A stretch of DNA of 64,000 bases from Streptomyces sp. NBC_01264 (lineage in GTDB: Bacteria > Actinomycetota > Actinomycetes > Streptomycetales > Streptomycetaceae). Position numbers and translations under genes: made by a program. The stretch is from positions 1,488,001 to 1,552,000 of the forward strand of contig NZ_JAPEOX010000002.1 in the NCBI RefSeq assembly GCF_026340675.1, in the 5' to 3' direction. The notes beneath the pieces were generated by a model. The model was not told the DNA's origin. It ran no database searches and saw nothing but the letters and a program-made list of their open reading frames with translations. Positions 1 through 64,000 of the stretch are shown here, in pieces (position 1 is the stretch's first letter; each line of letters begins with the position of its first letter).

Positions 1-1
1 C

Positions 2-724
2 CTGCTGACGGAGGACAACCTCCCCAGCTACCACCACGAGATCGCCTCCCTTTTCGGCCGCAACGGCGCCTGGGGCACCTGGGTGCACCGCTGGACCGCC
101 GAGGAGGGCCGCCACGGCATCGTGATGCGCGACTACCTGCTGGCCTCGCGCGCCGTGGACCCGGACAAGCTCGAAGCATTCCGGATGCAGCACATGTCGG
201 AGGGGTTCGAGTCCGACAACCGCCACTCGATGCTCCACTCCGTGGCGTACGTGGCCTTCCAGGAGCTCGCGACCCGCATCTCGCACCGCAACACCGGCCA
301 CCAGTCCGGTGACCCGGTCTGCGACCGCATGCTGGCCCGCATCGCGCAGGACGAGAACCTGCACATGGTCTTCTACCGCAACCTGCTGGGCGCGGCCTTC
401 GAGCTCGCCCCGGACCTGACGATGAAGGCCGTGCGGGACGTCGTGGTCGACTTCCGGATGCCCGGACACGGGATGCCCGGCTTCGAGCGGATGGCCGCGC
501 AGATGGCGATCGGCGGGGTCTACAACCTGCGGATCCACCACGACGACGTGCTGAGCCCCGTGATCCGCTTCCTGAAGATCATGGAGATCGACGGCCTCGG
601 CCCCGACGGGCAGAAGGCCCAGGAGGAGCTCGGCCTCTTCATGAGCGGCCTGGACTCCGAGGCCCGCAAGTTCGACGAGCGGCTCGCCGCCCGCGCCGCG
701 CGCATCGCGGCCCGCAAGGCCTGA
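2..724 (+). CDS. Acyl-ACP desaturase, 5' part cut by window start
   Basis: The reading frame is open from base 2, so the N-terminus lies outside the window and about 240 residues remain. It belongs to the soluble ferritin-like fatty-acid desaturase family (FA_desaturase_2), which introduces a double bond into acyl-ACP using a carboxylate-bridged di-iron centre. Two iron-ligand motifs are visible: EEGRHG (EExxH, near the start of the visible part) and DENLHM (DExxH, about 80 residues later). The intervening text (GFESDNRHSMLHSVAYVAFQ) fits the helical bundle. The C-terminus is a basic, Ala/Arg-rich tail. A strong hairpin follows the stop, so it probably ends its transcription unit here. The family assignment is secure; the exact acyl position modified cannot be read from sequence. 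Confidence 0.93.
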   Translation: MLTEDNLPSYHHEIASLFGRNGAWGTWVHRWTAEEGRHGIVMRDYLLASRAVDPDKLEAFRMQHMSEGFESDNRHSMLHSVAYVAFQELATRISHRNTGHQSGDPVCDRMLARIAQDENLHMVFYRNLLGAAFELAPDLTMKAVRDVVVDFRMPGHGMPGFERMAAQMAIGGVYNLRIHHDDVLSPVIRFLKIMEIDGLGPDGQKAQEELGLFMSGLDSEARKFDERLAARAARIAARKA

Positions 725-822
725 TCGCACCGGCTGAACCCGCCGCCCGATCGCACCGGCCGACCGCGCCGCGCCCGCCGACCTGACCGGTTTCCGCTCC
801 CTCGGGCGGGTGACGACGATTG

Positions 823-849
823 CCCTGGCAGAGCCCCGCTCTGCCAGGG
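823..849 (+). terminator. Hairpin terminator after the desaturase gene
   Basis: A perfect inverted repeat has 11-bp arms (CCCTGGCAGAG / CTCTGCCAGGG) around a 5-nt CCCCG loop and is followed by TTT. It sits about 100 nt after the desaturase stop. It also covers a possible upstream ATG at 820, which argues for starting the next gene at 859, ten bases beyond the stem. Confidence 0.7.
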
Positions 850-858
850 TTTCGCGTC

Positions 859-1170
859 ATGACCGCCATGACGCCGCTCCAGGTCGAGATCGACCAGCTG
901 GCCCGCCTCACCAAAGCGCTGGACACCTCGCTCGCCGCCCTGCGCGAAGCCCGGCGCGAGCTGGACCACGTACGGGCCGACCAGCTGGGCACGGCGGACC
1001 TCGACGCGGCGTGCGACGGCTTCCAGAAGAGATGGGGCCACGGCACCAAGGAGCTCGGCGGGCGGATCAAGACCGTGCGCGAGGGCGTGCGCCGCAGCGC
1101 CGCCGAGTACGCGGAACTCGACGAGGCCATCCGCGCGGCCTTCCGGCAGGCGGCGTCCACCCGTGGCTGA
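859..1170 (+). CDS. Small helical protein, WXG100-operon partner
   Basis: About 103 residues, predicted almost entirely helical, with heptad-like Leu/Ala/Arg spacing (IDQLARLTKALDTSLAALRE and a second helix around RADQLGTADLDAACDGF). Its size and helical hairpin character match the small WXG100/ESAT-6-like or related proteins in front of type VII secretion substrates, although a clean W-x-G is not visible; a 'KRWGHG' turn is present. The ATG at 859 is preferred because an upstream ATG at 820 lies inside the terminator stem; 868 is an alternative start. Its stop overlaps the next GTG start by 8 nt, so the two are translationally coupled. The role in a secretion complex is inferred from the neighbour. 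Confidence 0.6.
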   Translation: MTAMTPLQVEIDQLARLTKALDTSLAALREARRELDHVRADQLGTADLDAACDGFQKRWGHGTKELGGRIKTVREGVRRSAAEYAELDEAIRAAFRQAASTRG

Positions 1171-2353
1171 CTCCCCCGCGACCGGCTCCCCCTCGGCCGG
1201 CTCCCCCTCCGCCGGTCACACCGCGCTCGATCACGGCGCGCTCGGCTTCGACCCGGCTCCGGGGAACCCGGACGCCGTACGGGCCCTGGCGAAGAAGCTC
1301 CGCGCCTCGGCGGACTGCCTCGGGGAGACCTCCCGCGTCGTCGACGCCCTGGTCTCCCACAGCTCGTCCTGGCAGGGCGAGGCCGCCACCGCCTTCCGCG
1401 CCTCGCTGTCCCGGGAGCTGCCCCGCCACCTGCACGCGGCCCACACCTCCCTGGCGGAGGCGGCGAAGCGGCTGAGCGGCTGGCACGACACGCTGGCCTC
1501 CCACCGCATCCTGGCCGACCGCTACGCGTCCCGGGCCGCCGCGGCCACCACCGAGGAGGGCCTCACCGACGTCCGCCGCCAGGCCCACGAACTGGCCTCG
1601 GAGCACTCGGCGGCGGCCCGCCGGGTGGCGCACGCCCTCGCCGCCACGGCGGAGCGGCTGGCGCCGAAGGAGCCCGGGATGCTGGAGTCCGTCTGGAACA
1701 AGATCGTCAACGATCCCGCGGACGCCCTCTCGAACGCCGCGGCCATCCTCGGAGCCGCCGGCGCGGCCGTCGCCCTCTTCTTCCCGCCGGCCGGGATGGC
1801 CGTCATGCTGGTCGCGGGCGGGCTCTCGCTGGCCGCCCTGACCGCGCACCTCGCGGACCCCGGCTTCCGCAAGCCGCTGACCGAGGGGTTCGCCCGGGGC
1901 AAGTTCGATGCCGCGTTCTGGAAGAACGGCGTGACCCTGCTCGGCGACGGCCTGGGCGCCGTTCCCGGCGTGGCCGCGGTCGCCACGGGCGCGAGGGCCG
2001 GTACGGTCGCGGCCCGCGCGGCCATGGCGGTCCCGGAAGCCGGGGCCTTGGCGGGGGTCTCGCCGGGCGCGGGGGCCTTCGCCCGCACGACGTGGAACAC
2101 GGCGGACGAGCTGCGGAAGGTGGACAGCCCGCTCTCCGCCTGGGCGCTGCGGTCGTCCACGCCCGAGGTCAGGGAGCGGGTGGCGGTAGGCGTGGCCACC
2201 ACCGGAGCGGTCACGGCCGCCGCCGACTACACCGGTGACGACGAGTCCGTGGACCGCGGCTCCACGGCGGTGGACGGTACCCGTCTCGTCGTGGAGGACG
2301 GCCCGTCCACGGCCGCGAAGACGGCCCGGCTGTGGACGCTGGTGCAGCCGTGA
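1163..2353 (+). CDS. WXG100-domain protein, putative type VII secretion substrate
   Basis: 396 residues from a GTG start that overlaps the preceding stop. After a Ser/Gly/Pro-rich leader the N-terminal ~140 residues form a helical WXG100-like region with the hallmark turn SSWQGEAATAFR (W-x-G) near residue 70. A central hydrophobic stretch (AAAILGAAGAAVALFFPPAG and following, about residues 190-230) could be a membrane or hydrophobic hairpin region. The C-terminus is Ala/Thr-rich and has no toxin domain I recognise. Family knowledge: proteins with an N-terminal WXG module are often exported by ESX/type VII systems. No secretion ATPase (EccC) is in the window, so export is inference. Confidence 0.7.
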   Translation: MADSPATGSPSAGSPSAGHTALDHGALGFDPAPGNPDAVRALAKKLRASADCLGETSRVVDALVSHSSSWQGEAATAFRASLSRELPRHLHAAHTSLAEAAKRLSGWHDTLASHRILADRYASRAAAATTEEGLTDVRRQAHELASEHSAAARRVAHALAATAERLAPKEPGMLESVWNKIVNDPADALSNAAAILGAAGAAVALFFPPAGMAVMLVAGGLSLAALTAHLADPGFRKPLTEGFARGKFDAAFWKNGVTLLGDGLGAVPGVAAVATGARAGTVAARAAMAVPEAGALAGVSPGAGAFARTTWNTADELRKVDSPLSAWALRSSTPEVRERVAVGVATTGAVTAAADYTGDDESVDRGSTAVDGTRLVVEDGPSTAAKTARLWTLVQP

Positions 2354-3072
2354 CTGCCCAGACAGCAATGACAGCCGTGACGAACCAGCCCGTTCCGCCC
2401 GTCTGGTTCCGGCTGCCTCCCGGTTTCCACGACATCGGCCCCGCCGACCGGGACGCCCTGGAGGAGATCGCCGGAGCCCTGGGGGCCTTGGGGGCTGCGG
2501 GTGGCTCGGGCGGCTTCGGTGAAGGTCCCGCCGCGGGTGCGGCTGCCGGAGCCGGTGCGGGGTCGCAGCTCGCCCGGCTGATGGACTGCCTCGACGAACT
2601 CGCCGCCCAGCCCGGCCTGCACCTGCTGCACAGCGCGGTCGGTCTCCACCCCGAGGGCCCGGAGGCCGTCTCCACCTCGCTGTTCTCCCTCTCCGTCCGG
2701 CCCGCCGAGGACGCCGGAGCCGGGGCCGCCGTGGCACGGGCGGCCCTGGCCCTCGCCCGGTCCGCCCCCGGGAGCGGCTCGACGCGCAGGTTCGTCGACC
2801 TGGCGTCGGGCCTCCCGTGTGCCCTCGTCTGCGGGGTCCTCCCCGTGCCGGGCACCGGCCGGGGGCTGTTCCAGGCCAGGGCCGTCACCGCGCATCCCGG
2901 GGGACGCCACCTGCTCCTGCTCGACCTCACCAGCGCGGCCACCGAGCACGCCGATGCGTACACCGCCATCCTGGAGGCGGTCGCGCACACGATCGTCTTC
3001 GCCGATCCGAGCCCCCGGCCGCCCGGGCCGCCGGGCGGCGGGATCTCTCGGATCCTGGAACTGCTGGGCTGA
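2350..3072 (+). CDS. Hypothetical protein, third gene of the WXG operon
   Basis: The GTG at 2350 overlaps the upstream stop as GTGA, which fixes the start and gives 240 residues. The N-terminus reads VTAQTAMTAVTNQPVPPVWF, followed by RLPPGFHDIGPADRDALEEI. A Gly/Ala-rich low-complexity linker follows, then an alpha/beta region with conserved-looking strands (ALVCGVLPVPGTGRGLFQAR, LLLLDLTSAA). No signal peptide or membrane segment is visible. I do not recognise the family. Strict coupling to the WXG protein suggests an accessory role, such as a cytosolic chaperone or immunity-type partner, but that is only context. Confidence 0.7.
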   Translation: MTAQTAMTAVTNQPVPPVWFRLPPGFHDIGPADRDALEEIAGALGALGAAGGSGGFGEGPAAGAAAGAGAGSQLARLMDCLDELAAQPGLHLLHSAVGLHPEGPEAVSTSLFSLSVRPAEDAGAGAAVARAALALARSAPGSGSTRRFVDLASGLPCALVCGVLPVPGTGRGLFQARAVTAHPGGRHLLLLDLTSAATEHADAYTAILEAVAHTIVFADPSPRPPGPPGGGISRILELLG

Positions 3073-3081
3073 CGCGGCCGG

Positions 3082-3336
3082 TCAGGGCCGGCGGCGCAGG
3101 GCCTGACGCTCGGATTCGGACAGGCCGCCCCAGACGCCGAAGCGTTCGTCGTTGGTCAGCGCGTAGTCCAGGCAAGGCTTGCGGCCCTCGCAGGCCCCGC
3201 AGAGCCTCTTCGCGTCGCGCAGCGAGGATCCGGGCTCCGGGAAGAAGAAGCCCGGGCCCGTCTGGGCGCAGAGGGCGAGCTCGTACCAGGCCGGGGTGGC
3301 GGTGGCGGTATCGGTATCGGTGGTGTTCATCGACAT
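3082..3336 (-). CDS. WhiB-family iron-sulfur transcription factor
   Basis: 84 residues starting at ATG 3336 (MSMNTT); an in-frame ATG two codons later is an alternative. The four cysteines of the Wbl fold are present at residues 23, 46, 49 and 55, with the CxxC pair in LCGACEG. The diagnostic GVWGG turn (FGVWGGLSESERQALRRRP) is followed by a basic C-terminal tail. Wbl proteins bind a [4Fe-4S] cluster and act with the principal sigma factor as regulators of development, redox response or antibiotic production. The short acidic Thr/Asp N-terminus is not typical of WhiB, WblA or WhiD, so no subfamily name is given. It lies convergent to the upstream operon with a 9-nt gap. Confidence 0.93.
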   Translation of the reverse strand: MSMNTTDTDTATATPAWYELALCAQTGPGFFFPEPGSSLRDAKRLCGACEGRKPCLDYALTNDERFGVWGGLSESERQALRRRP

Positions 3337-3436
3337 GCCGCAGAGCCTGTCCGGCGGCGATGGACGTCCGATCAACGCCTGATCAACAGCACAGAGTGAA
3401 CGACCGTGCGTGCGATGACTTCGGTACCATGGCCGC

Positions 3437-4177
3437 ATGGCAGACGGACGCGTGGAGCGCGGGAACCAGACGCGGCGGACGGTCCTGGAACGGACGATGA
3501 GCATCGCCTCGGTGGACGGTCTGGAAGGGCTGTCCCTGGGGAAGATCGCCACGGATCTGGGGCTGAGCAAGAGCGGCGTGTTCGCCCTCTTCGGGTCGAA
3601 GGAGGAGCTGCAGCTCGCCACCGTGCAGGCCGCCCGGGCCGTCTTCGTCGAGCAGGTCGTACGGCGCGTACGGGACGAGCCCGCCGGACTCGCCAAGGTG
3701 TGGCGGCTGTGCGAGAGCTGGATCGAATACTCCGGGCGCCGGGTCTTCCCCGGCGGCTGCTTCTTCTACTCCGCCGCCGCCGAGTTCGACTCGCGCCCCG
3801 GGCCCGTCCACGACGAGATCGCCAAGGTCAACGGCGACTGGACGCGGTACATCGAGCGGCTGCTCGACGAGGCACGACTGGCGGGCGGGTTCCGCGAGTC
3901 GGCCGCGGCCGACGTCGAGGCCGTCGAGCAGCTCGCCTTCGAGATCATCGCGATGATGGAGCTGGCCAACGCGCACTCCGTGCTGCACCAGGAGACCAAG
4001 GCCTACGACCGGGCCGCGCGGGGCATCCTCGCCCGGCTGCGCGCGGCGACGGCCGCCCCGGAGGAACTCCCGGAGCGGCCGCCCGTACTGGCGTTCCCGG
4101 TCGTCGGCTTCTCTGCCGACGACGCCCCGTCCGTCAGCCTGCCGGCCGCGACCGCTCCGGCCGCGACCGGCCGCTGA
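3437..4177 (+). CDS. TetR-family transcriptional repressor
   Basis: 246 residues. The N-terminal TetR DNA-binding domain covers about residues 12-60, with the helix-turn-helix LGLSKSGVFALFGSKEEL. The C-terminal ligand-binding part carries the RRVFPGGCFFYSAAAEF signature common to a TetR subgroup that often controls neighbouring exporters or hydrolases. The last 44 nt overlap the 3' end of the convergent MFS gene. A TetR-like palindrome lies in the promoter of the hydrolase-MFS operon (6559-6572), so this protein is the obvious candidate regulator; that link is inferred. A second basic/Pro-rich tail at the C-terminus has no recognised function. Confidence 0.9.
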   Translation: MADGRVERGNQTRRTVLERTMSIASVDGLEGLSLGKIATDLGLSKSGVFALFGSKEELQLATVQAARAVFVEQVVRRVRDEPAGLAKVWRLCESWIEYSGRRVFPGGCFFYSAAAEFDSRPGPVHDEIAKVNGDWTRYIERLLDEARLAGGFRESAAADVEAVEQLAFEIIAMMELANAHSVLHQETKAYDRAARGILARLRAATAAPEELPERPPVLAFPVVGFSADDAPSVSLPAATAPAATGR

Positions 4178-5592
4178 GCGGTATCGAGGCGCCCACGGCC
4201 GCCGCGGCGAGCGCGGAGAGCGTGATCAGCAGGAAGATCCCGCGCCAGTGGTCGCCCGATCCGCCCCCGGTGAGCAGGGCCGCCGTACCGGCGACTCCGA
4301 GCGCCCCGCCGAGCTGGCGGGCCGTCATCAACAGGCCGGTACCGGCCGCGAAGCGCTGCGGCGGGAGTCCGGCCGAGGCCGTCGTCGAGAGCGCGGTCAG
4401 TACGACTCCGATGCCGAGACCGCCGAGGAGCGCGGCGGGCAGGAAGACCTGGGCGTACGAGGTGGACTCCCCGGCCCAGCCCCACAGCAGCAGCCAGCCC
4501 GTTGGCGGCGAAGAACAGCGATCCGACGGTGACGGCGGCCCCTTGAAGGCGGGCGGGCACCCGGCGGCCGACGAAGAGCGCACCGGCCATGGCGAGGACG
4601 GCGCCCGGTGTGACGCCGAAGCCGGCTTGCAGGACCGAGTAGTCCCAGCGCTCGACGAGGTAGGAGGGGCCCGTCAGCAGCCAGGCGTACATGGCGACGC
4701 CGAAGAGCAGCGCGCCGATGTTGGCGCGGGCGAACAGCGGGTCGCGCCACAGGTCCCGGTCGACGGCCGGGGCGGGATGGCTGCGCGAGCGGCGCAGCGC
4801 GAGGGTGCCCGCCAGGGCGCCGCCGATGACCAGGGCGAGCACCTTCGGGTCGGTCCAGCCCCACTCGGCGCCCTGGGAGAGCCCGGCCACCACTCCCGCG
4901 ATGCCGACGGCGAGGGCCGCCGTACCGACGGGGTCGGGGAGCCGGCGTCCGGCGCGCGGCTCCCGGGGGACGATCCGGGCGGCGGCCCAGCCGACGGCCA
5001 GGCCGAGCGGGACGTTGACGAGGAAGATCGCGCGCCAGTTCCACCACTCGACGAGCAGTCCGCCGATGCTGGGGCCGACGGCCGCGGCCAGTCCGCCCGC
5101 CGCCGACCAGGCGCCGAGGGCCGCGGCCCGGCGGGCGGGCGGGGCGTGGGCGAGTACGAGGCCCAGCGCGGCGGGGATCATCCCGGCGGCGGCCGCTCCC
5201 TGGAGGGCTCGGGCCACGATGAGCAGGTCGGCGGTGGGGGCCGCGCTGGCGGCGAGCGAGGTCAGGGTGAAGGCGAGGGTCGAGCCGAGGAAGAGGGTCC
5301 GGCGGCCGAGGGTGTCCGCGAGCCGGCCGGCCGCGGCGAGCAGGGCGGCGAACAGTACGGCGTAGGCGCTGACGACCCAGGTCAGTCGGGCCGTCGGCAC
5401 CTCGGGGAAGGCCCGGCGCAGGTCGGGGAAGGCGACGTTGACGACGGTGGCGTCGAGGAAGGCGAGGAAGGCGAGGAAGGTGACGGCGCTGGCCAGCGCG
5501 AGCACCCGCCCGCCCCCGGATTCGGGAGCGGAGACGGGAGCGGAGACGGGAGCGGACGCGGGCGCGGTCGGCTCGGGGCGCGTGGAGGTCAT
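4134..5592 (-). pseudogene. MFS multidrug transporter, frameshifted
   Basis: The protein reads as a 12-14 TM MFS exporter of the DHA2/EmrB type: the first helix has FLDATVVNVAFPDLRRAF and the motif-A-like loop is GRLADTLGRR. The frame is intact from ATG 5592 to about 4500 and then breaks. Homologous sequence continues in another frame (GWLLLWGWAGESTSYAQVFL to RSRPAG) and stops at 4134. The break lies at CCC 4498-4500, where removing one C restores the frame; as it stands the first frame runs on into unrelated basic residues. This is either a real inactivating insertion or a one-base assembly error. Its start overlaps the hydrolase stop as ATGA, so both genes form one operon. Confidence 0.8.
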
Positions 5593-6488
5593 CGGGTGGC
5601 TCCCGCGGTGCCGGCCGGGCTCGCCGCACGGGCATGGGAGGGGGCCCCGCTCAGGAACTCGACGGTGGTCGCGATGGCTTCGGGGTCGAGGAGGATGCGG
5701 CGGTGGCCGAGTCCGCTCGTCTCGATCAGGCGGGCCCGCTGCCCGTAGGCCGCCGCGAGGGCGCGGGACTGGCCGGGGGCGGCGGTGTCATCGTCCGCGT
5801 CGTGCACGAGCAGGATCTCCGAGGGGATCTCCCCGGGGTTGCGGCACGCGTCGAAGCGGGGCCAGATGCCGGGCTCGGCCGGGAAGAGCCGGCGTTGGAC
5901 GTGGCGCCGCATGGCGTCCTCGACGGCCTGGTTCACGCCCAGCATCGCGCGGAACCGTTCGGCCAGGAAGTCGAAATCGGCGATGGCCCCGATACCGGCG
6001 ATCCGGTCGGCCCGGATCCCGTCCCGCAGTGCGAAGAAGGTGGACACCACTCCGAAGGAGTGGGCCAGGACGGCCGAGAAATCCCCGTACTGCGCGTGCA
6101 GTCGGCGGATGATCTCGCGCTGGCGGCGGATGGTGGTGGCCCGGCCGCCGGACGCGCCGTGGCCGGGTGCGTCGAAGGAGACCACGCTGCGCCCCTCCGC
6201 CAGCAGCGCCTCGACGAACCCGGCGAAGCGCGAGGCGCGCGAGGTCCAGCCGTGCACGACGAGGACCGGCCGGCCGCCGTCGCCCCAGCGGTACGTGGTC
6301 ACGGGTATCCCGTCCACGACGAGCCGCCCGGTCACGGCCCGGGCCATGACCTCCGCTTCGCCCGGCTTCACCTTCGGCCGGCCGAGGGGCCGTACGAACA
6401 GCGCGAACGCCACCCGCCCGACCGGGCCCGGGGCGACCCGGGCGGTGATGTTGAGGGTCGTGCTCAGGAGTGAAGCCATGGGGTGCAT
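5589..6488 (-). CDS. Alpha/beta-hydrolase fold protein
   Basis: 299 residues from ATG 6488, which has GGAG eight bases upstream; an alternative ATG (MASLL) lies three codons in. The alpha/beta-hydrolase core is clear: oxyanion strand VLVVHGW, nucleophile elbow LAHSFGVVS (Ser), acid in VHDADDDTA and catalytic His in GLGHRRIL. No signal peptide is evident. It is likely a serine esterase, lipase or lactonase-like enzyme of unknown substrate. It is translationally coupled to the downstream MFS transporter and transcribed from a promoter overlapped by a TetR-type palindrome, suggesting an inducible detoxification pair. Confidence 0.87.
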   Translation of the reverse strand: MHPMASLLSTTLNITARVAPGPVGRVAFALFVRPLGRPKVKPGEAEVMARAVTGRLVVDGIPVTTYRWGDGGRPVLVVHGWTSRASRFAGFVEALLAEGRSVVSFDAPGHGASGGRATTIRRQREIIRRLHAQYGDFSAVLAHSFGVVSTFFALRDGIRADRIAGIGAIADFDFLAERFRAMLGVNQAVEDAMRRHVQRRLFPAEPGIWPRFDACRNPGEIPSEILLVHDADDDTAAPGQSRALAAAYGQRARLIETSGLGHRRILLDPEAIATTVEFLSGAPSHARAASPAGTAGATR

Positions 6489-6823
6489 GCCCGGTTCTCC
6501 GGATCTCCTCAGAGTGGCCAGACGGCGCTGGCGGGTCAAGGTAGTGAAGAAATATTAGCACGATCGTTCGTGTTGTTATGGAGGGATCATGCGAACCCTC
6601 TTCCCGCGCGGCCGCCCTCGCCACCGAAAGTAGTCGACGTCGATCCACGCACCGGGTGAACTGCCTTCGCCATCAGGGACTTTGATGACCCGACCGACTC
6701 CGGCCGACCGGATCGGGGGGTAGCCCCACCTCTGGTCGGGTGGGCCGCCGGATGTCCCCGTCCCCCGGCCACCCCGGATCCTGTGACGGGTCAAGGGCTT
6801 CGGCGGCGAACGGGGACAACACG
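6489..6823. other. 335-nt divergent intergenic region
   Basis: This region separates the hydrolase operon (minus) from the S41 protease (plus). The hydrolase promoter and palindrome lie in 6552-6572. The remaining part (6575-6823) is GC-rich. It carries a minus-strand open frame with a non-random-looking end (RVIKVPDGEGSSPGAWIDVD), but I cannot identify a start or a family, so no gene is called. Confidence 0.5.
6552..6572 (-). promoter_or_regulatory. Promoter -10 and TetR-type operator of the hydrolase-MFS operon
   Basis: CACGATCGTTCGTG (6559-6572) is a palindrome with perfect 5-bp arms CACGA/TCGTG, a common shape for TetR-family operators. Read on the minus strand, TAATAT (6557-6552) lies directly downstream and resembles a -10 element, so the palindrome would sit in the -35/-10 spacer and block RNA polymerase. 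The local AT-rich patch is unusual for this window. Binding by the TetR at 3437-4177 is inferred. Confidence 0.6.
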
Positions 6824-8305
6824 ATGACCGGCACACGCACACGCACACGCACACGCATACGCACACGCATACGCACACTCACACGTACGGGCGCGCGCCG
6901 GCGCGCGGCCGCGGCGGCGGTGCTCCTCGCCCTCGTGGTCACCACCGCCGGCCCCGCCGCGGCCGCCACCACCACCGCGGGCCGCCCACCCGCCGGGCCG
7001 GTCACGCCGGTCGGACCGGTCGGGATCTGGCAGCTCGACGGCTACGGCACCGTGCTCCGCGCGGAGTCCGGACGGCTCCAGGAGTACCAGGTCACCGGGA
7101 TCAGCTGCCTGCCCGGGGCGAGCGCGCGGCGGCTACCGGGCGGCGGGAGCTCCGCGGCCTTCCGCTACGCCACCGAGGACGGCGAGGTGCTCACCGTGCG
7201 CCCCGGATCGGTGCGCGTCGACGGCTCGGTCGGCGACCGTGCGACCCGCCGCCTCACCTCCCTGCCCGAGCGGTGCCGCGAGGCCCAAGAGCCCGGCCCC
7301 GCCGCGGACCCGGTCGCCACCTTCGACGTGTTCTGGCAGACCTTCGCGGAGAACTACCCCTTCTTCGCCGCCAAGGGCGTCGACTGGAACGCGGTCCGCG
7401 CGAGCCACCGCCCCCGCGTGCACGCCGGCACCACCGAGGACGAACTCTTCGCCGTCTTCGAGGAGATACTCGCCCCGCTGCACGACGCGCACGTCCACCT
7501 CTCCGACGGCGCCGACCGGTTCTTCGGCGAGGTACGCCCGGGCACCGTGATGCCGACCCTTGAACTCGAAACCCGCGTCAAGGCGTACATCCAGGAGGTG
7601 GCCCTCGGCGGACGGGCCCCGCAGGAGTTCGCCCAGGGACGCATCTCCTACGCCGACCTGCCCGACGGCCGCGGCTACCTGCGCCTCTCCGGCTTCGGCG
7701 GCTACACCGGGAGCGGTGACTTCGCCTCCGAGAGTGCCGAACTCGACCGCGTCCTGGAGAGCGTCTTCACCGCCGAGCGCACCGCCCGCCTGCGCGGCCT
7801 GGTCATCGACCTGCGCATCAACGGCGGCGGCTCCGACGAGCTCGGCCTGCGCCTGGCCGCCCGGCTCACGGACCGCCCGTACTTCGCCTACGCCAAGCGC
7901 GTGCGCAACGACCCCGCCGACGCGACCCGGTTCACCCGCCCGCACCCCCTGTACGTCCAGCCCGCGCGGGGCCCCCGCTACACCGGACCGGTCGCCGTCC
8001 TGACCGGCGGCTCCACCGTGAGCGCGGGCGAGACCTTCACCCAGGCCCTCCTGGAGCGCCCCGGCCGGACCGTACGCATCGGCGAGCCGACCCAGGGGGT
8101 CTTCTCCGACGTCCTCGGCCGCTCCCTCCCCAACGGCTGGGAACTCGGCCTGCCCAACGAGCAGTTCCTGACCCGCACCGGGAAGACCTTCGACGGCCCG
8201 GGCATCCCGGTCGACGTCACCACCCCGGTCTTCACCCAGGAGGAGTTCGACGCCCACCGCGACTCCGCCTTCGCCGCCGCCCTGCGCCGCCTCCCCCGCG
8301 CCTAG
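6824..8305 (+). CDS. Exported S41-family (C-terminal processing type) serine peptidase
   Basis: 493 residues from ATG 6824, with GGGGA seven bases upstream; a longer frame to 6740 lacks support. The N-terminus is an extraordinary basic repeat (TRTRTRTRIRTRIRTLTRT) followed by a hydrophobic helix AAAAAVLLALVVTTAGPAAA that looks like a Sec signal. The mature part has a tail-specific-protease layout: a helical cap (FDVFWQTFAENYPFFAAKGV), the strand GLVIDLRINGGGSDELG and the nucleophile region GSTVSAGETFTQALLERPG, with Ser in SAGE. GEPTQG follows. No PDZ motif is obvious. The substrate is unknown; it probably acts in the cell wall or outside the cell. Confidence 0.88.
   Translation: MTGTRTRTRTRIRTRIRTLTRTGARRRAAAAAVLLALVVTTAGPAAAATTTAGRPPAGPVTPVGPVGIWQLDGYGTVLRAESGRLQEYQVTGISCLPGASARRLPGGGSSAAFRYATEDGEVLTVRPGSVRVDGSVGDRATRRLTSLPERCREAQEPGPAADPVATFDVFWQTFAENYPFFAAKGVDWNAVRASHRPRVHAGTTEDELFAVFEEILAPLHDAHVHLSDGADRFFGEVRPGTVMPTLELETRVKAYIQEVALGGRAPQEFAQGRISYADLPDGRGYLRLSGFGGYTGSGDFASESAELDRVLESVFTAERTARLRGLVIDLRINGGGSDELGLRLAARLTDRPYFAYAKRVRNDPADATRFTRPHPLYVQPARGPRYTGPVAVLTGGSTVSAGETFTQALLERPGRTVRIGEPTQGVFSDVLGRSLPNGWELGLPNEQFLTRTGKTFDGPGIPVDVTTPVFTQEEFDAHRDSAFAAALRRLPRA
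6831..6887 (+). repeat. Hexanucleotide repeat inside the protease signal region
   Basis: Near-perfect repeats of CACACG/CATACG encode alternating Thr-Arg/Ile-Arg in the positively charged n-region of the signal peptide of the S41 peptidase. Copy-number change in steps of six bases would lengthen or shorten the n-region without a frameshift. Confidence 0.85.
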
Positions 8306-8329
8306 GCCGTCTCTTTCGGATCTTGCCGA

Positions 8330-9349
8330 TCAGTCCTCGTGCTTCGCGCGGCTCGGCTGTACCCGCTTGGGCTCGCCCGGCATCTTCGGGTAGTCCGGGG
8401 GGTACGGCATGTCGCCGAGGCCGTGGTCGTGCTCGTGGCGGTCCGCCAGTTCCAGCGCGGCGTCCAGCGCGAAGGCGTGCTCGTCCATGTCCGCGTGCAG
8501 ATCGCCCAGTTCCGCGAAGCGGGCCGGCATCGTCACGATGTCGAAGTCGCGCGGCTCCGCCGTGTCCAGCTCGTCCCAGCGCAGCGGTGCGGAGACCGGG
8601 GCGTGCGGGCGCGGACGGACGGAGTAGGCCGAGGCGATGGTGCGGTCGCGCGCCGTCTGGTTGTAGTCGACGAAGATCCGCTCGCCGCGCTCCTCCTTCC
8701 ACCAGGCGGTGGTGACCTTCCCCGGCATCCGGCGCTCCAGGTCCCGGCCGATCGCGATGGCACACCGGCGGACCTCCGTGAAGGTCCAGCGCGGCGCGAT
8801 CGGCACGAACACGTGCAGGCCGCGGCCGCCCGAGGTCTTGGGCCAGCCGCGCAGGCCCAACTCCTGCAGGAGTGCGCGCAGTTCGTGGGCGACAGCGACC
8901 GCGTGGTGATAGTCGGTGCCCGGCTGCGGGTCCAGGTCGATGCGCAGCTCGTCGGGACGGTCGGTGTCCTCCCGCCGGACCGGCCAGGGGTGGAAGGTGA
9001 GGCAGCCCAGGTTGGCGGCCCACAGGACGGCGGCCGGCTCGGTCGGGCAGATCTCGTCGGCGGTGCGTCCGCTCGGGAAGGCGATGTGGGCGGTGGGGAT
9101 CCAGTCGGGAAGGTTCTTCGGGGCCCGCTTCTGGAAGAAGGACTCCCCCTCCACCCCGTCCGGGAACCGCTCCAGAGTCGTGGGCCGGTTGCGCAGAGCG
9201 CGGGTGATCCCGTCCGCGACCGCGAGGTAGTAGGCGGCGACGTCCCCCTTGGTGAGGCCGCGCTCGGGGAAGTACACCTTGTCCGGGCTGGACAGCCGGA
9301 CGGTCCGGCCGCCCACCTCCAGCTCGATCGCTTTGCCCGCTGCACCCAT
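8330..9349 (-). CDS. LigD-type polymerase/primase domain protein (non-homologous end joining)
   Basis: 339 residues from ATG 9349; a GTG three codons upstream is possible. It is a stand-alone archaeo-eukaryotic-primase-like polymerase domain of the LigD family, which adds nucleotides (preferring ribonucleotides) at double-strand breaks. Visible features are LSSPDKVYFPERGLTKGD, FFQKRAPKNLPDW, the metal-binding Asp pair in RIDLDPQPG, and GGRGLHVFVPI, plus the late DYNQTARDRTIASAYSVRP block. The C-terminal part carries a His/Asp/Pro-rich tail. It is divergent from an ATP-dependent ligase with only 75 nt between, so the two split LigD activities are probably co-regulated. No Ku gene is in the window. 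Confidence 0.92.
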   Translation of the reverse strand: MGAAGKAIELEVGGRTVRLSSPDKVYFPERGLTKGDVAAYYLAVADGITRALRNRPTTLERFPDGVEGESFFQKRAPKNLPDWIPTAHIAFPSGRTADEICPTEPAAVLWAANLGCLTFHPWPVRREDTDRPDELRIDLDPQPGTDYHHAVAVAHELRALLQELGLRGWPKTSGGRGLHVFVPIAPRWTFTEVRRCAIAIGRDLERRMPGKVTTAWWKEERGERIFVDYNQTARDRTIASAYSVRPRPHAPVSAPLRWDELDTAEPRDFDIVTMPARFAELGDLHADMDEHAFALDAALELADRHEHDHGLGDMPYPPDYPKMPGEPKRVQPSRAKHED

Positions 9350-9424
9350 GTGCGCCACGGTAGGCCGACCCGCGCGGCCCCGCACACCGAGCGGGCCCGG
9401 GCACCGCGCCCCAGAATCGGAGAC

Positions 9425-10495
9425 ATGGATCTGCCGGTCATGCCACCCGTGAAGCCGATGCTCGCCAAATCCGTGTCCACGATCCCGCCGGGCATGCAGT
9501 ACGAGGCCAAGTGGGACGGCTTCCGCGCGATCGTCCACCGGGACGGGGACGAGATCGAGCTCGGCAGCCGCACCGGCAAGAGCCTGACCAGGTACTTTCC
9601 CGAGCTGGTGACGGCGCTGAAGGCCAATCTCCCCGACCGCTGCGTCGTCGACGGCGAGATCGTCGTCATCCAGGGCGGGCGGCTCGATTTCGACCGGCTG
9701 AGCGAGCGGATCCATCCCGCCGCCTCCCGGGTGAAACGGCTCGCCGAGACGACCCCGGCCTCGTTCGTGGCCTTCGATCTGCTCGCGCTGGACGACGAGG
9801 CCCTCCTCGACACCCCGCTCGCGGACCGCCGCGCCGCCCTGACCCGCATACTCTCCACCGCTCGGCCCCCCGTTCACCTCGCGCCCGCGACCACCGACCC
9901 CGCGCTCGCACAGGAGTGGTTCGAACGATTCGAGGGCGCCGGGCTCGACGGGGTCGTCGCCAAACCCCTCGATCTCCCCTACCGGCCCGATGCCCGCCTC
10001 ATGTTCAAGATCAAGCACGAGCGTACGGCCGACGCCGTGATCGCGGGTTTCCGTTTCCACAAGAGCGGTCCGATTGTCGGATCGCTGCTCCTGGGCCTGT
10101 ACGACGCCCACGGCGCGCTCCAGCACGTGGGTGTCTGCGCCGCCTTCCCGATGAAGCGCCGCGCCGAGCTGATCGACGAGCTCGAACCGCTCCGGATGCC
10201 CGGCCCCGAGGGCCACCCGTGGGCGGCCTGGGCCGAGGAATCCGCCCACGAGAGCGCCCGAATGCCCGGAGCACAGAGCCGCTGGACCGGAAAGAAGGAC
10301 CTGTCCTGGGTGCCACTGCGCCCGGAGTGGGTCTGCGAGGTCGCGTACGACCACATGGAGGGCGACCGGTTCCGGCACACCGCGCAGTTCCGCCGCATGC
10401 GGCCGGACCGGGAGCCGGGGAGCTGTACGTACGCCCAGCTGGAGGAGGTCGTCGGCTACGACCTGGCCGAGGTCCTGAGCGCGAAGGCGACCTGA
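9425..10495 (+). CDS. ATP-dependent DNA ligase, LigD ligase-domain type
   Basis: 356 residues. The nucleotidyltransferase motif I is YEAKWDGFRAIV (KxDG; Lys is the AMP acceptor). Further ligase motifs are SRTGKSLTRYFPEL, DGEIVV, FVAFDLLALD, EGAGLDGVVAK and FKIKHERTADAVIAGF. The C-terminal OB-fold ends in CEVAYDHMEGDRFRHTAQF. It seals breaks in the end-joining pathway together with the divergent polymerase-domain protein. The start is ATG 9425 (MDLPVMPPVKPMLAKSV), typical of this family in actinobacteria. The gene is intact and of normal size. Confidence 0.94.
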   Translation: MDLPVMPPVKPMLAKSVSTIPPGMQYEAKWDGFRAIVHRDGDEIELGSRTGKSLTRYFPELVTALKANLPDRCVVDGEIVVIQGGRLDFDRLSERIHPAASRVKRLAETTPASFVAFDLLALDDEALLDTPLADRRAALTRILSTARPPVHLAPATTDPALAQEWFERFEGAGLDGVVAKPLDLPYRPDARLMFKIKHERTADAVIAGFRFHKSGPIVGSLLLGLYDAHGALQHVGVCAAFPMKRRAELIDELEPLRMPGPEGHPWAAWAEESAHESARMPGAQSRWTGKKDLSWVPLRPEWVCEVAYDHMEGDRFRHTAQFRRMRPDREPGSCTYAQLEEVVGYDLAEVLSAKAT

Positions 10496-10623
10496 GGTCC
10501 GCCGCACGGCCGGCTCGAACCGCATCGAATCCGGTGATCCCGGCAGGGATCGCCGGGCCCGGTCCGATCATGGGATCCCTCCCCGGGAAGCACCGGCAGG
10601 CGTGTGCGAAACTACGGGCCCAC

Positions 10624-10639
10624 CTGCGGGTACCCGCAG
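10624..10639. promoter_or_regulatory. 16-bp perfect palindrome upstream of the lipoprotein pair
   Basis: CTGCGGGTACCCGCAG is a perfect palindrome about 68 nt upstream of the thioredoxin-like lipoprotein start. It could be an operator for the redox lipoprotein operon. No matching copy was noticed elsewhere in the window and no regulator can be assigned. Confidence 0.35.
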
Positions 10640-10706
10640 AAGACCGAGGCCACCCGCAGCACCCGCACGTGCCACGGGTACCGAGGTGAGAACGACGCGG
10701 ACGCGC

Positions 10707-11292
10707 ATGAGACGTCCCCTGCTCCCCACGGCACTGGTGCCGGCCGTACTCGCCGTGGCGGTGCTCAGCGGCTGTGGCGGCGAGGTCCGCACGTCCACCG
10801 GAGCCGGTGACGGCGCCCGGCCGCTCCTGCCACCGCGTCGGCATCCCCCTCCTCTAAGCCGGCCGCACCGCAGCGGAGTTCGCAGGCGCCCGCCGCGGGA
10901 CAGGGCGCGCTCGACTACGACCCCGAGGCGGACGCCGGGGCCGACATCGAGGCCGCGCTCGCGGCGGCGAAGCTGGACGGCCGCCCGGGCTCATCGACTT
11001 CGGCGCCGACTGGTGTCTGGACTGCCGCGTCCTGACCACCCGGTTCAAGCAGCCCGGAGCCTCCGCGCTGCTGGCCAAGTACCACGTGGTGAAGGTGAAC
11101 GTTGGCGAGTTCGACCGCAATCTGGACGTGGCCGAGCGCTACGTCGACCTGAACACGAGCGGCATACCCGCGCTGGCCGTCCTGGACTCCGCCTCCGGCC
11201 GGATCAAGGTGGCCACGAACCAGGGCGAGTTCTCCAGCGCCCGCAGCATGTCGGCGGCGCAGGTCGAGAAGTTCCTGACGCGATGGCTGTAG
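10707..11292 (+). pseudogene. Thioredoxin-like lipoprotein, two frameshifts
   Basis: The start is ATG 10707 with a lipoprotein signal ending in the lipobox VLSGC. The reading frame changes twice: near 10815-10819 (one base missing in GCCCGG) and near 10987-10990 (one base missing in CCGGGCTC). Joining the three frames gives a signal, an Ala/Ser/Pro linker (PAAPATASASPSSKPAAPQ), a helix DIEAALAAAKLDGRPG and a thioredoxin fold with LIDFGADWCLDCRVLTTRF (active site CLDC) through GIPALAVLD to KFLTRWL. It resembles the C-terminal redox domain of DsbD. The stop overlaps the next gene by 10 nt. Each lesion is one base in a G/C run, so sequence error is as likely as true decay. Confidence 0.75.
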
Positions 11293-11882
11293 CCGTCCCG
11301 CTCCGGACCCGCCGCGCGCGGGCCGGTCGCGCACGGGCCGGTCGCGCGTTCGCCGTCGCCCTCACGGCCCTGCTCACCGGGTGCTCGGGCCCCGGTGAAA
11401 GGGTGAGGACCGCGGAAGCCACCCCCTTCACCGCCGGCGGAGTGGCCGTCAGGGTGCGGGCGGAGTCCCGCGAAGGCAGCGTGCGGATCCTCGCGGAACT
11501 GCGGCCCGAGCAGACGGGTTTCCACCTCCACGGCCTCGACCTTCCGAACGACGGGATCGACGGGATCGGCATCCCGACCCGGATCCGCGCCGAAGGCGGC
11601 CTGGGGGCCACCGGACAGGCGACCACCGACGCGAAGCCGCGGATGCTGCGTCCGGCCGGCCTGGACGTCGCGCTGCCGGTCTACGCGGACGGGACGGTCA
11701 CCCTCGAGCTTCCGGTCCGGCGGCTCGGAGGTACCGACCGCGCGAGGGTGCACCTCACCTACGGGGCCTGCAGCGAGACCGGCGGCTGCCTGCCCCCCGT
11801 CCGCGACCACGAGGTGATTCTCCCGCTCGACTCGCTCGGCTCGCTCGGCTCTCTCGACTCGCTCGACGCGCCGGCCCGGTGA
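11283..11882 (+). CDS. Lipoprotein resembling the N-terminal domain of DsbD
   Basis: 199 residues from ATG 11283, overlapping the preceding stop. A basic n-region and hydrophobic core end in the lipobox LLTGC. The mature part is a small beta protein with a conserved cysteine pair in YGACSETGGCLPPV, the pattern of the periplasmic alpha domain of DsbD (two Cys followed by LPP), which passes electrons to client proteins. The preceding gene encodes a thioredoxin-like domain, so the two may form a split DsbD-type relay, although the membrane beta domain (CcdA/DsbD-TM) is not adjacent. The C-terminus is a low-complexity run of Ser-Leu-Gly/Asp repeats. The family call is moderately sure. Confidence 0.75.
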   Translation: MAVAVPLRTRRARAGRARAGRAFAVALTALLTGCSGPGERVRTAEATPFTAGGVAVRVRAESREGSVRILAELRPEQTGFHLHGLDLPNDGIDGIGIPTRIRAEGGLGATGQATTDAKPRMLRPAGLDVALPVYADGTVTLELPVRRLGGTDRARVHLTYGACSETGGCLPPVRDHEVILPLDSLGSLGSLDSLDAPAR

Positions 11883-11926
11883 GCCCGGCCGGCCCGGCGA
11901 GCTGAGGAAACCGCCCGACCCGGCCG

Positions 11927-13319
11927 TCAGCGCGCCGTCAGCTCCTCCCACGCCGCGCGGCTCGGGCCGGCCGCGTTCGGCGTGTAGTCGGGGTGCGCCT
12001 CCAGCCATCGCGTCACCCGCGCCCGGATCCCCGGGTCCGCGTACGCCCGCTCCGGCGGGTCGGCCAGGTGGCGGACCCTCGCGCGTGCCCGCATCACCTC
12101 CGGGTCCTCCAGCGCGCAGTCGAACAGCGCCGCCACCTCGCGGGCCGTCCCCGCGCGCCCGGCGCGGGTCGCGAACCGCTCCCCGACGGCCCCGTCGGCG
12201 ACCACCTGGAAGTCGAACCACGGTTTGAGGGTGCGTACCGTCCATGCGTGGTAATCGGCGGCGAACCCCACCGACCCCGGGTCCCGGTGCGCCGTACGGG
12301 CCACCCTGCGCGCGGCCCACAGGGTGAGCGAAGTGCCCTGACCGAGCGTCGGGTTGGTGTGGGTGGCGGCGTCTCCGACCGGAACGAACCCGCTCACCAC
12401 CGGCCCCCGCTCGTCGGCCAGGGCGCTCCAGCGGTTGTCCAGGCCGGCCGTGGCCAGTACCCCGGACAGCGGTTCGGCGCCCAGTCCCAGCCAGGCCGCG
12501 CCGGGCGGGAAGGTCCGCGCGGCGGTCTCGAACACGGCCGGATCGCGCAGCGCGGAGCGTGTGGCGTCCCCGGTGTGCACGAACAGCGTCACGGCGAACA
12601 GCCGGTTGTCGGCCGGGAAGACCGCGCACCCGGCGAAGCTGCCGCCCGTCACCGCCCAGGGGCGCCGCGGCCCCTCCTCGCGGCCCTCGGGCAGCCGGTA
12701 CCAGCGGCAGAAGTAGGCCAGGCCCGTGCGGTGCCGCTCCACGACGCCCGGCCGGCAGCCGATCGCCGCCAGCCACCGTTCGGAACCGCCGCGCCGGCCG
12801 CCCGCGTCCACGACGAGGTCTCCCCCGTATGTCCCCGCCTCCGTGGTCACTCCCGTCACCCGTATCCCGGAAGCAGCGGCCCCGGCCGCGACCAGCCCGC
12901 TCACCGGCTCCCCGTACCGCGCCACCACTCCCGGCTCGGCCCGTACCGCCGTGGCGAGCGCGCTCTCCAGCACGATGCGCCGCGCCTGGAGCATCACCAG
13001 GTCCTCGTCGCCGGGCCGCGCGGGCGGGCGTACGTCGAACCAGTCCAGCTCGTGCCGCTCCCGGGCTCCGAGCCGGAGCATCTCGGCGTGGACGTCCGGC
13101 AGTTCCTCGCGCAGCAGTCCCCGTGCGGCGCCGAGCAGCACGTGCGGCTGGTTCGCCTGGGGCACCGTGGTCCGGTGCCAGCCGAAGAAGTCCCGGTCGA
13201 GGGCTGTGCCGGGGGCGCGCGGATCGCGTTCGAAGAGCTCGGCCGTGTGTCCGTGGCGCCGCGAGCAGCGCGGTGGCCAGCCCTCCTATGCCCCCGCCGA
13301 CGACCAGCACGTGTGCCAT
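11927..13319 (-). pseudogene. FAD-dependent monooxygenase/halogenase-like oxidoreductase, frameshifted
   Basis: The start is ATG 13319 with AGGGGG just upstream. The first residues (MAHVLVVGGGIGGLATALLA) form the Rossmann FAD-binding motif GxGxxG. The frame then breaks at about 13262: homologous sequence resumes one frame over (RRHGHTAELFERDPRAPGTA) and continues to stop 11927. Later features fit a PHBH/tryptophan-halogenase-like flavoprotein: an Arg/Asp-rich FAD motif GFVPVGDAATHTNP and TLGQGTSLTLWAARRVA. One extra G, or a missing CG from GCGCGG, explains the break. If the sequence is right the enzyme lacks its FAD motif. Function and substrate are unknown; it is divergent from the Nudix gene. 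Confidence 0.75.
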
Positions 13320-13520
13320 GGAACCCCCTTGGACCGGTCGGACCGATGGGGCGGGTCGACCGGTGAGTCGACGAACCGATGCGCCGTACGACGATCGGAC
13401 CGCGAGAAGCCTGCGCGGGCGGCGCCTGGCCGAAACCCGCGCGGCCGGCTGGGACGTAAGGTCACAGCGGGGCGGCTCCGCAGGCCGCCCCCGTGACACC
13501 GACCCACCCGAAGGACTCCC

Positions 13521-14078
13521 ATGAGCGCAGAAGCCGGCGAACCCACCGAGCGCGCCGTTCCCCGCCCGCACGCCGTCGTCGGAGTCGGCGTGATCGTGGT
13601 CGGCCACGACGGCCGGGTGCTGCTCGGCCAGGCGCACGACGGGCGCTGGGAACTGCCCGGCGGCAAGGTCGACCCCGGGGAGGGCTTCGAGCAGGCCGCC
13701 GCCCGCGAACTGGCCGAGGAGACCGCACTGCGGGTCGCCCCCGAGGAGATCAGGATCGTGTCCATCATGCTGGCCGGCAGCTCCGGCACCGACTCCGACT
13801 CCGACTCCGACTCCGGCGCCCGCTCCGGCCCGACCCGGCTGACGGCCGCGGCCTTCACCTCGGCCGCCGAGGGCTCCGCCACGGTCACCGAGCCCCACAA
13901 GATCGCCCGCTGGTCCTGGTTCGCCCCGGCGGAGATCCCGGCGGCCCTCTACGCCCCGTCGGCGGCGGCCCTGCGCGCATGGCGGCCCGACCTCGCGACG
14001 CAGCTGCCCCCCGTACCGTCCTACGACTACCCGACCACCGCATCGCCGGACCCGGCCGGCGGCCCGGGACCGCGCTGA
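13521..14078 (+). CDS. Nudix hydrolase
   Basis: 185 residues. The Nudix box is well formed: GGKVDPGEGFEQAAARELAE followed by ET (G-x5-E-x7-R-E-x-x-E-E), preceded by GRWELP. The family hydrolyses nucleoside diphosphates linked to another moiety, and this subgroup resembles NUDT15/MutT-like pyrophosphatases that clean (deoxy)nucleotide pools. An unusual DSDSDSDS acidic loop (about residues 92-100, encoded by GACTCC repeats) interrupts the fold between strands. It is divergent from the FAD oxidoreductase with 201 nt between, and convergent with the GPP34 gene. Confidence 0.9.
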   Translation: MSAEAGEPTERAVPRPHAVVGVGVIVVGHDGRVLLGQAHDGRWELPGGKVDPGEGFEQAAARELAEETALRVAPEEIRIVSIMLAGSSGTDSDSDSDSGARSGPTRLTAAAFTSAAEGSATVTEPHKIARWSWFAPAEIPAALYAPSAAALRAWRPDLATQLPPVPSYDYPTTASPDPAGGPGPR

Positions 14079-14089
14079 AGGCCCGCCCG

Positions 14090-14109
14090 CGCGCCGGTGT
14101 CCCGGCGCG
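14090..14109. terminator. Short hairpin between convergent Nudix and GPP34 genes
   Basis: An inverted repeat CGCGCCGG-TGTC-CCGGCGCG (8-bp perfect stem) lies in the 41-nt gap between the two convergent stops. There is no T-tract; it is a plausible bidirectional terminator. Confidence 0.45.
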
Positions 14110-14119
14110 GCAGCGGCTC

Positions 14120-14788
14120 TCAGACCGCGCTCACCGCCGCCGTCGTCGTGGCCACCGTGACGGCGACCATCGCCAGCTGCATGTCGCGCAGTGCGGTGCG
14201 TATGCTCTCGGCCGCCCACTGCCCGTCGGCTATCTCCGCCGTGCGCGCGGACACCTCCTTGCGCGGGACTTCCGGGAAGGCCAGGCCGTGCAGGCGGACC
14301 GCGTGGATCACCGCGATGAGGCCCGCGGTGCGCTCGTCCGGCTCCGCGCCCTTGGGGAGCGCCGAGGCGAGCCGCTCGCGCAGTTCGCGCTCGACCTCAC
14401 CGTCGGCCTCCGGATAGCGGCGTACCGGGAACACCCCGAGGGCCTTGCGCCGCTCCTCCACGACCACCCCGCGCCCGCACAGCCGCTCCACGACCGGGCC
14501 AACGGCCTTGGCCTGGTCCTTCGTCAGCCATTCGGTCACCCGGCGCCTGGGCCGGCCGCGCATCCAGACCCGTATCGACTCGATCCGGCCGTCGAGCAGT
14601 TCCTCTCCCGTGGGCGAGGTGTCCACCAGCTCCAGGTACTTGCCCGAGACCCGGACCCGCTCCGCGAGGACCAGTTCGAGCAGGAGGGCGCCCGCCACGG
14701 CCCAGTTCACCGACTGCCGCTGCTTGACCGAGCCGGACTCGTCGTCCAGCGACAGCAGCATGATCTCTTCAGCCAGCGTGATCCGCAT
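14120..14788 (-). CDS. GPP34 (GOLPH3/VPS74-like) family protein
   Basis: 222 residues from ATG 14788 (MRITLAEEIMLLSLDDESG). The N-terminal LxxExxLLxLDDxxG pattern, AVAGALLLELVLAERV and the later TKDQAKAVGPVVERLCGRGV identify the GPP34 family. The eukaryotic members bind phosphatidylinositol-4-phosphate at the Golgi. Bacterial copies are frequent in Streptomyces and their role is not firmly known. The open frame extends upstream through a 9-nt tandem repeat, but that part (LQVLQVLEVLQV) is repeat-encoded and is not taken as coding. The C-terminus ends in an Ala/Val/Thr-rich helix. Confidence 0.88.
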   Translation of the reverse strand: MRITLAEEIMLLSLDDESGSVKQRQSVNWAVAGALLLELVLAERVRVSGKYLELVDTSPTGEELLDGRIESIRVWMRGRPRRRVTEWLTKDQAKAVGPVVERLCGRGVVVEERRKALGVFPVRRYPEADGEVERELRERLASALPKGAEPDERTAGLIAVIHAVRLHGLAFPEVPRKEVSARTAEIADGQWAAESIRTALRDMQLAMVAVTVATTTAAVSAV

Positions 14789-14802
14789 CCGGCACCCCCG
14801 CA

Positions 14803-14883
14803 CCCGTAGAACCCGTAGAACCCGTAGAACCTGTAGAACCTGTAGAACCTGTAGAACCTCTAGAACCTGTAGAACCTGTAGAA
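14803..14883. repeat. Nine tandem copies of a 9-bp unit
   Basis: 81 bp made of nine exact-length units: CCCGTAGAA x3, CCTGTAGAA x3, CCTCTAGAA x1, CCTGTAGAA x2. It lies just upstream of the GPP34 start and downstream of the MFS exporter stop. Because 9 is a multiple of three, it stays open in several frames on both strands. Confidence 0.95.
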
Positions 14884-14941
14884 CCAGTCTCCCCACCAGA
14901 CGTCCACGCCCGCCCGGAAGTTCCCTGCTCCCGGCTCCCTC

Positions 14942-17074
14942 TTACGGCCGCCCCGCCATCGCGCGCGGGGCGAAGTTGCCGTCCCCCAGGTCCTCCGCCA
15001 GCAGGCGCTTCGCGATCGCGTCCGCCGCGGCCCGCAGCTCCGCGCTGCGCGGTCGGCCCCGGTCCTTCTCCAGCTGGTCGCCGAGCCACTGGGCCCACGC
15101 GGCCGAGATGACGCCCGCTTCCCGCTCCCCCGCCGGAGTCTGCGCGTAGAAACCGTTCTGCCGCGTCATGTAGCCCTCGTCCACCATCCGTTCGAAGACC
15201 GGCAGCAGTACCTCCGGGGGCAGGTGCCGGCGCGAGGCGATGAGTCCCAGGCTGGCGTACCCGACGGTGCGGGTCATCAGGTCCACCTGCATGACCGCCC
15301 AGGCGCCCGCCATGTCCAGCCGGGTGTCGGAGGATTTCACGATCCCGCGCGCCGTCTCCGGCCCCATGTTCCGCACCAGCTTGCCGACCGCCAGTTCCAG
15401 CAGCTTCGCCGAGTCCCCGGAGGCCGTGGCGGGCGAGCCGAAGCCGTCGCCCATGTCCGTGGAGCCGGCCCGGGCGCTGTCGCGCAGCTTGACCTGCTTG
15501 AGGAACAGCGCGACGACGAAGCCGACCACGGCCACCGGCACGGTCCACAGGAACACCGTGTGCAGGGTGTCCGCGTACGCGTTGATGACCGGCCCGGCCG
15601 CCGCCGGATCCAGCCCGTGCAGGCCTTGCGGACTCTGCGCCGCCACGGCCAGTTGCTGCGGGTTCTCGCCGGTGGCGCGGGCGGCCTCCGCGACTCCCTT
15701 GGCCAGGGCGGGCTTCAGGGTGTTGGCGTAGATCGTGCCGAAGACGGCGGTCCCGAAGGCGCTGCCGAGCGTACGGAAGAAGGTGACGCCGGAGGTCGCG
15801 GTGCCGAGGTCGGCGTAGTCCACGGTGTTCTGCACGGCGATGGTCAGCACCTGCATGCACAGGCCGATGCCGGTGCCGAGCACGAACATGTAGAGGGATT
15901 CCAGCCAGGCCCCGGACTGCGGTCCCATGCGGGACAGGAGGTAGAGGCCGAGGCCCATCACGGCGCAGCCGACGATGGGGAAGATCCGGTAGTGCCCGGT
16001 CTTGCTTGTGACGTTGCCGCTGAAGACCGACGCGATCAGCAGGCCGATGACCAGCGGCAGCGTCCGTACGCCCGAGACGGTGGCCGAGTCCCCGTCCACG
16101 TACTGCAGGTACGTCGGCAGGAAGGTCATCGCGCCGAGCATCGCGAAGCCGACGACGAAGCTGAGGACGGAGCAGACCGAGAAGACGGGGTTGCGGAAGA
16201 GCCGCATCGGCAGCATCGGTTGTGCGGCGCGCATCTCCACCAGGCAGAACAGTGCGAGCGCCAGGACGCCGCCCGCGAAGAGCCCGACGATGAGCGGTGA
16301 GCTCCAGGCGTACTCGTTGCCGCCCAGACTCGTGCCCAGGATCAGCGCGCTCGCGCCGATCGCGACCATGGCGATGCCCAGGTAGTCGATGACCGGCTTG
16401 CCGGCGGCGCGCACGGAGGGGATCGTCTTCGCGGCCGCCACCACGACCAGGATCGCGATCGGCACGTTGACGTAGAACGCCCAGCGCCAGGTCAGGTGGT
16501 CGGTGAAGAGTCCGCCGAGCAGCGGCCCGATCACCGTGGCGACGCCGAAGACGGCGCCGATCGCGCCCTGGTACTTGCCGCGTTCGCGCAGGGGGACCAC
16601 ATCGGCGATGAGTGCCATCGCGGTGACCATCAGCCCGCCCGCGCCGATGCCCTGGATGCCCCGCCAGACGATGAGCAGGGTCATGTTGCTCGCGAGGCCG
16701 CACAGGAACGAACCGGTGATGAAGACGATGGCGGAGACCTGGAAGACCAGTTTGCGGCCGAAGAGGTCGCCGAACTTGCCGACGAGCACGGTCGCGACCG
16801 TCTCGGTGAGCAGGTAGGAGGTCACGACCCACGACATGTGGTCCCCACCGCCGAGGTCCGCCACGATCGTGGGCAGCGCCGTGCCCACGATCGTCTGGTC
16901 CAGGGCCGCGAGCAGCACGCCGAGCATGATCGTGCCGAACACGATGTTGCGCGAGCGCCGGTCGAGCACGGGCGGCGGCGCGACGGATATGGCGGGGGCG
17001 GCACCCTCGGCTGTGGCTGCACCTTCGGCTGTGGTCACATCTCGCACTCTGCTGGCGCGCACGCCCGGCCGCAT
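14942..17074 (-). CDS. DHA2-type MFS multidrug exporter with long C-terminal domain
   Basis: Up to 710 residues; a GTG at 17038 (VTTAEGAA) is the likelier start, as the first 12 residues are Arg-rich. It shows 14-helix drug:H+ antiporter marks: LLAALDQTIVGTALPTIV in helix 1, GKFGDLFGRKLVFQ (motif A), RGIQGIGAGGL and the helix-5 region FGVATVIGPLLGG. After the last helix (FLWTVPVAVVGFVVALFLK) a cytosolic extension of about 190 residues has a MarR-like or winged-helix look (KLVRNMGPETARGIV, RMVDEGYMTRQNGFYAQTP). Such tails occur in some Streptomyces EmrB/QacA transporters. The substrate is unknown. It lies in the same orientation as the GH4 and GPP34 genes, with 35 nt to GH4. Confidence 0.92.
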   Translation of the reverse strand: MRPGVRASRVRDVTTAEGAATAEGAAPAISVAPPPVLDRRSRNIVFGTIMLGVLLAALDQTIVGTALPTIVADLGGGDHMSWVVTSYLLTETVATVLVGKFGDLFGRKLVFQVSAIVFITGSFLCGLASNMTLLIVWRGIQGIGAGGLMVTAMALIADVVPLRERGKYQGAIGAVFGVATVIGPLLGGLFTDHLTWRWAFYVNVPIAILVVVAAAKTIPSVRAAGKPVIDYLGIAMVAIGASALILGTSLGGNEYAWSSPLIVGLFAGGVLALALFCLVEMRAAQPMLPMRLFRNPVFSVCSVLSFVVGFAMLGAMTFLPTYLQYVDGDSATVSGVRTLPLVIGLLIASVFSGNVTSKTGHYRIFPIVGCAVMGLGLYLLSRMGPQSGAWLESLYMFVLGTGIGLCMQVLTIAVQNTVDYADLGTATSGVTFFRTLGSAFGTAVFGTIYANTLKPALAKGVAEAARATGENPQQLAVAAQSPQGLHGLDPAAAGPVINAYADTLHTVFLWTVPVAVVGFVVALFLKQVKLRDSARAGSTDMGDGFGSPATASGDSAKLLELAVGKLVRNMGPETARGIVKSSDTRLDMAGAWAVMQVDLMTRTVGYASLGLIASRRHLPPEVLLPVFERMVDEGYMTRQNGFYAQTPAGEREAGVISAAWAQWLGDQLEKDRGRPRSAELRAAADAIAKRLLAEDLGDGNFAPRAMAGRP

Positions 17075-17109
17075 GCGGCGTTAGCCCATCCGCGCGGCGC
17101 GTCGGCCCG

Positions 17110-18459
17110 TCAGCGCAGGTAGCCCAGCCCCGGGTGCTCCGCCGCGTATCCGGCCACCAGCCGCCGGGCCACCCCGACCGAGTCGACCAGCGGGTGCAGC
17201 GCGAAGGCCTTGACTGCGTCCGCCCGCGATCCGCTCGCCGCCGCGGCGAGGACCTCGCGCTCGGCGGCCTTGACCGAGGTCACCAGACCGACGGCGTGCA
17301 GCGGCAGCGGATCGACGGCGACCGGGTGGGCCCCGTTGGCGTCGACCAGGCAGGGGACCTCGATGACGGCCTCGGCGTCGAGCACCGACAGGGTCCCGCG
17401 GTTGCGGACGTTCAGGATCAGGGTGGCGCGTTCGTCCCGGGCGATGGCGCGCATCAGGGCGAGGGCCACCTTCTCGTACCCGCCCGACTCCAGGTCGCTC
17501 TCCTCCCGCTCGCCGACCCCCGCGACCTCGCGGTTCTCGGCCATGTACGTGGCTTCGCGCTCGGCCCTGGTGCGGTCCCAGGCGGCCAGCGCCGCCCCGG
17601 GCGCCGGATCCGGCCGCCCGGCCTCGGCGTAGAACCCCTGCTGCTGGTCGCGCAGGAACGCCCCGCGCGTCTGTTTGACCTCCTGGTAGGCCCGTACCGT
17701 GTCACGGTTGAAGTAGTAGTAGTGCAGGTACTCGTTCGGGATCGCGCCGAGCGAGCGCAGCCACTCGGCCCCGAACAGCCGGCCCTCCTCGAAGGATTCC
17801 AGCGCCCGCGCGTCGGCCAGCAGCCGCGGCAGTTCGTCGCGGCCGCCGATCCGCAGCCCGCGCACCCAGCCCAGGTGGTTGAGGCCGACGTAGTCGATCC
17901 AGGCCTCCCCGGGGCGGGCGCCGAGCAGCCGGGCGATCCGCCGTCCGAGCCCGACCGGCGAATCGCAGATGCCGATGACCCGGTCCCCGAGCTCCTCGGC
18001 CATGGCCTCGGTGACCACTCCGGCCGGGTTGGTGAAGTTGATCACCCAGGCGTCCGGGGCGGTACGGGCCACCCTGCGCGCGATCTCGCGGGCCACCGGC
18101 ACCGTCCGCAGGCCGTAGGCGATCCCGCCCGCGCCGACCGTCTCCTGGCCCAGCACCCCCTCGGCCAGGGCGATCCGCTCGTCGGCGGCGCGCCCGTCCA
18201 GCCCTCCGACACGAATGGCCGAAAACACGAAGTCGGCGCCGCGCAGGGCCTCGTCCAGATCGGTGGTGGCCGTGACGGCCGGGGCGTCCGCGATCCCCGC
18301 GGCCTGGTCCGCGAGGACCCGGGCCATGACACGGAGCCGGCCGGAGTCCTCGTCGTACAGCGTCACGTGCGACACCCTGCCCTCGGCGCGATCGCCGAGC
18401 AGGGCTCCGTAGACGAGCGGTACCCGGAATCCGCCCCCGCCGAGGATCGTCAGCCGCAC
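17110..18459 (-). CDS. Glycoside hydrolase family 4 (6-phospho-beta-glucosidase type)
   Basis: About 449 residues from GTG 18459 (VRLTILGGGGFRVPLVYGAL). GH4 enzymes use NAD+ and a divalent metal for an elimination-addition cleavage of phospho- or free glycosides. Seen here are the NAD-binding GGGGF loop, DLDEALRGADFVFSAIRVGG, GQETVGAGGIAYGLRT, NFTNPAGVVTEA, the metal Cys/His region GICDSP, DYVGLNHLGWV and EYLHYYYF. No PTS genes are adjacent. It follows the MmyB-type regulator in the same direction with 72 nt between, so that protein could control it, though this is not shown. Confidence 0.9.
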   Translation of the reverse strand: MRLTILGGGGFRVPLVYGALLGDRAEGRVSHVTLYDEDSGRLRVMARVLADQAAGIADAPAVTATTDLDEALRGADFVFSAIRVGGLDGRAADERIALAEGVLGQETVGAGGIAYGLRTVPVAREIARRVARTAPDAWVINFTNPAGVVTEAMAEELGDRVIGICDSPVGLGRRIARLLGARPGEAWIDYVGLNHLGWVRGLRIGGRDELPRLLADARALESFEEGRLFGAEWLRSLGAIPNEYLHYYYFNRDTVRAYQEVKQTRGAFLRDQQQGFYAEAGRPDPAPGAALAAWDRTRAEREATYMAENREVAGVGEREESDLESGGYEKVALALMRAIARDERATLILNVRNRGTLSVLDAEAVIEVPCLVDANGAHPVAVDPLPLHAVGLVTSVKAAEREVLAAAASGSRADAVKAFALHPLVDSVGVARRLVAGYAAEHPGLGYLR

Positions 18460-18531
18460 GCCCTTACCGCCTTTCGCAGTGCACCGGTGCACCAGTGCCA
18501 CGTTTCCGTGGCCCCAGTCTCCCCCGCCGGA

Positions 18532-19521
18532 TCACTCCACCGGCGACGGCACGGCCCTCAGCCGCGGCGGCTGGTGCTGCTGCGATCCCGGACCGCCCGG
18601 CAGCGGACCCGTCGGCAGGCCCTGCGGCGCGGAGAGGACCAGTGTCATCCGGGTCAGCCCCATGCCGTCGAGCATCGGGCCGGATTCCGCCACCATCCGG
18701 CAGCGCACCAGGCCCCAGCCCGGGTCCGGGTGGCGCACGGTGCGTACGGCGCCGTCCTGTTCGGCGGCCCCGGCCCCGCGGGTCGTCAGCCAGTGCGGCA
18801 CTCCGTACCGGTAGGCGGCCTCCATGAACGGGTCACGGGCCACCTCCTGACGGATGCTGCGCAGCCCCTCGTCGTCGGGGGCGGCGGCCAGCGCCGTGGC
18901 GAAGCGGGCCAGCAGCGGTACGCACCAGGCCGGTTCGTGGTCCTCCAGCACGGCCGCGGCGTCCGGGTGGAACAGCACGAAGCGCAGGAAGTTGTCGTCC
19001 GGCAGGGCGGTCGGATGCGGGCGCACGGACTGGAAGAGCCGGTCGAACGCCGAGTTGGTCAGGGCCACGTCCCAGCGGTGGTCCACGAGGAAGCTCGGGT
19101 ACGGCACGGCCTCCATGAGGGCCGCGTAGTCGCACAGGTAGTCGCGCTGCGCCGGGTCGTCGGGCAGCCGGTTGTCCTCGGCCGCGCGCCACGTGGGCGG
19201 CGGGTCACGGTCGACCATGATCCGGAAGAGCCAGAAGCACTGCCGCTCGCTCATTTCCAGGGCCTCGGCCAGGGCGAGCAGCTTGCGGTCCGTCCACTCC
19301 TTGACCAGGCCGCGCTCCCAGTTTCCGTACGCGCGCACGCTGATGCGCAGTCGCGCCGCCAGGTCTTCCTGACTGAGCCCCAGCTCCTCCCGGCGCTGGC
19401 GCAAAATCTCCTTGCGTCGCTCCGACCGCACGGCGCCGCGTGCGGACTCCTCGCCCGCGAGGCGCTCCCCACCGATGTGGGCGAGGCCATCGGACGGGCC
19501 CACCGCTGCGAGATGTGGCAC
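18532..19521 (-). CDS. XRE-type regulator with MmyB-like ligand-binding domain
   Basis: 329 residues. The helix-turn-helix near residues 45-70 reads REELGLSQEDLAARLRISVR. It is followed by the MmyB-like domain (DYLCDYAALMEAVPYPSFLV, WDVALTNSAFDRLF), which in homologues binds a fatty-acid-like ligand. The C-terminal tail is Pro/Gly/Gln-rich. The start at ATG 19521 is divergent from the XRE gene at 19747. Family members usually regulate an adjacent oxidoreductase or hydrolase; here the GH4 gene follows on the same strand. The target is inference. Confidence 0.85.
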   Translation of the reverse strand: MPHLAAVGPSDGLAHIGGERLAGEESARGAVRSERRKEILRQRREELGLSQEDLAARLRISVRAYGNWERGLVKEWTDRKLLALAEALEMSERQCFWLFRIMVDRDPPPTWRAAEDNRLPDDPAQRDYLCDYAALMEAVPYPSFLVDHRWDVALTNSAFDRLFQSVRPHPTALPDDNFLRFVLFHPDAAAVLEDHEPAWCVPLLARFATALAAAPDDEGLRSIRQEVARDPFMEAAYRYGVPHWLTTRGAGAAEQDGAVRTVRHPDPGWGLVRCRMVAESGPMLDGMGLTRMTLVLSAPQGLPTGPLPGGPGSQQHQPPRLRAVPSPVE

Positions 19522-19746
19522 CGAGAGCTCCCCCCTCTTCTATACGGTCTGGATCTTCATTTCCGTGTGGCGATCCTGCTACCGACTTCATTCGAGTGTC
19601 AACTATTGTGGCAATTCCAGCCTCTTGGCAGCTCGTTCCCGCCACAGATGTGGCACGTTCTAGCCGTACGGACCGAGACCGGATAGATTCCAGAGGCCGA
19701 CCACGTGCCCGCACCCCCGACCTCGCGCGATCTAGGAGAACCACTG
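19522..19746. promoter_or_regulatory. AT-rich divergent promoter region
   Basis: This is a locally AT-rich stretch between two divergent regulators. On the minus strand there is a consensus -35 TTGACA (complement of 19597-19602) and a -10-like TATAGA (complement of 19540-19545) that do not pair at ideal spacing with each other. The 11-mer AGATGTGGCAC occurs twice (near 19511 and 19646), the second inside a small palindrome GCCAC-AGAT-GTGGC (19641-19654). The repeated element may be an operator for either regulator. Confidence 0.4.
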
Positions 19747-20415
19747 GTGACAGACGGCTTCCCGGCTCCCGTCGCGGTGGCCAACACGCTCCTGGCAGCC
19801 ACCGTCACGCGAGTCGCAGAACTCGCAGGCAAGCTGGGCCGCGACCTGAACCAGGTCTTCGACCTGCGCCGCCTCTCCGAGGCTTCGGGCGTCCCCGCCG
19901 ACGTGGTGCGGAGCCTGCTGGACGGCCGGCCCGCCGGCGAGCCCGATCTCCAGACCCGTTTCCTCCAGCGTCTCGACCTCCTGCGGCGCACCCGTGTGAA
20001 GCCCAACGGCCGCCGCTACACGCAGCAGGAGATCGCCGACGGCGCCGCCATGTCGCGCCAGCAGGCCGGGGCTCTCATCAACGGCGACCGGCGGCCGACC
20101 ATGGAACACTGTGACGCGATCCAGCGCTTCTTCGGAGTGCACGCCGGATTCCTCACCGCCCATGACGCGGACGCGCTCACCGACGCCCTCCAGCGCACCG
20201 AGCAACAGCTGCTCCAGGACTTCGCGGGACGCGCCCGGGAAACCGCATCCGCTCCGGCCGCTTCGACGGGCGATCCGCTGGCAAGACTTCTCCAGAACCA
20301 CGGCGTACGGGGCATCGCCTGGAGAGCCGCCCAACTGCCCAGCGACAAGCACCGGGACAAAGTGACCGAATGGCTGGACATGCTCCTCGAAAGCGTAAAA
20401 CCGAACGAATCCTGA
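19747..20415 (+). CDS. XRE-family transcriptional regulator of the HExxH/MAB_1171c cassette
   Basis: 222 residues from GTG 19747, chosen because AGGAGA lies seven bases upstream; an ATG at 19705 lacks this. A helix-turn-helix is visible in RRYTQQEIADGAAMSRQQAG and following GALINGDRRPTMEHCDAIQRFFGV, typical of XRE proteins with an insertion before the recognition helix. The C-terminal helix (GIAWRAAQLPSDKHRDKVTEWL) is conserved in regulators encoded next to IrrE-like peptidases. It is the first gene of a three-gene cassette: a 64-nt gap, then the peptidase, then a coupled membrane protein. Confidence 0.83.
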   Translation: MTDGFPAPVAVANTLLAATVTRVAELAGKLGRDLNQVFDLRRLSEASGVPADVVRSLLDGRPAGEPDLQTRFLQRLDLLRRTRVKPNGRRYTQQEIADGAAMSRQQAGALINGDRRPTMEHCDAIQRFFGVHAGFLTAHDADALTDALQRTEQQLLQDFAGRARETASAPAASTGDPLARLLQNHGVRGIAWRAAQLPSDKHRDKVTEWLDMLLESVKPNES

Positions 20416-20479
20416 CCCAGTCGAAAGTCTGGGTCTGATCCTTGAGTCCTGATCCGGATCCGCGCCGACGGGGAGAACG

Positions 20480-21037
20480 GTGAGCATAGGCAGAGAGCAG
20501 CGGCGGTTGTGCGGGGAGCTGGTGGCAGGCATCAACCTGACCGCGCCCGTGGAGCCCGTGGACCTCTACGCCGCCCTCTGCGAGGGCATGAGCAAGCACC
20601 GCGGCCGCCGGGTGGAGTTCCGGATGGCCTCGTTCCCGCCGGGAACGGCCAGCGGCCTGTGGCTCGACATGGCGGACCGCGATCTGGTGGTCATCGAGGA
20701 ACGCACCGCGCCCGACCACCAACTGGTGATCCTCGGGCACGAACTGTGGCACATGAAGGCCGGCCACTGCAGTCACCACGTCGACGGCGCCGCCGTCGCC
20801 GCCCGGCTGCTGACGGACGAGGCCGACATCGGCGAGACCGTGCGACGCGTCGCCGCGCGCACCCGCGCCGACGTCCAGGAGGAGACCGAAGCGGAAACCT
20901 TCGGTTTACTGCTGGGCAGCCGGTGCAGGACCTGGCTCGCCGGATCGGCGAGCCACCGCGCACCGGCACAACGTGATCAGCTGGCGGGCCGCATCGAGGC
21001 CGCGCTCGGATACCGGGGGCACAGGAACGACCATTGA
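20480..21037 (+). CDS. ImmA/IrrE-like HExxH metalloprotease-type protein
   Basis: 185 residues from GTG 20480 with GGGAGA just upstream. A zinc-binding helix ILGHELWHMKAGH (HExxH, residues 87-91) marks a COG2856/ImmA-IrrE-like peptidase. In known systems such proteins cleave a partner repressor in response to stress; the XRE protein encoded just upstream is the natural candidate here (inference). Leu143 is encoded by TTA (20906-20908), the rare codon read by the bldA tRNA in Streptomyces, so production may be limited to late growth. The stop overlaps the next gene's TTG start (TTGA). Confidence 0.85.
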   Translation: MSIGREQRRLCGELVAGINLTAPVEPVDLYAALCEGMSKHRGRRVEFRMASFPPGTASGLWLDMADRDLVVIEERTAPDHQLVILGHELWHMKAGHCSHHVDGAAVAARLLTDEADIGETVRRVAARTRADVQEETEAETFGLLLGSRCRTWLAGSASHRAPAQRDQLAGRIEAALGYRGHRNDH

Positions 21038-22212
21038 AAGGCCAGGACTACTACACGCCGGCAGCCGCGATGGCGATCGCACTCGCCTTCAAACTGCCGA
21101 CGCTACGGAAAAACTGGCGCGATCCGCTCCTACGGTCGGTCTGCGCCCTGCTCACCCTGGCCGGCGCCGTCTTCACCTTCGCCGCCCCGCCCACGATCGC
21201 GGCGGTGAACCGCTGGACGGGCATACCCAACTTCTCCGCCCCGTTCGTCTACTGCCTGATCACCGCCTTCAGCGCCGCGTGCCTCGTGCTCATCGTCAAC
21301 TGGCGCGGTGGCCCACCGGAGGAGACCCGGCGCGTCTCGCGCGCCTGGATCCTCGGCTACTCCGTCGTGATCGTGGTCCTGATGGTGCTGTTCGCCCTCG
21401 GTGACAGTCCGGTCGAGCGGCTGCGGGACTTCGACACCTACTACGCCAACACCCCCTTCACCCGGGAGATGATCGCCCTCTACCTGGTGGCCCACAACGT
21501 GGCCGCCATCGTGATGGTCGCGATGTGCTGGCGCTGGTCCCTGCAGGTGCGCGGCTGGCTCCGCGTCGGCCTCGTGATCATCGTCATCGGGTACGTCTTC
21601 AACCTCTGCTACGACGCCACCAAGATGACCGCCGTCGTCGCCCGGTGGACCGGCCACGACCTGGACTGGCTGAGCACCTCGGTGGCACCGCCCGTCGCCT
21701 CCATCGGAGCCAACGTCAGCGCCATCGGCTTCGTCCTCCCGCTGGTCTTCCAGCGGCTGTCCGACAGCTGGCAGTACTGGTCCACGTACCGGCAGCTGGG
21801 CACGCTCTGGCGCGAGCTGCAGGCCTGCGGCCCCAAGGGCGCCCCCAGCGTACGGATGGCCTGGTGGTCCGCCGTGGAGCTGCGGATGATCCAGCGCGAG
21901 TCGGACATCCACGACGGCTTCCTGCACCTCGGCCCGTACTTCGACCGGTCCCACCGGGACGACGCCCTCGCGCGGGCCGTCGCCGCCGGCGCCGACGAGG
22001 AGACCGCGCGGGCCGTCGCCGACGCGGCCATGGTCGCGGCCGCCGTGCGGGCCCGGGCGGCCGACCCCGAGGGCCGGGTCATCGGGGCCAGTGACGAGGG
22101 GGCCCCGCCGCCCGCCGACGGTCCGCGCGACCTCGTGCGGATCTCGCACGCGCTGCGCAACTCCCGCGTGGTGGCCGAATGCCGGCGCCAGTCCTCCCTG
22201 TCGGGGAGCTGA
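21034..22212 (+). CDS. MAB_1171c-family integral membrane protein
   Basis: 392 residues from a TTG start overlapping the upstream stop. About seven hydrophobic helices cover residues 5-240 (e.g. LLTLAGAVFTFAAPPTIAAV, ILGYSVVIVVLMVLFALG, VGLVIIVIGYVFNLCYDATK), followed by a cytosolic domain of about 150 residues with ELRMIQRESDIHDGFLHL and a helical Ala/Arg-rich part. The family is annotated as 'putative transporter' but has no proven activity. It is consistently encoded after XRE and ImmA/IrrE-like genes in actinomycetes, so a signalling role (membrane sensor for the peptidase) is an alternative to transport. Confidence 0.85.
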   Translation: MKGQDYYTPAAAMAIALAFKLPTLRKNWRDPLLRSVCALLTLAGAVFTFAAPPTIAAVNRWTGIPNFSAPFVYCLITAFSAACLVLIVNWRGGPPEETRRVSRAWILGYSVVIVVLMVLFALGDSPVERLRDFDTYYANTPFTREMIALYLVAHNVAAIVMVAMCWRWSLQVRGWLRVGLVIIVIGYVFNLCYDATKMTAVVARWTGHDLDWLSTSVAPPVASIGANVSAIGFVLPLVFQRLSDSWQYWSTYRQLGTLWRELQACGPKGAPSVRMAWWSAVELRMIQRESDIHDGFLHLGPYFDRSHRDDALARAVAAGADEETARAVADAAMVAAAVRARAADPEGRVIGASDEGAPPPADGPRDLVRISHALRNSRVVAECRRQSSLSGS

Positions 22213-22244
22213 CCACCGGTCTCCAAAACCGGTGGTCAGCTCCC
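22204..22244. terminator. Perfect 17-bp hairpin shared by two convergent genes
   Basis: The arms GGGAGCTGACCACCGGT and its exact complement flank a 7-nt loop CTCCAAA. The TGA stops of both convergent genes lie inside the two arms, so each gene ends Gly-Ser-stop encoded by the same arm sequence. It is a strong bidirectional terminator. Confidence 0.85.
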
Positions 22245-23012
22245 GGAGGCCAGGGTCAGTGACGGGAACAGGTCCTGGAACGGGGCCGCCGAGTCGATGC
22301 CGTCCCGGCCGAAGGGAGCGTCGAAGCTCCACACCATGAACAGCAGGAACACGATCAGCGCGCTGAACAGCCCCGCGAGCAGCAGCTCCCGGCCCGAACG
22401 CCGGATCTGCAGGGTGAAGATCAGCCCGACGGTGACCAGCCCGCCCGCGACCAGCCCCAGCCAGACCACCCCCGGCAGCGTGGACTCGTCGCTCTGCGTC
22501 CGCTCGTGGCGGGCGTCGTCGGCGGCCGCGATGTGGTCCAGCAGCGGCTGGTAGGCCTGGGCCTGGAGTTCGTTGCCCGGGCTCTGGTGGGTGACGTCGG
22601 AGCGCAGCTTGCCGAGGAGTTCGCCGCCCTCCGTGGACACCGGGGCCCCGGAGGTCAGCCGCGGCCAGTCCACGGCGACGGTGTGGGACACGTACGCGTT
22701 GACCTCGCCGCGGATCCGGTCGCGCACGGCGGCCGGATAGACGTCGGCCCGCTGGGTGACCTCGTACAGGGACTGGGCCTCGCGGCGCACGCTGTCCTCG
22801 GCGGCGCCGCGCGCCTCCCAGACGCCCGCGATGGCCAGGCCGAGCACGATCGCGTAGACCACCCCGACCATCATCACCATGTACTCGAGGACGTCGGGGG
22901 TTTCGCTGGTGTCCTCGTCGTCGGCGACCCGGCGGTGCCGGATCGCGGTGAAGGCGAGGACGAGGGCGCAGACGAGCGCCATGGCGATGGCCAGGACCAG
23001 CCATTCGGACAC
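22236..23012 (-). CDS. DUF4239 (bestrophin-like) membrane protein
   Basis: 258 residues. Two N-terminal helices (WLVLAIAMALVCALVLAF and YMVMMVGVVYAIVLGLAIAGVW, shortened here) precede a cytosolic or extracytoplasmic helical domain (EDSVRREAQSLYEVTQRADV, VNAYVSHTVAVDWPRL). Two C-terminal helices follow (VVWLGLVAGGLVTVGLIFTL, LLLAGLFSALIVFLLFMVW). The layout matches DUF4239, which is distantly related to bestrophin-type channels; no activity is established. A small two-TM protein gene lies 51 nt upstream on the same strand, probably in the same operon. Confidence 0.83.
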   Translation of the reverse strand: MSEWLVLAIAMALVCALVLAFTAIRHRRVADDEDTSETPDVLEYMVMMVGVVYAIVLGLAIAGVWEARGAAEDSVRREAQSLYEVTQRADVYPAAVRDRIRGEVNAYVSHTVAVDWPRLTSGAPVSTEGGELLGKLRSDVTHQSPGNELQAQAYQPLLDHIAAADDARHERTQSDESTLPGVVWLGLVAGGLVTVGLIFTLQIRRSGRELLLAGLFSALIVFLLFMVWSFDAPFGRDGIDSAAPFQDLFPSLTLASGS

Positions 23013-23063
23013 GAGGGTTCTCCGTAGGTCGAGACGAGCGGACTGAACGTGGAGGAGCGGGGC

Positions 23064-23612
23064 TTAGCCGCGGCTCCTGGATCGGGGCCGCAGCGCGACG
23101 GCCGCGAGCACCGCCGGGGTGGTGACGACGACCATGAGCATCAGGGTGGACATCCCGTCCGGGCCGCGTCGTGCCAGTGCCGCCGAGTGGTACGGGCGCA
23201 CGTGGAAGCGCCCCGCCGCCACCGCCCCCGCTGCGACCCGCTGCGGAGCCACCGCTCCGCCCGGAGCCGCCTGCGCCGCCCCGGGCCTTGCCTGCGCCGT
23301 CGGCCCCGGGCCGGGCTCCGCCGCCGCGCCGGCCGGCGCGGGGACCGCCGGCCCCAGCCCGGGGTGACGCACCGTCGGCGCGGCCGGGCCGGGCCCCAGC
23401 ACCCGGGTGGTCGGCCGGACGGCCGGAGCCGGAGCGGGGGCCGACGCGGACGACGCCGGCGCCGCAGGCGGCCCCGGCCGCGACCCGGCGGGAACGCACA
23501 GGTCGACCCGGGCGCCGCGCCCGTGGCCGTCCCCGGCCACCGCCACGTGACCGTGCAGCGGGCAGAGCGCCGCCACCAGGCCGGCCCCGGCGAAGTACTG
23601 CCAAGCGGTCAC
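23064..23612 (-). CDS. Small Ala/Pro-rich protein with terminal hydrophobic helices
   Basis: 182 residues from GTG 23612, which has GGGAG eight bases upstream; the frame extends further but without a ribosome site. A hydrophobic N-terminal segment (YFAGAGLVAALCPLHGHVAV) and a C-terminal helix (MSTLMLMVVVTTPAVLAAVAL) bracket a low-complexity Ala/Pro/Gly region of about 100 residues. I do not recognise a family. Its position in front of the DUF4239 gene suggests a membrane partner. The low-complexity centre means coding status is likely but not certain. Confidence 0.55.
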   Translation of the reverse strand: MTAWQYFAGAGLVAALCPLHGHVAVAGDGHGRGARVDLCVPAGSRPGPPAAPASSASAPAPAPAVRPTTRVLGPGPAAPTVRHPGLGPAVPAPAGAAAEPGPGPTAQARPGAAQAAPGGAVAPQRVAAGAVAAGRFHVRPYHSAALARRGPDGMSTLMLMVVVTTPAVLAAVALRPRSRSRG

Positions 23613-23962
23613 CGCGCGTTCTCCCGATTCAGCGGCAGGGATGAGGACTACGTCTGAAGAAACGATCACGGCGGTGCTTCGACACGCGGCAGACAGGTCA
23701 AGATCGGCCCTCGGAAGGCCACTTCGGGCCACGCCGGGTCCGGCCCGGTCCCGGGCCCCGCCCGGCTGCGTACCGCCGCAGCCCGGCGGGCACGCCCGCA
23801 CGCACCACCCCGGCGCACCCTCGAGCGCCCCGGCTCCCGTGGCCGGCGTTCACCCGCTCGGCCCACTCCGCCGCGGCGCGGCCCGCTCCCCCCGCCGATG
23901 ATCGGAGAACCCGATCCCGCAGCTCAGCGGGGTCGCCCCGGGGAGCACAGGGACGGTGGCAG
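23613..23962. other. 350-nt divergent gap
   Basis: This region separates the small membrane-protein gene (minus) and the dipeptidase (plus). It is uniformly GC-rich. Open frames exist in it but show Arg/Pro-rich, alignment-free composition and no ribosome sites, so I call no gene. No hairpin or operator-like palindrome stood out. Confidence 0.5.
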
Positions 23963-25363
23963 GTGGACGCGGACGGCTCGCAGACCCTCGAAGCACAGGT
24001 CGACGCCCTGATGGACGACCTCCGGGCCGATCTGGAACGGCTCGCTTCGATCCCCTCGGTCGCCTTTCCCGGATATCCGCCGGAGCCGGTCCTGGAGGCG
24101 CACGACCTGATCGTCTCCCTGCTGCGCGAGGCGGGCGTCCCCACCATCGAGCGGATCGACCTCCCCGACACCGCCCCGGTCGTCTACGGCGAGATCCCGC
24201 CCCCGCACCCGGACGCACCGACCGTCCTGCTCTACGGGCACTACGACGTCCAGCCCGCCGGCAACCCGACCCTGTGGCTCTCCCCGCCCTTCGAGCCGAC
24301 GCCCGTGGCCGGGGTCCCCGGCGCCCTGCGGGCGCGCGGGATCGCCGACGACAAGTCGAACGTGATCGCGCACCTGGGCATGCTCCGGGTCTACGGCGGC
24401 CGCCCGCCCGTCGGGATCAAGCTGGTGATCGAGGGGCAGGAGGAGTACGGCAGCCCCTTCGACGACTACCCGCCCACCGATCCGGACCGGTTCGCCTGCG
24501 ACGCGATGGTCATCGCCGACCTCGGCAACCTGCGGCCCGGCACCCCGACCCTGACCACCGGTCTGCGCGGGGCCTGCGAGGTCATGGTGGAGGTGCGCAC
24601 CCTCGCGGAGGCCCGGCACAGCGGAGAGTTCGGCGGAGCCGCCCCCGACGCCCTGCTGGTCCTGCTCCGGGCGCTGGCCACCCTGCACGACGAGCACGGG
24701 AACGTGGCGGTGCCCGGGCTGCGCCGCGATCCCTGGGAGGGCACGACCTACACCGAGGAGGAGTTCCGCGAGCTGGCCTCCGTACGGGACGGGCTGCCGC
24801 TGATCGGCACCGGCTCGCTGGGCGAGCGGCTGTGGAGCGGGCCCGCGGTCACCGTGATCGGGCTGGACGCCCCGGACGTGGCGGGCGCCGCCTCCGCCGT
24901 GGTCCCGTACGCGCGGGCCAAGCTGAACCTGCGGTTCCATCCGCTCCAGGACCCGAAGGAGGCCCGCACCGCGCTCGTGGAACACCTGCGCGCGCAGCGC
25001 CCCTTCGGCATCCCGCTCACCGTCACTCCGGGCGACACGGGCCCCGGCTTCGAGGCGCGGACGGGCGGACCGGCCTACCGGGCGGCCCTGACCGCGCTGA
25101 AGGAGGCCTGGGGCACCGAGGCCTCGTACGTGGCCACGGGCGGCTCGATCCCCCTGGTGAACGGCCTCGCGAGGGCGGCTCCGGACGCGGAGGTGCTGCT
25201 GTTCGGCGCGCAGGACAGCATGTGCAACCTGCACGCGCCGAACGAGCGGGTGCTGCTGTCGGAGGTGCGCAACACGGTGGTGGCGATGGCCGCCTTCGTC
25301 CGGGAGTACGCGGCGGACTTCGGCGCGGGGCGGGCCACGAAGTCCCCGGGAGGCGAACGGTGA
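23963..25363 (+). CDS. M20/M25/M40-family metallo-dipeptidase
   Basis: 466 residues from GTG 23963. Co-catalytic zinc ligands of the M20 fold are clear: LLYGHYDVQPAG (His, first Asp), RGIADDKSNVIA (bridging Asp), IEGQEEYGSP (catalytic Glu-Glu), and the late GGSIPLVNGL / FGAQDSMCNLHAPNE block (last His). The dimerisation domain lies between. It is most like dipeptidases of the CPG2/CNDP group and acts in the cytosol on small peptides or N-acyl amino acids. The next gene starts inside its stop (GTGA), so hydrolysis and the YfcC-type transport are genetically tied. Confidence 0.91.
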   Translation: MDADGSQTLEAQVDALMDDLRADLERLASIPSVAFPGYPPEPVLEAHDLIVSLLREAGVPTIERIDLPDTAPVVYGEIPPPHPDAPTVLLYGHYDVQPAGNPTLWLSPPFEPTPVAGVPGALRARGIADDKSNVIAHLGMLRVYGGRPPVGIKLVIEGQEEYGSPFDDYPPTDPDRFACDAMVIADLGNLRPGTPTLTTGLRGACEVMVEVRTLAEARHSGEFGGAAPDALLVLLRALATLHDEHGNVAVPGLRRDPWEGTTYTEEEFRELASVRDGLPLIGTGSLGERLWSGPAVTVIGLDAPDVAGAASAVVPYARAKLNLRFHPLQDPKEARTALVEHLRAQRPFGIPLTVTPGDTGPGFEARTGGPAYRAALTALKEAWGTEASYVATGGSIPLVNGLARAAPDAEVLLFGAQDSMCNLHAPNERVLLSEVRNTVVAMAAFVREYAADFGAGRATKSPGGER

Positions 25364-26910
25364 CCACGACGCCTCCGGCCCCGCCCCAGATCCCGACCGT
25401 GCAGGCTCCGCCCGAGGAGCCGCCGCCCGTGCGCAGGTTCTCCTTCCCCAGCGCGCTGACCATCCTGGCCATCGTCACCGTCGCGATCTGGCTGCTGGCC
25501 TTCCTGATCCCGGCCGGCGAGTACGACCGCGACGACAGCGGCTCCCCCGTCTCCGGCACCTACCACCGGGTCGAGGGCACGCAGAGCTTCACCGATCGCC
25601 TGAACGACCTGTTCCTCTCCCCCGTCAACGGGCTCTACGGCCTCCAGGACCCCAAGACCGGCCGGGTCGGGCCCACCCTCAGCGGTGATCTGTACGGCAG
25701 CGCGGGCGTGTTCCTCTTCGTGCTGGCCATCGGCGCCTTCATCACCGTCGTGTTCGCCACCGGCGCCCTCGACCGCGGCATCGCCCGCCTCGCCCACCGG
25801 CTGCGCGACCGCGGGGCGCTGCTGATCGCCGCCGTGATGGTGGTCTTCTCGATCCTGGGCACCGTGGAGGGCTTCGCCGAGGAGACCCTCGGGTTCTACG
25901 GACTGCTCGTGCCGATGATGCTGGCCCTCGGCTACGACCGGCTGGTCGCGGTCGGTGCCAGCATCCTCGGCGCGGGCATCGGCGTGCTCTGCTCGACGGT
26001 GAACCCGTTCGCGACCGGCGTGGCCTCCTCGGCGGCCGGGATCTCGCTCGGCGACGGGATCGGGCTGCGCTTCCTCATGTGGATCGTGCTGACCACCGTG
26101 ACCGTCCTCTACGTGATCCGGTACGCGCGACGGGTCCAGAAGGACCCCTCCAAGTCGATCTGCGGGTTCCTGCCCGGGGACCGGGAGCAGAAGGCCACCG
26201 GCGACGAGGAGGCGGAACCGGAGCTGACCCGGCTGCACAAGACCGTGCTGGTCCTGCTGGTCCTCGTCTTCGCCTTCATGATCTTCTCGGTGGTGCCCTG
26301 GTCGAGCGCGCTCACCGGCGACGCGGACGCGACCCCGTACGCCTGGGAACTGGACTGGTCCTTCGCCCAGTTGGCGGCCCTGTTCATCTGCGCGGCCGTG
26401 CTCATCGGCCTGGTCGCCCGGATGGGCGAGGCCAAGCTCAGCTCCACGCTCATCCAGGGCGCCGCCGACTTCATCTCGCCCGCCCTGGTCATCATGCTGG
26501 CGCGCGGGGTCACGGTCATCATGAACAACTCGCAGATCACCGACACCGTCCTGCACTCCATCGAGGGCGTGGTGAAGGGGACTTCGTCGGGAATCTTCGC
26601 GATCATCGTCTTCCTCGTGAACCTCCCCCTCGCCTTCCTGATCCCCTCCACCTCCGGGCACGCCACGCTCACCATGCCCATCCTGGCCCCGCTCGCCGAC
26701 TTCGCGGGCGTCTCCCGCGCGCTGATGGTGACGGCCTGGCAGTCGGCGAGCGGCTGGATGAACCTCTGGGTCCCCACCACCGCCGTCACCATCGGCGGTG
26801 TCGCACTGGCCAAGGTCGGCTACGACAAGTACCTGCGCTTCGTCTGGCCGTTGCTCGGCATCCTCTTCGTGATGATCTGCGGGTTCCTGGCCCTGGGCGC
26901 CGCGATGTGA
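25360..26910 (+). CDS. YfcC-family (ArcD/DcuC-like) amino-acid or dicarboxylate transporter
   Basis: 516 residues from GTG 25360, overlapping the dipeptidase stop, with GGGAGG upstream. A Pro-rich cytosolic N-terminus is followed by about 12 helices. Family-typical stretches are LLAFLIPAGEYDRDDSGSPV, FITVVFATGALDRGIARLAH, GTVEGFAEETLGFYGLLVPM, GAGIGVLCSTVNPFATGVAS and LAFLIPSTSGHATLTMPILA. YfcC proteins are related to arginine/ornithine antiporters and C4-dicarboxylate carriers. The coupling to a dipeptidase argues for amino acids or small peptides as substrate, an inference. Confidence 0.88.
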   Translation: MTTTPPAPPQIPTVQAPPEEPPPVRRFSFPSALTILAIVTVAIWLLAFLIPAGEYDRDDSGSPVSGTYHRVEGTQSFTDRLNDLFLSPVNGLYGLQDPKTGRVGPTLSGDLYGSAGVFLFVLAIGAFITVVFATGALDRGIARLAHRLRDRGALLIAAVMVVFSILGTVEGFAEETLGFYGLLVPMMLALGYDRLVAVGASILGAGIGVLCSTVNPFATGVASSAAGISLGDGIGLRFLMWIVLTTVTVLYVIRYARRVQKDPSKSICGFLPGDREQKATGDEEAEPELTRLHKTVLVLLVLVFAFMIFSVVPWSSALTGDADATPYAWELDWSFAQLAALFICAAVLIGLVARMGEAKLSSTLIQGAADFISPALVIMLARGVTVIMNNSQITDTVLHSIEGVVKGTSSGIFAIIVFLVNLPLAFLIPSTSGHATLTMPILAPLADFAGVSRALMVTAWQSASGWMNLWVPTTAVTIGGVALAKVGYDKYLRFVWPLLGILFVMICGFLALGAAM

Positions 26911-26943
26911 GGGTGCTCTCCGCGACCGGGATCCGCGGCTCCG

Positions 26944-28026
26944 TCAGCGCCGCCGGACGACGACGAAGTCGGCGAGTGCGGTGAGCTGTTCACGGACCTC
27001 TTCCGGCAGGTAGACCGCGTCGAGGGCCTCGAGGGCGGCGTCGTACTGCCGCCTCGCCTCGGCGGCGGTCCACGCGCGGCCCCCGGCCTCCTCGATCAGG
27101 GCGGCCCGGTAGGCGAACTCCGCCTCGTCGAAGAGCCCGTCCGGCACGGCTCCGGCGGCCCCGGCACCCGCGTCGGCCGCCAGTACCGCGGCGAGGTGTT
27201 CCGCGGCCGGGCCGCCGGCCTCCAGTGCCGCGCACACCGGCAGGGACTTCTTGCGCTGCTTGAGGTCGCTCCACGCCTGCTTGCCGGTCTGCTCCGGCGC
27301 GCCCCAGATGCCGAGCAGGTCGTCGACGGCCTGGAAGGCGAGGCCGAGGTGGTACCCGTAGCGTCCCAGGGCGTCGGCGGTCACGTCGTCGGCGCCGCCC
27401 AGGACGGCGCCTATGGCGACGGCGCAGGCGAGCAGCGCGCCGGTCTTGTTGCCCTCCATCTCCAGGCATTCGGCGACCGTCGCCCGGTCGCGCTGCTCGA
27501 AGGACATGTCCTGGGCCTGGCCGTCGATCAGCTTGCGGGTCGCGGTGTTCAGCAGGCGGGTGGCGCGGTTCGCCTCGACGGTGCCCAGTTCGAGCAGCAC
27601 CTCGCCGGCGAGCGCCAGCAGCGCGTCCCCGACCAGGATCGCCTGGGCCGGGCCGTGCACCTTCCAGACCGTGTCGCGGTGGCGGCGCTGTTCGTCGCCG
27701 TCCATGAAGTCGTCGTGCAGCAGCGAGAAGTTGTGCACGAGCTCGACCGCGACCGCGCCGGTCACCCCCACCTCGGGCGGGGCGCCGGCGGCTTCGGCCG
27801 AGATCAGGGCGAGGGCGGACCGCAGGGCCTTGCCGCCGTCGCCGTCCGACGGGTTGCCCTCGGCGTCGATCCAGCCGAAGTGGTAGGCGGCGACGGTGTC
27901 CATGGGCGCCGCCAGCCGTCCGACGGCCTGGCGCAGCAGGGGCGCGGACAGGGTGCGCCCCCGCTCCAGCAGGCCGGGCACGTCAACGGCGCCGCGGGTC
28001 CTCGGCTTCACGTCCAGACGGGTCAT
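26944..28026 (-). CDS. Polyprenyl (geranylgeranyl-type) diphosphate synthase
   Basis: 360 residues. The first aspartate-rich motif is LLHDDFMDGD (DDxxD at 105-109) and the second is AVDDLLGIWG (DDxxG at 235-239). GGKALRSALAL near residue 65 binds IPP and KQRKKSLPVCAAL follows. The enzyme condenses IPP with an allylic diphosphate; residues before DDxxD (HNFSLLH) do not let me fix chain length. Its ATG overlaps the upstream monooxygenase stop (ATGA) and it is the last gene of the nine-gene operon, supplying the prenyl donor for the MenA-like transferase. Similar proteins also occur as cargo near family 2 encapsulins, but no shell gene is here. Confidence 0.9.
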   Translation of the reverse strand: MTRLDVKPRTRGAVDVPGLLERGRTLSAPLLRQAVGRLAAPMDTVAAYHFGWIDAEGNPSDGDGGKALRSALALISAEAAGAPPEVGVTGAVAVELVHNFSLLHDDFMDGDEQRRHRDTVWKVHGPAQAILVGDALLALAGEVLLELGTVEANRATRLLNTATRKLIDGQAQDMSFEQRDRATVAECLEMEGNKTGALLACAVAIGAVLGGADDVTADALGRYGYHLGLAFQAVDDLLGIWGAPEQTGKQAWSDLKQRKKSLPVCAALEAGGPAAEHLAAVLAADAGAGAAGAVPDGLFDEAEFAYRAALIEEAGGRAWTAAEARRQYDAALEALDAVYLPEEVREQLTALADFVVVRRR

Positions 28027-29231
28027 GGTGTTTCCTCCCAGAGGGGCCGGGCACCGTGCAGCCAGGCCATGTGCTGGTACATGTCGTCCTCGCCCATGGA
28101 CCGCAGCATCGCGTTGCGCACGCGGGCGGCCTCCCCGGCGGGGTGGTAGAGCTGTTCCCCCATCTCCCTGGCCAGGAGCTGGATGCGTGCGGTGCGCCGA
28201 CGCCGTTCGGCGTTGTACTTCTCCAGGCGCTCGGGTACGTCACCGAAGGCCGCCCCGCCGAGGACCTCGCCGAGCACCACGGCGTCCTCCAGGCTCTGGC
28301 ACGCGCCCTGGGCGGCGTACTGGAGCATCGGATGGGCCGCGTCGCCCAGCAGGGTCACCCGCCCGTCGGTCCACACGTCCACGGGGTCGCGGTCGCACAG
28401 CACCCACTCGCGCCACTCCTCGCCCAGTTCGAGGAGCCTGCGGGCCGGCCCGCGCACTTCCCGGAAACGGTCCCGTACGTGGTCCCGGGGCGCGGGCCGG
28501 CCCGACACGGCCGTGCCGGCGCCGTCGTCGATGGTCGCGGCGAGGTTCAGGTACTTGCCGCCCCCGATGACGTAGTGGACGAAGTGCCACCCGGGCGCCG
28601 CCCACAGCGTCACCGCGTTCCACCGCAGCTCCTCGGGGACCTTCCGCAGCGGTATCACCGAGCGGTAGATGGTGTGCCCGCAGATCCGGGGGTCGCCGTC
28701 GCCGACGAGCTGACCGCGGATCGCCGACCGGATGCCGTCGGCCCCGACGAGCAGGTCTCCCGAGAAGGTCCGGCCTTCCGCGGTGGACACGGTGACCCCC
28801 GAGGGGTCCTGCGCGTACGAGCGCACGGTGGCGCCGGACACCAGCTCGATGCCGTCCGCCGCACCGCAGGCCTCGAGCAGCGGCTGGTAGAGGTCGACGC
28901 GGTGCACCACCGCGTACGGGTTCGCGAACCGGCTGCGGTAGCGCTCGGTGACGGGAACGGTGGCGACGTTCTCGCCGGTCACCCCGTCCATGAACCGGAG
29001 TTCGGCGATGTACACCGCCCGCTCGCGCACCCTTCGGCCCACGCCCAGCCGGTCCAGGGCGTCGAAGGCGTTCGGGGCGAGCTGGATGCCCGCGCCGAGC
29101 TCGGTGAAGGCGCCGGCGCGCTCCAGGACCGTGACCCGGTACCCCTGCCGGGCGAGGGACAGGGCCGCGGCGAGACCGCCTATGCCCCCTCCGGCGACCA
29201 GTGCGTGCATCGTGGACTCCTCGGCGTTCAT
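28023..29231 (-). CDS. FAD-dependent aromatic monooxygenase (3-hydroxybenzoate 6-hydroxylase / salicylate hydroxylase type)
   Basis: 402 residues from ATG 29231 ([19 protein letters not shown]), overlapping the PhzE stop. Class A flavoprotein marks are GGGIGGLAAALSLARQG, GADGIRSAIRGQLVG (DG motif) and RVTLLGDAAHPMLQYAAQGA (GD motif). The early HRVDLYQPLLEACG and the closing MGEDDMYQHMAWLHG resemble 3-hydroxybenzoate 6-hydroxylases, which hydroxylate para to a phenolic OH to give a hydroquinone. Applied to 3-hydroxyanthranilate or its prenyl derivative this would create an amino-hydroquinone (inference). The start overlaps PhzE and the stop overlaps the polyprenyl synthase. Confidence 0.85.
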   Translation of the reverse strand: MNAEESTMHALVAGGGIGGLAAALSLARQGYRVTVLERAGAFTELGAGIQLAPNAFDALDRLGVGRRVRERAVYIAELRFMDGVTGENVATVPVTERYRSRFANPYAVVHRVDLYQPLLEACGAADGIELVSGATVRSYAQDPSGVTVSTAEGRTFSGDLLVGADGIRSAIRGQLVGDGDPRICGHTIYRSVIPLRKVPEELRWNAVTLWAAPGWHFVHYVIGGGKYLNLAATIDDGAGTAVSGRPAPRDHVRDRFREVRGPARRLLELGEEWREWVLCDRDPVDVWTDGRVTLLGDAAHPMLQYAAQGACQSLEDAVVLGEVLGGAAFGDVPERLEKYNAERRRRTARIQLLAREMGEQLYHPAGEAARVRNAMLRSMGEDDMYQHMAWLHGARPLWEETP

Positions 29232-31138
29232 GCCCGCAGCACCCCGCCGAGCAGCGTGCCGAGGATCCGCCGGCCCTCCTGGGTCAGGACGGACTCCGCG
29301 TGGAACTGGACGGAGGCGAAGCGGCGGCCCTCCAGGGCGTGGACCTCTCCGGTGTCCCGGTCCCTGCTCACCGCCACCCGGCCGTGGTCGGGATGGTCGA
29401 GGACGTCGGCCCCGGCGCGGGCGGCGAACGTGTTGTAGAAGCCCACCCGTTCCCGCCCTCCCAGCAGGTCGATCTCCCGCTGCACCCCCTGGTTGGGCGT
29501 CGCCCGGCGGACCAGGTCGAGGCCGAGCACCCCGCTCAGCACCTGGTGGCTCAGGCACACCCCCAGGAAGGGCCGCTCCCGGGCGAGCAGCCGGGACACC
29601 TCGGCCCGCAGGTGCGCGATCTTCGGATGCCCGAGGTCCCCGGGGTCTCCCGGTCCGGGCCCCAGGACCACCACGTCGTGCGCCGCGGTGTCGTACGGCT
29701 CGTCGAACCGCCGTACGGTCACCTCGGCGCCCAGGGAGCGGATCAGCTGGGCGAGCATCGCCGTGAAGGTGTCCTCGGCGTCCACGACCAGGACCCGGCG
29801 CCCCGCCAGCTCGGCGGTGGCCCCGTCCCGGCCGCCCGGTTCGTCCAGCCAGAACCCGGCGACGGTCTCGTTGCGCAGGGCGAGCGCCGCGCGGACCTCG
29901 GGACGGTCGGCGAAGCGGCTGGGGGCGGGACCTGCCAGGGCCGCGAGCAGCCCGGCCGCCTTGGCCCGGGTCTCGCGCGCCTCGGCCTCGGGATCGGAGT
30001 GGCGCACCAGCGTGGCACCGACACCGATGCGCAGCCGGCCGTCCACGGCGATGTCCGCCGTCCGGATCAGGATGGCGGAGTCCAGGCTCCGGGCGCCCGA
30101 GGCGTCCCGCCCGATCAGCGCGGCCACGCCGCTGTAGTAGCCGCGTCCGGTGGTCTCGTGGCGGCTGATCACCCGGGCGGCGTTCTCCAGCGGTGCGCCG
30201 GTGACCGTCGGGGCGAACAGGGTCTCCCGGAGGATGTCGCGGACGTCGAGGTCGGTCCTGCCCTCGATGAGGTACTCGGTGTGCGCGAGCCGGGTCATCT
30301 CCTTGAGGTAGGGGCCGACGAGCCGCCCGCCGGACGGGCAGAGGCGGGACATCATCTTCAGTTCCTCGTCGACGACCATGTACAGCTCGTCGGCCTCCTT
30401 GCGGTCGGTCAGGAAGGACAGGACGCCGTCGAGCGTGGGGCCGCCCGGGGGGTAGCAGTAGGTGCCGCTGATGGGGTTCATCACCGCCGTGCCGCCCCGG
30501 ACGCTGATGTGGCGCTCGGGGGTGGCGCCGATGAGCATCCGGTCGCCGGTGTGCACGAGGAAGGTCCAGTAGGCCCCCGCCTCCCGTTCGAGGAGACGGC
30601 GGAAGAAGGACAGGGCTCCGACGACCGAGCAGTCCGGCAGCCAGGCCGTGAAGGTCCGCCTGATCACGAAATTCGCGCCCTCGCCGGCGCCGATCTCGTC
30701 GGCGACCACCCGGCGCACGATGTCCGCGTACGCCTCGTCCGAGAGGTCGAACTCCTCGGACTCGACCTTGACGGGGTCGTCGGGCAGCCGGCGCAGGGCA
30801 TCGGCGAGCGGGAGGTCCTGCCGGTCCGTGACGGTCAGCGCGATCAGCGGCTCGCCGTCGTCGAGGGCGGCGAACCCGCGCTCGGTGATCTGCCGGTACG
30901 GCACCAGGGCGAGCACCTCGCCGCCACCGCCCGCCGGGGCCGCGGGGTCCGGCAGCGGGAGGTCGGCCAGCGTCGCGCAGGCGGCCGTGTCGCCCAGCAG
31001 TACCTCCAGGGTGCCGGGGGTCGTGGACTGCGGGCGGTACAACAGCGCGAAGGCTCCCGTGGAGCCGTCCAGGACCCGGGCGAGGAGGTCGGGGGCCGCG
31101 GCGCCGGGCGGGGCCACGGCCCGGACCGCCCCGGTCAC
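29228..31138 (-). CDS. phzE-like: PhzE-like 2-amino-2-deoxyisochorismate synthase (fused TrpE-like and glutamine amidotransferase)
   Basis: 636 residues from GTG 31138 (GTGA with the isochorismatase stop). The N-terminal chorismate-binding half shows [40 protein letters not shown] and [11 protein letters not shown]. The C-terminal class I glutamine amidotransferase has [12 protein letters not shown], the nucleophile Cys in [12 protein letters not shown] and the His-Glu pair in VQFHAESVL. This single-chain fusion is the PhzE type, which makes ADIC from chorismate and glutamine and stops before pyruvate loss, unlike TrpE/G. It is the committed first step of the cluster. The 3' neighbour and the PhzD-like gene agree with this reading. 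Confidence 0.92.
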
Positions 31139-31797
31139 CGCCGGCCCCCTGCCGGTGCGGCGGCCAGCGCCTCGCACACGGAGGCCGTCGTCACCACGGC
31201 GGCGCACCGCTCGGCCGCGTACTCCAGCGCGAGCTGGTGGTAGGAGGCGGAGAAGTCGGCGACGGCGTCGCCCACGAGGAACGGCTGGATGTCGCGGGTG
31301 AACGCGTCCACCGCCGTCATCAGGACCCCCACGTGCGCGTAGACCCCGCAGATGACGAGTTGGTCGCGGCCCTCGGACCGCATCCGTTCCAGCAGGTCCG
31401 AGTTGAAGAAGGCGCTGTAGCGCCACTTGGTGAGCACCCAGTCGTCCGGGGTCGGTTCGAGTCCCGCGACGACCTGACGGTGTTCGGGCGACGGGCGCAT
31501 CCCGGGGCCCCAGAAGTCCGCGAGCAGGCCCCGCTCGACGAGGTTCATCCCGCCGGGCTGGGCCGTGTAGGCGACCGGGATGCCGAGTTCGGCGCAGCGC
31601 CCGCGCAGCAGGATCGCGTTGCCCACGAGGGCGTCCCGGGGGGAGGTTCCCCTCTCGAACGGCCGAAGGAAGTACTCCTGCATGTCGTGGACGAGCAGCA
31701 CCGCGCGCCGCGGGTCCACCCGCCAGCCGACCGCCGCGGGAGGGAACTCGCCGGGCAGGGGCATCGGGTAGGGATCGATGGAAGGGAGGCCTGCCAT
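31135..31797 (-). CDS. phzD-like: PhzD-like isochorismatase (ADIC to trans-2,3-dihydro-3-hydroxyanthranilate)
   Basis: 220 residues. It matches PhzD along its length as I recall it: [28 protein letters not shown] (catalytic Asp in VHDMQ), [23 protein letters not shown], the catalytic Lys in [19 protein letters not shown] and [20 protein letters not shown]. The enzyme hydrolyses the enol ether of ADIC to give DHHA and pyruvate. Its GTGA overlap with the PhzE-like gene couples steps one and two. No PhzF, PhzA/B or PhzG is present, so DHHA is not expected to go to phenazine. Confidence 0.92.
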
Positions 31798-31837
31798 GCG
31801 GTGATCGGTCCTTTCGGGATGCGGTCGGTGGAGGGCG

Positions 31838-31882
31838 GGGCAACACGGGCAACACGGGCTACAGGGGCTACAGGGGCTACAC
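31838..31882. repeat. Five tandem 9-bp units at the SDR/PhzD junction
   Basis: GGGCAACAC x2, GGGCTACAG x2 and GGGCTACAC occupy 45 bp. The repeat includes the TAG stop of the SDR gene and fills most of the 79-nt gap before the PhzD-like gene. It is the only long non-coding gap on this side of the operon. Confidence 0.9.
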
Positions 31883-32671
31883 CCCGAGCGTGGCCCCGCC
31901 GTCGACGGTCAGGCCCTGCAGGGTGATGTGCCCGGCCTCGTCCGAGAGCAGGAAGCGGATGGCGTGGGCGACGTCCTCCGGGCTCGCCACCTTTCCCAGC
32001 GGGATGCCGGTCCGGTAGGCGTCGGGGTTCCCCGCCACGGAGGCGGCGACCGCGCTGCCGTCGGCGTGCATGCCGTGCAGCATGTGGGTGTCCGTGGATC
32101 CGGGGGCGACCACGTTGCAGCGGACGCCGTACCGGGCTGCTTCCAGGCCCATGCACTTGGTGAAGGCGATCGCCGCCGCCTTGGAGGCGGCGTAGGCGGC
32201 CATGTGCGAGCGGGCGGTGCCCGCGGCGTTCGACGCGACGGTGACGATCGAGCCCCTGCGGCGCGCGATCATGCGGCTGACCACGGCGCGGGACACGAAG
32301 AAGACCCCGTTCGCGTTGACCGCGAAGGTGAGGTGCCACTCCTGGTCGCTCAGGTCCGCGACCTCGCCGAGGCGGAGCACGCCGGCGGCGTTCACCAGGT
32401 AGTCGATGGGCCCCAGTTGCTCCTCCACCGCCTCCACCACGGCTTCGACCTCGGCGCTCGACGTCACGTCCGCCGGGTGACCCCGTACGGGCAGGCCTTC
32501 GGCGGCGAGCTTCTCGACCGTTTCCCACAGCTGCCCGTTGTCCAGGTCCACGGCGGCCACCACCGTGCCCTGCTCGGCGAGCAGCCGGACCACGGCCGAC
32601 CCGATGCCGCCGGCCGCGCCGGTGACCAGGGCCACTTTGCGGGCCATCCCGTCACTCATCCCGTCACTCAT
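31877..32671 (-). CDS. EntA/DhbA-like short-chain dehydrogenase (DHHA to 3-hydroxyanthranilate)
   Basis: 264 residues. The Rossmann motif is [12 protein letters not shown], the structural motif NAAG, and the catalytic Tyr-Lys pair lies in AAYAASKAA. The stretch [34 protein letters not shown] and [20 protein letters not shown] is characteristic of 2,3-dihydro-2,3-dihydroxybenzoate dehydrogenases (EntA/DhbA). In this context the substrate is the amino analogue DHHA, giving 3-hydroxyanthranilate. The N-terminus repeats MSDG twice (12-nt duplication), so the real start may be the second or third ATG. The start overlaps the DUF2834-like stop (ATGA). Confidence 0.9.
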
Positions 32672-33138
32672 CGCGAGGCCAACGTCGATACGGGCCGGAG
32701 GGCGGACCGGTCGGCGAACTCTTCGGCAGCGGAAGCCCGTTCACCCACCGCGATCCGCCCCTCGGCATCACGCAGGGCGGCGATCTTCAACTGGCGGACG
32801 AGCATGAAGAGGCCGTAGGTCACGATCAGGGCGATGGCCGGGGCCCCGACGATGTACGCCCATACGTGCCGGATGCCGAACCGCCGGCTCTCCACGATCA
32901 TGTACGCACCGACGGCCGCCCAGGTGAGCACCAGGTCCATGTAGACGAACTGGGTCGCCAGATTGGTCGTCGAGTCGCGCAGGAAGTTCTCGACGACCCC
33001 CAGCGCGCCGGCGTCGGCGTTCCGCACGACGAACGTGACGGCCATCCACCCCATGACGATCGAACCGATCAGGGCGGATGCCCCGTACAGGAAGCACAGC
33101 GCGCGGTCCTTCCCGCGCACCTCGCTCAAACGCGTCAC
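32668..33138 (-). CDS. Small DUF2834-like membrane protein
   Basis: 156 residues from GTG 33138, with GGGAGG five bases upstream. Four hydrophobic helices are visible (SALIGSIVMGWMAVTFVV, QFVYMDLVLTWAAVGAYMI, WAYIVGAPAIALIVTYGLFM). The VDL/MVESRR pattern between helices 2 and 3 (here MDLVLTW and IVESRRFGIRHVW) is like DUF2834 proteins. A 40-residue soluble tail follows. Its position between the BVMO-like and SDR genes suggests a role in handling a lipophilic product or anchoring the enzymes, but no function is known. Confidence 0.7.
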   Translation of the reverse strand: MTRLSEVRGKDRALCFLYGASALIGSIVMGWMAVTFVVRNADAGALGVVENFLRDSTTNLATQFVYMDLVLTWAAVGAYMIVESRRFGIRHVWAYIVGAPAIALIVTYGLFMLVRQLKIAALRDAEGRIAVGERASAAEEFADRSALRPVSTLASR

Positions 33139-33188
33139 AACTGCCTCCCAGGCATTGGATTTCGCCCCGCGGCCGACCGGCCGCGGGA

Positions 33189-34700
33189 TCACCGTTCGTA
33201 GCTGTAGTCGTCCAGGTCGAAGTGGCGGGCCCGCCAGGCCGCTTCGTAGGTGGAGGCGGGACGGACCGCCGGCGCGTCTCCGTGCTCGTCCAGGTAGTAG
33301 CTGTTCGTGCCCCGGCAACTCGGGTCCAGGAAGACGGTGTTGCGCATGCGGCGCAGGTTCCGGCGGAAGGAGCCGTCGTGCTTCTCCGGGCGGATGACCG
33401 CTTCCGTGGCACGGCGCCGCCGGGCTTCGCCGATCACCCTCAGGGCGTGGGTCACCTGGTAGTCGATCATTCCGAACCAGGAGCCGCCGGTGAAGGAATA
33501 GGGGCCCACGATGAACCACAGGTTCGGGTAACCCTTGATCGACGTGCCCTCGTAGGTCTGGAACCGCTCGGTCTTCCAGAACTCCTTGAGGTCCCGGCCC
33601 CCTTGGCCGCGCATCGGGAACGGGGGAAGGTTGTCGAGCACGTGGAATCCGGTGGCCAGGATCAGCACGTCGAGGTTCTGTTCCTCGCCGTCCGTGAGGC
33701 GGATGCCGGACGGGGTGATCTCCTCGATGGGCTCGGTGACCAGCTCGACGTCGGCGCGGGTGAAGGCCCGCCAGTAGCCCTTGCTCAGCGAGGGCCGCTT
33801 GCAGCCCACCCGGTAGGAGGGCGTCAGCTTGCGCATCAGCGTGGGGTCGCCGCCCACCTGACGCCGCAGGTACAGCTTGGACGCCGCTTCCCCGGCCCTC
33901 GCGAGGAAGGGGAACCGCCGGTAGTGGACCATCGCGATCACGAAGCTGAGCTCGGTCACGACGTCGGTGAGCAGCCGGATCGTGCGCTGCGTCGCGGGAA
34001 CCGTGCGGAAGAGCCGGCGGACGGCCTGCGGCACCGCGAAGTCCGGCTTCGGGAGCAGCCAGATGGGGGTCCGCTGGTAGACGTGGAGCTGTTCCGTGCG
34101 CTCGGCGATCTCCGGGACGATCTGGACCGCCGAGGCCCCGGTGCCGATGACTCCCACGCGCTTGCCGTCCAGATCCAGGGACTGGTCCCACTGCGCCGTG
34201 TGCACGAGGTCGCCCTTGAACGTGTCGAGGCCGGCGATGGCTGGGGTCTTGGGCTTGGTGAGCCATCCGGTGGCGCAGATGACGAAGCGCGCCGTCAGCG
34301 AGGTGCCGTCGCCGAGGACCATCGTCCACATGTGCGCCGATTCGCTGTAGGCGGCGCGTTTGACACGGGAGTTGAAGCGCAGGTGGGGCCGCAGACCGTA
34401 CGCGTCGATGCAGTGGTCGGCGTAGGCCTTCAGCTCCTCTCCCGGAGGGAAGACCCGGGACCAGGACGCGAAGGGTTCGGCGGCGAAGGAGTAGGAGAAG
34501 GCGGAGATGTCCACGGCGACACCGGGGTACTTGTTGGCGTACCAGCTGCCGCCCACGTCGTCCCGCTCCTCCAGGACGACGAAGTCGTCGATGCCCGCCC
34601 GGCGCAGGCCGAGTGCGGCTCCGATGCCCGAGAACCCCGCGCCGATGACGAGGACTTCGTGGTCGGGATCGACCGGGCCCGGCGGCCGCGTCTCCCTCAT
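33189..34700 (-). CDS. Baeyer-Villiger-type flavin monooxygenase
   Basis: 503 residues from ATG 34700. The first dinucleotide site is VLVIGAGFSGIGAALGLRRA (GxGxxG), followed by GGSWYANKYPGVAVDI. The BVMO fingerprint FxGxxxHTxxWP/D appears as FKGDLVHTAQWD, and the NADPH site is VGVIGTGASAVQIVPEIA. ATGW and ATGF motifs are present. Members insert oxygen next to ketones or N/S-oxidise. The role in this pathway is not evident: ring or side-chain oxidation after prenylation is possible. Five bases separate it from the MenA-like gene. Confidence 0.87.
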   Translation of the reverse strand: MRETRPPGPVDPDHEVLVIGAGFSGIGAALGLRRAGIDDFVVLEERDDVGGSWYANKYPGVAVDISAFSYSFAAEPFASWSRVFPPGEELKAYADHCIDAYGLRPHLRFNSRVKRAAYSESAHMWTMVLGDGTSLTARFVICATGWLTKPKTPAIAGLDTFKGDLVHTAQWDQSLDLDGKRVGVIGTGASAVQIVPEIAERTEQLHVYQRTPIWLLPKPDFAVPQAVRRLFRTVPATQRTIRLLTDVVTELSFVIAMVHYRRFPFLARAGEAASKLYLRRQVGGDPTLMRKLTPSYRVGCKRPSLSKGYWRAFTRADVELVTEPIEEITPSGIRLTDGEEQNLDVLILATGFHVLDNLPPFPMRGQGGRDLKEFWKTERFQTYEGTSIKGYPNLWFIVGPYSFTGGSWFGMIDYQVTHALRVIGEARRRRATEAVIRPEKHDGSFRRNLRRMRNTVFLDPSCRGTNSYYLDEHGDAPAVRPASTYEAAWRARHFDLDDYSYER

Positions 34701-34705
34701 GGCGC

Positions 34706-35626
34706 TCACAGCGCCAGGCCGATCGCCAGCAGGGACCCGAACGCGAGCAGCAGCAGACAGGTGTGCTCCAGCGCCGGAATCAGGTCGCGGCCGGCCGCTC
34801 CGCCCAGCACCCGGCGCACTGGCAGGACGGCGACCGGGGCCGCGCCGAGGACGAGGAAGGCCCCGGGCCGGGCGGAGGCGAGGAGCAGCGCGGACACGAA
34901 GGCCGCGGCGACGCAGAGGACGTAGAACTGCCGGGTCGGTCCGGCGCCCATCCGTACCGCGAGGGTGATCTTCCCCGCGGCCGCGTCGGTCGGGATGTCG
35001 CGGAGGTTGTTGGTGGTCAGCAGCGCGACCGCGAGGAAGCCGAGGGGCACGGACGCACCGAGGGCGATCGGGGGCAGGTGCACGAGCTGGATGGCGACCG
35101 GGGCGCAGACGAAGACGACCCCGTGGTAGAGGAAGATGCTGACCTCGCCGAGCCCGCGGTAGCCGTAGGGCCGCGCCCCGCCGGTGTAGAACCAGCCGCC
35201 GAGGGCCAGGGACACGGTCAGCGCGAGCACCCACCACGAGACCAGTACGGCCAGGATCACCCCGGCCAGGGCCCCGACCGCGAACAGGACCAGCCCGTGC
35301 CGGAACACCTGCCGGGGCGTGGCCTGTCCCGAGCCCACGAGCCGGGCCGGGCCCGCCCGGTGGTCGTCGACGCCGCGGATCCCGTCGCTGTAGTCGTTGA
35401 AGAAGTTGGTTCCCAGGACGAAGCCCAGGACGAGCACGGCCGTCAGTGCGGCGTGCCACCGGTCGACGGTCCCGGCCTCGGCGGCGATGGCGAGGCCCAC
35501 CGCGAGCGGGGCGAAGGTGACGGGCAGGGTCTTGAGCCGTGCGCCGGCCACCCAGCCCCGCAGGGCGGCGTACCGCACCGGCTGCTGCTGTTGTTGCTGA
35601 TGCTCCTGCTGCTGCTGAAGGCTCAC
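34706..35626 (-). CDS. menA-like: MenA-like UbiA-superfamily prenyltransferase with poly-Gln N-terminus
   Basis: 306 residues from GTG 35626 (GTGA with the methyltransferase). The first Asp-rich motif is NFFNDYSDGIRGVDD and the second NNLRDIPTD; seven or more helices follow the usual UbiA pattern (e.g. AAFVSALLLASARPGAFLVL). RLVGSGQATPRQVF after the first motif is typical of MenA, which replaces the carboxylate of dihydroxynaphthoate with a prenyl chain. Streptomyces usually make menaquinone by the futalosine route, and the neighbours make an aminohydroxybenzoate, so prenylation of that acid is inferred. The N-terminal run of 10 Gln among 12 residues is odd. Confidence 0.88.
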   Translation of the reverse strand: MSLQQQQEHQQQQQQPVRYAALRGWVAGARLKTLPVTFAPLAVGLAIAAEAGTVDRWHAALTAVLVLGFVLGTNFFNDYSDGIRGVDDHRAGPARLVGSGQATPRQVFRHGLVLFAVGALAGVILAVLVSWWVLALTVSLALGGWFYTGGARPYGYRGLGEVSIFLYHGVVFVCAPVAIQLVHLPPIALGASVPLGFLAVALLTTNNLRDIPTDAAAGKITLAVRMGAGPTRQFYVLCVAAAFVSALLLASARPGAFLVLGAAPVAVLPVRRVLGGAAGRDLIPALEHTCLLLLAFGSLLAIGLAL

Positions 35627-36360
35627 TTCTTCGTCCCCGTGCCCAGGTAAAGGACGGACGTGGACTTGGTGCGCACCATGGTGACCTCGTCGAGCCGGCC
35701 GACCGCGAAGCGGGCCATCTCGCGCATCCGCGGGCGCAGGCCGAGGAGTTCGAGCTCGACGCCGTTCTCCCGGGCGGCCCGGGTCAGCCGCTCCCGGTTG
35801 ACGAAGAGCCGGTGGTCGTGTGTGCCGCGGGGCGGCCGGCCGGGGAGGGGGAGGTTCTCGGCGAGGGTGATCGAGACCAGCCGGGCCACCCGGGTGTCGG
35901 CGATGGTGTCGACGATCAGCGTGCCGCCGGGACGCAGGACCCGGCACGCCTCCGCCACCACGGCGTAGGGATCCGGTACGTGCTCCAGGCACTGGCCTGC
36001 GGTGACCACGTCGAACGACTCGTCCTCGAAGGGGAGTTCGGCCACATCGGCCCGTACGACCTCGTCGAACCCGTGCCGCAGCGCCTCGCGGAGCGACATC
36101 TCCGACAGGTCGACACCGACCACGTGGTAGCCCTTGGCCGCCGCGTGCGGGCCGAACAGCCCCCCGCCGCAGGCGATGTCGAGCAGAGCGGCCTGCTCGT
36201 TCCGGGCCGGGGGAACGAATTCCGCACGGGCCCGTGCGATCCAGCTCAGTGGCGCGAGCGCCCCCCTGGGATCCCACCACTCATCGGCGAGCCCGTCGTA
36301 ATCCGAGATGAAGTCCTGCCGGATTTCCGACCTGTCCTTTTCTTCACTGCGCGTAAGCAA
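35623..36360 (-). CDS. ubiG-like: UbiG-like SAM-dependent O-methyltransferase
   Basis: 245 residues from TTG 36360, with GGAGG nine bases upstream fixing the start. The N-terminal signature DYDGLADEWWDPRGALAPL is very close to UbiG (ubiquinone O-methyltransferase). The SAM-binding motif is LLDIACGGGLFG, followed by VGVDLSEMSLREA and VTAGQCLEHVPDP. The enzyme probably methylates a phenolic OH on a prenylated ring. First gene of the nine-gene operon; it is divergent from the FAD oxidase, with a shared promoter region of 189 nt. Confidence 0.88.
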   Translation of the reverse strand: MLTRSEEKDRSEIRQDFISDYDGLADEWWDPRGALAPLSWIARARAEFVPPARNEQAALLDIACGGGLFGPHAAAKGYHVVGVDLSEMSLREALRHGFDEVVRADVAELPFEDESFDVVTAGQCLEHVPDPYAVVAEACRVLRPGGTLIVDTIADTRVARLVSITLAENLPLPGRPPRGTHDHRLFVNRERLTRAARENGVELELLGLRPRMREMARFAVGRLDEVTMVRTKSTSVLYLGTGTKK

Positions 36361-36549
36361 AGCAGTTTACCTCCGCCCATCAGTCGCACTGCGGTCAGCC
36401 TTTCCGAGAAGCCTGACAGGGACTGATAGAGCCCCCATGGAGCATCCCTATAGCCGACGGCCCGCGAGCGGCCCGCGGCCTTCCGGAGCGGGGCCGCGTC
36501 CGGTTACTGTCCCCTGGATTCCCCGACTCCGCGAAAAAGGTGGCACACG
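36361..36549. promoter_or_regulatory. Divergent promoter region of the prenyl-aminobenzoate cluster
   Basis: 189 nt contain both operon starts. The ribosome sites are GGAGG (36370-36374, minus) and AAGGTGG seven bases before the plus-strand ATG. I see no clear consensus promoter and no strong palindrome. No cluster-specific regulator gene lies in the cluster. Confidence 0.5.
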
Positions 36550-37815
36550 ATGAGCGCATTCAGCAGCGATTTCGGCCGGTCCCTCTCGATCACCCCCGAA
36601 AAAGTGGTCCGGGAAGGGACGGACGGGGAGATCGGCGGCCTCATGGCCGACGCGGCCGCCTCCGGCAAGGACACGGCGGTACGGGGCGTCGGCCGCTCGT
36701 GCAATACGCAGACGCTCGCGTCCGGGACCGTGCTGGACAATTTCCGCGAGGACGCGGAGCCGCGCTTCACGGGCGGGGAGCACCTCGTGGAAGTCCCGAG
36801 CGGAATCACCTGGCTCGCGCTGGAGAAATGGCTGAACGGGCACGGGCGCGCCAACCCCGTCCTGCCCAGCTATCTGAATCTCACGGTGGGCGGGACGCTG
36901 TCGATCGGGGGTTTCGGACACGGTTCCCTGCGGTCGGGACTTCAGATCGACCAGGTGGAGGAGATCGAACTCGTCGACGGAACGGGACGTTCGCGCACGT
37001 GTTCCCGCCAGGAGAATGCGGAGTTGTTCCGGTTCGCCCTGGGCGGCCTGGGACAGGTGGGTTTCATCAGGACCGTGGTGCTCCGTACCGCGCCGTACCG
37101 GGCGGTCACTCCGGTCTCCCGGATTCCGCACACGGGAATATCGGAACTCGCGGAATTCATGAAGAACGTCGCCGACGATCCTGCGGTTTCCGGCTATTTC
37201 GGCATGTACGACCGGACCTCGTGGTATTCGCAGATCGCTCTCGCGGCCGAGCCCGCGGAAGCCGTGGAGGCCGGCGAACCGGGCACCGTGCTGCCCGCAC
37301 CGGACTACTCCCTGCTGCTGCACCAGGAGGTCGACCAGCACCTCCTGCCCGTCCTCGAGGACGCATCCCGCGTGAACCTCTGGGCGGACTACGTCTTCGA
37401 CGGGGCGGGTTTCGAGGGGATCACGAAGACGCTGGAGGAGCTGACGCGCGAATCCCCGTTCGCCGACAACCTGATCAGCCTGTACTTCCTGGTCATCAAG
37501 CGTCCCGAGGGGGCGACGCCGTTCGTCTTCGCGCCGTCGCTCGACACCCCGGTCCAGTACGGGATCGGCGTGTTCACCACCATCGAGAAGTCCGACTCCC
37601 ACGCGGTGGCCGAAACCCGCAGGGTGCTGCGCGAGCTGCTGGCGGCCTGCGCGCAGGCCGGGGGGCGCCCTTACCTGTACGGCTGCCACGAGCTGGACGC
37701 GGAGCTGCTGGAGGGCTTCTACGGTGCGGACGCGCTGCGGCGGCTGGAGTCCCTGCGCGAGGAGCACGCGCTGACCCGCTTCAACCCGCGGGCCTTCGGC
37801 GGCGTACGGCCGTGA
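36550..37815 (+). CDS. FAD-linked oxidoreductase (cytokinin-dehydrogenase-like)
   Basis: 421 residues. The PCMH-type FAD domain includes DTAVRGVGRSCNTQTLASGT, LNLTVGGTLSIGGFGHGSLR and VEEIELVDGTGR. The C-terminal domain has YYF-like substrate strands (FGMYDRTSWYSQIAL, LISLYFLVIKRPEGAT). Cytokinin oxidases bind FAD covalently through a His in G-x-G-H-S; here the position reads GVGRS, so the linkage is probably absent. The family oxidises C-N or C-O bonds of small molecules. It is divergent from the biosynthetic operon and likely a tailoring enzyme. Convergent to metG, with a hairpin between. Confidence 0.82.
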   Translation: MSAFSSDFGRSLSITPEKVVREGTDGEIGGLMADAAASGKDTAVRGVGRSCNTQTLASGTVLDNFREDAEPRFTGGEHLVEVPSGITWLALEKWLNGHGRANPVLPSYLNLTVGGTLSIGGFGHGSLRSGLQIDQVEEIELVDGTGRSRTCSRQENAELFRFALGGLGQVGFIRTVVLRTAPYRAVTPVSRIPHTGISELAEFMKNVADDPAVSGYFGMYDRTSWYSQIALAAEPAEAVEAGEPGTVLPAPDYSLLLHQEVDQHLLPVLEDASRVNLWADYVFDGAGFEGITKTLEELTRESPFADNLISLYFLVIKRPEGATPFVFAPSLDTPVQYGIGVFTTIEKSDSHAVAETRRVLRELLAACAQAGGRPYLYGCHELDAELLEGFYGADALRRLESLREEHALTRFNPRAFGGVRP

Positions 37816-37818
37816 GGA

Positions 37819-37864
37819 ACGCGCGCAGGGGCGCGACCTGTTGAGGTCGCACCCCTGCGCGCGT
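37819..37864. terminator. 21-bp hairpin between FAD oxidase and metG
   Basis: A near-perfect inverted repeat has 21-nt arms with one mismatch (C at 37832 against A at 37851) and a GTTG loop. It lies in the 89-nt gap between the two convergent stops and should act as a bidirectional terminator. Confidence 0.85.
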
Positions 37865-37904
37865 CGATGCTGTGGAGCCGTCCGGCCGTGGCGGCCGGTC
37901 CGGC

Positions 37905-39620
37905 TCAGGCCTCGGGGTTGCCGCCGAAGCGCTCCCGGTACGACTCCAGGTCGTCGTCGGTGATCTTCGCGAAGAGCACCGGCGGAACCGTGAACGGCGT
38001 GCCCGCCGGCACCGCGTCGAGGGACGTGGCCTGCTCCGGGGTGATCCACGTCGGGGTGTCGTCGGCGAGGTCGAACGCGGAGCGCATGGCGCGCGCCGAG
38101 GCCGGGATGAACGGCTCGGAGACCACCGAGTAGAGGTGGATGAGGTTCATCGCCGTGCGCAGGGTGAGCGCCGCGCCCTCCAGGTCGGTCTTGACCTCCA
38201 GCCAGGGCGCCTTCTCGTCGAGGTAGGCGTTTCCGGCGGACCACAGGGCGCGCAGCGCGGCCGCCGCCTTGCGGTACTGGAGCGCGTCCATGTGGCCCTC
38301 GTACTCGGCCAGCAGCTCGGCGATCTGCGCGCCCAGCTTGGCCTCGGCCTCGCCCGCGGGGCTGCCGGCCGGAACCTCGTCGCCGAACTTCTTGCGGGAG
38401 AAGGTCAGTACGCGGTTGACGAAGTTGCCCAGCGTGCCGCCGAGGTCCTTGTTCACCGTGGCGGTGAAGTGCTCCCACGTGAAGGAGGAGTCGTCGGACT
38501 CAGGCGCGTTGGCGATGAGGAAGTAGCGCCAGAAGTCGGCCGGAAGGATCTCCAGCGCCTGGTCGGTGAAGACGCCGCGCTTCTGCGAGGTGGAGAACTT
38601 GCCGCCGTAGTACGTCAGCCAGTTGAAGGCCTTGACGTAGTCGACCTTCTTCCACGGCTCGCGGGTGCCCAGCTCGGTGGCGGGGAACATCACCGTGTGG
38701 AACGGGACGTTGTCCTTGGCCATGAACTGCGTGTAGCGCACGTCCTCGGCCTCGTACCACCAGGACGTGTAGTCGCGGTTCTCGGGGTCGCCGTCCGCCC
38801 ACTCCTTGGTGGAGGCGATGTACTCGATCGGCGCGTCGAACCAGACGTAGAACACCTTGCCGTCGGCGGCCAGCTCGGGCCACGTGTCGGCCGGGACCGG
38901 GACGCCCCAGTCGAGGTCGCGCGTGATGGCGCGGTCGTGCAGGCCCTCGGTCAGCCACTTGCGGGCGATGGAGGACGCGAGCTGCGGCCACTCCTCCTCG
39001 TGCTCCGCGACCCAGGCCTCGACCTCGACCTGCAGCTTGGACTGGAGGAGGAAGAGGTGCTTGGTCTCGCGGACCTCGAGCTCGGTGGAGCCGGAGATGG
39101 CCGAGCGGGGCTCGATCAGGTCCGTGGGGTCCAGGACGCGGGTGCAGTTCTCGCACTGGTCGCCGCGGGCCTTGTCGTAGCCGCAGTGCGGGCAGGTGCC
39201 CTCGACGTAGCGGTCCGGCAGGAAGCGGCCGTCGACCGGCGAGTAGACCTGCCGGATCGCGCGCTCCTCGATGAAGCCGTTCTTCTCGAGCTGGCGCGCG
39301 AAGTGCTGGGTGATCTCGCGGTTCTGCTCCGAGGAGCTGCGGCCGAAGTAGTCGAAGGACAGCTCGAAGCCGTCGTAGACCGCCTTCTGGGCGTCGTGGG
39401 CCTGCGCGCAGAACTCGGCGACCGAGAGGCCGGCCGCCTTCGCGGCGAGCTCGGCGGGGGTGCCGTGCTCGTCGGTGGCGCAGATGTAGAGGACGTCGTG
39501 GCCGCGCTGGCGGAGGTACCGGGAGTACACATCCGCCGGAAGCATCGACCCGACCATGTTGCCCAGGTGCTTGATCCCGTTGATATAGGGAAGCGCGCTG
39601 GTGATCAGGTGTCGAGCCAT
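37905..39620 (-). CDS. metG: Methionyl-tRNA synthetase
   Basis: 571 residues from ATG 39620 ([20 protein letters not shown]); GGAG lies nine bases upstream. HIGH-type motif is seen as the HLGN of KHLGN and KMSKS-type as KFSTSQKRG. The connective peptide has a zinc knuckle [17 protein letters not shown] with four Cys. [10 protein letters not shown] and the anticodon-binding helices are present. It charges tRNA-Met. Streptomyces genomes may carry a second, different MetRS elsewhere; whether this is the only copy cannot be told. About 300 nt separate it from the next gene on the same strand. Confidence 0.95.
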
Positions 39621-39917
39621 CCTCGGATGCTCCATTTCATATATGCCGGTACAACGTGACGTGCGGTTCATCGTATCGAACCGCCGAAACGCCACGCCCC
39701 GCATTTCTTCGGGGTGGACTGGGGTACAGCACAGCACTGCGGAACCGCAGAACTGACGGGTGCAACGCAAAAGCGAGGACTGTGACCTCTCCGTCACGGC
39801 CCTCGCGCTGCGGCCATGGTACAGCGGGCCGGGCAGCCGCCGAACCGCCGTCCGCCCCGGTGGGACACCGCCCGCGGCCGCCCCGTCGCCGGTCCGCAGG
39901 GCGGCCCGGCGGCGGGG

Positions 39918-42254
39918 TCAGTCGCGTCCGCCCCGGGCGCCGTCGATCGCGGTGATCCGGGCGCCGCTCGCGAGCTTGCCCGTCAGCGTGGCCGCAGGGC
40001 CCTGCGGACCGGCGACGGGGGCGGTCAGGGTCCGGCCGGTGGCCTCCGCCCGGACGGCGCCGGCCGCCGTGATGCCCGCGACCTCGCGGCTGCCGGCCGC
40101 CAGCAGGTACCAGCGGCCGGCCGGCGACCTCCACCGGGTGCCCGCGAGCAGGTGCTGCCCGAACCGTCCGCACGCGGCCGTCCCGCGGGACCGCGCCACG
40201 TCCTGCGGAGCTCCGGCCGGCAGGCGCAGCTGGACCAGGACGTCACCCGGGCCGGCCCAGCCGGAGGCACGGGTGCAGGTCCACACGGCCCGGCCCGCGC
40301 CGTCGGGGAGTTCGGAGTCGGCGAAGTCCCAGATGTTGACGGCCCGTACCCCGCCGGCGCCGTACTCGCGCAGCCGGCAGGCGACCGGCGCCCACGCCGC
40401 CCGCGCGGCCGGGCCGGTGGCCTCGCGCGGCTGGCGCGCCGCCACCGCGCCCGGACCGTCGGGCAGCGGCGTGTAGGTCAGGTGTACGGGGGTCAGCGCG
40501 CCGAGGTCCGCGAGGACGAAGGCGTGCTTCTCCACGATCCGGGCGGAGGAGGTCAGCTCCAGTACGGGCCATGCCGCGCAGGCTCCGCCGGTGCCGCCCT
40601 CGCCGGCGCCGTCCGTACGGGGTACCGCGGTCTCCTCGGTGACCCCGTCGGCGGAGACGGCCAGCGGCTTGGTCCCCTCCCCGGTCCGGAGCAGGTCACG
40701 GGTGCCGGCCCGGGCGATCCAGGGCGCGAGCAGGTACCTGGCCCGGCCTCCGTCCGTGCTGCCGCTCCCGTTTGCACTTCCGCTCCCTGTTCCGTTTCCG
40801 GGGGAACGGAACAGGGTCAGCGCGGCGGCGGTGGTCACGTTCGCCTCGTCGGTACGGGCGAAGGCGAGCTCCCGGCCGCGCGGCCCGGCGGGGCCGTCGG
40901 CGCCACCGGGGCCGTCGGCGGGCTCGCCGTACCGAACCACCCGGTCCCCGTCGAGCAGCACCACCACCGCCCGCCCAGCGAGGTCCCCCGCGTACAGGAG
41001 CTGCGGTGCGCGCAGCGGGGCATCGGTGGCCGTCCCCGGCGCGGCCGTCACCGCCACCTCCCGGGGCCGGGTGGCCCAGGCGCCCAGGGCGCGGGCGAGC
41101 AGGCCCCGGTCCGCGGTACGGGCGCCGCGCGCGGGCCAGGCGGTGAAGTCGACGCGGGCGGTGTCCGCCCAGGCCTCCGCGGGAACGCGGACCAGCCGGG
41201 CGGGGTCCAGTGCCCCGGAGACGGCCGGCCCGGCGAGCGGCGAGGCCTCGGGGCGGGGCGGCGTCCCGTCGGCCGCGAGGATCCCGGCCGCCAGGGCCAG
41301 GGCCAGGGCGACCGCGGCGGTCCAGCCGGCCCGGGTGCGGCGCCGTCGGCGCAGCAGGTCCGTGGGGCGGGCACTGACGACGGCGGCATCGACCGCGACG
41401 CCGCCCGGCCCCCGCAGGAGCGTTTCCCCACCGGACTCCCCCGCACCGGCTCCGGCACCGGAGCCAGGGCCGAAAGCAGGGCCGGGGCCGAAACCGTGGC
41501 CGGGCCCGGCGCCGGCCGACGCCCCGGCCCCCGATCCGGCCCACGTTCCGCGGCCCGCCCGGGGAGCACCGTCGCGCACCGCGTGCGGTCCCGTCGCCGA
41601 CGGCCCCGCTCCCGCCGACGGCCCCGCTCCCGCCCACGGCCCCGTGCCCGGCACCGCGGTGGTGGCGCCGCCCGGTGCCCCGGGGGCCGCCCCCAGGGGG
41701 CCCGGGGCACCCCCCGCCCACTCCCCCCAGGCGGCCAGCGCCTCCCGCACGGCGTCCGCTGGGTCGGCCACCCCGGCCGCGCCGAGCAGCCGGGCCACCG
41801 CTTCCTCGGGCAGGCCGTCCATGCCGTGCAGGACGAACGCGGCCCGGACCGGCCCGGGCGCCGCGCCCAGCACCCGGGCCGGCTCGTCGATCCCGCCCGC
41901 CGGGGGCCACAGCCGCAGCCCCCAGACGAAGGGCGGCACCGGCGGCCAGCCGAGCCCGGCCGCGGCGAGGCGGGTCCGGCCGGACGGAGCGAGGCTCGCG
42001 CGCAGGACCCGTAGGCGCACCTCGGTCAGGGGGCCGCCCGGCCCGTCGGGACCGGCCGGGGCCTGGGTGCTGCCGCGCCCGCCGCGCGGAAGCGCCCTCT
42101 GGACCGCCTTGTGCGCGAGGAGTACCCGGGTATGGCGGCCCAAGGCGACCGGGAGCGTCACGTAGGCGAGCCGTACCAGTTGGGGGTAGTGCTCGACGAG
42201 AACGGCCTCGGCCTGCTCCACGGCGGTGGAGCCGAATCGCTGTGTTGTACCCAC
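39918..42254 (-). CDS. Sigma-factor-like N-terminus fused to a membrane anchor and exported domain
   Basis: 778 residues from ATG 42254. Residues 13-55 (AEAVLVEHYPQLVRLAYVTL and following) resemble ECF region 2. Residues 134-177 (GPVRAAFVLHGMDGLPEEAVA, shortened) resemble region 4. A Gly/Ala/Pro linker of about 100 residues follows, then RRRRRTRAG and one helix (WTAAVALALALAAGILAAD, 311-329). The remaining 450 residues look extracytoplasmic, with about four Cys near the end (CAAWPVLEL, CRLREYGAGG, CTRASGW, CGRFG). No enzyme motif. It may be a sensor derived from an ECF factor. It is divergent from a real sigma factor. Confidence 0.7.
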   Translation of the reverse strand: MGTTQRFGSTAVEQAEAVLVEHYPQLVRLAYVTLPVALGRHTRVLLAHKAVQRALPRGGRGSTQAPAGPDGPGGPLTEVRLRVLRASLAPSGRTRLAAAGLGWPPVPPFVWGLRLWPPAGGIDEPARVLGAAPGPVRAAFVLHGMDGLPEEAVARLLGAAGVADPADAVREALAAWGEWAGGAPGPLGAAPGAPGGATTAVPGTGPWAGAGPSAGAGPSATGPHAVRDGAPRAGRGTWAGSGAGASAGAGPGHGFGPGPAFGPGSGAGAGAGESGGETLLRGPGGVAVDAAVVSARPTDLLRRRRRTRAGWTAAVALALALAAGILAADGTPPRPEASPLAGPAVSGALDPARLVRVPAEAWADTARVDFTAWPARGARTADRGLLARALGAWATRPREVAVTAAPGTATDAPLRAPQLLYAGDLAGRAVVVLLDGDRVVRYGEPADGPGGADGPAGPRGRELAFARTDEANVTTAAALTLFRSPGNGTGSGSANGSGSTDGGRARYLLAPWIARAGTRDLLRTGEGTKPLAVSADGVTEETAVPRTDGAGEGGTGGACAAWPVLELTSSARIVEKHAFVLADLGALTPVHLTYTPLPDGPGAVAARQPREATGPAARAAWAPVACRLREYGAGGVRAVNIWDFADSELPDGAGRAVWTCTRASGWAGPGDVLVQLRLPAGAPQDVARSRGTAACGRFGQHLLAGTRWRSPAGRWYLLAAGSREVAGITAAGAVRAEATGRTLTAPVAGPQGPAATLTGKLASGARITAIDGARGGRD

Positions 42255-42486
42255 GCTCCGACAAACGAGTGAATCTTGGGATGGTCACACGCCGTGCTCT
42301 CCGGCGGGGAACGAAACGGGCGCACGGGAGAACGGCATATGCGTTTGCGCTGGTTGAGCGCGCGTGCGATCGACTTCGATCAACGCGCGATCATCACCGA
42401 ACGTAATTCTTCCAGCTTTCGTCTCTGCGCCCTCCGAGTGCGCCCGCGCTGATTTCCTTGCCCCGCACACGGGATGGGGTGGAGCG
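42255..42486. promoter_or_regulatory. Divergent region between the sigma-like gene pair
   Basis: 232 nt with moderate AT content near 42400-42425 (AACGTAATTCTTCCAGC). A partial inverted repeat around TGCGATCGACTTCGATCA (42366-42383) may be an operator. No consensus promoter pair is clear. Confidence 0.35.
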
Positions 42487-43095
42487 GTGAGCGATGGCAG
42501 CGGTCTTCCGGAGGAGTCCGGTGGCGGGGCCGTGGGTCTGCCGAGCCGGCGACGGCGGCCGGCGCCCATGAGCCAGTGGAATGCGACGGCGCGCCTGTCG
42601 TACTGGGCCTTCCACGCCGACCGGCGCCCGGCCTACATGCGGTTCGCGTACCTGCAACTGGGATCGGACGCGGCGGCCGAGGAAGCGGTCGACGCCGCCT
42701 TCGACTCGATCATGGGCGAATGGCTGCGGATGCTGCACATGGACCGGCTCGACGCCTACGCGTGGACCGTCCTCAAACAGCGGCTGATCGACCGGCAGTT
42801 CCGCCGCAGCCCCGGGCCGGAGCCGATGGACACCAGTGCCTTCGAGGCGGCGCTCAAGGAGGCCCACGCGAAAGCCGACCAGTACGAGGTGCTCACCGAC
42901 ACGATCCGCTTCTACTCCGCCGTCTCCCGGCTCGCCGAACGGCAGCGCGACGCCGTGCTGTTGAGGTACGGACTCCAGTGCACCCCCGGCGAAGCCGCCG
43001 CGATCATGGGTGTGGACGAGGCCACGGTCCGCTCGCAGCTCGGCCAGGCCCAGCGACGGCTCGCCCGCCTGCTCGACACCGCGGCCGAGTCATGA
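42487..43095 (+). CDS. ECF-type RNA polymerase sigma factor
   Basis: 202 residues from GTG 42487; an ATG at 42568 (MSQWNATARLSYWAFHADRR) is the alternative. Region 2 is degenerate (FAYLQLGSDAAAEEAVDAAF, LDAYAWTVLKQRLIDRQFRR). Region 4 is clear: SRLAERQRDAVLLRYGLQCT, then PGEAAAIMGVDEATVRSQLG. It would direct RNA polymerase to a set of promoters that cannot be named. The stop overlaps the next ATG (ATGA), so the IclR-type protein is co-translated with it, perhaps as its partner. Confidence 0.83.
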   Translation: MSDGSGLPEESGGGAVGLPSRRRRPAPMSQWNATARLSYWAFHADRRPAYMRFAYLQLGSDAAAEEAVDAAFDSIMGEWLRMLHMDRLDAYAWTVLKQRLIDRQFRRSPGPEPMDTSAFEAALKEAHAKADQYEVLTDTIRFYSAVSRLAERQRDAVLLRYGLQCTPGEAAAIMGVDEATVRSQLGQAQRRLARLLDTAAES

Positions 43096-45026
43096 ACCGC
43101 AACACGAGCCGCGGAACCCGCCGCGAGGACGGCGGACTCCCGCGTTCCCTGGAGCAGTTCCTGGCCCGGGCGAGCGTGCGCGACCGCTATCCGCACTACG
43201 ACCTCGGCGCGGCGGAGGCCCGGCTGCTGCGGGGCACGGACGCCACCTCCGGGGCATCGAGGCCCGTCCCCGCTCCGGCTCCCCGGCGGGGCGGAACCCA
43301 CGCCCGGCGCCGTACGCTGGGCTGGAGCGACCCCCTGCGCGATCTGCCCCTGGACTCCGAGCGGGCCGGACGCGACCTCAAGGCCGCCTGCCTGGCCTCC
43401 GTGTGCGCCACGGGGGCCCCGGAGCGGCTCGACGCCTTCGAGAGCGGCGGCCACCTCGACCTGCCCGGAGCGGTGGTCTTCGGCTGTCTGCTGCACCTGG
43501 CCGGACTGCGCGAAGGGGCCCGGTTCTGGTGGCAGTTCGCCGCCGGGTCCGGGCGCAGCCGGACCTCGCACGCCGCGTACTGCCTCTTCCTCGACCACTC
43601 GCGGCGCGGCGAGCACCACGACGCCCGGGTCTGGGCCCGGGAACTGGGCCGGCGCCGTTTCCGGCCGGGCGGACGGCGGGAGCTCCGCGAGGTACGGCTG
43701 TGCGCGCAGGCGGCCGTCCTGCGCTACGTCGACCAGTTCGAGGACCCCGACCTGGGCCCGGTGCCGCTGCCCAGGCCGGGGGTGTCCCGGGCACTGGACG
43801 CGTTCCGGCCGCCGGCCGCCGCCCCGCGGCCGCCCCGGCCGCCCCGGCTGGGGGCGGGCCCGCTGCGCCACCCCGCGCTGACGGCGGCGGCCCGCGGGAC
43901 CGTCGTCCAGCCCGGCGGGGGCGAAGCCCTGGAGGCCGCGCGGCGCGCGCTGGCCGTCGTACGGGTCCTCCAGCGGCGGCCGCTCGGCGTACGGGCCGGG
44001 CGGCTCGCGCGGGAGGCCGGCCTGGCCGAGGCGGAGCTCGGGCCGCTGCTGTCGATGCTCTGCGAGGAGGAGTACGCGTACCGCCCCGGCGTCGGGGTCT
44101 ACGCCCCGGGGCCGGCCCTCGACCGGCTCGCGGCCCCGGGCGGCCGGGGCCTGGCGGGCCAGTTGCAGCGCACGCTGGCCCTGGCGCGGGACAGCGCGGG
44201 CGCGGCCGTGTACCTGAGCCGGTACGCGGAGGGGGAGGTCCGGATCACCCAGATGGCGGACGGGCCCGGCGCCCCGCCGGTTCGGGAGTGGGTGGACTTC
44301 CGGGACGCGGCGCACGCCAGCGCGGTGGGCAAGTGCCTGCTGAGCCAGCTCGACCACGACGGCCGCGCCGACCACGTGGCCCGGCACCGGCCAGCCCGGC
44401 TCACCGAGCGGACCATCACCGACAGCCGGGCCCTGTTCAGCGCGCTCGATGCGGTGGCACCGGGGTCCCCCGTCTTCGACCTGCGCGAGTACGCCCCCGG
44501 TGTGGTGTGCGCGGCGGTGCCCCTCGCGCTCGGCGACGCGGCGGGCAGCCTCGCGCTGTCGCTGCCCGGGGGGCACGCGCACCGGCTGGGCCGGGCCACC
44601 GAGGCGCTCCGGCTCAAGGCGGTTCCGGTGCTCCTGGCACTGCTGCTCGCAGGGGCGATCCCGCCGGACGGCGACGCGGACTCCCCGGAGGAGGCCCCGG
44701 GGACGGCGGGGACGGCGGGCGCCGCCGACGCGGCCGGGCCGGAACTCCGGGCGGAGCCGGAACCCCGGCCGATGCCGGTACCGGTCACGGCGGAGACCCT
44801 GCGCCAGCTGCGCAGGGTGTTCCGGACCCCGCTGACGCGGGCCACGGGCGGGGCCGACGGGCCGCACCTGGTCAGCGACACCGCGTCGGAGGCGGCGTAC
44901 CTCTTCGACGCTCCCGAGGCCGACGGAGCCCCGGGCCTGGCGCTCCCGCGCACCTTCACCCCGCTGGTCCCGGGCAGCCTGCGGACGGCGGGCGGACAGG
45001 ACGGGCTGGTGGTGCTGCGCACCTGA
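43092..45026 (+). CDS. Large protein with IclR-type wHTH and effector domain
   Basis: 644 residues. The N-terminal third has an Arg-rich start and an alpha-helical domain (LKAACLASVCATGAPERLDA, FWWQFAAGSGRSRTSHAAYC). A winged helix follows at about 280-345 (RALAVVRVLQRRPLGVRAGR, AREAGLAEAELGPLLSMLCE). An IclR ligand-binding domain comes next, with the typical HASAVGKCLLSQLD and DLREYAPGVVCAAVPLALG. A Pro/Glu linker and C-terminal part complete it. IclR proteins normally have about 260 residues, so this is a fused form. Coupled to the sigma-factor gene; it may act as its regulator, by inference. Confidence 0.78.
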   Translation: MNRNTSRGTRREDGGLPRSLEQFLARASVRDRYPHYDLGAAEARLLRGTDATSGASRPVPAPAPRRGGTHARRRTLGWSDPLRDLPLDSERAGRDLKAACLASVCATGAPERLDAFESGGHLDLPGAVVFGCLLHLAGLREGARFWWQFAAGSGRSRTSHAAYCLFLDHSRRGEHHDARVWARELGRRRFRPGGRRELREVRLCAQAAVLRYVDQFEDPDLGPVPLPRPGVSRALDAFRPPAAAPRPPRPPRLGAGPLRHPALTAAARGTVVQPGGGEALEAARRALAVVRVLQRRPLGVRAGRLAREAGLAEAELGPLLSMLCEEEYAYRPGVGVYAPGPALDRLAAPGGRGLAGQLQRTLALARDSAGAAVYLSRYAEGEVRITQMADGPGAPPVREWVDFRDAAHASAVGKCLLSQLDHDGRADHVARHRPARLTERTITDSRALFSALDAVAPGSPVFDLREYAPGVVCAAVPLALGDAAGSLALSLPGGHAHRLGRATEALRLKAVPVLLALLLAGAIPPDGDADSPEEAPGTAGTAGAADAAGPELRAEPEPRPMPVPVTAETLRQLRRVFRTPLTRATGGADGPHLVSDTASEAAYLFDAPEADGAPGLALPRTFTPLVPGSLRTAGGQDGLVVLRT

Positions 45027-45059
45027 CCGGGACCTTGGGAAGGGGAGGGAAGAGCGGGG

Positions 45060-46712
45060 TCAGGGAGTGACGGAGCCGGGCGCGCCGGGGACGAAGGTGG
45101 CCACGGCCGTGTCGAAGTGCCGCTTGGATTCGGCGAGTTCACCCACGGGGGCGGAGACCCAGATGTCGTACATCCGGCCGTTCTGGTCCCAGCAGAGGTC
45201 GTAGGTGTGCCGGGCCCCCTCGGCCGCGTCGAAGCCGTTCCAGCTGAACTCCCAGAGCGCCGCGGGGAGTCCGTGGCGGGTCGTCGGCGCGACCGAGCCG
45301 CCGCGATAACCGGCGTTGGTGTCCGGGCCGTTCGCGTGCGCCTGCCGCATCACGCCGAGCGGCCCGCCGGCCACCGGCATCTTCACCCGGATCCCGATGC
45401 GGAAGGCCCCGTCCGGGGAGACGTAGAAGACCCGTTGGTCGTCGGTGGCCCGCTGGTACCCCGCGGGCACGGCGATGGCGAAGCCCTGCGGATCGGCGAA
45501 GGTCCGGTACCCGGAGGGCGGCCCGCTCGGGGTCGGGGAGGGGCTCGCCGCGCCGCCGGGGGCCGCCGGCGCGCTCCGCGACCCCTGCCTCCCTTCGTTC
45601 GCTCCGGACAGCAGGTTCAGCGGGTCGGCGCCCACCACCACGCCGGCCGCCACCAGGACGGCGGCGGCCGCGATCAGCCCGATGCGCAGGCCCGTCCGGA
45701 TGGCGACGCGCTGCCTGGCCGTCGGGCGCGGAGCGACGGCCGGGGCCGTCAGCCCCTCGGACTCCGGCGTCGGCGCGGGTCCGGCGGCGGGGGCGTCGCC
45801 GCTCGGCGAATCGGACGGCCCGGCGACGGGTACGGGTACGGCTACGGGCCTGCGGTCGGCCGGCACGGTCATCGGCTCGGCGGCCGGGCTTCCGCCGGCC
45901 AGGTAGGCCGACAGCAGCCGGTCCGCCTCGGCCGCCGGCATCCTGCGCTCCGGGTCCCGTTCCAGCAGGCCCCGGATGACCGGCAGCAGCGGCCCCGCCT
46001 GGGCGGGCGGGCGGATCTCCGCGGTGACGACGGCGTGCAGGACACCGCCCAGCGAATCGCGCCGGAAGGGGGACTCCCCGGTCAGCGCCGTGCACATGAG
46101 CGTGCCGAGCGACCACAGGTCCGCGGCCGGCCCGGCCTCGCCTCCCCGCATCCGCTCGGGAGCGGTGTACTCGGGCGAGCCGACGAAAGCGCCCGTCTGG
46201 CTGATGGTGGTCGCCCCGGAGAACCGGGCGATGCCGAAGTCGGTGAGCACCACCCGGCCGGTCCCCGCCTCCATGAGGACGTTGGCCGGCTTCACGTCCC
46301 GGTGGAGCACTCCCCGGCCGTGCGCCGCGGTCAGGGCGCCGAGCAGGGCGAGGGCGGTCCTGGCCGTCTCGACCGGTGTCAGGGTCTTCCCGGCGGAGAT
46401 CAGGTCGGCGAGGGACCCGCCGTCGACCAGTTCCATGACGATGCAGGGCCGCCCGCGGTGTTCGACGACGTCATGGACCACGACGACATGAGGGTGCCGC
46501 ACGTGCGCCACGGCCCGCGCCTCGCGCAACGCCCCCGCGGCCACACCGTCCCCGTCGCCCTCGCCCGCGTGCAGTTCCTTGACGGCGACGGGACGCCCGA
46601 GCAGTTCGTCGGTGGCCCGCCAGACGGTCCCCATCCCGCCCCGGCCCAGCCGGTCCTCCAGGCGGTACCGCCCGGCCACCAGGACACTTCCGCGCACCTC
46701 GTCCTGTGCCAC
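45060..46712 (-). CDS. Membrane-bound Ser/Thr protein kinase (PknB type)
   Basis: 550 residues from GTG 46712. Kinase motifs in order: LGRGGMGTVWRATD (P-loop), VAVKEL (Lys), GVLHRDVKPANVLM (catalytic loop), LTDFGIARFSG (DFG), and YTAPERM (APE). One transmembrane helix (IGLIAAAAVLVAAGVVVGAD, about residue 345) is preceded by a Pro-rich linker and followed by an extracytoplasmic domain of about 170 residues with a fold like GYRTFADPQGFAIAVPAGYQ. PASTA repeats are missing, so the signal differs from PknB proper. Divergent from the NACHT gene by 129 nt. Confidence 0.93.
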   Translation of the reverse strand: MAQDEVRGSVLVAGRYRLEDRLGRGGMGTVWRATDELLGRPVAVKELHAGEGDGDGVAAGALREARAVAHVRHPHVVVVHDVVEHRGRPCIVMELVDGGSLADLISAGKTLTPVETARTALALLGALTAAHGRGVLHRDVKPANVLMEAGTGRVVLTDFGIARFSGATTISQTGAFVGSPEYTAPERMRGGEAGPAADLWSLGTLMCTALTGESPFRRDSLGGVLHAVVTAEIRPPAQAGPLLPVIRGLLERDPERRMPAAEADRLLSAYLAGGSPAAEPMTVPADRRPVAVPVPVAGPSDSPSGDAPAAGPAPTPESEGLTAPAVAPRPTARQRVAIRTGLRIGLIAAAAVLVAAGVVVGADPLNLLSGANEGRQGSRSAPAAPGGAASPSPTPSGPPSGYRTFADPQGFAIAVPAGYQRATDDQRVFYVSPDGAFRIGIRVKMPVAGGPLGVMRQAHANGPDTNAGYRGGSVAPTTRHGLPAALWEFSWNGFDAAEGARHTYDLCWDQNGRMYDIWVSAPVGELAESKRHFDTAVATFVPGAPGSVTP

Positions 46713-46795
46713 CGCGTTCCCCCCTCACGCCTCACCCGGTCCCGGAGCCATGATGCCGTAGCCCGCTCTCCCGGCGGCCCGAGCACGGCGCACTC

Positions 46796-46801
46796 TAGAA
46801 T
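46796..46801 (+). promoter_or_regulatory. Possible -10 element of the NACHT gene
   Basis: TAGAAT lies 41 nt before the GTG start, in a GC-rich gap. The upstream hexamer at the usual spacing (GGCGGC) does not match a -35 consensus, so this is a weak call. Confidence 0.35.
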
Positions 46802-46841
46802 CGCGTCGGGCGGCACCTGCACAGCTCTACGGGGGGCACAC

Positions 46842-49800
46842 GTGGAACCCACAGCCATCGGGCTCAAGTTGGCGACGGCCGTGATCGGCCCGCTCGTCAG
46901 GAAGTTCTTCGTCGCCGACGCCCCCGGGGCGGGTCTGGTCGACAAGCCGGTCCGGCTCTCCGGGTACGTCTCCTTCAAGGGCGAGAAGCGCACCCTCACC
47001 GAGTCCGACGTACGCACCCTGGCCGCGACCCTCGTCGCGCAGGCCCTGAGCACGGGCGAACGCCGGATCCCGCAGGACGAGCACGAGGCCGTCACCGACG
47101 CCCTCGCCAGGACCCTGCACGCCCTGGGCGACCTCACGATCACGGACGTCGACGCGGTCCGCCTCGGCCCGGAGGCCTTCGCCGGTGAACTGCGCCGCGC
47201 GGCCGACCGCCCGGAGCGCCACCTCTCCGCCGACGCCACGCACTTCTACGAGGCCCTGCTCGGCGTCGCCTCCCTGCACATCCTGGAGTTCTTCACCCAG
47301 CGCAAGACCTTCACGGCGCACGCGCTGGTCGGGCAGACCCGGGCGGTCACTGAGCTGACCGCCAAAACGGACGAGTTGATCCGACGCACCCCGCTCCCCG
47401 ACGCGGCGGACGTCGCGTTCGAGGCCACATACCTGCCCTACGTGGCGAGGAAGCACTCCAAGCTCACCATCTACGGCATCGACCTGAGCAATTCACCGAC
47501 GCGCTGGCCGCTGGACGTGGCGTACCTCAGCCTGGAGGCGGCCCCGCTGGGACGCACGGAGATCTCCTGGGACGCCTACGAGTCCACGGACGACTTCCTC
47601 GCTATGCAGCGGACCCTGGAGCCCCAGCCCGCCGATCAGGCACTGGCCCGCACGCCCCGGGTCCTCCTGCGGGGCGAGGCCGGCTCGGGCAAGACCACGC
47701 TCGTCCAGTGGCTGGCGGTCACCGCCGCACAGCAGGACCGCCCGGACCGGCCGGCGTACCTCCGCGGCCGGATCCCCTTCGTACTCCCCCTGCGCACCCT
47801 CACCCGCCACGGCGAACGCCTCCCCGCCCCCAAGGACTTCCTCGCCGCGACCGGCTGCCCCCTCGCCGGCTCTCAACCCGCCGGATGGGAACACCGAGTG
47901 CTCACCGCCGGGCGGGGACTCGTCCTCGTGGACGGCATCGACGAGGTCCCGGAGCCGGAACGGGAGCGGACCCGCCGCTGGCTGCGGGACCTCATCGACA
48001 CGTACGACGGCGACAACCGCTGGCTGGTCACCTCACGCCCGTCGGCCGTGGGTCAGGACTGGCTCACGGAAGAGGGTTTCGGTGAACTGGCGCTGTCCTC
48101 CATGGGCGTCGCAGAGACGGCCACCTTCATCAAGCGCTGGCACGCGGCGGCCCTGGGCGAGTCCGGTGAGGGGGCCGAACTCGACGCGTACGAGGCGCAG
48201 CTCCTCACCGCGGTCCGCGCGAAGGCCGACCTCGGGAGGCTGGCCACCAACCCCCTGATGTGCGGACTGATCTGCGCGCTCCATCGCGACCGGCGCGGCT
48301 ATCTCCCGTACGGCCGCAAGGACTTGTACGAGGCGGCCCTCTCGATGCTGATCAGCCGCCGCGACCGCGAGCGGGACATGGACGTCCCCGACCTCCGCGA
48401 GGAGCCGCAGCTCGAACTGCTCCAGCGCCTGGCCTACTGGCTGATCAAGAACGGCCGTACGGAGATGGACCGCTCCCAAGCCGAGGACATCATCGGCCGG
48501 GCCCTCCCAGCCGTCCCGGAGGCAGCCGCCCTGGGTGACGCCCCGGCCGTCTTCGAGCACTTCCTCCAGCGCAGCGGCCTGCTCCGCGAGCCGGCACCCG
48601 GAACGGTGCACTTCGTCCACCGCACCTTCCAGGACTTCCTGGGCGCGCGGGCGGCGGTGGAGGAGGGAGACTTCGGCCTGCTGGCCGCGCACGCGGCCGA
48701 CGACCAGTGGGAGGACGTCATCCGCATGGCGGTAGCCCTGGCCCGGCCCCGCGAGCGGGTGACCCTCTTCGAGGGCATGTTGAGCCGTGGCGACGGCACC
48801 GAGGACCAGCGCGTCCGCTTCCGCGTCTACCTCCTCGCCGCCGCCTGCCTGGAGCACGCGACGACGCTGGAACCGGCGGTCCGCGAGGCAGTGGAGGAGC
48901 GCACCGCCAGCTTGATCCCGCCCATTGGCGGGGACGAGGCCCGCGCGCTGGCGGAGGTGGGCCCCCTGATCCTGGAGCTGCTGCCCGGCCCGGACACCGT
49001 CGATCGAGCGGCCGGGCGCGACGTGGTCATCGCGGCCTCCCACGTCGCGTCCGACGCCGCGCTGCCCTTCCTGGCACGGTACGCCGCCACCTGGGACTCC
49101 CCTCTCGCGATCCGCAGTCAGCTCGTGTGGTCCTGGCCCCGCTTCGACGCCGCCCGGTACGCGGACGAGATCATCGCGCTGCTGAACCCGAAGGGACTGG
49201 ACTACACGGTCACTTCCGATGAACAGCTGCACCTCTTGGAACGGCTGGGCGTGCCGGTGGAGTCCTTGGACGTCAGGAGCGGGCCCTCGGCGGAGGTGCT
49301 CGCCTCGTACCTCTCCCGGCACGCACTGACGAGGTTGAGGCTCACCGAGCGCACGCTGCCGGACCTGTCGTTCCTGGCCGGCCAGCCGCGGCTCGAATCG
49401 TTCTCCGCTCACAGGTGCGATCCGGGCGTCGGCACGGATCTCCGGAGCTGGACGCTGACCGACCTCCATCCGAGCGCCCCCCTGCGACGCCTCCTCCTGT
49501 CGAGTGGCCCTGATGAATCCTGCGGGCCGGAACTCAGCGGGCTCGGCCGCTTCACCCTGCTCGAATCCCTCGCGTTCTCCGGTCCCGCGACGGCCGAGGG
49601 CTGGCAGGAGGCGGCCGGCCTACCGGCGCTCTCCGACCTCACCCTCGACGCGGCCTCCTTCGACGCGCTGCCGCCCGGCACGGTCCTGCCGGACGTCGTA
49701 CGTCTCAACGTGAACGGCGTTGACGACGCACTCACCGCGCAGAAGATCATCGACGCGCTGCCGCACGCTTTCCCCCGCCTCACCGACTGCGGGCTCTGGG

Positions 49801-49997
49801 GCACGTCCGGCCTGAAGGGCACCATCGACGTCTCCCCCCTGGGGGGTGCACAGGCCCTGGAGAGCATCCGCATCAGCATGTACTCGACCCAGATGGACGG
49901 TCTCGACGGACTGCCCTCCCGGATCACCGTTCGCAGCGGCCTTCTGCTCAGACAACCGATCACCCTGGCCGGGCGGTCGACACGACCCGCCCGGTAA
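46842..49997 (+). CDS. NACHT-domain NTPase with LRR-like C-terminus, candidate anti-phage NLR
   Basis: 1051 residues from GTG 46842, with GGGGGG six bases upstream. The N-terminal ~210 residues are helical (AIGLKLATAVIGPLVRKFFV), like the NNH helical domains preceding bacterial NACHT modules. Walker A is LLRGEAGSGKTTLVQW (278-286) and Walker B is LVLVDGIDEVPE (Asp364). The sensor is WLVTSRPSAVG (394-). A helical linker (ELALSSMGVAETATFIKRWH) and winged helix lead to a leucine-rich region beyond about residue 800 (LTRLRLTERTLPDLSFLAGQ). bNACHT proteins of this layout defend against phage in other bacteria. A sensing role is inferred; 11 nt separate it from the TetR gene. Confidence 0.88.
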   Translation: MEPTAIGLKLATAVIGPLVRKFFVADAPGAGLVDKPVRLSGYVSFKGEKRTLTESDVRTLAATLVAQALSTGERRIPQDEHEAVTDALARTLHALGDLTITDVDAVRLGPEAFAGELRRAADRPERHLSADATHFYEALLGVASLHILEFFTQRKTFTAHALVGQTRAVTELTAKTDELIRRTPLPDAADVAFEATYLPYVARKHSKLTIYGIDLSNSPTRWPLDVAYLSLEAAPLGRTEISWDAYESTDDFLAMQRTLEPQPADQALARTPRVLLRGEAGSGKTTLVQWLAVTAAQQDRPDRPAYLRGRIPFVLPLRTLTRHGERLPAPKDFLAATGCPLAGSQPAGWEHRVLTAGRGLVLVDGIDEVPEPERERTRRWLRDLIDTYDGDNRWLVTSRPSAVGQDWLTEEGFGELALSSMGVAETATFIKRWHAAALGESGEGAELDAYEAQLLTAVRAKADLGRLATNPLMCGLICALHRDRRGYLPYGRKDLYEAALSMLISRRDRERDMDVPDLREEPQLELLQRLAYWLIKNGRTEMDRSQAEDIIGRALPAVPEAAALGDAPAVFEHFLQRSGLLREPAPGTVHFVHRTFQDFLGARAAVEEGDFGLLAAHAADDQWEDVIRMAVALARPRERVTLFEGMLSRGDGTEDQRVRFRVYLLAAACLEHATTLEPAVREAVEERTASLIPPIGGDEARALAEVGPLILELLPGPDTVDRAAGRDVVIAASHVASDAALPFLARYAATWDSPLAIRSQLVWSWPRFDAARYADEIIALLNPKGLDYTVTSDEQLHLLERLGVPVESLDVRSGPSAEVLASYLSRHALTRLRLTERTLPDLSFLAGQPRLESFSAHRCDPGVGTDLRSWTLTDLHPSAPLRRLLLSSGPDESCGPELSGLGRFTLLESLAFSGPATAEGWQEAAGLPALSDLTLDAASFDALPPGTVLPDVVRLNVNGVDDALTAQKIIDALPHAFPRLTDCGLWGTSGLKGTIDVSPLGGAQALESIRISMYSTQMDGLDGLPSRITVRSGLLLRQPITLAGRSTRPAR

Positions 49998-50008
49998 GGT
50001 GTCGGACC

Positions 50009-50593
50009 GTGGCTGATCGTCGAACGGCAATCATGGAAGGCGCCGCGCGGGTCATCGCCCGGCGCGGCGTCCGCGGCCTGCGCGTGGAGGAGCTCGCCGC
50101 CGAGGCGGGCGTGTCCACGGCCTTGATCTACTACCACTTCAAGGACCGCGCGGGGATCCTCCGCGCCACCCTGGAGTTCATCAACGACCGCGCCGGCCGC
50201 TACACCACGGAGCGCGACCCCGCCGATCCGCCGCTCGACGCCCTGGGCGAGCTGGAGCAGACGCTCCTGCTGGAGTTCCAGGACGACCCCGCGGTACGCG
50301 AGAACAGCACGGCCTGGGGAGAGCTGCGGGCCAGTGCGGTGTTCGACCCCGACCTGCGGGAAGACCTCGCCGGCGCCACCCGGGTATGGATCCAGGAGGT
50401 CGGCGACCTTCTCGGGCAGGTCCGCCCCACGGCCCCCTCCGCCGCCCTCTCCGGCGCCGCCGAGCGGCTGACCGCCCTCGTGGAGGGGCTGAGCTCGCGC
50501 TGGCTCAGCGGCAGCCTGCCCCTGGCGCACGCCCGTGAGCTGATGGTGTCCTCCATCGCTGCCGAGCTGGACCGCCTCGCCCGCACGACCTGA
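50009..50593 (+). CDS. TetR-family regulator, paralogue of the agmatine-operon TetR
   Basis: 194 residues from GTG 50009. HTH: LRVEELAAEAGVSTALIYYH followed by FKDRAGIL. It closely matches the TetR at 59273-59845 over most of its length (e.g. ENSTAWGELRASAVFDPDLR in both, and WLSGSLPL), so both very likely arose by duplication and may bind the same operator. The start lies 11 nt after the NACHT gene, suggesting a bicistronic mRNA. A convergent double hairpin ends the unit. Confidence 0.9.
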   Translation: MADRRTAIMEGAARVIARRGVRGLRVEELAAEAGVSTALIYYHFKDRAGILRATLEFINDRAGRYTTERDPADPPLDALGELEQTLLLEFQDDPAVRENSTAWGELRASAVFDPDLREDLAGATRVWIQEVGDLLGQVRPTAPSAALSGAAERLTALVEGLSSRWLSGSLPLAHARELMVSSIAAELDRLARTT

Positions 50594-50747
50594 GCCGCAG
50601 GCCTCGTAAGGGACGTGAGGGGCCCCCATCCGTGACGGTTCGAAGGGGCTGCCCCACGTGATCGGAGCGGTCTGGCCGCAGGCGATCACGCAGAACAGCT
50701 CCAAGGCCACCGTTCGCCGGACGGACCCCCGCCCGGCTGTTCCGGAA

Positions 50748-50812
50748 CCGCACGGCCCCGGAGGTGACGCCCGCCCGTGGTGCGGGCGGGGGTTCCTTCC
50801 GGGGCCGTGCGG
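50748..50812. terminator. Nested hairpins between TetR and LAxTG genes
   Basis: Outer stem: CCGCACGGCCCCGGA (50748-50762) pairs perfectly with TCCGGGGCCGTGCGG (50798-50812). An inner stem CCCGCCC/GGGCGGG (50770-50790) sits inside. It lies between two convergent genes and is a strong bidirectional terminator candidate. Confidence 0.75.
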
Positions 50813-50826
50813 CGGGCTGTCCGGAG

Positions 50827-53800
50827 TCAGCGGCGGCGGCGGGCTGCGATCAGCAGGGCCGCTCCGATCCCGGCCGCGCCCAGGGCGCCGGCGCCCCACC
50901 ACATGGCGTTGCTACCAGTGCTGGCCAGGACCTGGTCGACGAGGGATTTCCCGCCGTCATCGGCGGGCGGGGTCTGACCGTCACCCGGCGGCGGGGTCTG
51001 ATCGCCAGGCGCGTCCGGGCCGTTGGGCTTGTCGGGGTCGTTGGGCTTGTCCGGGTTGTCATTTGGCGCGTCGGCGGTGACCTTCACCTGGGTGCTGGCG
51101 CAGATGTCCTGGCATTCCTGCGGGTTGGCCGCATCCGAATGGACCGACAGCACGTCGAAGGTGAAATCCTTCGCCTCCTTCGGAATGAAGGTCAGTGTCA
51201 GCGACTTCTCCTGGCCTGGCTTCAGATCACCCACCTTCCAGGTCCCCTCGTTGCCGAAGTCGGAGCCACCGTCATGGGTCAGGCCCTCCACCGGCGGGAT
51301 GCCCAGCTCGGCCACGGTCCCGCGGGCCGTGGACGGACCTTCCTTGTTGGCGACCGTGACCTTCACCCTGGCCTGCTCACCCACCTTGACCGAGTCCTTG
51401 CCGTCGACCGGCGTGATCGCGACATCCAGACCCGCCACCTGCTGCACGGCAACCGTGCTCTCGGCCGTCTTGATGCTCTTGGACTCGTCCAGCGGCGTCG
51501 TCGACTTCTTCACCGTCGCCCGGTAATCCAGCTGGTCGTGGTCAGGCAGCACCGTACCGGTCAGCTTCAACACCGCCGCGCCACCAACCGGCACATCGGC
51601 CGGCTTCCACAGACCGTCCTCGTACGAGCCCCCGCCCTCCAGCACGGACTCCGCCCCGGTCACCCCGGCAGGAACCGGAACCTCGATCTCCAGCCCCTTC
51701 GCCTGCGACACACCAGGATTCGCCGACTTCACCGTCCACGACACCTTCTGCCCCGGCAGCGGACGCGCGTTCGTGCCCCCCTCCGGAACGACCGTCACCA
51801 GCGAGGCAGCACGCTGCACCACATGCAGCTCGCTGACCGCCACATGGCCGGCCATGTCATTGCTCTCGTCACAGGGCTTGTACTCACCGGGGAAACCAGA
51901 CGCGGTCCCCACGACACACACCCGATGAACGGTCTTCTCCTGATCAGCGGGGACGATCCCCTTCACCGTCAACTCGACGGTCTCACCGGCCGCGACGCTC
52001 GGGATGGTCCACACCCCGTCCTTGTAGTACGTCCCGTTCGGACCGGACGGGTCTTCCGCCCTCATGCCCGTGGGCATGACATGCGCGACCTTCACACCCG
52101 GAGCCGTGGAGGGCCCATCGTTCTTCACACCGATCGTGTACGTGACCGACTCACCCGGCGTGTACTCCTCCGAGGCACCACCAGCGGACGGCGCCGCCGA
52201 CACAGCCACCTTCAAATCGGCCTTCCGCGCCACCTCCACAGACGTCTGGGACATGTTGTTCGCCAAATTGGTCTCTGTCAGGTCTTTGTACGAATCCGGG
52301 TCGATGTCCGCCTTGAAAGCCAGTCGCGTTCCGTCGGCCGGCACCGTCACCGGCAACGTCAAGGACGCCTGCCCGTTGGCCTGCATCTGACCGATCGTCC
52401 ACTCCCCGGTGGCCTTGTCGTAACCGGGAGACGACGGCTCACCCGGTTCAATGCCCTCAGGAAGGTGGACACGCACCTTGAACTGCGCGGTGGGCGAAGG
52501 GCCGGCATTGCTGGCATCGACGACCAGCCGTAGCTTTTGCCCCGGCTTCACCGCACTGCCCACCGGCAGCTCATCTCCGGATTCACCGTCCAGGATCTTG
52601 GTCCGCACACCCAGATCTATCTCATTGACAGAGTTGCCCGCGTACCGTACGGTGCCGTCGCCGCCCGCCGGATTGTAAGTACTCGATGAGACCTTCCCGA
52701 CAGCCTCGAGGGAACCGACATTATCCACAGTGCCCGAAAAGGTGATCTTCTTCGAGGCGTCCTTCGCCAGCGCACCTATAGGACATTCGGTGACATTGCC
52801 ATCGACTACGCAACGATCGCCCTCCGGCGCTTTGAAATCCTTAATCCCTACCGGCTTCTCTACAGAGAGCTTCACATTCTGCGCCGCATCCGGGCCGTGG
52901 TTCTTCATCACGAAGGCAACATCAGCCTTTTCGCCGCGCTGATACTCCGCCTGCTTCGTAAAACCACCTGCTTCGAAGCCGACATCCGCATGCGCGACTT
53001 CAAAGGTGACCGAATCCAGGTTCTCTCTCCATCTACCATCGAGCCTGACTTCGATTTTCTGCGAAAATGACTTCCCCTTGCCCAAGTGGCTGGGATCAAC
53101 CTTGACCTGATAGGTGACCGTTCGCTTGTCGCCCTGCTCCAGCCCTCCCTCCTGGCCACTGCCGATCGGGATGGTGAGCCTGCGGCCATCCACGGTTACC
53201 CCGTCAACCTTGTGCACCCCGCCACCCTTGTGGTCGTCCACTTTTGCGGACCCGTCGACATATGCAATTCCGGGCGGAAGGACTGCACCAAGAGCAGCTC
53301 CAGCACCCGGCGCTCCGCCTTCGTCGGCAACATCGACTGCCACCTCGGCAATACCGTCGACCTCCAACGGCACGGTAGACTGCTTTGCCTTTACGGCGAT
53401 AACAGGTGCGTACTCAATTTTCACGTTTGTCAGCGCGATACCGTCGTATTCTGATTTGAAAACGGCAGTCACCTTATCCGTGTCTCCGGAGCTTTCACCC
53501 GTGACATGTTTCCATGATGCGTCGACCTCCACGCTACGGTTAGGCAATCCATCATGGGCAGGAAATTCAGGGCTAGGAATATCATTGACACCATACAAAA
53601 GCCTTCCCTTGCCCCACAAGGTTTTCACATCGAAGCTGTATCGGAGCGTGCCCCTCGGCTTCATAGGGAATCCCTGCCAAATGGAGGAGTCTCTAGCCAG
53701 GACGACGTTTTGAGTTCCGCTACCGGGTGGCCCATCTTCTTTAGACATCGTGGGGAAAAACCAATCTTCTCTTCGATAACTAAAGAGATGCCAATTTTCC

Positions 53801-54015
53801 GGCGTCGCTTCCCAGCGAAGGGGTTTGCCGAGCACATGCCCTGGCATACCGAAGTTTCCGTTTTTGAAACCGGGCGGGGCATCCGAAACACCTGTATTTT
53901 GTTTGGTTTCAGCGCTGGCGGCCTGAAACGCCCCCACGAACATGAGCAGCGCAGCAACGATTACCACTCCGACCCCTGATATCCACCTCGAAGTCCAGAA
54001 CTTTCCGTGACCCAT
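50827..54015 (-). CDS. Sortase-anchored surface protein with DUF11-like repeats (LAxTG)
   Basis: 1062 residues from ATG 54015, with GAGGG six bases upstream. A signal peptide (IVAALLMFVGAFQAASA) is followed by a unique N-terminal region with a carbohydrate-binding-like look (GNFGMPGHVLGKPLRWEATP, GTLRYSFDVKTLWGKGRLLY). Then about six DUF11/CARDB-type Ig-like repeats follow, each with a strand like VTYTIGVKNDGPSTAPGVKV. A Pro/Asp-rich stalk ends in LASTG (1030-1034), a hydrophobic helix (WWGAGALGAAGIGAALLIAA) and RRRR. LAxTG is the sorting signal of actinobacterial sortase E. It is an aerial or wall-attached adhesin/stalk protein by inference. The 5' half has lower GC than neighbours. Confidence 0.88.
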   Translation of the reverse strand: MGHGKFWTSRWISGVGVVIVAALLMFVGAFQAASAETKQNTGVSDAPPGFKNGNFGMPGHVLGKPLRWEATPENWHLFSYRREDWFFPTMSKEDGPPGSGTQNVVLARDSSIWQGFPMKPRGTLRYSFDVKTLWGKGRLLYGVNDIPSPEFPAHDGLPNRSVEVDASWKHVTGESSGDTDKVTAVFKSEYDGIALTNVKIEYAPVIAVKAKQSTVPLEVDGIAEVAVDVADEGGAPGAGAALGAVLPPGIAYVDGSAKVDDHKGGGVHKVDGVTVDGRRLTIPIGSGQEGGLEQGDKRTVTYQVKVDPSHLGKGKSFSQKIEVRLDGRWRENLDSVTFEVAHADVGFEAGGFTKQAEYQRGEKADVAFVMKNHGPDAAQNVKLSVEKPVGIKDFKAPEGDRCVVDGNVTECPIGALAKDASKKITFSGTVDNVGSLEAVGKVSSSTYNPAGGDGTVRYAGNSVNEIDLGVRTKILDGESGDELPVGSAVKPGQKLRLVVDASNAGPSPTAQFKVRVHLPEGIEPGEPSSPGYDKATGEWTIGQMQANGQASLTLPVTVPADGTRLAFKADIDPDSYKDLTETNLANNMSQTSVEVARKADLKVAVSAAPSAGGASEEYTPGESVTYTIGVKNDGPSTAPGVKVAHVMPTGMRAEDPSGPNGTYYKDGVWTIPSVAAGETVELTVKGIVPADQEKTVHRVCVVGTASGFPGEYKPCDESNDMAGHVAVSELHVVQRAASLVTVVPEGGTNARPLPGQKVSWTVKSANPGVSQAKGLEIEVPVPAGVTGAESVLEGGGSYEDGLWKPADVPVGGAAVLKLTGTVLPDHDQLDYRATVKKSTTPLDESKSIKTAESTVAVQQVAGLDVAITPVDGKDSVKVGEQARVKVTVANKEGPSTARGTVAELGIPPVEGLTHDGGSDFGNEGTWKVGDLKPGQEKSLTLTFIPKEAKDFTFDVLSVHSDAANPQECQDICASTQVKVTADAPNDNPDKPNDPDKPNGPDAPGDQTPPPGDGQTPPADDGGKSLVDQVLASTGSNAMWWGAGALGAAGIGAALLIAARRRR

Positions 54016-54392
54016 GTGTGCCCTCTTTGCCTGTCGTGCGTGCGATGCGCATCGCAAGACTTTTCTACAGACGCCAAGGAAAAGTAGCCAGACCTTGTTT
54101 CGCCTGGTATTGCGAGCACCAGGATGGGCGATCGGTCGGTGCCCGGCCGACGGCGGCGAAGGAGCCGGCCCCGGCGCATGCGGGTGCCGGTGGTCGACGA
54201 GACCTGCTGCGCCGGCGCCCTGGACGGGGTGCTCCCCTGCCAGATCAGGGTGCCGACCGCGTGGGCCACCGGAGCCGGGCGAGCCTTGATCCGCCGAAGG
54301 CGGTACCCGCCCAAGGAGTGGAGCGGGGCGAGGATCTCCCCGGCCCTACCGGCCTGCCGCAGGGGCAGGTGTGGGCGGCCGCCGAGGCCTTT
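54016..54392. other. 377-nt gap between the LAxTG gene and the XRE gene
   Basis: Both flanking genes are on the minus strand. The 60 bases next to the LAxTG start hold a perfect 16-bp palindrome; the first 100 bases are AT-rich and should carry its promoter. Bases 54125-54392 are GC-rich and show open frames with possible relict protein text (e.g. PVVDETCCAGALDG on the plus strand), but no start, RBS or family is recognised. Confidence 0.45.
54041..54056. promoter_or_regulatory. 16-bp perfect palindrome upstream of the LAxTG gene
   Basis: TGCGATGCGCATCGCA is a perfect palindrome 26-41 bases upstream of the ATG. It likely overlaps the transcription start or leader and could bind a dimeric repressor. 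The nearest regulator gene is the XRE protein at 54393-55247. Confidence 0.5.
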
Positions 54393-55247
54393 CTACGAAT
54401 CAGCCCCGCCCAGCTCTTCGAGTCGCGCGAGACGATTTCGTGTCTCATTGTCGAGCGGTATGTGCAGCACCATATGCGCATCGGTTCCCGCTTGGAGCCG
54501 CAGCCAGAGAATTTCCATGTGGAGCAAGCCGACGTGAGCATTGTGGATGTGCTTGACCCTGGGCTCTTGACCGAACACCTCGTGGTGTTCCCACAGTTCC
54601 CTGAACCTTGGCGACGCCTCTGCGAGGCGAGCGTGCAGTTCTTGCCATCCCGGCTCCGTCAGGTGTTCAGCCATCGCCGACCGAAACCTCGCCGCTGCCC
54701 CCCGAAGTGCGCGCGGCAGGTCGCCATCCGCAGCCTGCCAATCCTCATCTGTGAATACAAGCCACATGAAATTTCGGTCTTCGGCAGGCCTTTCATTCAA
54801 ATCACAGTACAAGCGACTGTAGGTCGAATTGTATGCGATCATGTCATATCGGCTGTTCTGCACACACGCAGGTATCGGCGCGAGCTCGTCAAGCATGCGA
54901 CGCACCGTGGGTGTGACAGGGGGCCGCGAAAGGTTCGGGGCCGGGTCCTGCATGCCTGCCAGTGAGAACAGATGCGCCCGCTCGATACCGTCGAGCCGGA
55001 GAGCCCTGGCAAGGGCGTCCATCACCTGTGCCGACGCCTGTATCTCACGCCCCTGCTCCAGCCACGTGTACCACGTCACCCCCACCGACGCGAGATGCGC
55101 GACCTCTTCGCGGCGAAGGCCCGGGGTTCGTCTACGCCCTCCCCGCACCAAGCCGACCTCCTCGGGGGCGATGCCCTCACGCCGACGGCGAAGAAAGGTG
55201 GCCAACTCGATCCGCCGGACGTCATGCGGGGGTCTGGCTGCGCACAT
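54393..55247 (-). CDS. XRE-type regulator with MmyB-like domain
   Basis: 284 residues from ATG 55247 (MCAARPPHDVRRIELATFLR). HTH near residues 38-70: GLRREEVAHLASVGVTWYTW then LEQGREIQASAQVMDALARA. The MmyB-type ligand domain follows: PIPACVQNSRYDMIAYNSTY and the HHEVFG / HMEILWLRLQ late helices. It is shared with a subfamily in which the second helix carries the WYTWLEQGR hallmark. It lies divergent from the Tat-exported agmatine deiminase and may sense a small molecule. An upstream in-frame ATG at 55394 lies within the operator and is not preferred. Confidence 0.85.
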   Translation of the reverse strand: MCAARPPHDVRRIELATFLRRRREGIAPEEVGLVRGGRRRTPGLRREEVAHLASVGVTWYTWLEQGREIQASAQVMDALARALRLDGIERAHLFSLAGMQDPAPNLSRPPVTPTVRRMLDELAPIPACVQNSRYDMIAYNSTYSRLYCDLNERPAEDRNFMWLVFTDEDWQAADGDLPRALRGAAARFRSAMAEHLTEPGWQELHARLAEASPRFRELWEHHEVFGQEPRVKHIHNAHVGLLHMEILWLRLQAGTDAHMVLHIPLDNETRNRLARLEELGGADS

Positions 55248-55374
55248 ACCTTCAGCATGCCCCAGCACCGCGCCAGCGCCAGTCGCCACCACCTGCTCCC
55301 CAGTGAGCCGAGCCCGCAGGCCGGCAGCAGGTACAAGGGCAGCACCCCGCAGGCGGCCGCCTGTCCGTGGAATC

Positions 55375-55394
55375 TTGACTGAATTTTCAGTCAA
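55375..55394. promoter_or_regulatory. Operator-like palindrome, copy 1 (Tat-exported agmatine deiminase)
   Basis: TTGACTGAATTTTCAGTCAA has perfect 9-bp arms around a TT centre. Its first six bases form a -35 hexamer TTGACT; CAGAGT 17 bases later (55398-55403) could be the -10 for the 55457 gene. The site is also 128 nt upstream of the XRE start. The same core recurs twice at 60011-60079. Confidence 0.8.
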
Positions 55395-55456
55395 TGACAG
55401 AGTTCTGGCCGTGGCCGCTCCCGGCCCGCCCCCTCATCTGACCCGGAGGCCCCTCG

Positions 55457-56632
55457 ATGCACGACTCCCGCGACGACAGCCGTTCCCTCTTCGGGCGGCT
55501 CCTCGGCTCCTCCCCCTCCCGCAGGATCGTCCTGGGCGCCGCCGGACTCGGAGCGGCGGGCGTCGCGCTCGGGACCGCGGCCGCCGCGGTCCCGGGGGCG
55601 GTCCGGGCGCCGAGCGCGGGGGTGCAGCGCTGGCGGGTGGACATCGACGACGTCCCCCACACCCGTACCTGGATGTCCTGGCCCTCGCGCTCGTCCATCT
55701 GGGGCGGCCGTGCGCTGACCGGGGTCCAGGAGGACATCGCGCTGATCGCGAAGACGATCGCGCGCTACGAGCCCGTCACCATGTGCGCCCCGGACGCGTA
55801 CACGGCCGCCACCGCCCGCTCCTGGTGCGGCCCGGGCGTGACCGTGACCACCTCCATCGGCACCGACGACCTCTGGATGCGCGACATCGCGCCCGTCTTC
55901 CGCCGGGACGGCCTCGGCGGCCTCGACGCGATCGGCCTGAACTTCAACGGCTGGGGCAACAAGCAGGCCCACTCCTACGACCGCCACGTCGCGGAGAGCG
56001 TCGCGTACGAAACCCATCTCCCCTTCAGCAAGACCGACTTCGTCGGCGAGGGCGGGTCGATCGAGACCGACGGTGACGGAACCGTCATGGCCACGGAGAG
56101 CAGCCTCGTCAACAAGAACAGGAACCCGGGCTGGAGCCGTGCCGAGGTCGAGGACGCCGTGCTGCACGCGTACGGGGCCGACAAGATGATCTGGGTGCCG
56201 GGCATCAAGGGCAAGGACATCACCGACGACCACATCGACGTCACCTCGCGCTTCATCCGTCCCGGTGTGGTCATGGTCCAGGTGCCTCCGGCGGGCCGGG
56301 ACGACATCTGGGCGCGCGATGCCCGCGAGCAGTTCTCGATCCTCTCCGCGGCCACGGACGCCCGGGGCCGGCGGCTGACCGTCATCAAGGTCGACGGTCC
56401 CGACACCACCCGCTCGAAGAACCCCGACTTCGTCGACTCGTACATGAACTTCCACGTGGTCAACGGGGCCGTCATCACCGCCCAGTTCGGGGACTCCACG
56501 AAGGACGCGGCGGCGAAGCGGGCCCTGGCGGCCGCCTTCCCCGGCCGGACCGTGGTGCAGCTCGACGTCGACCGGCTGATGGCCGGAGGCGGCGGCATCC
56601 ACTGCTCCACGATGGCCGAACCGCGCCCGTAG
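55457..56632 (+). CDS. Agmatine deiminase-family protein with Tat signal
   Basis: 391 residues; GGAGG lies seven bases upstream. The Tat signal is SPSRRIVLGAAGLGAAGVAL (twin Arg). The agmatine deiminase/PAD fold follows: PHTRTWMSWPSRSSIWGG, DDLWMRDIAPVF, EGGSIETDG, DDHIDVTSRFIRP, and the catalytic Cys in GGGGIHCSTM. It would hydrolyse agmatine to N-carbamoylputrescine and ammonia outside the cell or at the membrane. Most agmatine deiminases are cytosolic, as is the paralogue at 60089, so an exported copy is unusual. Confidence 0.9.
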   Translation: MHDSRDDSRSLFGRLLGSSPSRRIVLGAAGLGAAGVALGTAAAAVPGAVRAPSAGVQRWRVDIDDVPHTRTWMSWPSRSSIWGGRALTGVQEDIALIAKTIARYEPVTMCAPDAYTAATARSWCGPGVTVTTSIGTDDLWMRDIAPVFRRDGLGGLDAIGLNFNGWGNKQAHSYDRHVAESVAYETHLPFSKTDFVGEGGSIETDGDGTVMATESSLVNKNRNPGWSRAEVEDAVLHAYGADKMIWVPGIKGKDITDDHIDVTSRFIRPGVVMVQVPPAGRDDIWARDAREQFSILSAATDARGRRLTVIKVDGPDTTRSKNPDFVDSYMNFHVVNGAVITAQFGDSTKDAAAKRALAAAFPGRTVVQLDVDRLMAGGGGIHCSTMAEPRP

Positions 56633-56637
56633 AACCC

Positions 56638-56671
56638 GCCGGTGCCGGTGCCGGCCGACACCGGCACCGGC
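56638..56671 (+). terminator. Hairpin terminator after the exported deiminase
   Basis: Perfect 13-bp arms GCCGGTGCCGGTG / CACCGGCACCGGC flank an 8-nt loop. It starts 6 bases after the stop and precedes the truncated ureB, so the deiminase and urease remnants may be transcribed separately. Confidence 0.75.
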
Positions 56672-56694
56672 ATTACACCGAGACGGGCCGTCAC

Positions 56695-57045
56695 GTGCTC
56701 AGTGCGGCCGAGGTGCTGCCCGGGGGCGGCGAGGGCTACGCGCCCACCACCCCGACGGTGCGGGTCGCCGTACGGAACACGTCGAGCGTGCCCATCAGCG
56801 TCACCTCGCACTTCCACTTCTTCGAGTCGAACCCGCGCCTCATCTTCGACCGCGCCGCCGCCTACGGCACCCGGCTCGCCGTACCGGCCGGCTCCTCGGT
56901 CCGCTTCGACGGCGGGGCCACCGTCGTGGTGGAGCTGCTGCCCATCGGCGGGGCGCGCGAGGCGGCCCTGGCCAAGGCCCGGGCCACGGGATACCTCACC
57001 TCGTACGAGGAAGAGGACCACGCGCAAAGACAGGAACAGGCATGA
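56695..57045 (+). CDS. ureB-like: Urease beta-subunit-like protein (UreB), probably a remnant
   Basis: 116 residues from GTG 56695, which lies directly after the terminator. The UreB core is clear: VLPGGGEGYAPTTPTVRVAV, VTSHFHFFESNPRLIFDRAA (His and Asp of the beta domain) and GSSVRFDGGATVVVELLPIG. No gamma-subunit (UreA) sequence lies upstream. Its stop overlaps an ATG (ATGA) at the start of the broken alpha-subunit gene. With ureC dead this is probably a decaying partner. Start uncertain. Confidence 0.75.
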   Translation: MLSAAEVLPGGGEGYAPTTPTVRVAVRNTSSVPISVTSHFHFFESNPRLIFDRAAAYGTRLAVPAGSSVRFDGGATVVVELLPIGGAREAALAKARATGYLTSYEEEDHAQRQEQA

Positions 57046-58661
57046 GCGGCAGCGTCTTCGACTCCGCGGGCTGCCACGGCCGCCCGGGCGCCGCCCCGGC
57101 GGACAGCACCGACCCGCACGACACATGGCCGTCCACGGCCCCCGGGCCGGCGACCGGATCCGGCTCGGCGAATCCGGGCTCATCGTCCGCGTGGAGTCCG
57201 ATTCGCAGAAGCCCGGGGACGAGTTCCTGGCCGGGTTCGGCAAGACGGCACACGAAGGCCTGCACCTGAAGGCCGCCGCCGTCCGCGACACCTGCGACAT
57301 CGTCATCGGCAACACCCTGGTCATCGACGCCGTCCTCGGCATCCGCAAGACCAGCATCGGCATCCGCGAAGGGCGCATCCACGCCTTGGGCCGGGCCGGC
57401 AACCCCGACACCCTCGACCGCGTCGACGTCGTGGTCGGCACGGGGACGACCATCGTCTCCGGCGAAGGCATGATCGTCACGGCGGGCGCCGTCGACACTC
57501 ATGTCCACCTGCTCTCCCCGCGGATCATGGAGGCTTCCCTGGCCTCCGGGGTCACCACGATCATCGGGCAGGAGTTAGGCCCCGTCTGGGCGGTCGGCGT
57601 CAACTCGCCGTGGGCGCTGAAGCACGCCTTCAACGCCTTCGACGCCTGGCCCGTCAACATCGGCTTCCTGGCCCGCGGTTCCTCCTCGGACCCGGCCCCG
57701 CTGATCGAGGCCCTGGCCGAGGCCGGCGCGAGCGGCTTCAAGGTCCACGAGGACATGGGCGCGCACACCCGAGCCCTGGACACCGCCCTGCGGGTGGCCG
57801 AGGAACACGACGTACAAGTCGCCCTGCACACGGACGGGTTGAACGAGTGCCTCTCCGCCTAGGACACCCTGCGAGTGCTGGACGGCCGGACCATCCACGC
57901 CTTCCACATCGAGGGCTGCGGCGGCGGACACGTCCCCAACGACCTGAAGATGGCGGGCGTCGGGAACGTCATCGGCTCCTCGACGAACCCCACCCTGCCC
58001 TTCGGCCGCGACGCCCTGGGCGGGCACTTCGGCATGATCGTCTCGGCTCACGACCTGAAGGTCGACCTGCCCGGCGACGCCTCCATGGCCCGCGACCGGA
58101 TCCGCGCCGGGACGACGGGGGCCGAGGACCTCCTGCACGACCTCGGGGTCATCGGCATCACCCCTCCGACGCCCAGGGCATGGGCCGCGCGGGCGAGAAC
58201 GTACGCCGCACCTTCGCCATGGCCGGAAAGATGAAGGCCGAGCTGGGCCCGCTGGACGGCGAGGGCCCCTACGGCACCGCGGAGAGCGGCGACGACAACG
58301 AGCGCGTCCTGCGCTACATGGCCAAGCTGACCATCAACCCGGCGATCGCCCACGGCCTGGCCCACGAGGTCGGCTCCATCGAGGTCGGCAAGCTCGCGGA
58401 CCTGGTGCTGTGGTGGCCGGAGTACTTCGGCGCCAAGCCCCAACTGGTACTGAAGGGCGACTTCCCGGCGTACGGGGTCACCGGCGCCGCCGCGTGGCGG
58501 TGCGCGGGACCCGGGGCATCGGGTCGAAGCACATGCTCCGCAACAGCCGTACGGGCAGCGTCGACGTCCACCCCGGCACGGGACTGGTGTCGCTCGACGG
58601 GGAGCCCCTGGTCTCCGAGCCGGCCGACTCCATCTCGCTGGGCCGGCTCTACTTCCTCTAG
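57042..58661 (+). pseudogene. ureC-like: Urease alpha-subunit-like (UreC), multiply disrupted
   Basis: Homology runs from [20 protein letters not shown] to [10 protein letters not shown] (stop 58659-58661) but is broken several times. The ATG at 57042 is out of frame with the conserved N-terminus (restart possible at 57125). A TAG at 57860-57862 replaces the Glu/Val position after NECLS. One base is missing near 58162 (GVIGIT / [12 protein letters not shown]). Near 58488 a larger deletion fuses AYGVTG to [10 protein letters not shown], losing about 50-70 residues. Ni ligand sites survive in pieces: [22 protein letters not shown]. It includes a TTA codon (QELGPVW). It is not functional. Confidence 0.88.
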
Positions 58662-58675
58662 GCCGTCCAGTCCCT

Positions 58676-59263
58676 CTAGGCCGTCTCCACCGGGGCGGGC
58701 GTGCGGAAGTCCAGCATGCAGAACACCTTGTCGTAGCGGCGTTCGCCGACGGCGACGAAGCGGGGCAGCCGCCCGTACTCGGTGAAGCCCAGGGAGGCGT
58801 AGAGCCGCAGGGCCCGGGTGTTGTCGCCCCGCGCGTCCAGCGTGAGGACCTCGATCCCTGCCCGGCGGGCGTCCTCGACGAGGGCGGCGGTCAGCGCCCA
58901 GCCGAGCCCGAGCCCGTGGGCCCCGGCGGCGACGGCGAGCTTCTCCAGGTCGGCGTGCGGCCGGTGGGTCGGGCGGGCGTAGCGCTGCCAGTAGCCGAGC
59001 CCGACGAGCCGGTCCCCGAGGTAGGCGCCGCGCAGGGCCGCGTCCCCGGCCCGTACGGCGTCGACGACAGCGTCGAGCAGCCGTGCCACCTCGTCCGCCC
59101 CGGGCGGTTCGACCCAGCCCAGCGCGGCTCCCCCGGCCACGAGCTCGGCCAGGATCCTGTGCGCCTCCCCGGCGAACCGGGCCGCCCGCCACGGGTCGGA
59201 CACCAGCTCCAGGACGTCCATGACCACCGCTTCGGCGGCCGCGCCGCCCGTTTCCCGATCCAT
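58676..59263 (-). CDS. GNAT-family N-acetyltransferase
   Basis: 195 residues. Acetyl-CoA motif A reads [20 protein letters not shown]; a later [20 protein letters not shown] and [11 protein letters not shown] complete the GNAT fold. It resembles polyamine/amino-group acetyltransferases only in general shape. It follows the TetR gene by nine bases on the same strand, so it may belong to its autoregulated operon; an acetylated polyamine intermediate would fit the agmatine context, but this is inference. Confidence 0.87.
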
Positions 59264-59272
59264 GACCGCAGC

Positions 59273-59845
59273 CTAGGCCGCCAGCTCCCCGTCGATCGCG
59301 TCGGCCATCAGCCGCCGCGCGTGGTCCAGGGGCAGCGAGCCGCTCAGCCACCGGACGCTGAGGCCTTCGAGGAGGGCCGTCAGGCGCTCGGCGGCGGCCG
59401 CGTGCTCGGGGGCCGTGCCGGTGGGGCGGGCCTGGGCGAGGAGGTAGGAGATCTCGTGGACCCAGCTGTGCGTGGCCTTGGCCACGTCCTCGCGCAGGTC
59501 GGGATCGAAAACGGCGCTGGCCCTCAGCTCGCCCCAGGCGGTGCTGTTCTCCCGTACCTCCGGGGTCTCCTGGAGTTCGAGGAGCAGGGTCCGCTTCAGT
59601 TCGTCGCGGGGGCTCTCCGGATCGTCCGAGCCGTCCTCGCGTTCGGCCGTGTAGCGATCGGCGCGGTCGCTGATGAACTCCAGCGTGCGGCGCAGGATCC
59701 CGGCGCGGTCGGTGAAGTGGTAGTAGATCAGCGAGGTGGACACGCCCGCTTCGGCGGCGAGCTCCCCCACCCGGAGCCCGCGCACGCCGCGTCGCGCGAT
59801 CACTCGCGTGGCGGCTCTGAGTATTTCCGTTCGACGGTCTGACAC
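59273..59845 (-). CDS. TetR-family regulator of the agmatine deiminase region
   Basis: 190 residues. HTH: LRVGELAAEAGVSTSLIYYH followed by FTDRAGIL. Very similar to the TetR at 50009-50593 (recognition helix STxLIYYHF identical but for one residue). It is divergent from the agmatine deiminase at 60089, with the two operator-like sites between, which is the normal arrangement of a self-regulating TetR. The C-terminal effector domain ends in WLSGSLPLDHARRLM. The likely ligand is a polyamine or agmatine derivative, by context only. Confidence 0.92.
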   Translation of the reverse strand: MSDRRTEILRAATRVIARRGVRGLRVGELAAEAGVSTSLIYYHFTDRAGILRRTLEFISDRADRYTAEREDGSDDPESPRDELKRTLLLELQETPEVRENSTAWGELRASAVFDPDLREDVAKATHSWVHEISYLLAQARPTGTAPEHAAAAERLTALLEGLSVRWLSGSLPLDHARRLMADAIDGELAA

Positions 59846-60010
59846 GAAGGGTCACTCTACCCGTCGACTCCGTCACCTGGGGCTTTTCCTGACCGTAACA
59901 TCAGGCACCCGTTTCCGGTGGTTCCGCCGTGATCATGCCGATTCAGGGCCCCTCCCGCACCGCGTTCGATACGCAGCGTGACCGATTCCGCATCAGCTTG
60001 GCCAGAACCA

Positions 60011-60030
60011 TTGACTGAATTTTCAGTTCG
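60011..60030. promoter_or_regulatory. Operator-like palindrome, copy 2
   Basis: TTGACTGAATTTTCAGTTCG matches copy 1 at 17 of 20 positions. The first six bases form a TTGACT -35, with GAGGAT 17 bases later as possible -10 (60034-60039) for the 60089 gene. It lies between the divergent TetR and deiminase genes. Confidence 0.75.
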
Positions 60031-60059
60031 TTGGAGGATGCGGGCACCTCTTACGAATA

Positions 60060-60079
60060 CTGACTGAATTTTCAAACAG
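60060..60079. promoter_or_regulatory. Operator-like palindrome, copy 3
   Basis: CTGACTGAATTTTCAAACAG keeps the 14-bp core TGACTGAATTTTCA. It lies 49 bp after copy 2 and just ahead of the AGGAG ribosome site, in position to block transcription start or elongation. Confidence 0.65.
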
Positions 60080-60088
60080 GAGTGGATC

Positions 60089-61102
60089 ATGACGACTTTC
60101 CGTATGCCGGCCGAGTGGACGGACCACGAGGGTTGCCTGATGGCGTGGCCGACCCGGCAGGAGCTGTGGGGCGAGGTCTTCGACGAGGTGAAGGTCGAGT
60201 ACGCCCACGTGGCCAACGCGATCGCCGCCTTCGAACCGGTCACCATGGTCGCCCTGCCCGGCAGCGGTGACGAGGCCCGCGCGCTGTGCGGCGAGGGCGT
60301 CGAGGTGATCGAGCTCCCGATCGACGACTCCTGGTTCCGGGATTCCGGGCCGATCTTCGTGCTCGGAGAGGACGGCCGGCGGGCGGGCGTGGACTTCCGC
60401 TTCAACGCCTGGGGCGGCAAGCACTTCCCCTACGACACCGACGACAAGATCGCCGCGGCCCTGCTGGCGCATCTGGAGGTGGACCGCGTCGACTCCCGGA
60501 TGATCCTCGAAGGCGGCGCGATCACGGTCGACGGCGAGGGCACGCTGATCACCACCGAGCAGTGCCTGCTGCACCCGAACCGCAACCCGGACATGACCAA
60601 GGCGGAGATCGAGGCCGAGCTGATCGCCCGCCTCGGTGTCACCAAGGTGATCTGGCTGCCGTACGGCGGTCTGCTGGACACCGAGACCGACGGGCACGTC
60701 GACGGCGTCTGCGCCTTCGTCGCCCCCGCCACCGTCGTCGTCCAGCTCCCGAGCGACCCCGCGCACCCCGACTTCGAGCGCATGCGCGTCAACCGCGCCG
60801 TCCTGGAGGGGTCCACCGACGCCGCGGGCCGCCCCTTCACGATCATCGACCTGCCGCAGAGCAACCTCGTCGAGGTCGACGGCAAGGAGACCGAGGTCGG
60901 TTACCTGAACTTCTACATCGCCAACGGCGGGGTCGTCGTCCCGGTCGCCGGCACCAGCGAGGACGAGGGCGCGCTCGCCGTCATCGCGTCCGCGCTGCCC
61001 GGCCGCAAGGTCGTCGGAGTCCGCTCGCGCGTGATCGCGTACGGCGGTGGCGGCGTGCACTGCATCACCCAGCAGATCCCCGCGGCCGGCCGCACCGTCT
61101 GA
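60089..61102 (+). CDS. Agmatine deiminase (cytosolic)
   Basis: 337 residues from ATG 60089; AGGAG lies seven bases upstream. Marks: FRMPAEWTDHEGCLMAWPTR, DDSWFRDSGPIFV, EGGAITVDGEGTLITTEQCL, DGHVDGVCAFV (His) and the catalytic Cys in YGGGGVHCITQQIP. It converts agmatine to N-carbamoylputrescine and ammonia. No signal peptide. Two operator-like sites lie in its promoter. It is followed by a gene set for an oligopeptide-type ABC importer, 114 nt downstream, suggesting uptake and use of an agmatine- or arginine-containing compound. Confidence 0.94.
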   Translation: MTTFRMPAEWTDHEGCLMAWPTRQELWGEVFDEVKVEYAHVANAIAAFEPVTMVALPGSGDEARALCGEGVEVIELPIDDSWFRDSGPIFVLGEDGRRAGVDFRFNAWGGKHFPYDTDDKIAAALLAHLEVDRVDSRMILEGGAITVDGEGTLITTEQCLLHPNRNPDMTKAEIEAELIARLGVTKVIWLPYGGLLDTETDGHVDGVCAFVAPATVVVQLPSDPAHPDFERMRVNRAVLEGSTDAAGRPFTIIDLPQSNLVEVDGKETEVGYLNFYIANGGVVVPVAGTSEDEGALAVIASALPGRKVVGVRSRVIAYGGGGVHCITQQIPAAGRTV

Positions 61103-61216
61103 CCGGCTCGCCCCCTTCGCCGTGCCCGGGCCGGCGGCCCGCTCCCGAGCCTCCCCTCCTCGACCCGCTCGCCGCCTGCCCGTACCTCCCCGCCCCGCAT
61201 GGAAGAGAGAGCACCG

Positions 61217-62956
61217 ATGTCCAGATCCCTTCCCTGGTCCAGAGCCGCCAGGTCCGGCGGCCACACCGCCGCCGACGAAGCGGCCACCGTTCCCGCCGCC
61301 ACCGGTCCCGTCTCCGCCGGCCGCCCGTCCGCCCTCCGCCGGTACGCGCCGCCCGTCGCCGCACTGGCCGCCCTCGGTCTGGTCGCCGCCTGTTCCGGCC
61401 CGCCCAAGGGCGGCGGGAGCGGGAAGGAAACGGCCTTCAAGCTGTCCGCCGGCACCCCCGCCGCCGCGGGCGGGATCGACTCGTTCACCTGGGCCGTGTA
61501 CGCGGAACCGCCGACGCTGGACTACATCTCGGCCTTCGACTACCCGGCCAACACGATCCTGTCGAACGTCTGCGAAAGCCTGATGCGGTGGACCCCGCAG
61601 CTCACCATGGCTCCGGGGCTCGCCGAGAAGGCCACCCAGCCCAATGACCTGACCTGGGTCTACGACCTGCGCGCGGGCGTGCGCTTCCACGACGGCGGCA
61701 CGATGACCGCCGACGACGTGGTCTTCAGCCTGGGCCGGCAGCTGGACCCGGAGAACGGGGCCGCCTGGAACAGCAACTTCTCCAACGTCGAGACCGTCAC
61801 CAAGACCGGCCCGCTCCAGGTGACCGTCAAGCTGAAGCAGCCCGACTCGCAGTTCCCCCAGTACATGGCGACCGCCGCCGGCGTCGTGGCCTCCAAGGCC
61901 GGGGTCGAGAAGGCGGGCGAGGACTACGGCACCTCCGGCAGCCTGGACTGCACCGGCCCCTTCAAGCTGGGCACCTGGAACAAGGGCCAGTCGATCGAGC
62001 TCCAGCGCTTCGACGGCTACTGGGGCACCAAGGCCAAGTCCGCGAAGGCGGTCTTCACCTTCCTCACCGACCCCAACGCCCGTACGAACGCCCTGCTGAG
62101 CGGCGAGGCCGACGGCGGCTACCTGATCCCCACCGAGAGCTACGACCGGCTGCGCGCGAGCGGCGCCGGCACGCTCTACTTCGGCGAGGGCCTCAGCACC
62201 GTCAACGTCAACGTGACGAGCATGAAGGGCGCGCTCGGTGACGTCCGCGTCCGCCGGGCCCTGTCCCTGGCCCTGGACCGCCGCGGCTTCGTCAAGGCGG
62301 GCCTGGGCGGCGCGGGCACCGTCACCAGCGCGCTGACCACCAAGGCGATCTGGGCCGGCGCGCCCGCCGCCGTCCGCGCGTCCGCCTTCGACACCCTGCC
62401 CTCCCCCGATCAGAACATCGAGGCGGCCAAGCGGATGATCGAGGAGGCCGGCGCCACCGGCAAGACCCTGACCGTGGCCACCAGTTCCATCGGCCAGGAC
62501 GTCTCGGTGCTGGCCACCGCGATCCAGGACGCCGGCACCAGGATCGGCCTGAAGATCCAGCTGAAGACCATCGCCCCCAACGCCTTCACCTCGCTGTTCA
62601 CCGATCCCGCCGCGCGCGAGGGCATCGACATGTTCCCGGAGACGTACTACGACTCCATCACCGACCCGATGGACATGCTGAGCAACTTCCAGACCGGGGC
62701 CTACCAGAACTACGCCGGCTACAGCGACGAGTCCTACGACGCCCTGGCCGACAAGGCCCGCGCCGAGTACGACCCGGCCAAGCGCTTCTCGGCGGCCGCC
62801 GAACTCCAGAAGAAGGCCTCCGACCAGGTCCTGTGGATCCCGGTCGCCGAATGGCCGACCGCGGTCTTCCTGAACAAGCGGATCACCGGCGCCCCGACCA
62901 CCATCTCCTACCTCTACTACCCGTGGGCCGCAGACGTCGGGGCGGCCGCGCGATGA
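61217..62956 (+). CDS. ABC transporter substrate-binding lipoprotein, family 5 (DppA/OppA-like)
   Basis: 579 residues from ATG 61217, with GAGAGAG six bases upstream. The lipobox LVAACS follows a hydrophobic segment (APPVAALAALGLVAAC). Family 5 marks are TLDYISAFDYPANTILSNVC, WVYDLRAGVRFHDGGTMTAD, DDVVFSLGRQLDPEN and VRVRRALSLALDRRGFV. It binds a peptide or similar ligand at the outer face. The permease gene starts inside its stop (ATGA). Ligand identity is unknown; neighbours suggest a basic nitrogen compound. Confidence 0.93.
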   Translation: MSRSLPWSRAARSGGHTAADEAATVPAATGPVSAGRPSALRRYAPPVAALAALGLVAACSGPPKGGGSGKETAFKLSAGTPAAAGGIDSFTWAVYAEPPTLDYISAFDYPANTILSNVCESLMRWTPQLTMAPGLAEKATQPNDLTWVYDLRAGVRFHDGGTMTADDVVFSLGRQLDPENGAAWNSNFSNVETVTKTGPLQVTVKLKQPDSQFPQYMATAAGVVASKAGVEKAGEDYGTSGSLDCTGPFKLGTWNKGQSIELQRFDGYWGTKAKSAKAVFTFLTDPNARTNALLSGEADGGYLIPTESYDRLRASGAGTLYFGEGLSTVNVNVTSMKGALGDVRVRRALSLALDRRGFVKAGLGGAGTVTSALTTKAIWAGAPAAVRASAFDTLPSPDQNIEAAKRMIEEAGATGKTLTVATSSIGQDVSVLATAIQDAGTRIGLKIQLKTIAPNAFTSLFTDPAAREGIDMFPETYYDSITDPMDMLSNFQTGAYQNYAGYSDESYDALADKARAEYDPAKRFSAAAELQKKASDQVLWIPVAEWPTAVFLNKRITGAPTTISYLYYPWAADVGAAAR

Positions 62957-63912
62957 GTTTCCTGCGCTTCGCCGTACGGCGGCTGGCCGAAATGGCCGCC
63001 ACCCTGCTCGGCGCCTCCTTCGTGATCTTCGGCGCTCTGTACCTGGCTCCGGGCAATCCGGCGAGCTTCCTCCTGGGCGGCCGCTCGGCCTCCCAGGAGG
63101 CACTGCAGGCGATCAACGAGCACTACCACCTGGACGACCCCTTCGCGGTGCGGTACCTGAACTGGCTCGGCCAGGTGGTGCAGGGCGACTTCGGCCGCTC
63201 GATCACCTACCGCACCGACGTGTCGCGGCTGCTCGCGGACCGGCTGCCCAACACCCTGATGCTGATCTCGATGGCGCTCGCCCTGGTCCTCGTGTTCGGG
63301 CTGCTCCTGGGCTGGGTCGGCGCCGTCCGCGGCGGGAAGGCCGACTCCACGATCCTGGTGACGACCACCGTCGCCATCGGCACCCCGTCGTTCGTCGCGG
63401 CGGTCCTGCTGCAGGGCCTGTTCGCGGTACGGCTGGGCTGGTTCCCCACCGGCGGGGCCGGCGAAGGGTTCGCCTCGATGCTGTGGCACCTGACGCTGCC
63501 CGCCATCGCGCTGGCCCTCTACCTGATCGGCATGCTCGCCCGCGTCACCCGGGCCTCGATGCTGGAGGTCCTCGGCCAGGAGCACGTCACGGTCGCCCGC
63601 AGCCGCGGCGTGTCCGCGCGCCAGGTCATCCGGCGCCACGTCTTCCGCAACTCGCTGGGCACCGTGCTCACCACCGGCGGCCTCATCGTCTCCACCCTGC
63701 TGGTCTGCACCATCCTGGTGGAGTCCGCGTTCAGCGTGGGCGGCATCGGGCAGCTCCTCGAACTCTCCACCACCACCAAGGACTTCCCCACCGTGCAGGC
63801 CATCTCCCTCATCATGGTCGCGCTGTTCATGACGGTGAACCTCGTCGTCGACCTGCTCCATCCACTGGTCGACCCCCGGGTCACCCTCGGCCCCGCGAAG
63901 AAGGCCTCGTGA
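62953..63912 (+). CDS. ABC transporter permease (DppB-like)
   Basis: 319 residues. Six helices with the DppB pattern: FLRFAVRRLAEMAATLLGAS (N-terminal), LAPGNPASFLLGGRSASQEA, DFGRSITYRTDVSRLLADRLP, and the EAA-like loop EVLGQEHVTVARSRGVSARQ, where the ATP-binding subunit docks. It forms the channel with the next gene product. Both stop/start overlaps (ATGA upstream, GTGA downstream) show one operon. Confidence 0.95.
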   Translation: MSFLRFAVRRLAEMAATLLGASFVIFGALYLAPGNPASFLLGGRSASQEALQAINEHYHLDDPFAVRYLNWLGQVVQGDFGRSITYRTDVSRLLADRLPNTLMLISMALALVLVFGLLLGWVGAVRGGKADSTILVTTTVAIGTPSFVAAVLLQGLFAVRLGWFPTGGAGEGFASMLWHLTLPAIALALYLIGMLARVTRASMLEVLGQEHVTVARSRGVSARQVIRRHVFRNSLGTVLTTGGLIVSTLLVCTILVESAFSVGGIGQLLELSTTTKDFPTVQAISLIMVALFMTVNLVVDLLHPLVDPRVTLGPAKKAS

Positions 63913-64000
63913 GCTCCGTCCTGGTGCGCCGGCCGGGCCTCGCCCGGCTCCGGACTCCCCGCGCCCCCCTCTCCCTGTTCTGTACGGGCTTCGTCGCCTT
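63909..64000 (+). CDS. ABC transporter second permease (DppC-like), 3' part cut by window end
   Basis: The GTG at 63909 overlaps the DppB stop. Only about 30 residues are visible (VSSVLVRRPGLARLRTPRAP then LSLFCTGFVA), a basic N-terminus followed by the start of the first helix as in DppC proteins. The family is called mainly from operon order. Confidence 0.7.
   Translation, partial: MSSVLVRRPGLARLRTPRAPLSLFCTGFVA

Follow-up and report, generated by a model that had tools for sequence, protein, structure and literature searches.

Gene content and organization

The window analyzed, a 64,000-nucleotide stretch of Streptomyces sp. NBC_01264, contains nine minus-strand genes at 26944–36360 and a divergent FAD_binding_4 oxidase (Table 1). 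Coordinates and family assignments both bear out the first-pass annotation, which had described such a unit with mostly overlapping stop/start junctions: six of the eight junctions are 4-base stop/start overlaps and the remaining two are gaps of 79 and 50 bases, lengths that depend on the start codons chosen. The end of the unit adjoins metG, the only metG over cut-off in the genome. The search for this gene order in another Streptomyces, as the annotation had proposed, found all ten genes in identical order in Streptomyces sp. TBY4 (locus L013), with 84-94% identity gene by gene, which excludes a chance arrangement.

Table 1. Genes of the cluster, with positions in the window and the basis of each assignment
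Gene product	Position	Strand	Basis or remark
Short-chain polyprenyl (GGPP-type) diphosphate synthase	26944..28026	-	PF00348
3-Hydroxybenzoate-6-hydroxylase-type flavin monooxygenase (FMO)	28023..29231	-	NF006021 over cut-off
PhzE, 2-amino-2-deoxyisochorismate synthase, fused MST and glutaminase	29228..31138	-	phmmer to PDB 3r74
PhzD-like isochorismatase	31135..31797	-	PF00857; 4-base overlap with adjoining PhzE
DhbA/EntA-like SDR	31877..32671	-	TIGR04316 over cut-off
DUF2834 membrane protein	32668..33138	-	PF11196
Type-I Baeyer-Villiger-monooxygenase-like flavoprotein (BVMO)	33189..34709	-	CHMO/STMO/PAMO matches and fingerprint
MenA-type UbiA-family prenyltransferase	34706..35626	-	NF004751 and TIGR00751 over cut-off
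UbiG-like SAM methyltransferase (TTG start chosen)	35623..36360	-	TIGR01983 over cut-off
FAD_binding_4 oxidase, divergent	36550..37815	+	PF01565

Genes for the aromatic precursor

Residues 16-632 of PhzE match PDB 3r74 over the full length, including the chorismate-utilising and glutaminase domains (phmmer, E 4.9e-216); the NCBIfam matches of this protein are anthranilate-synthase kin, all below cut-off. The PhzD-like protein has the Pfam isochorismatase domain, and the DhbA-like SDR, which would oxidize dihydro-3-hydroxyanthranilate to 3-hydroxyanthranilate, scores 330.2 bits with TIGR04316 (cut-off 300). PhzF-family genes occur at four places in the genome, all elsewhere than the window, and Pfam found no PhzA/B or PhzG domain among the eight cluster genes scanned. 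Within the window, PhzE and PhzD are not accompanied by PhzF as in a phenazine pathway; the PhzD isochorismatase and the DhbA-type dehydrogenase stand together with no PhzF diversion. The earlier claims that PhzF is missing and that 3-hydroxyanthranilate enzymes lie alongside quinone-type prenylation, the latter on the PhzE match, PF00857, TIGR04316 and the MenA models, are both sustained. Homologues of PhzE (E <= 1e-60) are present in 20 of 20 genomes searched, so its presence alone says little.

The annotation had also listed two flavin monooxygenases. Both flavoproteins are present, and they can now be told apart: one is BVMO-like and the other is of the 3-hydroxybenzoate-6-hydroxylase type. 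The FMO scores 481.7 bits with NF006021 (3-hydroxybenzoate 6-monooxygenase; cut-off 459), the sole family over cut-off among the 25 NCBIfam families listed, and its best PDB match is 4bjy (E 4.8e-65). Its His216, Tyr220, and Gln304 align with His213, Tyr217, and Gln301 of the 4bjy chain; we take Gln301 to have a role in Rj3HB6H. His213 and Tyr217 of Rj3HB6H are described as active-site residues (PMC5472690). Among 18 FMOs compared, the equivalents of His213 and Tyr217 are kept in all 18 and that of Gln301 in 17.

Matches to the FMO (E <= 1e-140) number 46 across 40 of 295 genomes, and 20 loci remote from the prenyltransferase core were fetched from these. PhzE, PhzD, and SDR genes lie within about 10 kb of the FMO in 14 of the 20, and the SDR in 16; in four, no gene for 3-hydroxyanthranilate synthesis with >=50% identity is linked to it, and none of the 20 has MenA, BVMO, or the methyltransferase. 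By its neighbors, the FMO belongs with the 3-hydroxyanthranilate genes, not with the prenylated stage. This linkage and the 3-hydroxybenzoate 6-hydroxylase cut-off suggest that it probably hydroxylates 3-hydroxyanthranilate prior to prenylation.

The prenyltransferase and remaining genes

The MenA-type protein scores 291.1 bits with NF004751 (cut-off 264) and 189.8 with TIGR00751 (cut-off 102.15). In a tree with actinobacterial MenA proteins it forms its own group with support of 100/100, and it is far from the three other UbiA-family proteins of the same genome. It is matched (E <= 1e-20) in only 8 of 295 genomes of the genus, the window's own included. A profile search for MenD, the Men gene sought, found none over cut-off in the genome, while two MqnA/MqnD-family genes are present; judged from these genes, the genome does not appear to make 1,4-dihydroxy-2-naphthoate (DHNA) by the Men pathway, and DHNA is therefore not an expected substrate. 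For these reasons the protein does not look housekeeping. Clustering with the housekeeping MqnP/MenA of the genus, or a phenazine- or peptide-type scaffold gene outside the window, had been named beforehand as grounds for rejecting the proposed product class; the distance from the other UbiA-family proteins and the absence of PhzF from the window speak against such a rejection. The cluster apparently recruits an enzyme type normally used for vitamin K2.

The UbiG-like methyltransferase passes TIGR01983 narrowly (108.1 bits, cut-off 102.95); to our knowledge, ubiquinone is not expected in this bacterial group. The BVMO-like protein matches cyclohexanone, steroid, and phenylacetone monooxygenases and has the fingerprint FKGDLVHTAQWD at residues 164-175 (pattern FxGxxxHxxxW(P/D), with catalytic Arg), together with Arg305 and Asp67. 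Fingerprint, Arg, and Asp are kept in 21 of 21 proteins (the window's and 20 relatives'), the first fingerprint residue being Tyr in locus L030. The DUF2834 protein is predicted with low confidence to have four helices (pLDDT 70, pTM 0.36). The N-terminal half of the divergent oxidase is cytokinin-dehydrogenase-like, with residues 5-198 matching 6yaq (E 4.4e-25). In the prenyl synthase the first aspartate-rich motif (FARM) reads DDFMD, its -5 position is Phe, and the second motif is DDLLG; its best NCBIfam matches, encapsulin cargo polyprenyl transferase (391.9/450) and IdsB (297.2/475), are below cut-off. The FARM -5 residue informs prenyl chain length, and by this rule the synthase is probably of the C20 type. 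The same position is Ala in all 15 relatives' synthases that fit the motif pattern used.

A conserved core in related loci

Four genes, those for the methyltransferase, MenA, BVMO, and DUF2834 protein, occur together in 20 of 20 loci with 66-89% MenA identity, the DUF2834 protein being an invariant member. Neither this core nor a BVMO or DUF2834 gene occurs in any of the 60 more distant MenA loci retained (MenA identity 41-51%), some of which are short contigs. The supply genes are less tightly tied to these loci than the core genes, since PhzE, PhzD, SDR, and FMO are all together in only 8 of the 20 core loci; in the rest they are partly or wholly elsewhere, or none is seen nearby. An FMO (E <= 1e-80) is found in 15 of the 20 genomes carrying the core, and the five without it are exactly the five whose locus bears a luciferase-like monooxygenase; these loci also hold some of a tryptophan dioxygenase, a hydrolase, and a kynureninase. 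Of the 20 named core loci, L013 and L014 alone have the FAD_binding_4 oxidase.

Squalene-hopene-cyclase-like genes occur in 16 of the 20 related loci, HpnE-like genes in 15, and P450 genes in 10. There is no PF13243 place in the window, and so no cyclase of the relatives' type next to its core; elsewhere in the genome there is one strong match (C2:1430328) and three weak ones. The BVMO is retained in loci with and without a cyclase. The cyclase-like, P450, and HpnE-like genes in many relatives point to specialized meroterpenoids rather than respiratory rhodoquinone as products of the core family.

Proposed pathway and alternatives

The unit likely directs the biosynthesis of a prenylated aminohydroquinone or aminoquinone. 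Chorismate would first be converted by PhzE, PhzD, and the DhbA-like SDR to 3-hydroxyanthranilate, which the FMO would hydroxylate para to the 3-hydroxyl to give 2-amino-3,6-dihydroxybenzoate. This gentisate-like acid has the hydroxyl, carboxyl, and para-hydroxyl layout of DHNA, the usual MenA substrate, which would explain how a MenA-type enzyme could act. By analogy with DHNA chemistry, that enzyme may exchange the carboxylate of this benzenoid acid for a C20 chain from the cluster's own prenyl synthase. The predicted product class is a 3-amino-2-prenyl-hydroquinone, here 3-amino-2-geranylgeranyl-hydroquinone, which the UbiG-like enzyme would methylate and the BVMO and divergent oxidase would oxidize further. 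The steps, their order, the chain length, the methyl position, and the BVMO reaction are what we infer from the genes. The prenylated amino-(hydro)quinone of the first-pass annotation is retained on its supply, MenA-type, and UbiG-like genes, refined by 6-hydroxylation before prenylation. Its parallel with rhodoquinone is weakened: the amine would adjoin the prenyl chain, which it does not in rhodoquinone, and relatives carry the cyclase-like, P450, and HpnE-like genes.

A different order of steps, in which the MenA-like enzyme prenylates 3-hydroxyanthranilate itself and the FMO acts later on the prenylated ring, would match animal COQ-2 and the precursor of the animal route (PMC6656428), and gene order does not give reaction order; it is nevertheless unlikely, as the supply-gene linkage in 14 of 20 loci lacking the prenyltransferase core means that the FMO substrate probably exists without prenylation. 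The FMO could instead act in the manner of salicylate hydroxylase, hydroxylating the carboxyl carbon and releasing CO2; this would give an aminoresorcinol prenylated at a free position. Salicylate 1-monooxygenase and decarboxylating relatives are among its matches, but the salicylate model TIGR03219 reaches only 135.5 (cut-off 446.35), the one family over cut-off and the conserved active-site residues are those of 3-hydroxybenzoate 6-hydroxylase, and the MenA-type enzyme would be left without a carboxylate to displace, making this very unlikely. That the set belongs to a phenazine or peptide pathway completed by genes outside the unit is barely credible: PhzE and PhzD are common to phenazine pathways and some relatives may borrow them from a separate locus, yet PhzF is absent from the window, a DhbA-like SDR is present, and the unit ends beside metG.

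A respiratory, rhodoquinone-like electron carrier, the bacterial counterpart of the animal route, would accord with the quinone-type prenyltransferase and methyltransferase, with a window unit that has no cyclase and just one, linear prenyl synthase, probably C20, and with animal synthesis of rhodoquinone from 3-hydroxyanthranilate via COQ-2 as described in PMC6656428. It is quite unlikely given the restriction to a few genomes of the genus, the genes added in related loci, and the BVMO retained throughout. A C20 chain is also short for a membrane carrier. For the BVMO step alone, a serious candidate, if short of an even chance, is oxidation of the ring amine with no ring expansion. LaPhzNO1, a Baeyer-Villiger-like flavoprotein likened here by its description, is a precedent with a phenazine nitrogen (PMC7927275), and, since the BVMO is retained with or without a cyclase, the aromatic moiety is its probable site of action; the conserved fingerprint, Arg, and Asp are compatible with either reaction.

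Comparison with known systems

The preferred pathway resembles the menaquinone MenA step in sequence family and in the proposed replacement of the carboxylate of a 1,4-dihydroxy aromatic acid by a prenyl chain, but the cluster's MenA has its own group, 3-hydroxyanthranilate neighbors, and a genome without MenD over cut-off. The animal rhodoquinone route likewise takes its amino group from the first aromatic precursor (PMC6656428), and five relatives' loci carry genes of the kynurenine pathway that it uses; the cluster differs in its MenA-type rather than COQ2-type enzyme, the chorismate supply in the window, the predicted amine beside the prenyl chain, and the cyclases in relatives. Bacterial rhodoquinone synthesis by RquA also ends in a prenylated amino-quinone (PMC9814641), but RquA aminates ubiquinone late, whereas the cluster's amine would be there from the start. 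BE-40644 of Actinoplanes is an actinobacterial isoprenoid hybrid involving a UbiA-superfamily enzyme, but its ring is described as a sedoheptulose 7-phosphate-derived cyclitol (PMC5133447), not 3-hydroxyanthranilate. The Mpz10 cluster of Streptomyces, for the prenylated dihydroxyphenazines JBIR-46 to -48, similarly combines PhzD and PhzE with a membrane-bound prenyltransferase and a ChnB-like monooxygenase; it differs in having PhzB/F/G and mevalonate genes, and Mpz10 is reported as 18.6% identical to E. coli MenA, grouping with no known type and using a carboxylate-free substrate (PMC4044012).

A second, prenyl-free family of 3-hydroxyanthranilate clusters is found in the same genome (L123-L124) and in 14 of the loci L165-L184. 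Its SDR-PhzD-PhzE-FMO genes are each 63-75% identical to those of the window (63-69% in the same genome), but it has no MenA core and most members add a DAHP synthase; several also add EPSP synthase, chorismate synthase, a second SDR, and a small protein that matches YdhR below cut-off. Possible products are aminoepoxyquinol antibiotics such as LL-C10037alpha and enaminomycin.

Implications

A broader reading, tentative and rather doubtful as a whole, is that nature makes amino-quinone lipids in a third way, in addition to those by RquA and animal COQ-2. Here 2-amino-3,6-dihydroxybenzoate would be prenylated, with loss of its carboxylate, by a MenA-type enzyme in Streptomyces and Kitasatospora clusters that swap the aromatic supply (chorismate or tryptophan) and terpene cyclase, with the invariant BVMO expanding or opening the aminoquinone ring to a new meroterpenoid scaffold. 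If true, natural-product synthesis would have co-opted a vitamin-K-type prenyltransferase to act on a ring that bears nitrogen, and the substrate of this enzyme would be explained by a 3-hydroxybenzoate-6-hydroxylase-type enzyme making a DHNA mimic. It would also define a family of clusters that share a fixed four-gene core but differ in the source of the aromatic precursor, the length of the chain, and its cyclization, so that the product class may be predicted and tested by mass, and would offer a concrete point of comparison in bacteria for rhodoquinone synthesis in animals.

Organization and borders of the gene unit

The nine genes of the minus-strand unit overlap by 4 bases at 6 of their 8 junctions, and an FAD oxidase gene is transcribed divergently (Table). 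The neighboring metG is the only copy over the cut-off in the genome and therefore marks the cluster edge; for the same reason it is ruled out as a resistance duplicate. The other flank has a dipeptidase-like gene and an open frame that appears permease-like by eye. No PhzF-family gene was found within the 64-kb window, which bears out its absence as claimed in the first-pass annotation and rules out a phenazine pathway.

Table. Location and content of features in the window, elsewhere in its genome (G000), and in one related locus
Feature	Location	Strand	Content
Nine-gene unit	window, 36360 down to 26944	minus	UbiG-like methyltransferase, MenA-like prenyltransferase, Baeyer-Villiger-monooxygenase-like flavoprotein (BVMO), DUF2834 membrane protein, DhbA-like SDR, PhzD, PhzE, 3-hydroxybenzoate-6-hydroxylase-type flavin monooxygenase (FMO), polyprenyl synthase
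FAD oxidase	window, 36550-37815		divergent from the nine-gene unit
metG	window, 37905-39797		borders one side of the unit
ASdes sRNA, Rfam match	window, 104-171	minus	75.1 bits (gathering 40)
Second 3-hydroxyanthranilate cluster, prenyl-free	G000 contig 1, ~5.065-5.081 Mb (L123, L124)		DAHP synthase, SDR, PhzD, PhzE, 107-aa protein (weak YdhR match), second SDR, transketolase, EPSP synthase, FMO, chorismate synthase, MFS pump
Cyclase variant, Streptomyces sp. SAJ15	L027, 17652-20641		short cyclase without DxDD, UbiH-like monooxygenase with squalene-epoxidase domain match

The MenA-like prenyltransferase and its conserved core

The MenA-like protein seems not to be a housekeeping menaquinone enzyme, a reading rejected on the Mqn genes of the genome, the rarity of the protein, and its own group in the tree. 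Two MqnA/MqnD-family genes are present in the window's genome, in which no MenD passed the cut-off. Matches to the protein (E <= 1e-20) occur in 8 of 295 same-genus genomes, including the window's own, and in all seven others (loci L006-L012) the methyltransferase and BVMO genes adjoin it. The tree has 84 rows, some being the same genome under two handles: 27 core MenA-like sequences, 54 other actinobacterial MenA, and three UbiA-family paralogues from the window's own genome. With the bootstrap not settled, all 27 core sequences cluster together at 100/100 support, away from the 54 others and the three paralogues, a separation of the kind on which the product class proposed in the first-pass annotation depended. 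The paralogues (391, 430, and 305 aa) lie at path lengths of 17-28, so far out that their exact position is meaningless.

Scanning named genomes yielded 420 relatives, from which the 80 best loci were taken. The methyltransferase, MenA, BVMO, and DUF2834 genes co-occur in the first 20 of these (L013-L032; MenA identity 66-89%), while BVMO and DUF2834 were not found in the other 60 (MenA identity 41-51%), some of which have weak methyltransferase matches. Each related locus reaches 10 kb beyond its MenA gene or stops where the contig does, and an absence from it is therefore a local one. L023 is broken by a contig end, and a small contig of the same genome (L129) holds PhzE-FMO-synthase-methyltransferase pieces; part of the gene calls, including those of L129 and L123-L124, came from a codon-position script rather than a gene finder. 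All 21 BVMO sequences compared retain the fingerprint motif together with the Arg and the Asp, L030 having Tyr in place of the first Phe. The AlphaFold model of the DUF2834 protein (pLDDT 70, pTM 0.36) is too poor to give a fold, and one homologue (P0305) is called "Terpene cyclase DEP1" at its source, a name that Pfam did not support.

The core-bearing loci come from Streptomyces, Kitasatospora, and Wenjunlia, except that the record of one (L024) is titled Streptosporangium nondiastaticum. In the core tree L024 clusters with Streptomyces klenkii, and a protein source gives Streptomyces nondiastaticus, so the record title looks like a naming slip. L024 and L028 hold the core alone, and neither a cyclase nor supply genes lie within reach; elsewhere in each of these genomes, one region has the FMO with an SDR and a separate one has PhzE/PhzD (L133/L134 and L126/L127), as if the pathway were split.

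Terpene portion and comparison with known systems

Among the 20 related loci, a squalene-hopene-cyclase-like gene (625-647 aa, with DxDD) is present in 15, an HpnE-like oxidoreductase in 15, and a P450 in 10. The cyclase of L027 is shorter (564 aa) and lacks DxDD; together with its UbiH-like neighbor, it suggests an epoxide-started cyclization in this variant. The window falls into one subgroup with L013 (Streptomyces sp. TBY4) and L014, supported at 100/100 in the core tree, in which the FAD oxidase is present and no cyclase was seen in the loci; the one strong SHC match in the window's genome is located outside the window. In the prenyl synthases of the 15 relatives found by pattern, Ala occupies position -5 relative to the first Asp-rich motif, where the window's enzyme has Phe; by general rules for such synthases, this would mean long chains in the relatives and C20 in the window. 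The prenyl synthase of L020, L025, L029, and L032 is a 579-584 aa protein, fused with DUF6875 in L020; L017 has DUF6875 as a stand-alone gene.

Since the BVMO is kept with or without a cyclase, its target is probably the aromatic head. Ring expansion is not a given, because a Baeyer-Villiger-like enzyme that N-oxidizes phenazines is described in PMC7927275.

Animal rhodoquinone is described as starting from 3-hydroxyanthranilate, via COQ-2 (PMC6656428), and bacterial rhodoquinone as made from ubiquinone by RquA (PMC9814641). On that description, the parallel drawn in the first-pass annotation holds for the precursor of the animal route and for nothing beyond it. The BE-40644 and Mpz10 clusters differ from the unit in ring origin or prenyltransferase type. 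No paper on the core cluster family was recognized among the open-licence papers listed, and an earlier description elsewhere is possible.

Timing of hydroxylation and exchangeable aromatic supply

The FMO exceeds the curated cut-off for 3-hydroxybenzoate 6-monooxygenase, and its best match among solved structures is the enzyme of Rhodococcus jostii (4bjy). Counterparts of the active-site residues His213 and Tyr217, as given for that enzyme in PMC5472690, are conserved in 18 of 18 FMOs compared. At E <= 1e-140 the FMO was found in 40 of 295 genomes of the genus, and 20 loci away from the core were fetched, being the strongest non-core matches (G000, G060, G278, and weaker matches omitted). Sixteen have an SDR near the FMO and 14 have PhzE, PhzD, and SDR within ~10 kb of it, so the PhzE-PhzD-SDR-FMO set of the prenyl-free cluster in the window's genome is seen again in 14 of 20 loci from other same-genus genomes; four have none of PhzE, PhzD, and SDR at >= 50% identity. 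MenA, BVMO, and methyltransferase were found in none of the 20. For LL-C10037alpha, an aminoepoxyquinol antibiotic and a possible product of such prenyl-free clusters, nothing was found in the open-licence literature searched. Because it accompanies PhzE, PhzD, and SDR where the prenylation core is absent, the FMO most likely acts on 3-hydroxyanthranilate prior to prenylation. On chemical grounds, hydroxylation para to the 3-OH would give 2-amino-3,6-dihydroxybenzoate, a single-ring acid that would share with DHNA the carboxylate and the OH groups ortho and para.

Supply genes were counted genome-wide in the window's genome and those of 19 of the 20 related loci (that of L018 left out), and the FMO reaches E <= 1e-80 in 15 of these 20 genomes. 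The remaining five (L017, L020, L025, L029, and L032) are those with a luciferase-like monooxygenase in the core locus, a gene sought within loci and not genome-wide. Alongside it, these loci carry an incomplete or full selection from tryptophan dioxygenase, kynureninase, and a hydrolase, perhaps a formamidase, annotated from one member per family, and two have an O-methyltransferase. Kynureninase was not found in the L017 locus, tryptophan dioxygenase was not found in the L029 and L032 loci, and kynurenine monooxygenase was seen in none of the five. The kynurenine-type supply needs two changes on the core tree, but the AU test does not reject one common origin (p-AU 0.145). Both supply routes yield an aminobenzoate, which fits a MenA-type enzyme displacing the carboxylate of that aminobenzoate.
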